Origin: Candidatus Zixiibacteriota bacterium
GTDB lineage: Bacteria; Zixibacteria; MSB-5A5; GN15; JAAZOE01
Reading direction: 5' to 3'
Length of the DNA: 39,757 bases
Assembly (NCBI GenBank): GCA_030668485.1
Contig: DAOUTW010000043.1
Span: 1 to 39,757, forward strand
The notes below the pieces were generated by a model. The model was not told the DNA's origin and ran no database searches. It saw only the letters and a list, made by a program, of their open reading frames with translations. Of the stretch, positions 1-39,757 are shown piece after piece; positions within the stretch are counted from its first letter, which is position 1, and every line of letters begins with the position of its first letter. The position numbers were made by a program, and so were the translations under genes.

Positions 1-1
1 A

Positions 2-91
2 CCAACTCCCCCTTCCAATAACCATCCCTGGAGGAGATCGCCCTTGAAGACGGTGATAAGAAAACGGATGTACAATGAAATAACAAAATAG
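2..91 (+). pseudogene. C-terminal end of a probable transposase, cut by the window start
   Basis: A reading frame enters from the left edge and stops with TAG at 89-91, giving about 29 residues that contain NNHPWRRSPL. A short basic tail with an N-H-P-W-R/K core is, from memory, seen at the end of integrase-core (rve) insertion sequence transposases. Immediately after the stop come two 21-bp direct repeats of a type that often lies at the ends of such elements. Too little is present to name the IS family, and the call depends on sequence outside the window. Confidence 0.35.
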
Positions 92-132
92 GACATTTCT
101 ATTTTGCTAAGAATAGGACATTTCTATTTTGC
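87..132. repeat. Two tandem 21-bp repeats at a probable IS end
   Basis: The 21-bp sequence beginning AATAGGACATTTCTATTTTG occurs at 87-107 and again at 112-132 with no mismatch, so the period is 25 bp. It directly follows the stop codon of the putative transposase tail. Paired copies of a GGACATTT...TTTTG motif at the end of an insertion sequence would fit transposase binding sites within the terminal repeat. The repeats themselves are certain; the IS assignment is inference. Confidence 0.55.
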
Positions 133-230
133 CTTGACACGAACAAAGAATTTACTTGTGCAACGGGACAAGAATTAATATATTCTTATCAGGGTAGGCA
201 TCTAAAACATCCATCATCAGTTTTTTCGCT

Positions 231-258
231 TTGACACACTTGGGGGTGCGTTGAATAT
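231..258 (+). promoter_or_regulatory. Possible promoter for the first dockerin gene
   Basis: TTGACA at 231-236 is followed after 16 bp by GAATAT at 253-258. A better A/T-rich hexamer, TATTAT, lies at 261-266 but the spacing is too long. The site is about 140 bp upstream of the start codon at 398. The rest of 133-397 shows no gene. Confidence 0.3.
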
Positions 259-397
259 CTTATTATGCAGAATCAGGCTGCCACCGGCCAGGATGTAATA
301 AATAATACTATATTCACAGTAATCTAGTTTTAGCCATATCCGCTCAAAGTCGGATTACTGACACAGGATTAATTCGTATTTTAGGGACGGAGGAAAA

Positions 398-874
398 ATG
401 AAAACTCGCATAATATTGTTGTTGGTTTTTCTGATAGCCAGCACACCAATTTTTGCCCATAGCTTTTACACTCATCGAGTAGAGCAATACAATAGTCCGA
501 GAGATGCCGCCGATGTGGCCGAGGCTATGGCTGTCGACGGTTCAGGCGGCGTTTATATCACCGGTTATAGCTATGGCGACATCACCGGCAGGGACATCGC
601 CACCATAAGGTCTGCGCAATGTGATTGCAGGCCCGGCGACGCAAATGGCGACGGCAATATCAACATTGCAGACGCCTCGTATATCATTAACTGGATTTGG
701 ATGGATGGCCCGCCCCCGACACCGTATGCGACCTGCAGCGGCGATGCCAATGGAGATTGCTCATGTAATATAGCAGATTTTTCATATCTCTATAATTATA
801 TATGGTTCGGCGGGCCGCCGCCCGTCTCCTGCCCGGCGTGGGTCAATTCATGTGGCACACCGATATATAAGTAA
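398..874 (+). CDS. Short secreted dockerin-repeat protein with one beta-propeller (SBBP-like) repeat
   Basis: 158 aa. The start at 398 follows GGAGG with good spacing. Residues 1-20 form a signal peptide (MKTR, a hydrophobic stretch, then an A-H boundary). Residues about 34-68 contain a single SBBP-type beta-propeller repeat (AMAVDGSGGVYITGYSYG...GRDIATIRS). Residues about 75-150 are two dockerin type I-like calcium motifs (GDANGDGNINIADASYIINW and GDANGDCSCNIADFSYLYNY), each followed by GGPPP. SBBP proteins normally carry many such repeats, so this looks like an internally deleted remnant of a much larger secreted protein; the junction after TIRS runs straight into the dockerin. It should be exported, but no cohesin partner is visible. 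It may be expressed or decaying. Confidence 0.75.
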   Translation: MKTRIILLLVFLIASTPIFAHSFYTHRVEQYNSPRDAADVAEAMAVDGSGGVYITGYSYGDITGRDIATIRSAQCDCRPGDANGDGNINIADASYIINWIWMDGPPPTPYATCSGDANGDCSCNIADFSYLYNYIWFGGPPPVSCPAWVNSCGTPIYK

Positions 875-1299
875 AATGGCCTGCATAGCATGGTAGAAAG
901 ATCGATTAAACGGAGAGGGCTGAATGTGGCTGGCGGACGTCTCGTCTGCCAGCTTCTTTATTGGCGAACGAGGACGTACACCAATCACAAACCATCCTAT
1001 TAAGTTCCGTATGGCCGAACCCTCTCTTTCCTGCCTAATTGCCCGACACCTCAAATACAGGGAATATCTGGTTTTTGCATTGACTTGGTATTTATATTAC
1101 CGTATATTATTTATACTTCTGGCACAGGCATCAGACTTATTATTATGTGTAAATCTCCGGACTAATCTTATTTGGCAGAATTATCGAGGCAATCTCCTCG
1201 GGATTAACGCCATATCAGGCATATTGTGCTTACTATCATCATGGCAGACATGATAGCGGATCGCTAATTTTTGTTGAATGTCAAAATGGGAGGTCAGAA
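875..1299. other. 425-bp intergenic region with hairpins and a dispersed repeat
   Basis: No convincing gene is seen. A hairpin at 930-952 (CTGGCGGACG / CGTCTGCCAG, loop TCT) is followed by CTTCTTTA and could end transcription of the upstream gene. At 960-985 lies one copy of a dispersed hairpin (ATTGG/CCAAT arms around an ACGAGGACGTA loop) that recurs at 17304, 19155 and 23434. A promoter follows at 1080-1108. An open frame over 924-1253 is rejected because it covers these repeats and looks like no known family. Confidence 0.6.
1080..1108 (+). promoter_or_regulatory. Sigma-70-type promoter for the secreted EEP protein
   Basis: TTGACT at 1080-1085, a 17-bp spacer, and TATATT at 1103-1108. It lies about 190 bp upstream of the start codon at 1300, so the mRNA would have a long leader. 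Confidence 0.45.
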
Positions 1300-2424
1300 A
1301 TGAAAAGGTTATTAGTCTTTGTGGGCATCGCCCTGTTGTTGTGCTCTCCTGTCTGGGGGGTAGAAGACACAATCAGGACAATCGGATGGAATGTGGAATC
1401 ACAAAACGCTGATCCTGACAGCATTGCGGCACGCATGGCGGAAATGGACGGCGTTGAAATCTGGGGATTATGTGAGATAGATAATTCTTGGGTTTCAACG
1501 ATTCTGGAGAAAGTGGAAGCGGGGGGTACCGACTTTGATACTATTATGGGCACTACTGGCCGAAATACATGGCTACTCCTGATAATCTACAATACGGAAA
1601 AATACGAACTGATAAGTTCGAGCGAACTCCCGATTTATCAGAATGGCTATCCGAGGTGGCCATTGGTCGGCCACTTTCGGGTTAGCAACACCGGCAACGA
1701 ATTTTTGTATATGGTAAATCACCTGTATAGAGATAGCGCCGACAAACGATGGGCACAATCTGATTCGCTGAATGCATGGGGCAGAGATCAGGTTCTTCCG
1801 GTCATAGCAGTCGGCGATTACAATTACGACTGGGACGTTGATGAAGGCGATTCATTGCATGATTCCGGCTACGACAGGCTGACCAAAGACGGTGTATTTG
1901 CCTGGGTCAAGCCCGATTCGCCAGCAGCTACTTATTATTCCTCAGATCTCGATTCCTGTTGCGTGCTTGACTTCATCTTTATTTCATGGCATTTACGTTT
2001 GGGAAAAAGCGGATCTGAAATCAGAGTATTCCAAAATGATTTTGCGGACAGCGCGTTTATGTCGAGCCACAGACCTATATGGGGCGAAATATGTATTTAT
2101 GGCGAATGTCCGGTCGGGCCCGAAGATGGGAATCCTGGTTTACCTTTGACGTTTTCGCTTCTCCAGAATCACCCCAACCCCTTTAATTCCCTGACGACAA
2201 TCAGTTATTCAATCCCCATCAGGACGCACGTAAGTATAACAATTTATGATACTATGGGCAGAAGAATCAACACCATTGTCGATGAAGTAAAGATGAGCGG
2301 ACATCATACGGCCGAATGGAGTGGTGGTGATGAACAGGGAAATCCGGCAGCCTCGGGCATTTACTTTTATAAAATCCGGGCAGGTGAATTTGAAAAGACA
2401 ATAAAAATGGTGCTAATGAAGTAG
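1300..2424 (+). CDS. Secreted endonuclease/exonuclease/phosphatase-family protein with type IX-style sorting domain
   Basis: 374 aa. The start follows GGGAGG. Residues 1-20 form a signal peptide ending ...SPVWG. Residues about 25-265 carry the EEP (DNase I/sphingomyelinase) fold signatures: IGWNVES, an acidic LCEIDNS, VNHLYRD, the VIAVGDYNYD metal/phosphate motif, DFIFIS and the closing SSHRPI. The C-terminal ~90 residues form a Por secretion-type sorting domain (LLQNHPNPFN, TIYDTMGRRI, GIYFYKIRAG, then MVLMK), used for type IX secretion and surface attachment in Bacteroidetes and often seen in FCB candidate phyla. The likely role is extracellular hydrolysis of nucleic acid or a phosphoester; the substrate cannot be read from the sequence. 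Confidence 0.85.
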   Translation: MKRLLVFVGIALLLCSPVWGVEDTIRTIGWNVESQNADPDSIAARMAEMDGVEIWGLCEIDNSWVSTILEKVEAGGTDFDTIMGTTGRNTWLLLIIYNTEKYELISSSELPIYQNGYPRWPLVGHFRVSNTGNEFLYMVNHLYRDSADKRWAQSDSLNAWGRDQVLPVIAVGDYNYDWDVDEGDSLHDSGYDRLTKDGVFAWVKPDSPAATYYSSDLDSCCVLDFIFISWHLRLGKSGSEIRVFQNDFADSAFMSSHRPIWGEICIYGECPVGPEDGNPGLPLTFSLLQNHPNPFNSLTTISYSIPIRTHVSITIYDTMGRRINTIVDEVKMSGHHTAEWSGGDEQGNPAASGIYFYKIRAGEFEKTIKMVLMK

Positions 2425-2515
2425 GGGATAAAATACCGTTGTGGGCAACAGAAGCCCTCGCCTGCCCCCATGTTGATCATCTATCCTCGCGACAGCAGAA
2501 AACAGGCTCTGCCTG

Positions 2516-4177
2516 TCAGCAATTCTCGTAGTTCGGGCCGCCGCCGCCTTCGGGGACTACCCAGTTTATTATCTGGTACGGATCGGCGATGTCGCAGGTC
2601 TTACAATGAACACAATTCGACGGCGTCAACTGCAAATGCGTGCCACCGCCCTCTTCATTGTCGACCATCTCATACACCTGTGCCGGACAGAAATACTGAC
2701 ACGGATTGCCATATTCCTCGGTACAACGATTATTGCAAATATCATAATCGGCAATCACCAGATGCGACGGTTGTTCCTCTTCATGCTTGGAACCGCTTTT
2801 ATATACGTCGGTCAGTTTATCGTAGATCAATTTGTTGTCAAACTTGAGCGGTGGCTTCGGTTTCTTTCCACCGGAGAAGTAGCCGGCCAGTTTTCTCATG
2901 TGCGCATGATCCGGCTCGACCTCCTGGCGGTCGAAGATCCCTCGCCCGCCGGTGATGAACTGGAATCCGAAATGAATCATCCCGGCCAGTATGCCGCCCT
3001 CAAAACCCTGATGGTAATTGCGAACTTTATACAATTCCTGCTTTGTGGGACTACTCTCAAATCTTTTTTGCATCGCCGCCAGCGTTGCTTTGGAAAAATC
3101 TTCCTTGCCGATGGCATCAATAATCGTCTCGGCGGCCATCATACCCGAATCGATCGCCATGTGGATTCCTTTTAGGCGCTGCGAATTGAGGAATCCGGCC
3201 GAATCGCCGAGGATCAGCATGTTGTCATGATACAGTTGCGGCATCGCATGATAGCCGCCCTCCGGAATCGTCTTGGCTCCGTAATGGAGCATTTCGCCGC
3301 CCTCGATGATCGGCCTGATCGACGGATGCATCTTGAATTCCTGGAACCAGCGATGCGGATCATTGGTCGGATCGGGCGAGTTGAGACTGACAGCGAATCC
3401 GACCGCCGCCATCTTGCCCGACATCTTATAGACAAATCCGCCACCGTACATATTCGATAGCAATGGCGCGCCGAAAGTATGGATAATCTCACCTTCCGAC
3501 ATCCGGCCATCGGGGATCTCCCAGATCTCCTTGACGCCGGTCAGGTACGATTGATTGATCGCCTTATCGAAGATGCCCAGTTTTTCCCCGGCTTGTTTGG
3601 CCAGCGATCCGTGGACGCCTTCGCACAGCACCGTGACCGAGGCTTTGATGATCGTCCCCGGTTCGAAATTCGATTTCGGGTTGCCTTCCTTGTCCAGCCC
3701 CATATCAACCGTTTGCACTCCGACCGTTTTCCCATTTTCCACGATCAGTTCGAAAGCGGCTGTTTCGGGATAAATCTCAACACCGGTCGCCTCGGTTTGC
3801 TCAGCCAGCCATCCGGTGAATTTATTCAGCGAAATAATATAATTGCCGTCGTTCCCCATTCCGGGCGGTGTAAAAGGGAACTTGAAATGCGATTTTTCGC
3901 TCATGTACCAGAGCGAATCGGCTCCCGCCTTGGCCTCAAACGGCATCCCCTTTTCGATATAATCTGGGATCAGGCGAGCGATACCGGACGGATCCATAAC
4001 CGCTCCCGAAAACGAATGAGCTCCGGGATGACTGCCTTTTTCGATCACCAGCACCGCCGGCGGTTCGCCACCGGCGACTTCCGCCTTTTTCATCAGGTGG
4101 TAGGCGCAAGCCAGCCCGGCCGGTCCGGCTCCAACAATCAGAACATCGACTTCCAGAACGTCGCGTTCAATATCCAT
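2516..4177 (-). CDS. Electron transfer flavoprotein-ubiquinone oxidoreductase (ETF-QO)
   Basis: 553 aa, the usual length for bacterial ETF-QO. The start ATG at 4177 follows AAGGAGA. The N-terminal dinucleotide-binding motif is GAGPAG (16-21). The middle contains the flavin and membrane-attachment region (LILGDSAGFLNSQRLKGIHMAIDSG). The C-terminus holds a ferredoxin-like 4Fe-4S domain with CTEEYGNPCQYFCPA and then NCVHCKTCDI. The enzyme passes electrons from reduced ETF, for example from acyl-CoA dehydrogenation, to membrane quinone. No etfA/etfB is in the window, so its partner is encoded elsewhere. It is a single-gene unit as far as visible. Confidence 0.93.
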   Translation of the reverse strand: MDIERDVLEVDVLIVGAGPAGLACAYHLMKKAEVAGGEPPAVLVIEKGSHPGAHSFSGAVMDPSGIARLIPDYIEKGMPFEAKAGADSLWYMSEKSHFKFPFTPPGMGNDGNYIISLNKFTGWLAEQTEATGVEIYPETAAFELIVENGKTVGVQTVDMGLDKEGNPKSNFEPGTIIKASVTVLCEGVHGSLAKQAGEKLGIFDKAINQSYLTGVKEIWEIPDGRMSEGEIIHTFGAPLLSNMYGGGFVYKMSGKMAAVGFAVSLNSPDPTNDPHRWFQEFKMHPSIRPIIEGGEMLHYGAKTIPEGGYHAMPQLYHDNMLILGDSAGFLNSQRLKGIHMAIDSGMMAAETIIDAIGKEDFSKATLAAMQKRFESSPTKQELYKVRNYHQGFEGGILAGMIHFGFQFITGGRGIFDRQEVEPDHAHMRKLAGYFSGGKKPKPPLKFDNKLIYDKLTDVYKSGSKHEEEQPSHLVIADYDICNNRCTEEYGNPCQYFCPAQVYEMVDNEEGGGTHLQLTPSNCVHCKTCDIADPYQIINWVVPEGGGGPNYENC

Positions 4178-4301
4178 TCGACTTCTCCTTTCCTGGTCGA
4201 TCGGACAAATATAACCGAAGAGGAGACCCGTGTAAAGGACTTACAAGGTAAGCTAACAAATAATAATAATTTTTCGAAATTGGCGACGACGGCAGGAAAT
4301 A

Positions 4302-4712
4302 TTATCTCCTCTCCCGCCTCGAAGCCCCCTTCTTCTCACCTGAACCGTTATCCGAAACCGCGATCTGGAACATCTGGATTAGTTGCTGGCGATTATTCCC
4401 GAATGTCAACAACCGCCCTGACCGGATGATCGGGTTTCTCAGCAGATCGGGATTTTCAATGATAATTTCCAGAAGTTCGCTACGCGCCGGAATTTGTTTG
4501 TCCAGCTTTTTCTTCTTGAATGCCGCCGATGTGGTGTCGAGATAATGCTTGGGATTGAGGTATCCCAAGACAGCCCCTAGTTCTTTCTTCGTTAGAGGTT
4601 TTTGGGTGATATCTCTTTCAACCACTTTGACGCCGTGCTCTTCCAAAAAATTCTTGGCTTCCTCGGCACCCGGACATTTTGAACGATAATAAAGTTGTGC
4701 TCTTTTTAACAT
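4302..4712 (-). CDS. ArsC/Spx-family thioredoxin-fold protein
   Basis: 136 aa. GGAGG lies 4 bp before the ATG at 4712; a TTG one codon earlier is too close to be used. The protein opens with a beta strand and YYRSKCPGAEEAKNFLEEHG, the family's redox-active loop with a single Cys, then VVERDITQKPLTKKEL. Downstream is LLRNPIIRSGRLLTFGNN, matching the ArsC/Spx RRP...G region. The second Cys of an Spx CXXC motif is absent and no arsenic resistance genes are near, so true arsenate reductase activity is not supported. A glutaredoxin-like redox or stress role is more cautious. The last 20 residues are charged and probably disordered. Confidence 0.75.
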   Translation of the reverse strand: MLKRAQLYYRSKCPGAEEAKNFLEEHGVKVVERDITQKPLTKKELGAVLGYLNPKHYLDTTSAAFKKKKLDKQIPARSELLEIIIENPDLLRNPIIRSGRLLTFGNNRQQLIQMFQIAVSDNGSGEKKGASRRERR

Positions 4713-4962
4713 CAATCCTCCGGAGAGTACAGAATAGACCTGGATTTTTTAGGCCATAATCAATCGATCAATCAGACAATATATTATATTGAATTTACCC
4801 AGCAAGGTTTTTTCAATAGCCCCTTTATCTGCTTAATTGATCGGCTGTTATGCATTAATACTTAAGACTCCTCTTCTCCCAAATTCCGCCCGCTGTCAGG
4901 CGCCGTACTCCGTTATTATTTAATCCAAACAGTTATCATCATCTTTTATCCGATGCTTCGCA

Positions 4963-5586
4963 TCAGACTTTCATAGCCACTGCGATCCCGTCTCGTACCG
5001 GCATTATGGTGGTAAAGAACCGGCGGTCGGCATACAGATATTTTGTAAATTTCCGGACACCACGGGTAGTTCGATCCTTCACGGCGGCATCGTAAACACG
5101 GCCCGACCAGATGATATTATCGGTTATAAAAAAACCACCGGGACGCAGCAGCCGAGCCGCAACCTCAATCGTGTCCGGGTATTCATGCTTATCAATATCA
5201 TTGAGAATGATATCATAAGGCCCTTTAAGACCGGCCGCTATTTGAAGGGCATCACCCAGTATAAAATTAATTTTCGATTCCAAACCGGCCTGCCGGAAGT
5301 ATTTCATAGCGCGATCACGATTATTCTCATCCGAATCGGTCATTGTTATATGACCGCGTTTTCCGGTCGCCATAGAAAACCAGTAGGCAGAATATCCGAA
5401 ACCGGAACCGAGTTCCAGAATTTTCCGCGCTTTGGTGGCAATGGCCAGCTGATAGAGAAAGCGCCCGACCTGAGGTCCGATAATCGGAAAGCGATTGCGC
5501 CGTGCATATTTTTCCATCGCGGCCGGAACCTTCTCCCGTGGCGGCATAACTCTGCGGAGATAAGCATCAATATCCTGAAAATGCAT
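4963..5586 (-). CDS. Class I SAM-dependent O-methyltransferase (methyltransferase family 3)
   Basis: 207 aa, close to the usual length for catechol/caffeoyl-CoA-type O-methyltransferases. The SAM motif LELGSGFGYSAYW (about 57-69) is followed by the acidic strand TMTDSDEN, GDALQIA, and the metal/active-site motif DIILNDIDKHEYP, where the family usually has D(K/A)xK. Later comes GGFFITDNIIWSGRV. The start ATG at 5586 lies 3' of AAAGG. The substrate is unknown; bacterial members act on catechols or on tRNA. It is preceded by a long, apparently structured leader with its own promoter (5860-5889). Confidence 0.85.
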   Translation of the reverse strand: MHFQDIDAYLRRVMPPREKVPAAMEKYARRNRFPIIGPQVGRFLYQLAIATKARKILELGSGFGYSAYWFSMATGKRGHITMTDSDENNRDRAMKYFRQAGLESKINFILGDALQIAAGLKGPYDIILNDIDKHEYPDTIEVAARLLRPGGFFITDNIIWSGRVYDAAVKDRTTRGVRKFTKYLYADRRFFTTIMPVRDGIAVAMKV

Positions 5587-5852
5587 TATTTAACCTTTCC
5601 ACTTCACTCATCTCCATCTTACAGACTTGGCCTCATAGGAGATTATGGCCCCGTACCGGAACGAGGGTATTATAACAACGGGCCGCGTCGCCGCGATCAT
5701 CCCCCCAGAGAATAAACGATCGGATTTAATAAATCTTCGTGACGCCGAAAGCATCACCAACGGATCGCTGTCTTTTTGTCGGCTGCGAAATATAAAGCCG
5801 CGGAACTCTGATACCGCGGTCTTCCAGCCTTTCGCCGCCAAATTGAGAGCAG
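5587..5852 (-). ncRNA. Possible structured leader or small RNA upstream of the O-methyltransferase
   Basis: About 265 nt are transcribed on the minus strand if the promoter at 5860-5889 is real. No frame gives a convincing protein. The transcript can form several local hairpins: CCGCGG...CCGCGG around 5808-5829, GTGATGC-TTTCG-GCGTCAC around 5738-5756, and GGCC-CGT...ACGG-GGCC around 5651-5688. TTTGGC near its 5' end could pair with GCCAAG near its 3' end, closing the whole element, as in 6S-like or leader RNAs. I do not recognise a known family and offer this only as a candidate. Confidence 0.25.
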
Positions 5853-5859
5853 TGGTACC

Positions 5860-5889
5860 ATATTAAGCACTTGCGCTCAATATTGTCAA
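5860..5889 (-). promoter_or_regulatory. Strong sigma-70-type promoter upstream of the O-methyltransferase leader
   Basis: On the minus strand TTGACA (5889-5884), an 18-bp spacer, and TAATAT (5865-5860). Initiation would be near 5852, about 265 nt before the methyltransferase start codon. Confidence 0.55.
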
Positions 5890-5948
5890 CCATTATTTGC
5901 AATTAAGTACCCGCCCGATAAGGGAAAGAATCGGCGGTCTGGGCCGGT

Positions 5949-6869
5949 TTATTCTTCGGGATATTCCTTGTCGCCTTCACTTGACTTCAAGCGTTCCACT
6001 CCAGCCGACCCTCCGGAGAACCTCAGTAGATGTTCAATGATCTCTTCCACGAGGAAATCGGGAGTCGATGCTCCGGCAGTCAGTCCGATAGTTTCGACTC
6101 CATCCAGCCACTCATCATCCAACGAGTCAGCCCCGTTGATCAAAAACGCACGATCACAGATCGCCTCGGAGATATTGCGAAGGCGGTTGGAATTTGCCGA
6201 ACTGGCCGATCCTACGACCAGCATTAAATCGACATTTTTGGCAATATCCATAATCGCCGCCTGGCGCTGGCTGGTGGCATTGCAAATGGTATTGAAAATC
6301 TCTATCCCGGGGAATATTTTGCGTGCTTCATCACTTATTTGCTCAAAGTCTTTAACATCGGCTGTCGTCTGTGACGTCAGGGCGAATCGTTCGCCCCGGA
6401 TATTCAGTCGGCGCAGGTCTTCCATCGTCCTGACCACATGCACCCTGTCCGCCGGCCCCTGCCCGACAACACCTATCGTCTCATCATGATCGCGGTCACC
6501 GAAATGAATAATCTGATAACCCTGATCGATCAGCTTATGGATCGTCTTATGAATCCTGATTACCAGCGGACAGGTGGCGTCGACAATATGGAGCCCGTTT
6601 TTCTCAGCCTCGGCAAAGATTGTCGGCGGCGCACCATGAGCCGAGACGATGATGGTTCCGCCGGGAGCATCGGCTACCCGGCTTACAAATCCAATCCCTT
6701 CATCGGCCAGCTTCTTTACGACGGCATCGTTATGCACGATTTCATTAATGACATTAACCGGTTCGTTCTCGTTACGGCCCGTTTCCTGGACGATTTTAAT
6801 CGCTCTTTTGACCCCCATACAAAATCCGTAATAACGGGCGAGGATTATTCTTTTCAGTTTCTTTTCCAT
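5949..6869 (-). CDS. ispH: 4-hydroxy-3-methylbut-2-enyl diphosphate reductase (IspH/LytB)
   Basis: 306 aa from the ATG at 6869, which has GGAG 5 bp upstream; an in-frame start 10 codons earlier lacks support. The enzyme makes IPP and DMAPP in the last step of the MEP isoprenoid pathway, using a [4Fe-4S] cluster. The three cluster cysteines are in place: YGFCMGV (C17), VDATCPLV (C100) and NTICNATSQRQ (C196). The active-site HDETIG (E130, T131) and SQTTADV are also present. Its cluster could be supplied by the ISC operon at 9.5-15.4 kb. Gene order with pdxTS (107-bp gap) suggests co-transcription from upstream. Confidence 0.96.
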   Translation of the reverse strand: MEKKLKRIILARYYGFCMGVKRAIKIVQETGRNENEPVNVINEIVHNDAVVKKLADEGIGFVSRVADAPGGTIIVSAHGAPPTIFAEAEKNGLHIVDATCPLVIRIHKTIHKLIDQGYQIIHFGDRDHDETIGVVGQGPADRVHVVRTMEDLRRLNIRGERFALTSQTTADVKDFEQISDEARKIFPGIEIFNTICNATSQRQAAIMDIAKNVDLMLVVGSASSANSNRLRNISEAICDRAFLINGADSLDDEWLDGVETIGLTAGASTPDFLVEEIIEHLLRFSGGSAGVERLKSSEGDKEYPEE

Positions 6870-6976
6870 CGTGCTCCAAACCTGATCATCGACGAACAAT
6901 ATCCACTCGGGGAACCGTCATATTATTTATGGGAATCGCGGCCTTCGTGCCAACGAATTATAACCTGTTCGATTCG

Positions 6977-7570
6977 CTACGAAAAATCGGCGGCAAACTT
7001 ACGGGCGAAGTAATCATGCAACAGAGCCGACCCTGTCAATTCCGGATGAAAAGCAGACACCAGGACATTATTTTGAGCTAAAAGAACCGGATCGTCGCCG
7101 CACTTCAATAACGTAGTCACGCCCTCACCCACCCGGGTAACCCGGGGAGCTCGGATAAATACAAGATCCAGAGATTCGCGGTGGCCGTTGAGGGCCAGGG
7201 TTGCAGGCGCCACGGTGGAAAAAACCTGGCGGCCATAACCGTTCCGGTCGACCGCAATATCAATCGCTCCCAGCGTTTTCACCGAACGGTCATTGACTCC
7301 GGAAGCCAGCAATATCATCCCGGCGCAGGTTCCCCAAACCGGCTGCTTGCTGACGAATGACGCCAACTTATCTTCCATCCGCAGTCGCCCGAGCAACTCG
7401 GTCATTACCGTCGATTCGCCGCCGGGGATAATCAATCGTTCCACCCGGTCAAAATCTTCGGCCAAACGGACCTCGACTCCTCTGACATCGATGGAGTCGA
7501 GGATTTCCAGATGTTTTTGATAATCGCCCTGGAGAGCCAGGACGCCGACAACAGGTACCCGGTCCTTCAT
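6977..7570 (-). CDS. pdxT: Pyridoxal 5'-phosphate synthase, glutaminase subunit PdxT
   Basis: 197 aa, family length about 190-200. It releases ammonia from glutamine for the PdxS synthase. Visible signatures: [23 protein letters not shown], the nucleophile in WGTCAGMIL (C82) and the class I amidotransferase His/Glu pair in [10 protein letters not shown]. Its ATG overlaps the TGA of pdxS by 4 bp (ATGA), so the two are translationally coupled. Confidence 0.96.
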
Positions 7571-8448
7571 CGCGTGTGAAGCAATTCCTCTTCGCCGATA
7601 TTAGCGACACTAATACCCTTCATGCTGGCGCCGAGGCCGCGGGAAATTTCAACCAAGTCCTTGGGATGATCGAAACGGGCAACGGCGGTGACAATCGCCT
7701 TGGCCATTTTCTCCGGAGTTTCGGATTTAAAAATCCCCGATCCCACGAAAACAGATTCGGCTCCCAATTGCATACAAAGGGAGGCATCGGCGGGAGTTGC
7801 AATACCACCGGCGGCAAAGTTAGGCACCGGCAGCTTACCCAGTTCGGCGACTTTCATGACCAGGTCCAGCGGGACCGCCAATTCCTTAGCTCGGGAGGAC
7901 AGTTCATCTTTTCGCAAAACGGTCAGTTCTTTGATCTGCTTGTTTATAAGACGCAGATGCCGGACCGCTTCGGAGACATCACCGGTTCCGGCCTCACCTT
8001 TGGTGCGGATCATGGCCGCGCCTTCGGCAATCCGGCGCAAAGCTTCGGAAAGATTGCGACATCCGCAGACAAAAGGCACCTTGAATTGAAACTTGTCGAC
8101 ATGATTTTCATAATCGGCCGGCGTCAGTACTTCCGATTCGTCGATGAAATCGACTTCCATCGCTTCCAGAAGCTGGGCCTCGGCAAAATGACCGATACGG
8201 CATTTGGCCATCACCGGAATAGTGACGGTCGATTTAATTTTCTCGATGACCGCAGGATCGGCCATACGAGCGACGCCGCCGCCGGCCCGGATATCGGAGG
8301 GAACCCGTTCCAGAGCCATGACCGCTACCGCGCCCGCATCCTCGGCTATCTTGGCCTGCTCGGCATTGGTCACGTCCATAATCACGCCATTGCGGAGCAT
8401 TTCCGCCAGTCCCACATTAACTGTCATCAGGTCTTTTTTATTATCCAT
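7567..8448 (-). CDS. pdxS: Pyridoxal 5'-phosphate synthase subunit PdxS
   Basis: 293 aa, typical for this TIM-barrel enzyme. It builds PLP from ribose 5-phosphate, glyceraldehyde 3-phosphate and ammonia in the DXP-independent pathway. The opening [20 protein letters not shown] and [21 protein letters not shown] are diagnostic, as are [27 protein letters not shown] and [12 protein letters not shown]. The ATG at 8448 is preceded by GGGAG. PLP is the cofactor of the cysteine desulfurase encoded 2 kb away, though a regulatory link is not shown. Confidence 0.97.
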
Positions 8449-8451
8449 CGT

Positions 8452-8559
8452 TCACTCCCGCGACGAGGTCAGTTTCATCATAATCTTTTCAGCCACCCGC
8501 CGCATTCTGTACAGTTCTATGTCCATGTTGCGCGATCGGACAGTCCCCGACCGCATCAT
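8452..8559 (-). CDS. Possible 35-aa ORF in frame just upstream of pdxS
   Basis: A short frame starting MMRSGTVRSRN and ending ...KLTSSRE stops with TGA only one codon (ACG) before the pdxS ATG, and lies in the same frame. Its ATG follows AGGGGCGG and sits a few bases downstream of a TATTTT -10 element, so it would be translated from the very 5' end of the mRNA. It may be a leader peptide or simply untranslated leader. No family is recognised. Confidence 0.2.
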   Translation of the reverse strand: MMRSGTVRSRNMDIELYRMRRVAEKIMMKLTSSRE

Positions 8560-8567
8560 CCGCCCCT

Positions 8568-8596
8568 AAAATATACAAACGGACGCACCAGCGCAA
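8568..8596 (-). promoter_or_regulatory. Candidate promoter for pdxST
   Basis: On the minus strand TTGCGC (8596-8591), 17 bp, TATTTT (8573-8568). The rest of the 315-bp gap 8449-8763 shows only small GC-rich inverted repeats: CCGGAC-ACC-GTCCGG at 8669-8683 and the palindrome GCCGGCATGCCGGC at 8733-8746. These could form the 3' end of the upstream Rrf2 transcript but lack a T tract. Confidence 0.35.
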
Positions 8597-8763
8597 CCCC
8601 TGTGATAAAATGATTTTCCGATGTTTGGGCAGTAGTCAAGACTGTCTACGAACCGGAGTCAGCCTGAACCGGACACCGTCCGGCCGCCTATAAGTACTTC
8701 ACGACCGGAACCGATGACAAATCGTACTCTTCGCCGGCATGCCGGCTCCCCAAAGTCCCCGTA

Positions 8764-9171
8764 TTAACGTCCGCTATTTAGATTCGCAAAAGTCTGCCGT
8801 TTTAGAGCCTTCGTAATCTGGTCCTGTTGCTTGACGAAAAACGACCTGATCTCGCACCCCTTTTCCTGAGTACATCCGCAATGGCTGCCGTCGACACAAA
8901 GGTTCACGGCGACTGGCCCTTCCATAGCCTCAATAACGTCTAAAAACGATACTTCTTTGGCCGGACGGGACAGTCGATATCCTCCGGTAACTCCCTGGAA
9001 AGAAACAAGAATTCCCGCCCGAGTCAGCTCTTTGAGGATTTTTGCCAGGAATTCACGAGGTATGCCGCGGGCCTTGGCAATTCTTCCGATCGATCCCAAC
9101 TCATTCTTTTTAAGATGTGACACATAAGCCACGGCACGCAAAGCGTAGTCAGCCTTCCTTGATAATTGCAT
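8764..9171 (-). CDS. Rrf2-family transcriptional regulator (first of two)
   Basis: 135 aa. MQLSRKADYALRAVAYVSHL opens the winged helix-turn-helix; IAKARGIPREFLAKILKELTRAGI is the recognition segment and GVTGGYRLSRPAKEVSFLDVIEAMEG the wing. A cysteine cluster, C-X5-C-X-C-X5-C in LCVDGSHCGCTQEKGC, lies where IscR and NsrR hold a [2Fe-2S] or [4Fe-4S] cluster, but with one extra Cys. It would sense Fe-S status, NO or redox state. It is transcribed divergently from the ISC operon regulator 355 bp away. A GGAAGG-type SD precedes the ATG. Confidence 0.88.
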   Translation of the reverse strand: MQLSRKADYALRAVAYVSHLKKNELGSIGRIAKARGIPREFLAKILKELTRAGILVSFQGVTGGYRLSRPAKEVSFLDVIEAMEGPVAVNLCVDGSHCGCTQEKGCEIRSFFVKQQDQITKALKRQTFANLNSGR

Positions 9172-9526
9172 AGATAAAACATTCCTTCCTGCTATATAGT
9201 TTCACCCCTATTATTTCAAAGATTGGCAAGAAACAACATCGACTAACAATTCTATTATTTCTGCCGCAGAGGCACTTCAAATATATACGCAAACATAGTG
9301 AAATTCGACCAATTTTTCCATTATTTTTTTCCCGATAACTAATATTTTTTTGGGTATTCCGCCGTCGCCGGGGAACCTTCAAGTTCGTTATATTGTTTAG
9401 AGTTAGCAAGAGCAGATAAAATGGGCCTATATTAGCTACTTACTCTTGACAATTGGTCCGTTTTTTTATAGCTTGATTTCGGACTAAATTAGTCGGAGAT
9501 AAAAATGGTCGGAGATTGTATATTAA
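9172..9526. promoter_or_regulatory. Divergent control region between two Rrf2 regulators
   Basis: No gene is seen in these 355 bp. The right part has TTGACA at 9446-9451 as the best -35 for the ISC operon, with a weak TAGCTT at 17-bp spacing, followed by an IscR-like palindrome. The left part, read on the minus strand, has TTTGAA-N16-TATATA close to the first Rrf2 gene as a weak promoter. The DNA is A/T rich with runs of T. Confidence 0.45.
9482..9494. promoter_or_regulatory. IscR-like operator in front of the ISC operon
   Basis: A perfect inverted repeat GACTAA-A-TTAGTC, followed by GGAG, resembles the core of the IscR type 1 / Rrf2 binding site (GACT...AGTC). It sits near the expected transcription start and 33 bp upstream of the regulator's ATG at 9527, as expected for autorepression by an Fe-S-loaded Rrf2 protein. 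Confidence 0.55.
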
Positions 9527-9988
9527 ATGTTTAACCTTTCAAAAAAGACCGAATACGGTTTGATGGCCCTGATCCATCTGTCCGGACTGGATGACGGAGA
9601 CCTCGCCAAGGTCTCACAGATCGCCCACTCCACGGCGATTCCCAAAGAACTGCTGGCGAAAATTCTATCGGAATTGGTTCGGGCCAACCTCGCCGTTTCC
9701 TGTTCCGGACCGACCGGAGGTTTCAAACTGGCTCGTCCGGCCACAACTGTTTCATTGGCGGAGATTTTGAATGCTCTGGAGAAAAAATACGGTCTGACCG
9801 AGTGCATGTCGAATGATAATAAATGCCGAAAGGCCGGAAACTGTGCCATTGCAATGCCGCTGGCCGGGATTAATCAGAAATTCCGCCGGATTCTGGAGCA
9901 GACGATGCTGATCGATTTTATCTCTCACAATAACGGGCATGGGCCTCTTTTTCAGCTTGAATCGGCCCTGTCCGGAGAAGAAAACTGA
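9527..9988 (+). CDS. Rrf2-family regulator, probable IscR-like repressor of the ISC operon
   Basis: 153 aa. [19 protein letters not shown] and [20 protein letters not shown] form the winged HTH, then [26 protein letters not shown] the wing. Three cysteines in [15 protein letters not shown] (C-X6-C-X5-C) match the cluster-binding site of IscR. It is the first gene of the ISC operon, 43 bp before iscS, with an IscR-like palindrome upstream. IscR in Proteobacteria represses its own operon when loaded with [2Fe-2S]; the same logic is inferred here. ATG at 9527 has GGAGAT 10 bp upstream. Confidence 0.85.
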
Positions 9989-10031
9989 TGTCACTTGGAG
10001 AAAGAAAGTTAACCTTTGGAGGTTTGGGACG

Positions 10032-11246
10032 ATGAAAACGCCCATATACATGGATTATCAGGCCACCACGCCGACAGACCCACGGGTCCTTGAGACGATG
10101 ATGCCTTACTTCACCGATAAATTCGGCAATGCCGCCAGCCGTAACCACTCTTTTGGCTGGGAAGCCGAAGAGGCGGTTGATCGGGCCAGAGAGATTCTGG
10201 CCGGCGCCATCGGCGCCACTGCGCGGGAAATTGTCTTCACCAGCGGTGCTACCGAATCAAACAATATTGTGCTTAAGGGTATTGCCGAGATGTATGCGTC
10301 CAAGGGTGATCATATCATCACCGTTAAAACCGAACATCCGGCCATTCTCGATACCGCTGCCCGCCTCGAGAGACAGGGCAAAAAGGTAACCTATCTCCCT
10401 GTCAATCAGGATGGTATCATCGACCTGGATAAGCTTAAGAAGGCCATCACCGAGAACACCATTCTCATCTCGGTCATGATTGCTAACAACGAGATCGGCG
10501 TTATTCAGCCGATGGCTGAAATCGGAAAAATAGCCCGGGAGCACGGGGTTCTTTTTCATTCCGACGCCACTCAGGGAGTAGGCAAAGTACCGATCGATGT
10601 CAACAAGATGAATATCGACCTGATCTCCTTCTCCGGTCACAAGATATACGCCCCCAAGGGTATCGGCGCTCTCTATGTCCGCCGGAAAAACCCTCGGGTG
10701 CGCTGCGCGCCTCTACTCGATGGAGGTGGTCATGAGCGCGGTATGCGTTCCGGGACATTAAATGTTCCCGGAATCGTCGGTTTCGGCAAGGCGATTGAGA
10801 TAGCGATGGCGGAAATGGAATCGGAAAACAAACGACTGACCGGCCTGCGAAATAAGTTGCAGGATATCATCATGAGCCAACTTGATGAGGTGTACCTCAA
10901 TGGCCATCCCGAAAAGCGTCTTCCGGGCAACCTCAATATCAGTTTCGCTTATGTCGAAGGCGAATCACTCTTGATGGAAATGAACGATGTCGCCCTGTCA
11001 TCCGGATCGGCCTGCACCTCATCCACTCTTGATGCCTCGCACGTCCTGAGCGCTCTCGGCGTCGATGAAGAGCTGGCCCATTCTTCGATCCGCTTCGGTC
11101 TCGGTCGTTATTCTACCGAAGAAGAGGTCGACTATGTCGGCAACAAAATCGTCAAAGCGGTCAAACGACTACGCGAAATGTCACCGCTTTATGAAATGGC
11201 CAAAGAAGGTATCGACCTTAAATCGGTCGAATGGAGTGAACATTAA
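10032..11246 (+). CDS. iscS: Cysteine desulfurase IscS
   Basis: 404 aa from the ATG at 10032, which follows GGAGG; the open frame extends upstream without signal. The PLP enzyme takes sulfur from cysteine and hands persulfide to Isc[14 protein letters not shown] opens the fold, the PLP lysine is K204 in [12 protein letters not shown], and the catalytic loop cysteine is C328 in SSGSACTSS. The length and C-terminus ([18 protein letters not shown]) are of the true IscS group rather than NifS or SufS. It is the second gene of the ISC operon. Confidence 0.97.
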
Positions 11247-11300
11247 CGACACCGGGAAACATGAACATATATCTTTTTATATAGATCAGGAGGAAACATC

Positions 11301-11723
11301 ATGGCGTATTCAGACAAAGTAATCGACCATTTCAAGAATCCTCGCAATATGGGATCTCTGGATAAAAATGACGATTCGGTGGGAACCGGAATCGTCGGCG
11401 CGCCCGAATGCGGCGATGTCATGAAACTGCAGTTGAAGATCAACGATGATAATGTCATCGAGGATGCCAAATTCAAGACTTTCGGCTGCGGCTCGGCAAT
11501 CGCCTCATCGTCTCTTGCCACCGAATGGGTCAAGGGCAAAACCGTGGACGAAGCGCTGGAAATAAAAAACACCGATATCGTCAATGAGTTGTCGCTGCCG
11601 CCGGTTAAAATTCACTGTTCGGTATTGGCCGAAGACGCCCTCAAGGCGGCTCTGGCCGATTACGTGGAGAAGAATGATAAGAAAAACTTGCAGGGGGCGG
11701 ATAAGAAAGAAAGGGTAGCCTGA
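11301..11723 (+). CDS. iscU: Iron-sulfur cluster scaffold IscU
   Basis: 140 aa. Begins MAYSDKVIDHFKNPRNMGSL. The cluster ligands C37 (GAPECGD), C63 (TFGCGSA) and C106 (KIHCSVL), and D39, are at the same positions as in the Proteobacterial protein. The LPPVKIHC motif is the HscA recognition site, matching the hscA in this operon. AGGAGG precedes the ATG. The last 15 residues are a charged tail beyond the usual end. Its TGA overlaps the ATG of the next gene (TGATG). Confidence 0.97.
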   Translation: MAYSDKVIDHFKNPRNMGSLDKNDDSVGTGIVGAPECGDVMKLQLKINDDNVIEDAKFKTFGCGSAIASSSLATEWVKGKTVDEALEIKNTDIVNELSLPPVKIHCSVLAEDALKAALADYVEKNDKKNLQGADKKERVA

Positions 11724-12097
11724 TGAACAATAATGATGTGCAAAAAAAGAATGAAGTCAAGGCGGAGGGTCTAATCAGTCTCACCCCTGACGCAGTGGCT
11801 GAGGTAAAACGGTTGATCAGCCTTCAGGAAGACAACGAAGGGCTGATGCTGCGGGTTGGCGTCGAGGGCGGCGGTTGCAGCGGCCTCAGTTACAAAATGG
11901 AATTTGCACGCGAGGTGGAGGAATTTGACCGCACCTTCGAATTCGACGGTATTACTGTCGTGGTAGATGCCAAGGCCTTGATTTATATGGATGGGACCAC
12001 CATCGAGTACAACACTGAAATCTTGAACGGCGGTTTCAAATTCAATAACCCGATGTCGACCCGAAGCTGCGGCTGCGGATCGTCATTCACGGTATAA
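11723..12097 (+). CDS. iscA: A-type Fe-S carrier protein (IscA-like)
   Basis: 124 aa. LTPDAVAEVKRLI, then VGVEGGGCSGLSYKMEFA and the C-terminal SCGCGSSFTV give the three conserved Cys (C-Xn-C-G-C) that bind iron or a cluster. It carries clusters from IscU to apo-enzymes. About 15 extra N-terminal residues precede the family core. It is translationally coupled to iscU and lies at the iscA position of the operon, although sequence alone cannot fully separate IscA from ErpA/SufA. Confidence 0.92.
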   Translation: MNNNDVQKKNEVKAEGLISLTPDAVAEVKRLISLQEDNEGLMLRVGVEGGGCSGLSYKMEFAREVEEFDRTFEFDGITVVVDAKALIYMDGTTIEYNTEILNGGFKFNNPMSTRSCGCGSSFTV

Positions 12098-12116
12098 ACA
12101 GGCGCGGGAGAGAATT

Positions 12117-12389
12117 GTGGATTTAATCGATATGGCCGTTTTCATGACCGACGGAATAATCGTCGAGTCGGCCTTTTTTGACAAAGTGGAACAGTTCGAC
12201 TGGGAACAGTACCGCGACAAGCGGGTCCTGATTAAGGGCTGCGGCACGACAATTATACCGCCGTGGGCTTTTATGGTAGTCACCGCGCGGCTGACGCCGA
12301 TCGCCAAGCGGATACGCTATGGCAACGAACACTCGTCGATTGCGGTTTATTCGAGATTGCGAAAGGAAACTGCCGATGCCGGTCAATGA
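12117..12389 (+). CDS. DUF2480-like small protein inserted in the ISC operon
   Basis: 90 aa from a GTG start at 12117 after GGGAGAG. The central VLIKGCGTTIIPPWAFMVVTA and the following ARLTPIAKRIRYGNEHSSIAVY resemble the core of the DUF2480 family known from Bacteroidetes, but this version is shorter than I recall for the family. The single Cys in KGCG is the most conserved-looking residue. Placement between iscA and hscB, with a 14-bp overlap into hscB, implies a role in Fe-S assembly or repair; that is inference from context only. The family assignment is from memory of motifs. Confidence 0.65.
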   Translation: MDLIDMAVFMTDGIIVESAFFDKVEQFDWEQYRDKRVLIKGCGTTIIPPWAFMVVTARLTPIAKRIRYGNEHSSIAVYSRLRKETADAGQ

Positions 12390-13038
12390 CAGCCCGCAGA
12401 CGGAGACCTCCTCGGCCCGGTCGCTCTGCTGGTCATGCCGGCAGGATACGGGAAAAGGACCGTTTTGCAAACATTGTATAAAAATCCAGCCGGTCGATGA
12501 ACTCGGCAATTACTTCGATCTTTTCGACCTCGGCAAATCGTTCGAAATCGATCAGAACAACCTGAAGAAGAAATTCTTCGCGCTGTCCCGGAAATTTCAT
12601 CCCGATTACTATTCGAGTGGTCAGGACGAGGAACAAAAACTAGCCCGTGATAACACCGCCTACCTCAATCATGCTTTGAGCACCCTATCCGATCCGGTCC
12701 AACGGGCCGAATACCTTCTTTCACTTGTGTCCGGTTCCTATGCCAATTCACCCACTCCGCCCCAGGAACTTTTTGAAGAAATCCTCGAAGTTGGTGAATT
12801 ACTGGAAAGCCAATCTCTTTCTATAGATGAGAACACCAGACTGACCCACGCCGGTGAAAGTTTCCGGCAGCGCCAAAATGAACTGGCCGATTCTCTGGCA
12901 GAATTGTTCTCCCAGCTTCTGGGCGGTAATGATGGCGCCAAAGGAGAAATCGAATCGAGGTTGAACCAGATAAAATACCTGCGCAAAACCGGGGCACGGA
13001 TTGAAACGGCATTGATGGAGAAGGACAATCATGAGTAG
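12376..13038 (+). CDS. hscB: Fe-S co-chaperone HscB with N-terminal zinc-finger-like motif
   Basis: 220 aa from the ATG at 12376 (AAAGGA upstream); a longer in-frame start would extend into the previous gene. Residues 18-34 contain [17 protein letters not shown], two CxxC pairs like those at the N-terminus of eukaryotic HSC20 and some bacterial HscB. A J domain follows with HPD at 75-77 (KFHPDYYSS), then the three-helix IscU-binding domain. HscB delivers IscU to HscA and stimulates its ATPase. It overlaps the hscA start by 8 bp. Confidence 0.92.
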
Positions 13039-14884
13039 CGAGAACAAGGACACCATAAAGGGAACCGCCATCGGTATTGACCTCGGCACCACCAATTCTC
13101 TGGCGGCGGTTGTTCGCAATGGGCGCCCCCAAGCCTTGGCTGGTGAACATGGAGTAATTGTCCCCTCGGTGATATTGCTGAAAGAGGGCAAACTCGAAAT
13201 CGGAGTTCCGGCCCGCGAGGCGATGGTTGAAAATTCGGAGCATACTATTTATTCGGTCAAAAGATTGATGGGCAAAGCCGCATCCGACTTTGATAGCGAC
13301 CGGGATAACCTGCCGTTCGAGGTTGCCTCCGATACCCGTGGACTCGCATCAGTGAAAATAGATGGCAGGATTTACTCGCCGGTAGAATTATCGGCGGCAA
13401 TACTAAAAAAAGTGAAAGAGCAGGCCGAAAAGAAACTCGGAGCTAATGTTGATCGCGCCGTTATTACTGTCCCGGCCTATTTTGACGACGCCCAGCGACA
13501 GGCGACGCGAGATGCCGGCAAGATCGCCGGGCTGGAGGTATTGCGCACTATCAATGAGCCGACGGCTGCTTCGCTCGCCTATGGCATGGATAAGCTCGAT
13601 CGTGGTATTATTGTCGTCTATGATCTCGGTGGTGGCACTTTTGATATTTCGATCCTCCGCCTGGAAAATGGAATTTTTGAAGTCCTGTCCACCGCCGGCG
13701 ATACCCGCCTCGGTGGCGATGATTTCGATATGGAGATCGTCAACCTCATATTGAATAAGGCTGAAAAGCTGGGCGCCCGACCGGATCAGAAATCATCCCG
13801 GATGCGTGCTCTCCTGCGCCGCGAGGCCGAACGGGCCAAAATGGAATTATCTGATACCGATCATGCCACCATTACCATACCGGTCGATTCCGTAGACTAC
13901 AAGATTACGATCACACGCAAGGAATTCGAAGCACTCCTCACTCCCTGGGTCGAACGCACAATGGGACTTTGCCGCCGGGCTATGGATGACGCCAAACTCA
14001 CTACCGAAGACATCAATGAGGTTATACTGGTCGGCGGTTCAACCCGGGTACCATTTGTCAGGGAAAAAGTGGAAAAGCTGTTTCGTAAAACGCCCCATTG
14101 TGATCTTGGCCCCGATGAAGCGGTAGCGATGGGAGCGGCAGTGCAGGCCGATATTTTAACCGGCGGGCGCGATGATCTGCTTCTACTCGATGTTACCCCG
14201 TTATCGCTGGGGATCGAAGTGATGGGCGGTGTCATGAATCCGCTGATCAGGCGCAACGCCAAAATTCCGGCGATGGCCAAAGAGGTATTTACCACTTATG
14301 TCGAGGGTCAGACGTCGGTGGCGGTCAGAGTCTATCAGGGAGAGCGCGAATTGGTCGCCGATAACCGCTCCCTGGGCAGTTTCGACCTGACCGGAATCGA
14401 GCCGCAGCCAGCCGGAAGCCCGAGAATTGAAGTTTCCTTCGTTCTCGATGCCGATGGCATCCTGCGCGTTTCGGCTCTCGATATGAAGTCCGGTAAAAAA
14501 CATGATATCACGGTCAGGCCTTCATATGGATTGAACAAAGATGAGGTAAGTCAGATGGTCCGCGACTCGTTCGTGCATGCGCGCGATGATATCGAGAAAC
14601 GGTTGTTTATCGAACTGTCGCAGGAGGCCAAAACCGTTATCAACGCGACAGAAAAAGCACTTGAATTGATCTCCGAGTTCAAGCCCGGTGAAAAGGAAGA
14701 TATCCTTGAGGCGGTGGAAGAACTGGAGACGGCACTGGGGGGCAGCAACTCCCGGGAATTGCGGGAGAAACTTGACGACCTCAATGACGCCACTGCTGAT
14801 CTGGCTGCGCGAATGGTCAACAGCAATTTCGGCGAATTTTTGAAGGATAAATCGATCGATGACGCAAAAAAATATGTTAACTGA
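13031..14884 (+). CDS. hscA: Hsp70-type Fe-S chaperone HscA
   Basis: 617 aa, near the length of Proteobacterial HscA and about 20 residues shorter than Dna[39 protein letters not shown] and the [13 protein letters not shown] phosphate motif are typical of Hsp70. The context (hscB upstream, fdx and iscX downstream) and the LPPVK motif in IscU identify it as HscA rather than a DnaK. It uses ATP to release the cluster from IscU. Confidence 0.96.
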
Positions 14885-14897
14885 GGAAGTATCGGTT

Positions 14898-15191
14898 ATG
14901 CCCAAAGTGACCATCAACGATAAAGAGGTGGAGGTTCCGGCCGGCACTACTATTCTCGATGCTGCTCTCGACAACGAGATCAAACTGGATCATAACTGCG
15001 GCGGTAATTGTGCCTGTTCGACCTGCCATGTGATCGTTTTGGAAGGGATGGAAAACCTTTCCGAGATGTCCGAGGACGAGGAAGACATGCTTGACAGCGC
15101 CGTCGGACTGACGCTGGAATCTCGTCTGGCCTGCCAGTGCAAAGTTTCCGGTCCGATCAAAATCAAAATTCCGGAAAAGAAGAAAATCTGA
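14898..15191 (+). CDS. fdx: [2Fe-2S] ferredoxin of the ISC system
   Basis: 97 aa from ATG at 14898, following GAGGAAG; the upstream in-frame ATG lies inside hscA. Cluster ligands are C34, C40 and C43 (C-X5-C-X2-C in NCGGNCACSTC) with C79 (RLACQC). C38 and C81 are additional cysteines. MSEDEEDMLDSAVGL is typical of adrenodoxin-like ISC ferredoxins. It supplies electrons for cluster assembly on IscU. Its TGA overlaps the iscX ATG (TGATG). Confidence 0.95.
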   Translation: MPKVTINDKEVEVPAGTTILDAALDNEIKLDHNCGGNCACSTCHVIVLEGMENLSEMSEDEEDMLDSAVGLTLESRLACQCKVSGPIKIKIPEKKKI

Positions 15192-15391
15192 TGGACTGGA
15201 ATAACGCAGAAGATATCGGAATCGCCCTCTTTGAGAATTTCCCCGATGCAGACCCGCTTTCGATCCGGTTTACCGATATGCATAAAATGGTGATGGACCT
15301 AGACGAATTTAACGGCGATCCGAAGGGGTCCAGCGAAGGCAAACTGGAGGCGATCCAGATGGCCTGGCTGGAAGAGTATAACGACAAATAA
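15191..15391 (+). CDS. iscX: ISC accessory protein IscX
   Basis: 66 aa, the same length as in E. coli. MDWNNAEDIGIALFENFPDADPL and RFTDMHKMVMDLDEF are typical, with a highly acidic composition. IscX binds IscS and modulates desulfurase activity according to iron. It is the last gene of the operon and is followed 30 bp later by a strong terminator. Confidence 0.95.
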   Translation: MDWNNAEDIGIALFENFPDADPLSIRFTDMHKMVMDLDEFNGDPKGSSEGKLEAIQMAWLEEYNDK

Positions 15392-15420
15392 ATTTCTTTA
15401 TCCCATCCCTTCTCTAATGG

Positions 15421-15453
15421 AAAAGGCCCGCCGGGTAAGGCGGGCCTTTTTTT
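15421..15453. terminator. Rho-independent terminator after the ISC operon
   Basis: AAAAGGCCCGCC at 15421-15432 pairs perfectly with GGCGGGCCTTTT at 15439-15450 across loop GGGTAA, and the T run extends to 15453. The A run on the other arm makes it bidirectional, so it can also end the convergent dehydrogenase gene whose stop is at 15455. Confidence 0.93.
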
Positions 15454-15454
15454 A

Positions 15455-16597
15455 TCAGCCCCAGCGTCTGGTCAGTTTTATTTTTCTCTTCGCCAGTTCT
15501 TTTGCAAACAACCCCGGATCAACCGCCTTCTCCTGCGGGACGACACCGCGGGCTTTGATCTGCCCGGAGGCTGCCATGGCGGCAATGATCGTCACCGGGA
15601 AGGCGGTACAGCGCATCATCGCCGTCAGACCGGTTTTCATATCCTGACGATCGATGATCTCGGAAACGAGTTTCCTCTTTTTTCCCTTAATCTTGCCTTC
15701 GGTGATCAATCGTACCAGCACCAGGTCGGGATCGCCGTAGCTGAGATTTTTATCGAGAACTGCCTTCAATACCGAGCGCGGCGAGACCTTGACGCCGTCG
15801 ACAGCGATTTTCTCCCACTCTCCCAGGCCGATACCGAGCATGGTATTGAACCTGTCGCAGAATCCGGGATAGCGGATTGTCTTGTAATCGAGGTTCTTCA
15901 GAATACGTCCGTATGTTTTCGGCAGCGTCGATGTTCCGCCGGAGGTCGTGAATGCCTCCAACTTACCTATCCCCCGGAAGGATAATTCTTCGAGTCCTTC
16001 CATCGGTGGGATGGTTATTTTTTTGCCGTTTTTGATCGCGATCACCGGTTCGTAGAATTCATTGATCAAACCCTCGGCGGAGAAGACCATCTGGTAATCC
16101 AGCGGTGGACGCGGCTTCAGTGGCAACCCTCCAACCCGGATATGCAATGATTCCGGTTTGTCAAATTGGGCCAGGTCGCCGGCAGCGATGACCGAGACCA
16201 TTCCCGGCGCCAATCCGCAATCGGGGATAACTACCACCCCCGCCTTTTTGGCGGCTGCGGTCAGTTTGAACGCTGCGGCGACAGCATCGTTGTTGCCGCC
16301 CATATCCATGAAATGAGCTTTAGCTTTTATCGCCGCCTTCGCCAGTCCCGGATTGTAACGATATGTCACCGCCGATATGACGGCATCATACGGTGCGAAT
16401 AGTTTCGCAGCAGTCTTGGTATCACCGGCGTCGAACCTTTTGGCGGTGGCTTTGTCTTTGCCATATTTCTTTGCGACTTCGCGCGCCACCTTGAGATTTA
16501 TATCGAACAGCCCGATTTTTTCGACATCTTTATTATGCGCCAGATCATAAACTGCCGCCCGCCCCATCAGTCCTGCACCCACAACTGCTATTTTCAT
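15455..16597 (-). CDS. Saccharopine/lysine dehydrogenase family oxidoreductase
   Basis: 380 aa. The N-terminal Rossmann motif is VVGAGLMGRAAVYDL, then GLFDINLKVAREVAKKYG. The catalytic-domain segment GGNNDAVAAAFKLTAAAKKAGVVVIPDCGLAPGMVS is typical of saccharopine dehydrogenase-like enzymes. The length and single-domain form best match bacterial lysine 6-dehydrogenase-like or carboxynorspermidine dehydrogenase-like members. The substrate is probably a basic amino acid or polyamine precursor but cannot be fixed. The start ATG at 16597 follows AAAGGAC. The gene is convergent with the ISC operon and shares its terminator. Confidence 0.8.
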   Translation of the reverse strand: MKIAVVGAGLMGRAAVYDLAHNKDVEKIGLFDINLKVAREVAKKYGKDKATAKRFDAGDTKTAAKLFAPYDAVISAVTYRYNPGLAKAAIKAKAHFMDMGGNNDAVAAAFKLTAAAKKAGVVVIPDCGLAPGMVSVIAAGDLAQFDKPESLHIRVGGLPLKPRPPLDYQMVFSAEGLINEFYEPVIAIKNGKKITIPPMEGLEELSFRGIGKLEAFTTSGGTSTLPKTYGRILKNLDYKTIRYPGFCDRFNTMLGIGLGEWEKIAVDGVKVSPRSVLKAVLDKNLSYGDPDLVLVRLITEGKIKGKKRKLVSEIIDRQDMKTGLTAMMRCTAFPVTIIAAMAASGQIKARGVVPQEKAVDPGLFAKELAKRKIKLTRRWG

Positions 16598-16671
16598 AAG
16601 TTGTCCTTTCTATTCTCAGATTGCCTGCAGAATGTAAGACAAAATTAGTCTTTTGACAAGGGGAAGAAATG

Positions 16672-16792
16672 GCGGCAAAAGCCGCTTTTTGGCTGTCGCG
16701 CGGATGATATGAGGTTGTGCATAATGATTGGCGTCAAAAAATGTATTGGCAAAGAGAATCGAATTCGCACCGCAAGCGGTGCGGCACCCGGC
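16672..16792 (+). repeat. Composite structured repeat, copy 1
   Basis: Begins with hairpin GCGGC-AAAA-GCCGC, then TTTTTGGCTGTCGCG, a variable middle with TGCATAA and TTGGCGTCAAA, and ends with the perfect inverted repeat GCACCGCAAGCGGTGC (16767-16782) plus GGCACCCGGC. Copy 2 at 17176-17297 has the same order. Confidence 0.8.
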
Positions 16793-17146
16793 GGGCAACA
16801 GCCATATTTTATCTGCGGCGTCACGAGCTCCTTGCCTGCGCCGTCAGGAACCCTTTTCTGACGGTTTTTCCGTGCATCATAATGTCCCCCATAGGTTTGC
16901 AGCCAATTTGGTTCGTTTGTCCTATTTTAATTCTCTACAATTTAACATACACCTTGACGTTAAACCGCACCTTCTATCAAGTTTGCAGGCAGTAGCTTAC
17001 AAGAGATTTGGCTTTGGTCGCTCATTTTTAAAGTTTTTTTTTGTATCTGGTTGCCGTCTCTGGCATGAGTACCCCTTTCTGACTCTATTCACATAATGGT
17101 GCGGATTCAGGATTAACAACGATTTGCTGGTGATTTTGTAGATGGG

Positions 17147-17175
17147 CCGGCAAAGGCCGGATTTTGGCTGTCGCG
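17147..17175 (+). repeat. Partial composite repeat (5' hairpin unit only)
   Basis: Hairpin CCGGC-AAAG-GCCGG at 17147-17160, followed by ATTTTGGCTGTCGCG at 17161-17175. It lies directly before copy 2, so the 5' unit is in tandem here. Its stem bases differ from both full copies but still pair. Confidence 0.75.
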
Positions 17176-17297
17176 GTGGCAGGGGCCACTTTTTGGCTGT
17201 CGCGTAGATGATCTGATGGCAGTGCATAAAAATTGGCGTCAAAGATGTATTGACAAAATAAATCGCATTCGCACCGCAAGCGGTGCGGCACCCGGCT
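17176..17297 (+). repeat. Composite structured repeat, copy 2
   Basis: Hairpin GTGGC-AGGG-GCCAC at 17176-17189, TTTTTGGCTGTCGCG, the TGCATAA and TTGGCGTCAAA blocks, and GCACCGCAAGCGGTGC at 17271-17286 with GGCACCCGGC after it. Same order and spacing as copy 1, with scattered substitutions between the conserved blocks. Confidence 0.8.
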
Positions 17298-17338
17298 CAT
17301 GACCTTTGGCAGGGACGTACACCAGCCACGGGAATCCT

Positions 17339-18331
17339 TCAGGAGAAATATAGTATGGGGGACTTTCCGATCGGCGGTGCCAGCTCCACGTCATACAACT
17401 CTTTAAGCAAGTCATTTCTCAAAGACGCTTCGCTGCTATTACTTGTCCAATGTATACAAAATTTAGTTTTAAGAAACTGTGGAACACCACATGAAAAGTC
17501 ATCTTCTCTTACAATAACTATAAATTTTCTACTATCGGGCTTCTCTTCATACATATCTCCCTGAATGAGCATTGTCTCCCAGCCGACACCACCGGATCTT
17601 CTATTGGCTCGATCTGCATATCTTTTATCAGTAATAATAATTACACGTTCCGCCATATCGAGTTCGTTAGTCATCCATTGAGGAAGATCCATCCCCTTTC
17701 GTAGATGCCATTGATCCAGTCGTGCGTTAATTCCGTTCGCTCTAAGAAACGTTCCCAAATCTGCTACCCATTTTTTATGGTTTTCATTGGTCCCAGAATA
17801 ACTAATAAAAACTCTTAAATTCTTCTTAGGTGCTTTTCGCGAAAAAATGCCGGGAGTACCTTCGGCTGACAATCTGTCAAATACGCTTCGATGAAGTATA
17901 TGAATAGTTAGCTCTGTATTTTCTGGTGCGTTTTTTCGAAATCCTTGAGATAAGGCATGCACTACCCGCTCACTTTTCAGTCCGCCGGCACCAGCACCCA
18001 GAAGGGGAGCAGAAATTGCCTTGACTGACGAGTTTTCTGATGCGAAATCCCCTAAAATCTCCCCTATCTTCTCAATGGCTGTTTCATTGGATTCCATGTG
18101 GCGAACTGAAACGGCAAAGGCAACGTACTGAGATATGTTTTCAGCACCTTTGAATGGTATAATTTCAACGCTACCCAGATCGAGACCCTTTCGCGGTCTC
18201 GGAATCACATATTGAAGTAGTCTATCAGCAACAGCACGCGTAACCGTTCCTCCAGTTGAACATGGAAGAACGATAAGATCAGATGGGCCATCAAAAAGGT
18301 CCCCCAGTTTTAACCTGACTATTGCAGACAT
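17339..18331 (-). CDS. Macro domain-SEFIR (TIR-like) fusion protein, candidate immune effector
   Basis: 330 aa. The start ATG at 18331 has a strong AAGGAGGT. Residues 1-150 look like a macro (ADP-ribose-binding) domain: IVLPCSTGGTV, then SAPLLGAGAGGL and the terminal strand LTIHILHRS. After a basic linker (SRKAPKKN), residues 172-295 form a SEFIR/TIR domain: RVFISYSGTNENHKKWV (FISYS at 175-179), GINARLDQWHLRKGMDLPQWM, ERVIIITDKRY, and GGVGWETM with E252 as candidate catalytic Glu. No signal peptide or membrane helix is seen. TIR/SEFIR domains in bacterial immunity cleave or rework NAD+, and macro domains bind ADP-ribose derivatives; in Thoeris-type defence these sit in separate proteins. No partner gene is adjacent. 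The architecture is seen; the defence role is inference. Confidence 0.8.
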   Translation of the reverse strand: MSAIVRLKLGDLFDGPSDLIVLPCSTGGTVTRAVADRLLQYVIPRPRKGLDLGSVEIIPFKGAENISQYVAFAVSVRHMESNETAIEKIGEILGDFASENSSVKAISAPLLGAGAGGLKSERVVHALSQGFRKNAPENTELTIHILHRSVFDRLSAEGTPGIFSRKAPKKNLRVFISYSGTNENHKKWVADLGTFLRANGINARLDQWHLRKGMDLPQWMTNELDMAERVIIITDKRYADRANRRSGGVGWETMLIQGDMYEEKPDSRKFIVIVREDDFSCGVPQFLKTKFCIHWTSNSSEASLRNDLLKELYDVELAPPIGKSPILYFS

Positions 18332-18614
18332 TATATTTTCGCACCTCCTTCAGATCAATATGCTCCCAGCATTATGACCGGTAATCCTATTGAGATCAAT
18401 GATTATATGGTGCCATCAAAATCATCAAAATATATGTAGGTTTCACACTAGAATCAAGTGTGATTTGAAGATATTAACAAGCTATCAAAATACATATGGA
18501 CAGAGTCCCATCCGCTCGACGCTTTACCGCTAGTGGGCTTACGAACAGATAGTCCCCATTTTCGTCTATAATTAATGACCTGGATTGTATTGGGCTGGTA
18601 TCGTACGCATAAGC

Positions 18615-18853
18615 TACAACAACTGCCGTCTTTTGCGGATGAACCATTCCAACAATAATGTGAAGACGATGACAATTAATAATATCCAATGATCCCAAAG
18701 ACGGATGTCATGAGTTTCCTCAATCTCAACCACTTCCATGTCGAGAGCATTAATCAAGGGCTGGATATTTTTATATGATGCGAACATCCCGCCGGAATTA
18801 CTCGCCGTCTGCGCCAGATATGTCCAGTCGACATCGCTGAAGGCGGTCTCGCG
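18615..18853 (-). pseudogene. 3' fragment of a second VWA-domain gene
   Basis: These 239 bp align without gaps to 23716-23954, the last 239 bp of the intact VWA gene, with about 12 differences by eye. The stop codon is kept (TAG against TAA) and the encoded end ...RKRRQLL is identical. Most differences are silent or conservative (ATC/ATT, GTC/GTT, I/V), and one is V/T. This suggests the fragment comes from a paralogue that evolved as a working gene before being cut, rather than a fresh copy. The 5' boundary is abrupt at 18853-18855, where an 18-bp sequence shared with the RAYT flank begins. Confidence 0.85.
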
Positions 18854-18968
18854 ACGGGTGGCCCACCATTTAGGGCTTGTTGAAAAAGTCGGTTAGACGT
18901 TATTGATTGAGAACTCTACTAAATATTTGAGGTCTGGCCCTTATGAAGCGTGCGATCACTGAGTAAGA

Positions 18969-18998
18969 ATTCGCACCGCAAGCGGTGCGGCACCCGGC
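18969..18998 (+). repeat. Dispersed GCACCGC palindrome, copy 3
   Basis: ATTCGCACCGCAAGCGGTGC followed by GGCACCCGGC, identical in its core to the ends of the composite repeats at 16764-16792 and 17268-17297. The upstream composite part is absent here, so the palindrome unit can occur alone. Confidence 0.8.
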
Positions 18999-19154
18999 AT
19001 CTTGCATGACATATATCTCCTTTCTTATTCATCTCTCCTACTAAAGGATTTGATGCCGGGATCTACATCGATTTGGTGGTGATTTTGCAAAAGCCGGCAG
19101 CGAGATTGTCGAAACCGCAGGGGGTTCGACCTATGGATCTGTGCACCAGTCGGA

Positions 19155-19180
19155 GTTGGCGCACGAGGACGTACGCCAAC
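19155..19180 (+). repeat. Dispersed GGACGTAC hairpin, clearest copy
   Basis: GTTGGCG at 19155-19161 pairs with CGCCAAC at 19174-19180 around the loop CACGAGGACGTA. Related copies lie at 960-985 (ATTGG/CCAAT arms), about 17304-17331 and about 23434-23457. Arms differ between copies while the GGACGTAC-type loop is kept best. Confidence 0.65.
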
Positions 19181-19208
19181 CACGGAATATGTACGATCTA
19201 AAACGACC

Positions 19209-22200
19209 TTATTTCCTCAACGGCCAATCACAATTCTCAATCCATTCTTCGCAAGTAACGGGAGGCGGACCGCCTTTGAAAATATATGAAATAATATACA
19301 CTGCGTCTCCGACGTTGCATAAGCAATCACCATTAGCATCGCCGCTGCATATGGGATAAGGGGTGGGAGCTGGGCCGCCCTTGAAGACGTAGTTGATGAT
19401 GTATACGGCATCGCCGACATTTACACTGCCATCTCCGTTAGCATCACCCGGTATGCAATCGCATGGGAGAGAACAGCGGATTTCGGGATGGAAATCGAGG
19501 AAAGCATTGGCACCATCCACATTTTCCATTAATAGGATTCCATCTGCATCATCACGAGATGTAGCAAGGATCATAGTCACACATTGCGTATCATATGGCT
19601 GTAGGTCATATACATCAAATGTTACTAGCGAAAATAAATCCTCACAGGAATCAACGGCGGTTGTGTGATATCCATCAGTCGCAGTCATTAACTCAAATAT
19701 GGTATCCGCAGGCAGGGGAGCATCACCGCCAAAAGGCCCACTGGCATAAATAAAGACATCATTCTCAAGGGTCATGGAGTTCTTGAACTCATCCAACAGA
19801 ACCTCTGAATATCGGGGCGCGGCGATTCCTCCATATCTTTGGCAGGCTGCTGTGGAGTCGCACGGATCACTGTCACAACAGTATTGAAATAGAAGTCGCC
19901 GGGACTCATCAAATCCGGATTCATTCTTTGAACCGCTTTCATGGGATGGAATATCCCAATCAAGGATTTCCCCGACAGCCACGGAGTCCAGGGAACTGTC
20001 GGTTCTATTCCAGAAAAAGAGCTTCGCTATCACAAAGCCGCAGTTTCCTAAAGCTTCCGGCGTGTAATATTCAGCGATTAATCCAATAGCCGAATCCGCC
20101 GCAAGGAACTCGATCGAGGTCTTGTGGTAGTCCGGATTACTGGTCGAATCGATGATTATTGAATCGAGGGGACGTAATCCGTTATCTGAGGTGAAGATAT
20201 TATCGTATGCGAAGAAACACTTCGGGGTAGAATTGACCATTCGACAAATTATAGGCGAACCGTCATAGAGGTAGATGTCTGCGCAATATTCCGGGTCCGG
20301 GGGATCAACAAAATCGAGTGACGAATTGGAGCCGCTGTTACTTAACCTCCCATTATTGTAAATTCGAAGGCGTTTGCATTCGGTAGCTATAACAGCGGAT
20401 TCGGGATAAGCAAAATCGGAGGCCACAACCAAACAGGCCGGAATAATGCGCGGGCTGTCCTCAGCCTCGTGCATGATTACAATCTCGCACCGCCAGGTCG
20501 ACGGATCAGGACTGCCGTCCGGTGCGGTAAATGTCATGCTGAGCTCCACCGTATCCGCAAGACAGCAACCAATAATACCAGAATCTGCTTCGGGATTAAC
20601 CCAGTCGTCGCCATCTATGTAATTGATACTGAAGGTATAGTTATTGTCCAGCAATCCGGGATTGACTATTTTCAGGATCACTGTAGTGTCATTGCCGGGT
20701 TTGACAACCAGAGGGTTCTCCGAATAGCACTCGCCATACCCGGACCCGGCGTCGTCCGAATATCCCGGTTCCAATACTATATCTCTGCAAGGTGTTACCA
20801 TCCACAGAACCTCGTTCATGGTGACGTCTTCTTCAAAAAGGGTTCCGGGCCATCCATCATCGACATATAGGATGTCCAGAACTGGTGTTCCGGGTTCAAT
20901 GCCCTGACAACCACTACTATCTATCCGTCCATAACGTGCCATGGATGGAGAGGCCTCACTATGACATTCGCCCTCATAGCAATCCGGAGTAAATGTATTG
21001 GTCAGGTTTTGAGGTCTATCCCACATTTGGCCGCTATCACTTGATACCGCCAGATACAATTCTCCGTTAATCACTCTTCCTTTGTAACTATAGTACTTTG
21101 ATACATCTGCACACGGATTAGCTTTGTTGCCGTATTGATTAAACAAAACATATAACTTGCCGTCACATTCGGAAATATTTATTTTGGCGACGCTTCCTGT
21201 CCTCTCAGGGATTCCACACTTACGATTAGGCATTTCCCAATCAGCATTAAATACCGTACTGATAATTGGGTTATCCTCTGACCAATGGAAAATGGCTGAC
21301 TTATAATAATCGATGCAAGTTGTAGGGGATTCCCCCAGTCTGCGATGGCTGGTCCAGATTACATGCAAATTATCATCACTCGTGAATAAGGCCGACAGAT
21401 CGCAGTATGCCCACCATTTGCCGGCATACTCAAATACATATTGAGTTATGTTACCTCCCGGATACTGGCCGTCCTCAACCATATAAGCAATCGAAGGCGC
21501 TCCATTGGCTGTAAAGATACTGTCATTGGCCCATTCACTTCCCTGATCGGTTGATAAGGCATACCAAACATTATTCCTGCTGTACAAACAGTCGGGAACA
21601 TCCGGATCACGGGTTTCGCCAAGAGGAGCGCTCCAAACAATAGCGACATCGTCATCTGTGGGCGATGCGGCTATGGTAACATTGTTATAGCTGTAAACAA
21701 CCGTATCAATGACTCGCTGTGATGACCATACACCCGATCCCGTGCCATATCCGCCGACTCGGCGATAGTATGAAATTGTCGCAGGGAAACCTGATCGAAT
21801 CCAAGTGTCATCAAGATAAGAGCTATTTCGCTCGGTTGCTACCATATGAAGGACCTGTTCGGTCCCATCGATATCCCATTCGATCTTGGGCCATAGATTA
21901 GAATTCTCATAGTTCGCGCTGTCTCTGTAGTACCAGCCCTCATAATCAAACGGATAATCGCTGGTGAATACCCCAAAAACCTGCCCCCCCGTCATGAAAT
22001 CCCAGTATGCCTTTGGATAGATAATACTATCCATCTCATTACCGGCTACCACTGCCCAGCCGCCGGGATCGACATCTACCGATACATATCCTGCCTTCCA
22101 ATTTCCGTGAATATGAATACCGCCGATTGGAAACAGGGGCGCACATTCCTCTATCTCAAAGGCCTGATAACGGATTCCTCGAATTGTGTCTGTACTGTCG

Positions 22201-22520
22201 GCCCAGGCAAAATGAATATACTCCGAATTTCGGTGTTCGATTTGTCTTCCGGACGAAGAAATCTGTTGCTCGTCAAAATGTGTCTCACCAATCAACATTG
22301 TACTGGTTCGGACATCCCTGGTCCGTAGAGGGATTTTGTAAGCACTTTCGCCGCTCAAATCATGCGGAAGGTTAGCAGCTCTACTGAAGTCAAATAAGAG
22401 CGAACGATACCCTGCATTGGCCCTCCCATCTTTTTGCCAGCGTCCAAAAGAAGGTGAAGCAGCTAAAATACAGGTGACCAAAATCGCCAGGATAATTAGG
22501 TTCGAGTACTTCCCTTTCAT
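19209..22520 (-). CDS. Large secreted dockerin-repeat protein, sialidase-like N-terminal region
   Basis: 1103 aa from the ATG at 22520, which follows GGGAGGAGAA; an upstream in-frame start would add 22 residues before the signal peptide and is rejected. Residues 1-26 form a signal peptide (MKGKYSNLIILAILVTCILA...PSFG). The long middle has repeated Trp/Asp-rich blocks and phrases such as LAVSSDSGQMWDRPQNLT and SPTDDDVAIVWSA, resembling exo-alpha-sialidase/BNR-like propeller proteins. The C-terminal ~75 residues are two dockerin-like calcium repeats (GDANGDGSVNVGDAVYIINY and GDANGDCLCNVGDAVYIISY), each followed by a GGPxPxP stretch. It is surface or secreted; the substrate is unknown. The dockerin pair is closely similar to that of the protein at 398-874. 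Confidence 0.8.
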   Translation of the reverse strand: MKGKYSNLIILAILVTCILAASPSFGRWQKDGRANAGYRSLLFDFSRAANLPHDLSGESAYKIPLRTRDVRTSTMLIGETHFDEQQISSSGRQIEHRNSEYIHFAWADSTDTIRGIRYQAFEIEECAPLFPIGGIHIHGNWKAGYVSVDVDPGGWAVVAGNEMDSIIYPKAYWDFMTGGQVFGVFTSDYPFDYEGWYYRDSANYENSNLWPKIEWDIDGTEQVLHMVATERNSSYLDDTWIRSGFPATISYYRRVGGYGTGSGVWSSQRVIDTVVYSYNNVTIAASPTDDDVAIVWSAPLGETRDPDVPDCLYSRNNVWYALSTDQGSEWANDSIFTANGAPSIAYMVEDGQYPGGNITQYVFEYAGKWWAYCDLSALFTSDDNLHVIWTSHRRLGESPTTCIDYYKSAIFHWSEDNPIISTVFNADWEMPNRKCGIPERTGSVAKINISECDGKLYVLFNQYGNKANPCADVSKYYSYKGRVINGELYLAVSSDSGQMWDRPQNLTNTFTPDCYEGECHSEASPSMARYGRIDSSGCQGIEPGTPVLDILYVDDGWPGTLFEEDVTMNEVLWMVTPCRDIVLEPGYSDDAGSGYGECYSENPLVVKPGNDTTVILKIVNPGLLDNNYTFSINYIDGDDWVNPEADSGIIGCCLADTVELSMTFTAPDGSPDPSTWRCEIVIMHEAEDSPRIIPACLVVASDFAYPESAVIATECKRLRIYNNGRLSNSGSNSSLDFVDPPDPEYCADIYLYDGSPIICRMVNSTPKCFFAYDNIFTSDNGLRPLDSIIIDSTSNPDYHKTSIEFLAADSAIGLIAEYYTPEALGNCGFVIAKLFFWNRTDSSLDSVAVGEILDWDIPSHESGSKNESGFDESRRLLFQYCCDSDPCDSTAACQRYGGIAAPRYSEVLLDEFKNSMTLENDVFIYASGPFGGDAPLPADTIFELMTATDGYHTTAVDSCEDLFSLVTFDVYDLQPYDTQCVTMILATSRDDADGILLMENVDGANAFLDFHPEIRCSLPCDCIPGDANGDGSVNVGDAVYIINYVFKGGPAPTPYPICSGDANGDCLCNVGDAVYIISYIFKGGPPPVTCEEWIENCDWPLRK

Positions 22521-22642
22521 CTTATTCTCCTCCCATTCCATTAAATTATTTAAAATGGCCCTAATCTTGATTTTTATAATTGCCATTGTTTACACGACCA
22601 GGCCATGCAGACAAAACTTCTGATAAGTAATTCAATTAATCC

Positions 22643-22780
22643 CGAAAGATGAATTACAGGATGATGCCATGCCCCTCAGGATACCGTTTGCCCCCAACTA
22701 ACGAGGACACTCTAATAACTATTATAGATCGATTTCTTTTATTATGCAAGCAAAATATCTATCCTGATCTTATTTGGCGG
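22643..22780. repeat. 138-bp direct repeat, left copy flanking the RAYT transposase
   Basis: Matches 23550-23687 over 138 bp with a single mismatch (G at 22671, T in the other copy). It reads CGAAAGATGAATTACAGG at one end and TTATTTGGCGG at the other. The two copies enclose 769 bp with the transposase gene. Such near identity shows a recent duplication. Confidence 0.92.
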
Positions 22781-22784
22781 GTGG

Positions 22785-22802
22785 CCCACCATTTATGGTG
22801 GG
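22785..22802. repeat. REP-like palindrome beside the RAYT gene
   Basis: CCCACCAT-TT-ATGGTGGG forms a perfect 8-bp stem just downstream of the transposase stop codon. RAYT enzymes act on REP palindromes often found beside their own gene, so this is the natural substrate candidate. A half copy with 18 bp of shared sequence lies at 18855-18872, at the break in the VWA fragment. Confidence 0.65.
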
Positions 22803-22814
22803 AAATCTTCAAGC

Positions 22815-23318
22815 TCAAAGTTCAAAACCATCTATCGAGATCGGAACATCCCGATCGCCTTGGTACCATCTATAGCTGGACCACGGCCAATCCCCCGGAC
22901 TCGACACCAACCTGCGCACTACCGGATTATTATGGCAATAATTAATCTTTTCTCTTACTATTTCCGGTTTCCGGCAATTATTATCATAGCATCGCCTCTG
23001 CCAGATTGCCGGCTGACCATTCGAACGTTTTAATATTTCTCGCTCTGGGGTTATTATAGCATAAGAGGCCCTGGCCTTCATTTGTCCAATTAGCAATCCC
23101 AACCTTGTTCCTTCAGGAGGATGAAGGACAAGGTGCACATGCTCCGGCATTATTACATATCCGTATATTTTTACACCATTATCGTCTCGGATCGTTATAA
23201 TTTGGGGCAGTAGCTTTTCGATAATTGTCCTGTCGGACAGGTATGGATGCCTTTTGAAACATGAAAAGGTAATGAATCTTGCAGTTCCCAAATTATCGTA
23301 ATGTCGAAGTTTTGGCAT
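22815..23318 (-). CDS. REP-associated tyrosine transposase (RAYT, Y1_Tnp family)
   Basis: 167 aa, full length for the family. The N-terminal FITFSCFKRHPYLSD, the metal-binding HVH (60-62) in VIMPEHVHLVLHPPEG, and the catalytic tyrosine Y127 in REKINYCHNNPVVRRLV are all present, as is the C-terminal DWPWSSYRWYQ. RAYTs are single-strand HUH-type nucleases thought to spread REP sequences; they are usually not in classical IS form. Here the gene lies between 138-bp direct repeats and next to a REP-like hairpin. It appears intact. Confidence 0.92.
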   Translation of the reverse strand: MPKLRHYDNLGTARFITFSCFKRHPYLSDRTIIEKLLPQIITIRDDNGVKIYGYVIMPEHVHLVLHPPEGTRLGLLIGQMKARASYAIITPEREILKRSNGQPAIWQRRCYDNNCRKPEIVREKINYCHNNPVVRRLVSSPGDWPWSSYRWYQGDRDVPISIDGFEL

Positions 23319-23500
23319 ATTCCAAAATTAATGCATGCAGGATAAAAGTCTATCACAATTTATAAAAATGTATGGCAACTATACATCGGGAAAACCAGTT
23401 TCGGGTGGGATAGTCTTACCTCAAGTAAAATAGCTGCTGCACGGGGATGTGAACCAGCCACGAGAAGAGATTGCAGCCACCTATCTGTTTTCTTAAGAAA

Positions 23501-23519
23501 CCCGGAGCAGAGCTCCGGG
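23501..23519. repeat. Dispersed CCCGGAGC hairpin, copy 1
   Basis: CCCGGAGC-AGA-GCTCCGGG followed by CCACGCA and preceded by TTCTTAAG. The same arrangement is found at 38970-38988, 15.5 kb away, with loop AAA. It is REP-like in size and shape. Confidence 0.75.
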
Positions 23520-23549
23520 CCACGCAGATTAATGGCGCCGGGCACCAGG

Positions 23550-23687
23550 CGAAAGATGAATTACAGGATGATGCCATTCCCCTCAGGATACCGTTTGCCC
23601 CCAACTAACGAGGACACTCTAATAACTATTATAGATCGATTTCTTTTATTATGCAAGCAAAATATCTATCCTGATCTTATTTGGCGG
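23550..23687. repeat. 138-bp direct repeat, right copy flanking the RAYT transposase
   Basis: Pairs with 22643-22780 at a constant offset of 907 bp, one mismatch. This copy lies next to the 3' end of the intact VWA gene, so it is probably the resident copy, with the other created by duplication or by insertion. Confidence 0.92.
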
Positions 23688-23714
23688 AATATTTAAATAA
23701 TGCGAAAAAGTTTT

Positions 23715-25892
23715 TTACAGCAACTGCCGTCTTTTGCGGATGAACCATTCCAACAATAATGTGAAGACAATAACAATTAATAATATCCAATGATCCCAAA
23801 GACGGATGTCATGAGTTTCCTCAATCTCAACCGTTTCCATGTCGAGAGCATTAATCAAGGGCTGGACATTTTTATATGATGCGAACATCCCGCCGGAATT
23901 ACTTGCCGTCTGAGATAGATACGTCCAGTCGACATCGCTGAAGGCGGTCTCGCGGTCGATATCATCGACGGCGAACTCTCCGTCGAAATCACCCAGCTTG
24001 ACCGAATCGGCATAAATTTCGGCATGGTAATCATACTCGCCCGGCGCCAGCTCTCCGACCCCAGCGATATATTTTCCCGCTTTGCCAGTAGCTGGAAGAA
24101 TCTGAGCAACGGTGGTATCGTTTCCGGCAGAGACAATGATCAGATCGCCGCTGCCGCCTTCGATCGGGCGGAATCCCTCATCATGGATCGAACCTTCAAA
24201 GGCCGGCTCTTCCCCGCTCTGGAATACTTCCTTGACCGGTTTGAAACTGATCCGGTCCGACTCATCGCTGATGGTCAACCAACGGATGGTGCTTGAAACA
24301 AACTCCCGGTAAATGGTGGCGTCGCTTCCTACACCGACCGGATAAAAGGCCCAGTGCCATAATGGTGATACCGCAAAAGCGAGTATCTTTCCGCCGCCAT
24401 GACGGCGAAAAGCGATCACCGATTTTCGGGCCTGCCCGGTTTTCGCTTCGATATAACCAAGCGGAACCGCTCCCGACCGTAGGGAATCGACCGATAGATA
24501 TTGCTTGAACGGCGGCTGGTTTTCCCATGCCGAGACTATTTCCTCGCGCGTATCGGCCAGTTTAACCACCGGATGGAACATCATCCGCGCATCGGGACTT
24601 ATTTGAAATTTTCCGTATTGTATCGGTTGCCTCTGAAGCGATCCGATCGCTATCGGAGATATCGATTCCATTCGGGATGTTGCCGACAGCGCATACTGTT
24701 CGCCCATCAGGATCATAATCGCGCCGCCGCGGTCGGTCATATACGAAAGCAGCTTATCATAATGGCTGTTGATCCGGTTAAGATTCGGATCGACCATTAT
24801 CACCAGGTCGAAACTGTTTAACTTTTCTTGAGTGCTCGGAAAGCGTTCGCCGATCCGGTTGCCACCCGGCGCATCGACGACGCGGGTTATATCATAATCA
24901 TCACGGCTTATCAGGTAGCGATTGAGAAATGCATATTCCTGGTTCAGAGATGAGCTATAGATTAAAATATTGAGTTTGCTCTTCAGGACCCGGACGGCAA
25001 AAGTGCGGCGGTTATTGAGGTCATTGGTTTCGTCGCCGGCCGCAACATCGATATTTAGAAATATCCGTCCCGGCCTGTTCGGAGTGAAGGTCAATTCCTG
25101 TTCGCTGGTTTTGCCATCCCCCGGTGATTCATCACTTTTTTGCGTCAATACCCGGTCGCCTTCCGACAGAGTAATCTGCATCCGGCTTTCGATCTCTCCC
25201 TGTTGAGAAATAATCGCCTTGATCTCGGTTTTCCGCCCGGCGTACACCACCTCGTTGAATTCGATGTCATCCAATGAAATGTCGTTATTGCGACTGGAGT
25301 CGCCGACAGCGATAGTATGGATCGGCAATCTGAGTGAGGCCGCCATATCGGGCAGGTTTTCTCCCTCAGTGGCTCGACCGTCGGAAAGAAGCAGAATATA
25401 ATCCGGGGGATTGATGGCGGCGAGTTGCCGCACCTGAGCCACCGCGCGGCCCGGATCGGTTTTATTGCCGGATAGATTCAGCCCTCGGTCGGAGACATCG
25501 AGCGATTCGGCGAAGGCATAAATTGTAAGATCGAGATTTTCGTGAAGCGGCGCCAGCGATGGGCCGTCGAGCAGATTGAGCGCCTGTTCCAGTCGTGTCG
25601 TTCCCGATTCCGATCCCAGCGGCAGGTCCATCGATGATGAACGATCGATCAGGATCGTCATTTCTTTTTTATTCTGCTTGATTTTGGTGTATGACAGGAT
25701 CGGCTGAGCCAGCGCCAGAAACAATCCGGCAAAAGCGACTCCCCGCAACACCATCAAAAACCAGCGCAATCCTCTCGGCAAAGGCGGCGTGGTCCGACGG
25801 TAATAGAGAATCGAAATCCCCAGGAGGATCAGGCACAACAGGATGGTCAGCCACAGATGACTGCCCAAAAATTCAATGTCAAAACGGTTCAT
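23715..25892 (-). CDS. Membrane-anchored von Willebrand factor A domain protein
   Basis: 725 aa. Two N-terminal membrane helices (about 13-31 and 43-62) precede a VWA domain whose MIDAS motif is intact (D83-x-S85-x-S87 in LIDRSSSMD), with ILLLSDGRATEG further on. A long periplasmic part follows, including a DUF4159/glutamine amidotransferase-like segment (FDLVIMVDPN, GGAIMILMGE), and a final membrane helix (HWILLIVIVFTLLLEWF) with a basic end. This layout matches BatA-like VWA proteins of the Bacteroidetes/Planctomycetes type, function unknown. A partial paralogue of its 3' end lies at 18615-18853. It lies 89 bp downstream of the polyprenyl synthase on the same strand. Confidence 0.85.
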   Translation of the reverse strand: MNRFDIEFLGSHLWLTILLCLILLGISILYYRRTTPPLPRGLRWFLMVLRGVAFAGLFLALAQPILSYTKIKQNKKEMTILIDRSSSMDLPLGSESGTTRLEQALNLLDGPSLAPLHENLDLTIYAFAESLDVSDRGLNLSGNKTDPGRAVAQVRQLAAINPPDYILLLSDGRATEGENLPDMAASLRLPIHTIAVGDSSRNNDISLDDIEFNEVVYAGRKTEIKAIISQQGEIESRMQITLSEGDRVLTQKSDESPGDGKTSEQELTFTPNRPGRIFLNIDVAAGDETNDLNNRRTFAVRVLKSKLNILIYSSSLNQEYAFLNRYLISRDDYDITRVVDAPGGNRIGERFPSTQEKLNSFDLVIMVDPNLNRINSHYDKLLSYMTDRGGAIMILMGEQYALSATSRMESISPIAIGSLQRQPIQYGKFQISPDARMMFHPVVKLADTREEIVSAWENQPPFKQYLSVDSLRSGAVPLGYIEAKTGQARKSVIAFRRHGGGKILAFAVSPLWHWAFYPVGVGSDATIYREFVSSTIRWLTISDESDRISFKPVKEVFQSGEEPAFEGSIHDEGFRPIEGGSGDLIIVSAGNDTTVAQILPATGKAGKYIAGVGELAPGEYDYHAEIYADSVKLGDFDGEFAVDDIDRETAFSDVDWTYLSQTASNSGGMFASYKNVQPLINALDMETVEIEETHDIRLWDHWILLIVIVFTLLLEWFIRKRRQLL

Positions 25893-25981
25893 AATATATA
25901 CATCGTTATACTATACGATATTGAGGAAGGTCTAATTTTATCTGGCAGGGAAACCGTATGACATGAATTGTCAGCCGGCAT

Positions 25982-26962
25982 TTAATTGTCCCGGGAAACG
26001 GTGAATTCCAGAATATCCTTGAGCGTGCGCAGATAAACGCTGTTTTTCATGGTATCCAACACCGATCCGGCTCGATCCGAATAATTGTGCGCGATATCAT
26101 AGGCGTAATCGATACCGCCCTGTTCGGTAACAAATTTCACCACTCGCTTGACGCCGGTCTTATTGATACCGTTATCAAGGATACCGGCGATTTCCGCCCG
26201 GACTTTTTTCGATGACTTCGACAACGAATATATCAACGGCAGAGTAACCTTGCCCTGAAGCAGGTCGCTGCCGGGCTGCTTTCCGGTTTTCCGGCTGACG
26301 CCTACAAAATCGAGCAGATCATCGGCGATCTGAAAGGCGATACCGACATTTTCGCCGAATTCGCGGTACTTTTTCCGTTGAGCCGCCGGGGCTTTTTTTA
26401 TAATCGGGCCGACCTCGCAGGCAGTCGCAAACAAAGCCGCGGTTTTATCGGAAATGATTTTGATATAATCGCTCTCCGGCAAATCGTAATTGGCACACTC
26501 CTCGATCTGGCGCAGTTCTCCGAAACTGACCCTGGCCGTGGCGCGGCTGATCGAATCGATTACCTCGGAGGAACCGGTTTTGACCATGATAACGAATGCT
26601 CGCGAAAACAGAAAATCACCCATCAAAACCGACACGAGATTATTCCAGCGATGATTGATTGTCTCCTGCCCGCGACGGATGTCCGATTCATCGACAACGT
26701 CGTCGTGCAACAAAGTGGCGGTATGGATCAATTCTATTGCTAATGCCGCCTCGACCAGCTTGGGTGAATAGTAGCCACCGCCCCGGGAAGAGAGAAACAG
26801 TATCGCCGGCCGAAGACGTTTTCCCCGCGAAGCCATGATATGTTTTATCACCGAGTTGATCAGGTCCGATTCGGCCGAAAGATATTTATCCAGCTTGGAA
26901 TTAAAAGCCTGAAGGTCCTTGGCTACCGGCCGGGTCATTTCTTTTAAGTCAAGTTTCGTCAT
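25982..26962 (-). CDS. Trans-polyprenyl diphosphate synthase
   Basis: 326 aa. Both Asp-rich motifs are present: LLHDDVVDESDIRRG (DDVVD 87-91) and QIADDLLDFVG (DDLLD 214-218), with GKRLRPAILFL and KTAALFATACEVG. The enzyme condenses IPP onto an allylic diphosphate. A small Ala at the fifth position before the first motif (ATLLHDD) suggests a long product such as the octaprenyl or heptaprenyl quinone side chain rather than farnesyl. Substrate supply would come from the IspH pathway. It lies between mazG (99-bp gap) and the VWA gene on the same strand. Confidence 0.93.
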   Translation of the reverse strand: MTKLDLKEMTRPVAKDLQAFNSKLDKYLSAESDLINSVIKHIMASRGKRLRPAILFLSSRGGGYYSPKLVEAALAIELIHTATLLHDDVVDESDIRRGQETINHRWNNLVSVLMGDFLFSRAFVIMVKTGSSEVIDSISRATARVSFGELRQIEECANYDLPESDYIKIISDKTAALFATACEVGPIIKKAPAAQRKKYREFGENVGIAFQIADDLLDFVGVSRKTGKQPGSDLLQGKVTLPLIYSLSKSSKKVRAEIAGILDNGINKTGVKRVVKFVTEQGGIDYAYDIAHNYSDRAGSVLDTMKNSVYLRTLKDILEFTVSRDN

Positions 26963-27061
26963 TCTGATTTCCTGGGCGTCAAAATAATACGCGCGCTATC
27001 CAATGTCAAACCCTTTAAGGAGATGCAAGTGACCGGGAAACTAAAATTCCGGTAAAAGATA

Positions 27062-27841
27062 TTATCCCTTGGCCTCCTGCCAGAGTGCCTCCATCTCTTC
27101 CAGAGATGTCTCAGAAAAGGACTTACCCTGCTTTTTCAGGCTCTTTTCGATATATCCGAAACGGTCGATGAACCGCTGGGAGGTCCGCTTGAGGGCATTT
27201 TCCGGATCGATACTCAGTTTTCGGGCCAGGTTGACCATAACGAAAATCAAATCACCCATTTCATCGATCATGCCGTCGGAGTTGCCGTCGTCGAATTCTA
27301 CTTCGAATTCGGCCAGTTCTTCCTTTAATTTGTCGAAAATATCCCGGGGATTTTCCCAGTCGAATCCGACTCCGGCCGCCTTCTCTCCCACTCTATACGC
27401 CAGGAGCAGGGCCGGCATTGTCTTCGGAACTCCGGCCAAAACCGAATCTTTTTCCTTCGACTCGACTTTAATCCGTTCCCACTGGTCTCGAACCTGTTGC
27501 GGTTTAAGGTCTTTCTTCTCGCCGAAAATATGGGGATGACGGCGGATCAGCTTATCGCAAATATCGGAGGCGACATCATTGATATCGAAATGGCCGGCCT
27601 CGTCGGCGATCTGGGAATGAAAATAAACCTGCAAAAACAGGTCGCCCAGTTCCTCCTTCAGTTTATCCCTCTGGTCCGATTCGATAGCCTCGACCACTTC
27701 GTAAGTCTCTTCGATCAAATAAGGCAACAGACTTTTATGAGTCTGGCTCAAATCCCACTGGCAACCATCTTTAGCTCTAAGACGGGCCATAATAGCCCGA
27801 AGTCGTTCCAGCGGGGGTAGTTTAGCAAGTTGTGTTTCCAC
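27062..27841 (-). CDS. mazG: Nucleoside triphosphate pyrophosphohydrolase MazG
   Basis: 259 aa, two MazG domains as in E. coli MazG. The start is GTG at 27841, with AGGAGA about 10 bp upstream. The first domain has GCQWDLSQTHKSLLPYLIEETYEVVEAI and KEELGDLFLQVYFHSQIA (ExxE...ExxD metal site). The second has LKEELAEFEVEFD and IDEMGDLIFVMVNLARKL. It hydrolyses NTPs to NMPs, including unusual or damaged ones. It is divergent from valS. Confidence 0.95.
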   Translation of the reverse strand: METQLAKLPPLERLRAIMARLRAKDGCQWDLSQTHKSLLPYLIEETYEVVEAIESDQRDKLKEELGDLFLQVYFHSQIADEAGHFDINDVASDICDKLIRRHPHIFGEKKDLKPQQVRDQWERIKVESKEKDSVLAGVPKTMPALLLAYRVGEKAAGVGFDWENPRDIFDKLKEELAEFEVEFDDGNSDGMIDEMGDLIFVMVNLARKLSIDPENALKRTSQRFIDRFGYIEKSLKKQGKSFSETSLEEMEALWQEAKG

Positions 27842-27931
27842 CTAAGCATATCTCCTATAAGTGCCGATAACATGATACGATATAAATCCCCTTGCCAAAA
27901 GTCAAATTTATCCCCTATTTTAGGCGTAATA

Positions 27932-27960
27932 TTGACTTTTTTAGATAAGAAGAGTATGTT
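27932..27960 (+). promoter_or_regulatory. Promoter of valS
   Basis: TTGACT at 27932-27937, 17 bp, TATGTT at 27955-27960. The start codon is 27 bp further on, with GAGGAG between. Confidence 0.6.
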
Positions 27961-27986
27961 TATGGCTTTTGAGGAGTCGAATTTAA

Positions 27987-30638
27987 ATGGATGAAAAGCG
28001 GAAAAAGGGAAAACCATACAACCCCGGTGAAAACGAAGACCGATGGTATAAGACCTGGACCGAGTCGGGGTATTTCAAAGGGAATCCGGATTCGGATAAA
28101 GACCCCTTTACCATCGTTATCCCGCCGCCCAATGTAACCGATGTCCTGCACCTAGGACACGCCCTTAATAATACTATTCAGGATATTCTAATCCGCCGCA
28201 AACGGATGTTCGGATATGAAGCCGAATGGCTGCCGGGATCGGATCATGCCGGGATCGCCACTCAGGTAATAGTTCAAAAACAGCTTTCGAAAGAAGGTAT
28301 AACCCGCCGTGAAATGGGCCGGGATAAATTCGTGGAACGGGTCTGGACCTGGGCCAATCGGAACAAAGACCTGATTTTAAACCAATTGCAGAAAATAGGA
28401 AGCTCCTGCGACTGGGACCGTACCCGCTTTACTCTCGACGAATCGCTTTCAGGGGCGGTTACCGAAGTTTTCCTCCGCCTCTATGAGAAGGGGCTGATCT
28501 ACAAAGGTCATCGAATTGTCAACTGGTGCCCGACCGACCAGACCTCGATCTCCGACGACGAGGTCGAACACAAGGAGGTCGACAGCCATCTCTGGTATAT
28601 CAGGTACAAGCTCAAAGGGAGCGACGACTATCTGACAGTTGCCACCACTCGCCCGGAAACGATGCTGGGCGATACCGCGCTGGCGGTCAACCCGACCGAT
28701 ACCCGGTTCAAAAAATATGTCGGCAAAACCGTCATCCTGCCGATTCTTGAGCGTGAAATTCCGATCGTAGCCGACAGCTTCGTCGATATCGAATTCGGAA
28801 CCGGGGTCGTCAAGGTCACACCGGCACACGATCCCAATGACTTCGATATCGGCCGCCGCCATGATCTGGAGCAGATCAATATCATGAACCTCGACGGCAC
28901 GCTCAATGAGAATGCCGGTAAATATAAAGGTCTTGATCGTTTCGAGGGACGCAAACAATTGGTCAGGGACCTCGAGGCCAAAAAGTATCTGGTTAAAACC
29001 GAAAAATACAAACTTTCAGTCGGTACTCATGACCGCTGCCATACCATTGTGGAACCGATGCTCTCCGAGCAATGGTTTGTCAAAATGGAAACGCTGGCCA
29101 AGCCGGCGATCGAGGCGGTCAAATCGGGCAAGCTTCGCTTCCACCCCGAACACTGGTCAAAAACCTACCTGCACTGGATGGAAAATATTCGGGACTGGTG
29201 CATATCCCGCCAGTTGTGGTGGGGTCACCGAATTCCGATCTACTATTGCCAGGAATGCAGCGAGGTGATCGCCTCGGCTGAAAAACCGGAGAAATGCCCC
29301 AAGTGCTCATCGACCGATATTCTGCAGGATGAAGATGTTCTCGATACCTGGTTCTCGTCATGGCTGTGGCCATTCTCGGTTTTCGGCTGGCCGGAACAAA
29401 CCGACATGCTCAAAAAATTCTATCCCACCGATGTTCTCGTGACCGCCTCCGACATTATTTTCTTATGGGTGGCGCGGATGGTCATGGCCGGATACGAATT
29501 CATGGGCGACCTGCCGTTTGCCGATGTTTACATTCACGGCACCGTCCGCGATGCCGAGGGAATCAAAATGTCCAAATCGCTGGGCAATGGGATCAATCCT
29601 CTGTTGATCGTCGATCAATTCGGCGCCGACGCTCTCCGGATATCGCTGATCCTGGCGACTCCGGACGGCCAGGACCCGTGGATCGGACAGAACAGCTTCG
29701 AACTGGGTCGCAATTTCAACAATAAAATCTGGAACGCCTCCCGGTTTGTCATGATGAATCTCGGCGACGACCAGCTTGATCTTGACACGGTGCCGAAAGA
29801 TAAATTGATCCTGATCGATCACTGGATTCTGTCGCGGCTGGGCAAAACGATCAATGCCGTCAACCGCAATTTCGATGATTTCAAACTGAACAACGCCGCC
29901 AAGGACCTTTACGATTTCGTCTGGAAAGATTTCTGCGACTGGTATATCGAACTGATCAAGCCGCGCCTGTACGACGGCACCGACGAGGAAAAACAAACCG
30001 CTCGCCAGGTCGCGGGATATGTCTTGAAACGGATTATGCTCCTCATGCATCCCTTCGTGCCGTTTATCACCGAGGAAATTTACAATCAACTGACGCACAA
30101 CGAGACGATCACGAAAGGCCCCTGGCCGGAATCCGATGACAGTTTCGAAAACGACGAGTTGGAAGACCGCCTCGCCCGCATCCAACTGGTGGTCACAACT
30201 ATCCGCAATATCCGGGCCGAGATGAATGTTCCTCCGGGCAAGCGGGCCGATGTGCTCATCAAGGTCGAGGATGAAGAACTGGGCAAAATCCTGACCGACT
30301 ATTTCGATTATTACAAAGGCCTGGCCAAAATCGAGAATATTACTATCGCCGCCGAAGTCAAAAAGCCGCCCATGTCGGCCTCAGGCGTTATCCCCGGCGC
30401 CGAGATATTCATCCCGCTCGAAGGCCTGATCAATGTTGATGGAGAACGTCAGCGACTGAGCAAGGAACTGGGCAATTTAAAAAACCAGCTTGAAAAACTA
30501 TCGCGCAAGCTGGCCAATGCCGATTATCTGGCCAATGCTCCGAAAGATGTTATCGAACGCGACCGCAATAAAAAAGCCGATTTCGAAAACCGGGTGGAGA
30601 AACTGAATCAAAACCTGGAGCAGTTGATGAACTGGTAA
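27987..30638 (+). CDS. valS: Valine--tRNA ligase
   Basis: 883 aa, normal length. Class I signatures: HLGH (55-58) after PPPNVTDVL, and KMSKS at 527-531. The editing-domain segment TVATTRPETMLGDTALAVNP is typical. The anticodon-binding region and a C-terminal coiled-coil arm (about 810-883, Lys/Leu/Glu heptads) complete the protein. The first proline-rich motif reads PPPNVTDVLHLGHAL where the family more often has PPPNVTGxLHMGHAL. GAGGAG precedes the ATG. A terminator follows 24 bp after the stop. Confidence 0.97.
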   Translation: MDEKRKKGKPYNPGENEDRWYKTWTESGYFKGNPDSDKDPFTIVIPPPNVTDVLHLGHALNNTIQDILIRRKRMFGYEAEWLPGSDHAGIATQVIVQKQLSKEGITRREMGRDKFVERVWTWANRNKDLILNQLQKIGSSCDWDRTRFTLDESLSGAVTEVFLRLYEKGLIYKGHRIVNWCPTDQTSISDDEVEHKEVDSHLWYIRYKLKGSDDYLTVATTRPETMLGDTALAVNPTDTRFKKYVGKTVILPILEREIPIVADSFVDIEFGTGVVKVTPAHDPNDFDIGRRHDLEQINIMNLDGTLNENAGKYKGLDRFEGRKQLVRDLEAKKYLVKTEKYKLSVGTHDRCHTIVEPMLSEQWFVKMETLAKPAIEAVKSGKLRFHPEHWSKTYLHWMENIRDWCISRQLWWGHRIPIYYCQECSEVIASAEKPEKCPKCSSTDILQDEDVLDTWFSSWLWPFSVFGWPEQTDMLKKFYPTDVLVTASDIIFLWVARMVMAGYEFMGDLPFADVYIHGTVRDAEGIKMSKSLGNGINPLLIVDQFGADALRISLILATPDGQDPWIGQNSFELGRNFNNKIWNASRFVMMNLGDDQLDLDTVPKDKLILIDHWILSRLGKTINAVNRNFDDFKLNNAAKDLYDFVWKDFCDWYIELIKPRLYDGTDEEKQTARQVAGYVLKRIMLLMHPFVPFITEEIYNQLTHNETITKGPWPESDDSFENDELEDRLARIQLVVTTIRNIRAEMNVPPGKRADVLIKVEDEELGKILTDYFDYYKGLAKIENITIAAEVKKPPMSASGVIPGAEIFIPLEGLINVDGERQRLSKELGNLKNQLEKLSRKLANADYLANAPKDVIERDRNKKADFENRVEKLNQNLEQLMNW

Positions 30639-30661
30639 ATTAAATCTTGAGCCTATATAAG

Positions 30662-30695
30662 ACCCGGACAGCAACAAGTCGTCCGGGTTTTTTTA
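30662..30695 (+). terminator. Rho-independent terminator of valS
   Basis: ACCCGGAC at 30662-30669 pairs with GTCCGGGT at 30681-30688 across an 11-nt loop, followed by a run of T. Confidence 0.85.
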
Positions 30696-30713
30696 TCTAT
30701 CTCATTATGCCAG

Positions 30714-33110
30714 TCATTTGCGGCGTTTGCGCCGGTAGATTCCATAACCAACCAAAGCAATAAACAAATACGCCATTGTCGCCAAGCTAACGGTCTTGCC
30801 GGTATTATATGATGAGGGAATATATTTCCAGACAACGGTATGCTTTCCGGGCGCAAGAGCAACTCCCCGAAAAGTTGAATAAGTTATCAGGGGGGGTTGC
30901 TCTTTGCCGTCGACAAAAACATGCCAGTCCTTATAATAGTTGTCATTGAGCGTCAGGATTTTTCCGGTCGTACATTCTGTCCCGATCACTACCGAATCAA
31001 TACCATAGTATACAATCTCGGCCGTATCCAGTGGGCTGATAATACTATCGATATCAATACCGGGATCGTCCATAAAATAAATCGTCCGTCGCAGGTCGTC
31101 ATCACCGGAATAGATCGATTGATACAGGGAATCATTATCGGCAAAGACCTTGTATTTTCCTGCCAGATAGGCGCGAGGAAAACAGGCTTTATTTTCCACC
31201 ACTTTAATATTATCGAAGACAGCCGCGGTATCGAGTTCGCCCTCCCGGTATCCCAGGTCGGCGAGTTCGGTGCCATCCGGTACGATGATGTACTTGACCC
31301 CAACCAAGGCTGCGAAACGGGGATTGACTCGATTCCGATTCCAGTTCCAATGATGATACAGCAGGCGATTATACCTCATAAGCTGATTTCCATGATTTCC
31401 GATCGGACTCATTATTCCGTGATAATAGTAGTGATTGCTTACTTCATCGATGCCGAAGGTGGCCGTCCGATATAGACCGGCATTATTTCTGACATATTCA
31501 ATCTCCGGCGTAATGCCGAATGCAGTCTCACCATCATAGGTCGAAATAAACTGCTGGCTAAATCTGATTCCGTCGGTCATTATAATCAGCGGCAAAATCC
31601 AGAGAATAACCATGCCGAGGCGAAGTTTCCTTCTTAACAGAACTATCGCCGCCGTTATGAGCGACATGGCAAAAGCTATTTGAAAACCGGTTTTTATAGC
31701 CGGATAATTCAGGCGGCCATACGCCAACTTATTTTCATCACCGAGAATTTCAGATCCTGCCAGCTTCAAATACAATTGATGAGTCTCGGCCGGAGCAAAA
31801 GTGTAAAGCAGGGCGCCGAACAGGAAAATGGCGGGCAGAATGAATAACACGCTTTTCGCCAGGCGTCTTCTCAGGTTACCGATCTCCGTTCCGGTTTGCA
31901 GGTATTGCACCCCGACGGCGGCCAGTATCGACACGGCAAAACTGAACAAAAACATTATCATCGATGGCGCCCGGGTCGATTTTACCAGAGGGATCAAATA
32001 ATAACACCATTTGAAGAAAGGCGTATGATCGGCCAGAGCGAATAAAAGAGCGCCGACGGCGAGAATACCAAAATAGTATTTGATCCGCCCCCGCCCGCAT
32101 ATCAAACCTATCATTCCCAGTATCAGGGGAATTAGCCCCGGCGTCTCGGAATTATCCTTAAATGGATTACGCCCCCAATACCTGAGCTTGTTGTTAAACA
32201 GATCATTGGTTCCGCAGAATTCCGGCACCGCCAGCGCAATAGCTTCCTCGGGATGAAGCGACCAGGCCGTGGCATAAGCGTACCGGCTCTCGTTTTCCTT
32301 CCGCATCGAGTCGGTTCTGGTGTATTTATAACCCGGAAACATCTGTATGGCCGACAACAAAACCCCGATCAATACCGCATAAACCGTCAAACATCCCGGA
32401 GTCACAAGAGGTTTGATACTCTTTGAATCCTTGAGTAAAAAAATCAGTTTGAAGATGGTGTATCCGGCCAAAGCCCATAAGGTATAATAAGCCAATTGAA
32501 CATGGGGAGTCAGAATTATCAGACCGATAACGATACCGAGAAGAGTAAAATTCAGGAAACGATTTTTTTCAAAGGCCCGATCCAGAAACAAAATCGTCAA
32601 AGGGAACAGCGCGGTTACAAATATTTTCCCATCATGCCCCGGGGCCATCAGAGAATTCAGCCACCCGGAATACATATAGGCCACTCCCGCAACAGTGGAA
32701 GCCAGCTTGCTCAGCCGGAATTGGCGAGCCGCCCCATAGGCGGCGATCCCGGCAATCATTATGTGCATGATCATAGTGAAATCGATCATCCGTTTGGTAT
32801 CGCCAAAATATTTGAGAAACGACAACGGGTAGAAAATATCACCGTGGAAGGCATCGACAAATGGAAGGCCGCAGAAGATACGAGGATTCCATAGAGGAAT
32901 GGAACCGAATTCTTTGACATGCTCCACCAGGAAGGTGCGAAAATAGATCCCGGCATTATGCATATCATAGCCATAAATAATCTGATCGGAAAATATAAAA
33001 TCGCGATAAAGATAAGTCAGGCCGGCTGCGATAAAGAGACAGTAATATAGAAAATATCGTCGCGGCGGCTCTGGCGTATGTCTTTGAAACCACGGCTCGT
33101 ATATATTCAT
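30714..33110 (-). CDS. YfhO-family polytopic membrane protein
   Basis: 798 aa from the ATG at 33110; a TTG one codon earlier is possible. The protein has about a dozen membrane helices with the GT-C-like first loop YGYDMHNAGIYFRTFLVEHV and IPLWNPRIFCGLPFVDAFHG, which is typical of YfhO proteins. The long C-terminal part contains LTLNDNYYKDWHVFVDG and the VALAPGKHTVVWKYIPSS signature of the family, then a last helix and a basic tail. YfhO proteins are involved in glycosylation of cell-wall polymers such as lipoteichoic acid in Firmicutes; the target in this lineage is unknown. It is divergent from a GT39-like gene, which supports an envelope-glycan role. Confidence 0.85.
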   Translation of the reverse strand: MNIYEPWFQRHTPEPPRRYFLYYCLFIAAGLTYLYRDFIFSDQIIYGYDMHNAGIYFRTFLVEHVKEFGSIPLWNPRIFCGLPFVDAFHGDIFYPLSFLKYFGDTKRMIDFTMIMHIMIAGIAAYGAARQFRLSKLASTVAGVAYMYSGWLNSLMAPGHDGKIFVTALFPLTILFLDRAFEKNRFLNFTLLGIVIGLIILTPHVQLAYYTLWALAGYTIFKLIFLLKDSKSIKPLVTPGCLTVYAVLIGVLLSAIQMFPGYKYTRTDSMRKENESRYAYATAWSLHPEEAIALAVPEFCGTNDLFNNKLRYWGRNPFKDNSETPGLIPLILGMIGLICGRGRIKYYFGILAVGALLFALADHTPFFKWCYYLIPLVKSTRAPSMIMFLFSFAVSILAAVGVQYLQTGTEIGNLRRRLAKSVLFILPAIFLFGALLYTFAPAETHQLYLKLAGSEILGDENKLAYGRLNYPAIKTGFQIAFAMSLITAAIVLLRRKLRLGMVILWILPLIIMTDGIRFSQQFISTYDGETAFGITPEIEYVRNNAGLYRTATFGIDEVSNHYYYHGIMSPIGNHGNQLMRYNRLLYHHWNWNRNRVNPRFAALVGVKYIIVPDGTELADLGYREGELDTAAVFDNIKVVENKACFPRAYLAGKYKVFADNDSLYQSIYSGDDDLRRTIYFMDDPGIDIDSIISPLDTAEIVYYGIDSVVIGTECTTGKILTLNDNYYKDWHVFVDGKEQPPLITYSTFRGVALAPGKHTVVWKYIPSSYNTGKTVSLATMAYLFIALVGYGIYRRKRRK

Positions 33111-33277
33111 CAAGGCATCCGAAAGCGCTATGCTTTCCTGCTTATTATTGCTTCGTTGTTAATCAGACGGAGGAATATAGCATGACTGCCATTTGGCTGC
33201 AAGTCTTAACATCGGGCGCTCATCCGACTATTTTTCCCTCCTTGTTCCGGCATTTTTAAATCCAGAGGCATTATTCC

Positions 33278-33306
33278 TTGACCGAAATTATTTATATCGC
33301 TATAAT
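33278..33306 (+). promoter_or_regulatory. Strong promoter for the GT39-like gene
   Basis: TTGACC at 33278-33283, 17 bp, TATAAT at 33301-33306, the best -10 match in the window. Start codon 59 bp downstream. The 33111-33277 part of the gap shows nothing recognisable. Confidence 0.7.
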
Positions 33307-33364
33307 TGCCTTAACCGAGGCCTGGGATTTTAATTGATACAATCGGGCGTCATTCACCACGGAG

Positions 33365-34738
33365 ATGATTTTGCAGGATGACTTAATCGTTACAGGACCA
33401 CCTAAGCCCTGGAAACCATTGCGCCGTGGCGATTTACTGCTAATTTTTGCTTTCGCACTGCTCCTCAGACTGGCCTTCTTTGCTGCCAGTAACGATCAGG
33501 CCGGTACTCAGCAGGTTATGGACAATTGTTTTGACTGCCGCCTGTATATGACCATGGCGCAGGCGGTCGCTGAGGGCACGATCGAGAACGAGAACGGTTT
33601 CTTCTATTTCGGTCCCGGTTACGCATCATTCCTTGCTCTGAATAATATTCTGTTTAAAGGCCAGGTGGTACCGATCATCGTTGTTAATATCATCCTGTCT
33701 TCGTTGTCATGCCTGCTGATATATTTACTCAGCATGATGCTTACGAGATCCTATCCGATCTCCATCGTCGCCTCCTCCCTGGCCGCCGTATCATATACAT
33801 CGATTGTCCTGAGCTGCATTGTAATGTCGGACACTTTCTACTTCTTCATGTCACTGATAGCGCTGACCATATATCTTAAGGCTCTGTCATCAAACAGGTG
33901 GATTTTATTTATTGCCGCTGGCATACTTGTCGCCATTACCATCCTAACCAGATCGGTCGGACAGTTCTGGCCTTTGGCCATGATCGTGATAGCTATCGCT
34001 TATAGATGGCGAGGCAAAAAGAGCCGGTTTCCACATGAGTTCTCACGAAGCGGCATCATTGGGCGGGTTGCCATCGCAGTTGTTATCCCCCTTACGGTTA
34101 TGGCCGTCTGGATGTCGCACAATTACCGGGAAAATGGCGTTTTCACCCTGGCGATCACCAGCGCCAATGGTCCGGCCAATGTCGCCGCTGTTACTCTTGA
34201 ACGGCGAGACGGGATTTCATCTCAAACAATAATGCAGGGGTGGCTTGAGGATTACCGTTTGGGCCTGGACAAGCCGAATTTATCGCTCGGCGAAATTTAT
34301 TCAGCTTACCAAATGCATGCGCGGGAGGTCATTGATTCGCTTGGATGGGAAGTCGGCAAAACCTACGTATTGCTGGTGTGGGAAAATCTCACAGAAATCA
34401 GCTACCTCCATCGTGTCCTGATCCCGGATCTTTATTATATTCTGGTTCCCCTTGAACATAAAATCATAGATAACGGTTTAAATCTCATTTGCTTTTTCCT
34501 ATCGCTGATCGGCTTTGTAATCCTGATTATCAGACACCGCTATCGTATCGCGGTTATACTTGGAACCGTTTATGTTTATTATGCTTCCATGATAGGTTTT
34601 TTCCGCTGGCAGGGGTCGCGGTATTTCTTTCCCGGCCAGATCGCCTGGGATATACTTGTGGCTGTTTCCCTGGTCACCATCGGCGGATTGATCATATATG
34701 GGATTCGTGCGCTTGCCAAACGATTACGAAATTATTGA
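33365..34738 (+). CDS. GT39/ArnT-like membrane glycosyltransferase
   Basis: 457 aa. An N-terminal helix (LLLIFAFALLLRLAFFA) is followed by an acidic luminal loop with CFDCRLYMTMAQAVAEG and FGPGYASFLALNNIL, as in the dolichyl/undecaprenyl-phosphate-sugar glycosyltransferase family 39. About nine more helices follow. It would transfer sugar from a lipid carrier to an envelope acceptor. The usual D-E of family 39 in the first loop is not clear, so family membership is by overall layout. The ATG at 33365 sits right on GGAG; a TTG two codons later is better spaced and may be the real start. Confidence 0.7.
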   Translation: MILQDDLIVTGPPKPWKPLRRGDLLLIFAFALLLRLAFFAASNDQAGTQQVMDNCFDCRLYMTMAQAVAEGTIENENGFFYFGPGYASFLALNNILFKGQVVPIIVVNIILSSLSCLLIYLLSMMLTRSYPISIVASSLAAVSYTSIVLSCIVMSDTFYFFMSLIALTIYLKALSSNRWILFIAAGILVAITILTRSVGQFWPLAMIVIAIAYRWRGKKSRFPHEFSRSGIIGRVAIAVVIPLTVMAVWMSHNYRENGVFTLAITSANGPANVAAVTLERRDGISSQTIMQGWLEDYRLGLDKPNLSLGEIYSAYQMHAREVIDSLGWEVGKTYVLLVWENLTEISYLHRVLIPDLYYILVPLEHKIIDNGLNLICFFLSLIGFVILIIRHRYRIAVILGTVYVYYASMIGFFRWQGSRYFFPGQIAWDILVAVSLVTIGGLIIYGIRALAKRLRNY

Positions 34739-34788
34739 TTGACGATATTGCAAATATTCGATTTTACCGTAACAAATAAAACCGATGA

Positions 34789-36225
34789 TCAAGCGAATCT
34801 ACTGCTTGCCTTCTCCCGAGTCGCCAAGCTCACCAAAACACATACCAGCAAAGCGAAGATAAAGGCCGGTACGATTTCAAACAGGGTCGCCTTCAACACC
34901 GGAGTCAAACGCCAGACAATGGTCACGATAGTCCCGGTAATCATCCCCCATAAGACCCCTTGCCGGGTGGTTTTTTTCCACCACAGGGTTAGCAGCAGGA
35001 CCGGTCCGAAGGCCGCCCCCAGTCCCGACCAGGCGAATGCGACCATTTCAAAGACAAGCTGTTTGGCTCCCAGAGCAATCAGGAATGCCGCTGCTCCGAC
35101 TACCAGTGTGATTATCCGTGACATCTTGACCAATTGTTTCTGATCGGCCGCCTTATTCATCAATTGATGATAAATATCTTCCGACAGAGCCGAGGTCGTC
35201 ACCAGCAACTGACTGTCGGCGGTCGACATCATCGCCGCCAGCGCTCCCGCAATTAGAATTCCGGCAATCCATCCCGGTAAAAGATTGATCGCCATTTGGG
35301 GCATCACCTTTTCCTGATCGGCGATAACATCACCGGCCAGCAGCACCGTGCCGAACAGGCCGATAAACATCGCTCCCCAAAAAGCCAGCACGGCCCAACT
35401 GATACCGATCACGGCGCCTTTGCGGAGGTCATTCGGATTTTTGATGGCCATAAACCTCGTCAATAGATGCGGCATCCCCATATAACCCAATCCCCACGCC
35501 AAGCCCGATATGATCGACAGGACAGCGGCAATTCCCGTTTTGTTTCCAATCAAACTGAGATGATCGGGACTGGTGGCGGCTATATGTCCAATCGCTTTGT
35601 CCCATCCGCCAATTTCTACTAAGGCGACAATCGGCAACAGTACCAAAGTACCGACCATTAAAATCGCCTGCACAAAATCGGTCCAGGCGACAGCGAAAAA
35701 GCCGCCCATGAGAGTGTAGAACACGATAATGCCGCCGCCGATGAGCATTGCCTGGGTGTCGGTTACCGGTAAAAAGAGGGAGAACAGCTTTCCGGCCGCC
35801 ATCAATTGTGCGCAGACATAGAAGGTGAAAAAGAAGGTGATGACGACGCTGGAGAATATTCGCAGAGAATGAGTTTTATCGCCGAAACGGCTTTCGAAGT
35901 AATCGGGCAATGTCAGGGCGCCGTATTTTCCGGTTTCGATCCGCAATTTGCGGGCGATAAATATCCATGAAAATAAAATCCCCGAGGTACATCCGATAGC
36001 CACCCATATTTCCAGAAAACCGGAGGCAAAAAGGACCCCCGGAAGGCCCAGAAGCAGCCAAGCCGATTCGCCCGAGGCTCTTTCGGATAAGGTGACCACC
36101 CAGGTACCCAGTTTTCGTCCGGCAAGAAAGAAATCTCCCAGGGTTTTATTGAGACGGAAAGTCCAGAAGGCAATAAAGATGAGAAGCAACAGATACAAGA
36201 AGAGGCCGATCAGAATCGAGTTCAT
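34789..36225 (-). CDS. Sodium/proline symporter-type transporter (SSS family, PutP-like)
   Basis: 478 aa with about 13 membrane helices. The family signatures are DFFLAGRKLGTWVVTLSERASGESAWLLLGLPG (Na+ site 1 region, described here by its ends), GLGYMGMPHLLTRFMAI, and AALAAMMSTADSQLLVTTSALSEDIYH. These match PutP more closely than pantothenate or sialic acid transporters. The ATG overlaps the stop of a 37-aa membrane ORF upstream (TTATGA), suggesting translational coupling. Proline uptake is the likely role; the substrate is not proven. Confidence 0.88.
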   Translation of the reverse strand: MNSILIGLFLYLLLLIFIAFWTFRLNKTLGDFFLAGRKLGTWVVTLSERASGESAWLLLGLPGVLFASGFLEIWVAIGCTSGILFSWIFIARKLRIETGKYGALTLPDYFESRFGDKTHSLRIFSSVVITFFFTFYVCAQLMAAGKLFSLFLPVTDTQAMLIGGGIIVFYTLMGGFFAVAWTDFVQAILMVGTLVLLPIVALVEIGGWDKAIGHIAATSPDHLSLIGNKTGIAAVLSIISGLAWGLGYMGMPHLLTRFMAIKNPNDLRKGAVIGISWAVLAFWGAMFIGLFGTVLLAGDVIADQEKVMPQMAINLLPGWIAGILIAGALAAMMSTADSQLLVTTSALSEDIYHQLMNKAADQKQLVKMSRIITLVVGAAAFLIALGAKQLVFEMVAFAWSGLGAAFGPVLLLTLWWKKTTRQGVLWGMITGTIVTIVWRLTPVLKATLFEIVPAFIFALLVCVLVSLATREKASSRFA

Positions 36226-36335
36226 AATTCGTCACCTGTCCAGTCGTCGGGAGTCGAAACCAGGTAATAAATGATCGCGATAATTACCAGAAGTATCGGC
36301 GGCGCAAAAATCCAGAAATATGTCCAGAGACTCAC
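36222..36335 (-). CDS. 37-aa single-pass membrane protein coupled to the symporter
   Basis: A GTG start at 36335, with AAAGG 8 bp upstream, opens a 37-codon frame whose TGA overlaps the symporter ATG. It begins MSLWTYFWIFAPP, has one hydrophobic helix (about residues 9-26, ILLVIIAIIYYLV) and ends in the acidic STPDDWTGDEL. Overlap with the transporter gene, one helix and a clean RBS all point to a real small subunit. Small accessory proteins are known beside several sodium symporters; I cannot assign a family. It is followed upstream by a 15-bp gap to the next minus-strand gene end at 36351. Confidence 0.65.
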   Translation of the reverse strand: MSLWTYFWIFAPPILLVIIAIIYYLVSTPDDWTGDEL

Positions 36336-36350
36336 GGAAATACCTTTATG

Positions 36351-37481
36351 TCACGATTTTTCATTATCTTTTTTAAATGGGGGATTGGCGTAATCTTCGC
36401 CGGCTGAAATCGGATCTTCATCGACGATCAGGTAATCGTCTTTCATCCGCCGGATAACGACAAAACCGCGTGCCAGCCCGGCTGACAAAACCGACACCAT
36501 GTAACCGAGGATAACAATGAAAATGAGGAAGAATGAAATTGCCAGCAAAACAGCCCCAAGCGATTGCTCGGTATCGTATCCCCATCGGGCAAAACTGAAT
36601 CCAAACGCAATGCCGGGGAATATATTGGTGATGAATGACAGCACCGGAGAATCGAGTGGGAGCATGGCATAAGCCGAATTGAATAAACGTTCTATTTTAT
36701 CACCGCCGCCGGTAATCAGGAGTATTCGAGAAAACTGTATGGTGCGATAAAACAGGTAGGCCATAATAAACGATGCCATCTTGGCCATGACGGCGGTCAC
36801 GGCGGTATACCATACAAAACGTACCGGTTCCTTGATAATCACCGAAAACAGTTGCAGCAGTGAATCGAAAACTTCCTTTTCCTTGCGGGCGGCAATTGCC
36901 ACCGGAAGCAGAAGAACGCCGACAATCGAAACAAAAACGATAAAAACCGTAAATACCAGCGTGATAAAAATCGGTACGATATAGAACGCCCCGATTAAAA
37001 ATTCTCCGATATATGGAATACGCCCGATCAGTCCGACCAGAAAAGTCAGAAAGCTGATTATCCCGACCAGGAAGCCGAGTGATAAATACCCCAGAAGGAG
37101 CGTCGGTATCCGCCCGATAGTAAATTTGATGGCAGCCATGCTTGAGAAAAAGAAATCGCCGCGCAATTCTTCAAAATGAATCACGGCATTAGACATTATC
37201 GCCAGCGAAAGACATAAAAGCGACAGAACGATCCCGAAAATCTGAATACCCCCGGCTACCTGAGCATCGAAAGCGAACTGCTTGAGGGGAAACATCCCGT
37301 ATGATTGCCAGATATAATCGAAGTTAACTCCGTCATAGAGAAGAGCCAGATAGGTGAATACCAGATAAACGGCATAGCCCGCCAGCAGAAAAATCGAGGC
37401 GGAAAAGATTTTCTTCAGCGACAGCGCTTTTCCCGGGGCGGTCAAAATCGCCCTTATATCATGCGGAAACGGTTCTCTCAT
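36351..37481 (-). CDS. Polytopic membrane protein of unknown function
   Basis: 376 aa with roughly seven to eight membrane helices. The N-terminus (MREPFPHDIRAILTAPGKALSLKKI) is amphipathic and cytoplasmic; the C-terminus is acidic (DYLIVDEDPISAGEDYANPP). A long hydrophobic centre (IPIFITLVF..., IVGVLLLPVAIAA) has few conserved motifs. The layout resembles uncharacterised membrane proteins of FCB and Planctomycete genomes, but no family is recognised with confidence. The promoter lies so close (37490-37518) that the mRNA would start about 1-2 nt before the ATG, and no SD is present. Confidence 0.7.
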   Translation of the reverse strand: MREPFPHDIRAILTAPGKALSLKKIFSASIFLLAGYAVYLVFTYLALLYDGVNFDYIWQSYGMFPLKQFAFDAQVAGGIQIFGIVLSLLCLSLAIMSNAVIHFEELRGDFFFSSMAAIKFTIGRIPTLLLGYLSLGFLVGIISFLTFLVGLIGRIPYIGEFLIGAFYIVPIFITLVFTVFIVFVSIVGVLLLPVAIAARKEKEVFDSLLQLFSVIIKEPVRFVWYTAVTAVMAKMASFIMAYLFYRTIQFSRILLITGGGDKIERLFNSAYAMLPLDSPVLSFITNIFPGIAFGFSFARWGYDTEQSLGAVLLAISFFLIFIVILGYMVSVLSAGLARGFVVIRRMKDDYLIVDEDPISAGEDYANPPFKKDNEKS

Positions 37482-37489
37482 ATTGATTT

Positions 37490-37518
37490 ATTTTATTCCA
37501 TACAAATAACTTAGTCAA
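37490..37518 (-). promoter_or_regulatory. Promoter implying a leaderless mRNA
   Basis: On the minus strand TTGACT (37518-37513), 17 bp, TAAAAT (37495-37490). Seven bases further is the ATG at 37481, so transcription would start at or next to it. Confidence 0.5.
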
Positions 37519-37590
37519 GTAAAATCGCACTTGGTGTCAAGTTGCCGGGGAAATAACCGATAAAAATAGTAGGTTTTTACAAAGGGAGAT

Positions 37591-38235
37591 ATGATGCGAC
37601 GACGAATGCGGCCTTTTAAAAACCTCGAAACGGGGAGAGCGTTACGAGTCACTACCATCGTTTACTTTGTCTCTAGCTTCATTCTTTTTCTTGCCACCAC
37701 GATGGCTTATTGGGGTGTGGGAAACGGTTCCACCGGCATAATCGGCTCATTTTTCGCGGCCATGAACACTCATGCGCCACTTTTTCTTGGGATCACGTAT
37801 CTGATCGGCGCCGGTTTGGTCCTTTTACTGAATTGGAAATGCTCCCATTGCCGTTCCGGCCCCGGAAAACGAATCACCACCGCGCTGGAGAAAATGAGTA
37901 AAGGCGACCTGGGATGGAAAATAACATTGAGACGGGGCGATGAACTGGCCGGAGTCGCCGATTCGGTAACCAGAGCCAGCGAATCGCTGGCCGATCGTAT
38001 CAGTAAGATGCAGATACAAACCCGGCAGTTAACCGAAGTGGAAAATTACCTGATCGACACCTTGGATGCCAATGGCGCCAACCCCTATACCATGAAAGCG
38101 CTGCGCAAATTGAAAATCTGCACCAGTCGACTCGATTCCAACATGCAGGATTTTCAGGTTTCGGCCATCGCCACCATGGGAACGCAAAATTCGGCAGAAC
38201 CGGAGCGACCGCCTCGGGAACTGCAAGAAATCTAG
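37591..38235 (+). CDS. Two-helix HAMP-domain protein without an output domain
   Basis: 214 aa. Two membrane helices (about 23-43 and 63-81) bracket a short outer loop, followed by WKCSHCRSGPG and a HAMP-like linker: RITTALEKMSKGDLGWKITLRRGDELAGVADSVTRASESL (described by its ends). The rest is helical coiled coil and a disordered Pro/Glu tail. There is no kinase, cyclase or methyl-accepting domain. It may act as a signalling adaptor or dimer-only regulator. CxxC in SHCRSG could bind metal. AAAGGGA is upstream; ATG at 37594 is equally possible. A terminator follows 32 bp after the stop. Confidence 0.8.
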   Translation: MMRRRMRPFKNLETGRALRVTTIVYFVSSFILFLATTMAYWGVGNGSTGIIGSFFAAMNTHAPLFLGITYLIGAGLVLLLNWKCSHCRSGPGKRITTALEKMSKGDLGWKITLRRGDELAGVADSVTRASESLADRISKMQIQTRQLTEVENYLIDTLDANGANPYTMKALRKLKICTSRLDSNMQDFQVSAIATMGTQNSAEPERPPRELQEI

Positions 38236-38266
38236 ACATTTCTTCCTTCCTGTGCAATGTGGGAAT

Positions 38267-38305
38267 ACGGGAGGGGCCTTAACATGCCCCTCCCGTTGTC
38301 TTTTT
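38267..38305 (+). terminator. Rho-independent terminator after the HAMP gene
   Basis: ACGGGAGGGGC at 38267-38277 pairs perfectly with GCCCCTCCCGT at 38286-38296 across an 8-nt loop, then TGTCTTTTTT. Confidence 0.88.
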
Positions 38306-38332
38306 TGCCGAGTCTTACTGTTTGATATCACC

Positions 38333-38761
38333 TTATGAGGGTAAATCATAATCAATTGGGAAGCATCCATGAGTTTTAACCGTTCTGCCTGTCGTCGGTT
38401 TTATTTCAAGGCAGAACCGCCCGGCATCGATCACATCATTTTTATCTTCAATAGGATATATTAATTCCAGTCGTAAAGGGTTGCGAGTATCGATCCGGAT
38501 ACGGTCGGAACCGTCACGGATACGAAAAGTTTTCTCTTCGTTAATTTCCAGAATAATCATTTCGGTATAGATGGCATCGCGCCCCTTGTTGATAATCATC
38601 ATCCGACAGCGGTAGCAGGGAGCGTTCTTGTCATCGCTATCGGTAATCAATTCCAGATGCACCCCTTCCACCTTCAATGGCGACCGCCAGATACGGAGTA
38701 TCAGTCCGAGTACCGCTTCGATAATGTTATAGAAAAAACTAAGCATGATATCATTCTGCAT
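38333..38761 (-). CDS. Hypothetical protein with N-terminal hydrophobic helix
   Basis: 142 aa. Residues 7-25 are hydrophobic (LSFFYNIIEAVLGLILRIW) and could be a membrane anchor. The rest looks like a beta-sandwich (alternating hydrophobic strands in VEGVHLELITDSD, CRMMIINKGRDAIYTEMIILEI, RLELIYPIED) with a CYRC pair. No family is recognised. No clear SD precedes the ATG at 38761; the ATG at 38746 is an alternative. It may be real because its strand-like pattern is regular, but support is moderate. Confidence 0.55.
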   Translation of the reverse strand: MQNDIMLSFFYNIIEAVLGLILRIWRSPLKVEGVHLELITDSDDKNAPCYRCRMMIINKGRDAIYTEMIILEINEEKTFRIRDGSDRIRIDTRNPLRLELIYPIEDKNDVIDAGRFCLEIKPTTGRTVKTHGCFPIDYDLPS

Positions 38762-38870
38762 TTCGATGGGAGCACATTCATCAAATCCAATTATGTTTAC
38801 GCATCGTGATTGCTAATGTCAATTAAAAGATGATTGTGGGGCCGACCGGCTCATGTTTGAAATGGTGTTT

Positions 38871-38902
38871 CGGTAGGGGCGACCGGCCGGTCGCCCCTAC
38901 CG
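38871..38902. repeat. Perfect 32-bp palindrome
   Basis: CGGTAGGGGCGACCGG is followed at once by its exact reverse complement, with no loop or mismatch. It is GC rich and lies outside genes. Similar GTAGGGGCGACC-type sequences are dispersed in many uncultured genomes (from memory). A copy of the half GGGGCCGACCGG is at 38838-38850. Confidence 0.85.
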
Positions 38903-38969
38903 GATGTTTTCCTACATCATTTTATATAAAAACGGCGTTTTTTTTTAATTCAGCAGCATTCTTAAGACA

Positions 38970-38988
38970 CCCGGAGCAAAGCTCCGGG
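38970..38988. repeat. Dispersed CCCGGAGC hairpin, copy 2
   Basis: CCCGGAGC-AAA-GCTCCGGG, preceded by CTTAAG and followed by CCACGCA, as in the copy at 23501. Confidence 0.75.
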
Positions 38989-39031
38989 CCACGCACCGCA
39001 ATTTCATAGCCATAACTTGTCTCGTCAATTG

Positions 39032-39310
39032 CTATTCGGCGGGCATTTCCCCACAATCCTTAGGTTCCTGTGCACTGGATAGTATTACATACTTATTCCG
39101 ATCCTTGAGCCAATAGATATGGTATTTCGAACCCCCGCATTTAACACCCCCATAGAGAGGCATACCGTTCGAATAACCGTAACCTATTGCCCAATTATGG
39201 TATAAGCCATAGTGCCAGTTTTTATCAACCGTGACATTGCCGCCAAAACTGCCAATATTAACGGCGCTCTGAATTTCAGCCGCTGTCAGTGTATCACCAT
39301 CACTAGGCAT
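39032..39310 (-). CDS. Orphan small protein, function unknown
   Basis: 92 aa with a strong AAGGAGG before the ATG at 39310. It starts MPSDGDTLTAAEIQSAVNIG and is rich in Gly, Tyr, Trp and Asn in the middle (HYGLYHNWAIGYGYSNGMP), with Cys at VKCGGS and KDCGE. No signal peptide or membrane helix is seen. The head could be a leader-like helix and the tail a small modified or disulphide-linked domain, but nothing proves it. It lies among repeats and in A/T-richer DNA than the core genes. Confidence 0.5.
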   Translation of the reverse strand: MPSDGDTLTAAEIQSAVNIGSFGGNVTVDKNWHYGLYHNWAIGYGYSNGMPLYGGVKCGGSKYHIYWLKDRNKYVILSSAQEPKDCGEMPAE

Positions 39311-39528
39311 ATCTGATCCTCCTTGGATTTTTTATTTAATTCATCTGGATACATTCCGGTCACACCATCCTACCCTATAAATATCTTATGCAATTCTATT
39401 AATTGTGTCAAGCAATATATTCTATTCTTTTATGTTACGGCGGGTCTTGATCCGCTATTATCCGCCGCGGCGGACCGGGTAAAAAATGTGATTGCAGCCC
39501 ATATTGAGTTCAATATATTTATCGTAGG
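39311..39528. other. 218-bp gap with an inverted repeat and a short palindrome
   Basis: GGGTCTTGA at 39442-39450 is the inverse of TCAAGACCC at 39529-39537, which overlaps the end of the last gene. Between them is the palindrome TCCGCCGCGGCGGA near 39460-39475. The arrangement is like a small non-autonomous mobile repeat. No gene is seen. Confidence 0.45.
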
Positions 39529-39756
39529 TCAAGACCCTTTATAAATCTTTCGCCATTTTTCAACGAAGGACAAATTATCAGGATGTGTATTTGCTTTTGC
39601 CAAATGCCAATATTTATCAATTTCTAAAACCAACGATATTTCAATAAAACCATCTTGACCTAAGCCACCTTTCTCTATTATTTTTAAATTCTTGCCATCT
39701 TTTTCCAGTTTGGGCAAGATATTCTTTGCTTTCTCACATGCCTCAAATATCACCTT
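39529..39756 (-). CDS. C-terminal part of an unknown protein, running off the window
   Basis: About 76 codons are visible, ending KWRKIYKGS with TGA at 39531-39529. The frame is open to the right edge (39757), so the true start may lie outside; GTG at 39753 is possible but has no visible SD. The sequence is hydrophilic (CEKAKNILPKLEKDGKNLKIIEKGG, then GFIEISLVLEIDKYWHLAKANTHP) and no family is recognised. A/T-rich codon use differs from the core genes. Confidence 0.45.
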   Translation of the reverse strand, partial: KVIFEACEKAKNILPKLEKDGKNLKIIEKGGLGQDGFIEISLVLEIDKYWHLAKANTHPDNLSFVEKWRKIYKGS

Positions 39757-39757
39757 A

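Follow-up and report, generated by a model that had tools for sequence, protein, structure and literature searches.

A second copy of a gene end beside half of a REP hairpin

The window analysed here is a stretch of 39,757 nucleotides that makes up the whole of one contig (C103) of a 4.5-Mb draft genome in 139 contigs. It raises the question of how the end of an intact gene came to lie a second time, on the far side of another gene and directly against one half of a REP hairpin. An initial annotation had proposed that a second working gene once stood there and that an event related to REPs, or to the REP-associated tyrosine transposase (RAYT) nearby, removed all but its last part. The genes concerned are the following.

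15455–16597, minus strand: saccharopine dehydrogenase family gene, conserved downstream neighbour
18615–18853, minus strand: displaced 3′-end copy with stop codon (copy B2), likely the original end of the gene, with its native downstream surroundings
19209–22586, minus strand: gene for a 1125-aa dockerin-domain protein, member of a multi-copy family, between the two copies
23715–25892, minus strand: intact gene for a 725-aa protein, first annotated as "VWA"
23716–23954, minus strand: 3′ end of the intact gene (copy B1), in direct repeat with B2
25982–26962, minus strand: polyprenyl synthetase, conserved upstream neighbour

Direct-repeat comparison agrees with the copy as first described: 18615–18853 and 23716–23954 form a direct repeat of 239 nt with 95% identity and a spacing of 5101 bp, and both keep the stop codon (TAG in the fragment, TAA in the gene). 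When the last base of the stop codon is counted, 12 of 240 positions differ, and three of 79 residues are changed (S660A, V676I and T687V). The copies share nothing past the stop codon on one side, nor past 18853 on the other. A match search of the whole genome with the protein returns only the gene and the fragment, with no further remnant. As for the name of the gene, a DxSxS-like stretch is present in the translation, and the VWA label comes from this stretch and nothing else; neither Pfam (E up to 0.1) nor NCBIfam (E up to 0.01) names a family for the protein.

Copy number and gene order in related genomes

The earlier proposal pointed to relatives with a tandem pair of such genes, and none was found: among the 60 relatives searched, all from outside the genus, the 725-aa protein is matched in 55, including all 41 good genomes, and in two copies in none of them (double match rows in G003, G010 and G031 are pieces of a single gene). 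Together with the lack of any other remnant in this genome, this speaks against a tandem whole-gene duplicate that once worked and of which a REP- or RAYT-related deletion left the last 239 bp. Such a history would require a duplication, a dockerin gene in between and a precise deletion, and the DNA downstream is not common to both copies. In its favour, a REP does lie at the break and the excess of silent differences described below means that both copies were under selection; we nevertheless consider it unlikely.

Gene order points elsewhere. In the relatives whose loci were fetched, the gene lies after the polyprenyl synthetase gene, and in the seven loci with both sides on the contig the spacer to the saccharopine dehydrogenase gene measures 0.1–2.7 kb (89 bp in G041 and 2.7 kb in G008 being the extremes). 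In the window, the dehydrogenase gene is 2.0 kb from the fragment and 7.1 kb from the intact gene. Since the first distance fits the relatives and the second does not, the fragment is the likely native 3′ end, and 18615–18853 is probably the displaced original end of the gene. The residues at two informative positions suit this assignment: among five family members, A660 of the fragment occurs in two and S660 of the gene in one, while I676 of the fragment occurs in two and V676 of the gene in none. The simplest reading is that most of 18854–23714 was inserted and the gene end duplicated.

The spacer of G008 holds a similarly oriented 729-aa gene with a dockerin stretch at its end, and the dockerin gene of the window could therefore predate the REP; it may be an old neighbour, older here than the REP itself. 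The other six spacers gave no dockerin-type match. The family is many-copy and present in all 21 genomes searched, and the dockerin-ended gene of G008 may lie there by chance, such genes being numerous in these genomes. Given the many copies and the gene at the same place in G008, we rejected the idea that the dockerin gene is a locus-specific passenger. Several full-length copies of dockerin-domain proteins of ~1,100 aa, with 46–53% identity, occur in the source genome itself (e.g., C89:58062, C138:5 and C36:70173).

Origin of the REP half-site

The sequences next to the fragment are these.

18855–18872, plus strand: left half of the REP-1 hairpin (C GGGTGG CCCACCATTTA), broken at the TTTA loop
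18873–18968, plus strand: left part of a MITE-like repeat with end GGGCTTGTTGA
18969–18998, plus strand: REP-3 palindrome where the MITE is cut off; also at 16761–16792 and 17267–17296
22778–22802, plus strand: intact REP-1, abutting the duplication D2a listed further below

The break point does coincide with a REP, as was first noticed: the half-site begins one base past the end of the copy at 18853, and 18855–18872 is identical to 22778–22795. As a single strand, the complete REP (GGGTGG-CCCACCA-TTTA-TGGTGGG) forms a stem of 7 bp capped by a TTTA loop. The half-site stops at the end of this loop (18872), and there GGGCTTGTTGA starts. The 13-mer CGGGTGGCCCACC has six exact copies in the genome (none for the reversed control), and in three of them, at C103, C126 and C64, the break between CCCACCATTTA and GGGC(T/C)TGTTGA falls at the same base. 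The sequence after the break (18873–18995) has six other matches in the genome. The copy at C34 shows the terminal inverted repeats and the short target duplication that define a MITE, with ends GGGCTTGTTGA ... TCAACAAGCCC and a flanking TTTA duplication. The copy in the window retains the left end alone; its right end is gone at the REP-3 palindrome.

Judged from these sequences, the half-site is an intact REP hairpin with a MITE-like element landed in its TTTA loop. A half-site made in this way says nothing about a cut by the RAYT. We infer that the REP was whole when the MITE struck, so that the half-site marks no deletion end. The part of the initial annotation in which a REP or RAYT event removed the rest of the gene gives way here to an insertion into the REP loop; in view of the MITE break, the single-copy relatives and the gene order, deletion of a second gene up to the half-site was abandoned as first choice. 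The right half of the hairpin was not found after the MITE element at C103, C126 or C64, and its later loss must therefore be assumed. More ends of this type sit in the loops of other REPs; GGGCTTGTTGA ends of MITEs or IS elements are seen there in both orientations at L110 (C126, 214–410), L107 (C64, 9457–9566) and L118 (C34, 9242–9392). Insertion into REPs is already described in the retrieved text of PMC1525189.

Silent differences between the copies

That the differences are mostly silent holds up under counting: 7 synonymous changes are found in 49 sites and 4 non-synonymous changes in 188 (Fisher p = 0.002). Neutral drift of the fragment would predict about 13 replacement changes, whereas four are seen in all (P = 0.003), which rules out simple duplication followed by neutral drift and shows that both copies diverged inside working genes. 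To this extent the earlier argument from silent changes stands, whereas a second full gene in this genome finds no support among the relatives; an allele in another strain explains the silent differences equally well. Comparable values were obtained at two other loci described below, namely the pair at L158 (pS 0.34, pN 0.036; 3e-5 in the same drift test) and the coding part of a thioredoxin pair (two synonymous changes, no non-synonymous one). Copies of a pair can thus have diverged as working alleles. Since plain duplication with drift is excluded, recombination must have contributed as well: one side may later have undergone exchange with a diverged allele, or else the element brought the flanks of a donor with it.

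Homologous recombination could also have produced the whole arrangement. The gene end of another strain together with its downstream DNA, circularised at the REP, would have entered by one crossover in the 239-bp end; the gene would have gained the end of the donor, and its own end would have been displaced. The same product results from integrative elements of the kind that replace the 3′ end of a gene, such as e14 in icd: a gene with a full end, the displaced end as a fragment and mostly silent differences. Recombination of this sort would account for the allele-like divergence found here, at L158 and at the thioredoxin gene. The order gene-B1-insert-B2 follows from it directly, and the dockerin gene could be the native neighbour of the donor. 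However, the two main ORFs scanned between the copies (dockerin and Y1) gave no match to the integrase family and no recombinase, and the tight bounding of the element on both sides by a REP and an inverted REP at L208, L360 and L361 (see below) would be left unexplained. We regard this origin as rather unlikely.

A RAYT element with its own duplication

Between the two gene-end copies lies a RAYT gene with the following surroundings.

22643–22780: D2a, 138-bp duplication on the left of the RAYT element
22815–23318, minus strand: RAYT gene (NF047646, 105.3 bits against a cut-off of 80; Y1_Tnp)
23501–23523, minus strand: inverted REP-2 (GTGG and hairpin)
23550–23687: D2b, right 138-bp duplication, one difference from D2a

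The gene is flanked by REPs with a GTGG head and hairpin, REP-1 on one side and the inverted REP-2 on the other, and its translation contains EHVHL and INYCHNNPV, candidate sequences for the HUH motif and the catalytic tyrosine. The left copy of D2 runs into REP-1. RAYT matches in this genome number 13 at about 11 places; on plasmids, looked at as a sign of movement, RAYTs appear in only four records, all about 30% identical. At C60, a decayed RAYT lies between a REP and an inverted REP, with 104 bp of thioredoxin gene-end DNA on both sides, made up of roughly 70 bases from the end of the coding sequence and some bases beyond it. The geometry of a duplicate, a REP and what follows it, and again the duplicate is common to the 239-bp pair, the window RAYT (138 bp) and the C60 thioredoxin gene (104 bp). 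At the right edge of the 239-bp pair, no hairpin was found at 23715, and the right end of the stretch between the copies has no inverted REP. At the other fetched loci of this genome that carry REP-1-like sites, the flanks are not duplicated in this way, and we discarded REP-1 copies as a general source of flank duplication.

Duplicated host DNA at other RAYT loci

RAYT loci in relatives and elsewhere in the class were hand-chosen among the matches listed, two of the three sets giving priority to the nearest RAYTs. The 182 entries (80, 60 and 42) were reduced to 166 (68, 60 and 38) by dropping 16 with less than 300 bp on one side. Control segments came from these same loci, 900 bp or more (60-bp rule) or 950 bp or more (unique filter) away from the RAYT, and were not matched for the repeat density beside RAYT. 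Under the first rule, which asked for a direct repeat of 60 bp or more with its copies on the two sides of the RAYT, each no more than 400 bp away, 17 of 68 loci were positive against 2 of 357 controls in one set, and 14 of 60 against 0 of 373 in another, all 14 of which looked like REP arrays; the replication set, weak by itself, gave 6 of 38 against 2 of 232, with one host-DNA case. Many loci positive under this rule are REP arrays. A filter for unique duplications, which removes sequences recurring elsewhere in the locus and has a minimum of 30 bp, retained 15 of 166 RAYT loci against 1 of 1,094 control segments (p = 5e-13). The remaining 151 fail it, and 44 of the other loci have repeat-type pairs. 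L293 and L315, from the 60-locus set, surfaced only under this filter.

By eye, in a selection made after the data were seen, host-DNA duplication is found at 13 of the 166 loci: D2 of the window, L114, L157, L158, L159, L190, L193 (doubtful), L208, L293, L315, L360, L361 and L366. Among these, L159, L193, L208 and L360 were added although the filter had called them repeats, on account of gene ends or hairpins inside; L149, L171, L178, L194, L317 and L332 passed the filter and were rejected as REPs or dispersed repeats. L198 (118 bp) lies beyond the distance limit and was left out of the count. At the 13 loci the elements measure 396–880 bp and the duplications 37–220 bp. Gene 3′ ends are duplicated at L114, L208, L315, L360 and L361, and gene 5′ ends or promoters at L158 (protein kinase), L190 (peptidyl-tRNA hydrolase), L159 and L366, the assignments for L114, L158 and L190 being based on Pfam. 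As far as the fetched DNA shows, the gene keeps a complete copy of its end at these loci. An automatic search placed a hairpin within 16 bp of the left repeat at 8 of the 13 loci, to which L158 was added by eye, and within 10 bp of the right repeat at L190, L193, L208, L360 and L361; at L114 an inverted REP was seen by eye.

Repeats of another kind were also encountered. L369 (G118:C86) has two RAYT genes, equal in length and in match score and separated by 1.3 kb, as well as a direct repeat of 103 bp (1723–1825 and 2982–3084). At L141, a stretch upstream of the gene repeats the 3′ end of the RAYT itself together with the REP sequence that follows (7368–7555 and 8093–8276); this is probably what remains of a tandem RAYT.

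Empty sites

At two loci, the direct repeat at both ends of the element has a single-copy counterpart in a relative. At L208 (G026) 117 bp are duplicated, while G039 and G057 carry the same two genes round one copy and have no RAYT there; in G052 both flanks are present, close together. For L190 (G023), G035 has a single copy of the segment. The comparison for the 239-bp copy is one of gene-level synteny only, and that for the thioredoxin duplicate is uninformative, the loci of the relatives being without a clear thioredoxin gene there.

In a draft of 139 contigs with repeats at every junction, an artefact of assembly or of strain mixture might produce such patterns. The duplicates differ in sequence, however (at 1 of 138 and 12 of 240 positions), and the same pattern recurs in several independent assemblies and at L157 of G008, a one-contig genome, which speaks against assembly error. 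We hold an artefact to be very improbable.

A proposed course of events

Most likely, the cause of the arrangement is a REP-bounded insertion with a long target duplication and not the loss of a second gene. The history that we tentatively prefer starts from one gene only, near whose 3′ end a REP-bounded element of the RAYT type would have inserted, duplicating 239 bp of target. The gene would have retained a complete end (23716–23954), while the other copy would have remained across the element, joined to the original downstream DNA and lying against the REP (18615–18853). In the putative order of what followed, a MITE entered the REP loop and lost its right part at the REP-3 repeat, and then came the internal insertion of another REP-RAYT element, which made a 138-bp duplication of its own. 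Exchange of one copy with a diverged allele of the same gene, or its derivation from one, would have given the silent differences. Of all this, the repeats, the order of the genes, the junctions of REP and MITE and the recurring duplication of host DNA round RAYT elements are observed, whereas the long target duplication by the RAYT, the sequence of events and the way in which the dockerin gene came between the copies are inferred. Against this history, 4,862 bp separate the copies, compared with 396–880 bp for the 13 RAYT elements, and this interval contains a large dockerin gene that could not be placed in such an element. The 239-bp repeat furthermore ends inside the stop codon, which insertion does not predict. 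In view of the dockerin gene and of the allele-like divergence, the rival explanations retain some likelihood.

The recurrent duplications suggest that REP elements copy about 40 to 240 letters of their landing site on insertion. In a unit of REP, RAYT and inverted REP, both strands begin, at the 5′ end, with a GTGG head and its hairpin. According to the retrieved text of PMC8266576, RAYT cleavage leaves a 5′ phosphotyrosine and a 3′ OH. Each 5′ end of the element might be joined to a 3′ OH of the target at predicted nicks on opposite strands, 40–240 nt apart, and gap filling between the staggered nicks would then produce the long duplications. It is a serious possibility, though one that we advance with caution, that the RAYT genes of this class are autonomous transposons that cut opposite strands about 40–240 nt apart and leave long direct duplications.

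Relation to known systems

RAYTs, REPs, REPINs and the insertion of IS elements into REPs are already known. The loci described here resemble the RAYT/REPtron (TnpAREP) in their NCBIfam equivalog match and in the GTGG-headed REP hairpins near both ends, with the far end inverted, and differ in that some are flanked by 37–220 bp of duplicated host DNA. The retrieved portions of PMC8266576 and PMC6006769 report no evidence of tnpAREP mobility and call the mechanism of REP/RAYT dissemination unresolved, and those of PMC2817692 state that IS-like signs of tnpAREP mobility were not found. With the IS200/IS605 transposons they share the Y1 transposase family (Y1_Tnp). According to the same portions of PMC2817692, IS200/IS605 elements make no larger target site duplications, whereas larger duplications of host DNA are present at the 13 RAYT loci selected by eye, the others having none or repeat-type pairs. 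REPINs, as presented in the accessible part of Bertels and Rainey (2011), occur in this genome as REP-spacer-inverted REP units, for instance at L108 (9829–9901); this one is without a direct repeat of at least 60 bp, whereas the duplicated sites carry RAYT genes. The GGGCTTGTTGA ends found repeatedly in REP loops recall the REP-targeting IS elements of Tobes and Pareja (2006, accessible part) and are an ordinary case of that kind, involving a different element. The retrieved parts of the open-licence literature contained no description of long target duplications round RAYT genes.

The finding in the window is real and modest in itself. If the RAYT genes of this class are indeed such transposons, this would be direct sequence evidence for RAYT transposition in a mode unlike that of IS200/IS605, and gene termini could be struck without loss of the gene. 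Long host-DNA duplications at REP-bounded RAYTs, combined with single-copy empty sites, are a trace of movement for which any genome can be screened. Short pieces of gene ends that lie next to REPs and resemble the remains of paralogues would be explained by them as well.

Other features of the spacer

Adjoining the saccharopine dehydrogenase gene is a 113-bp direct repeat (86% identity, 16681–16792 and 17185–17296) that holds the REP-3 palindrome. The spacer between fragment and dehydrogenase gene also contains a TIR/SEFIR gene of 330 aa (17339–18331; Pfam 7e-15) with a strong PADLOC match to bSEFIR (6e-54), which is likely an anti-phage defence gene.
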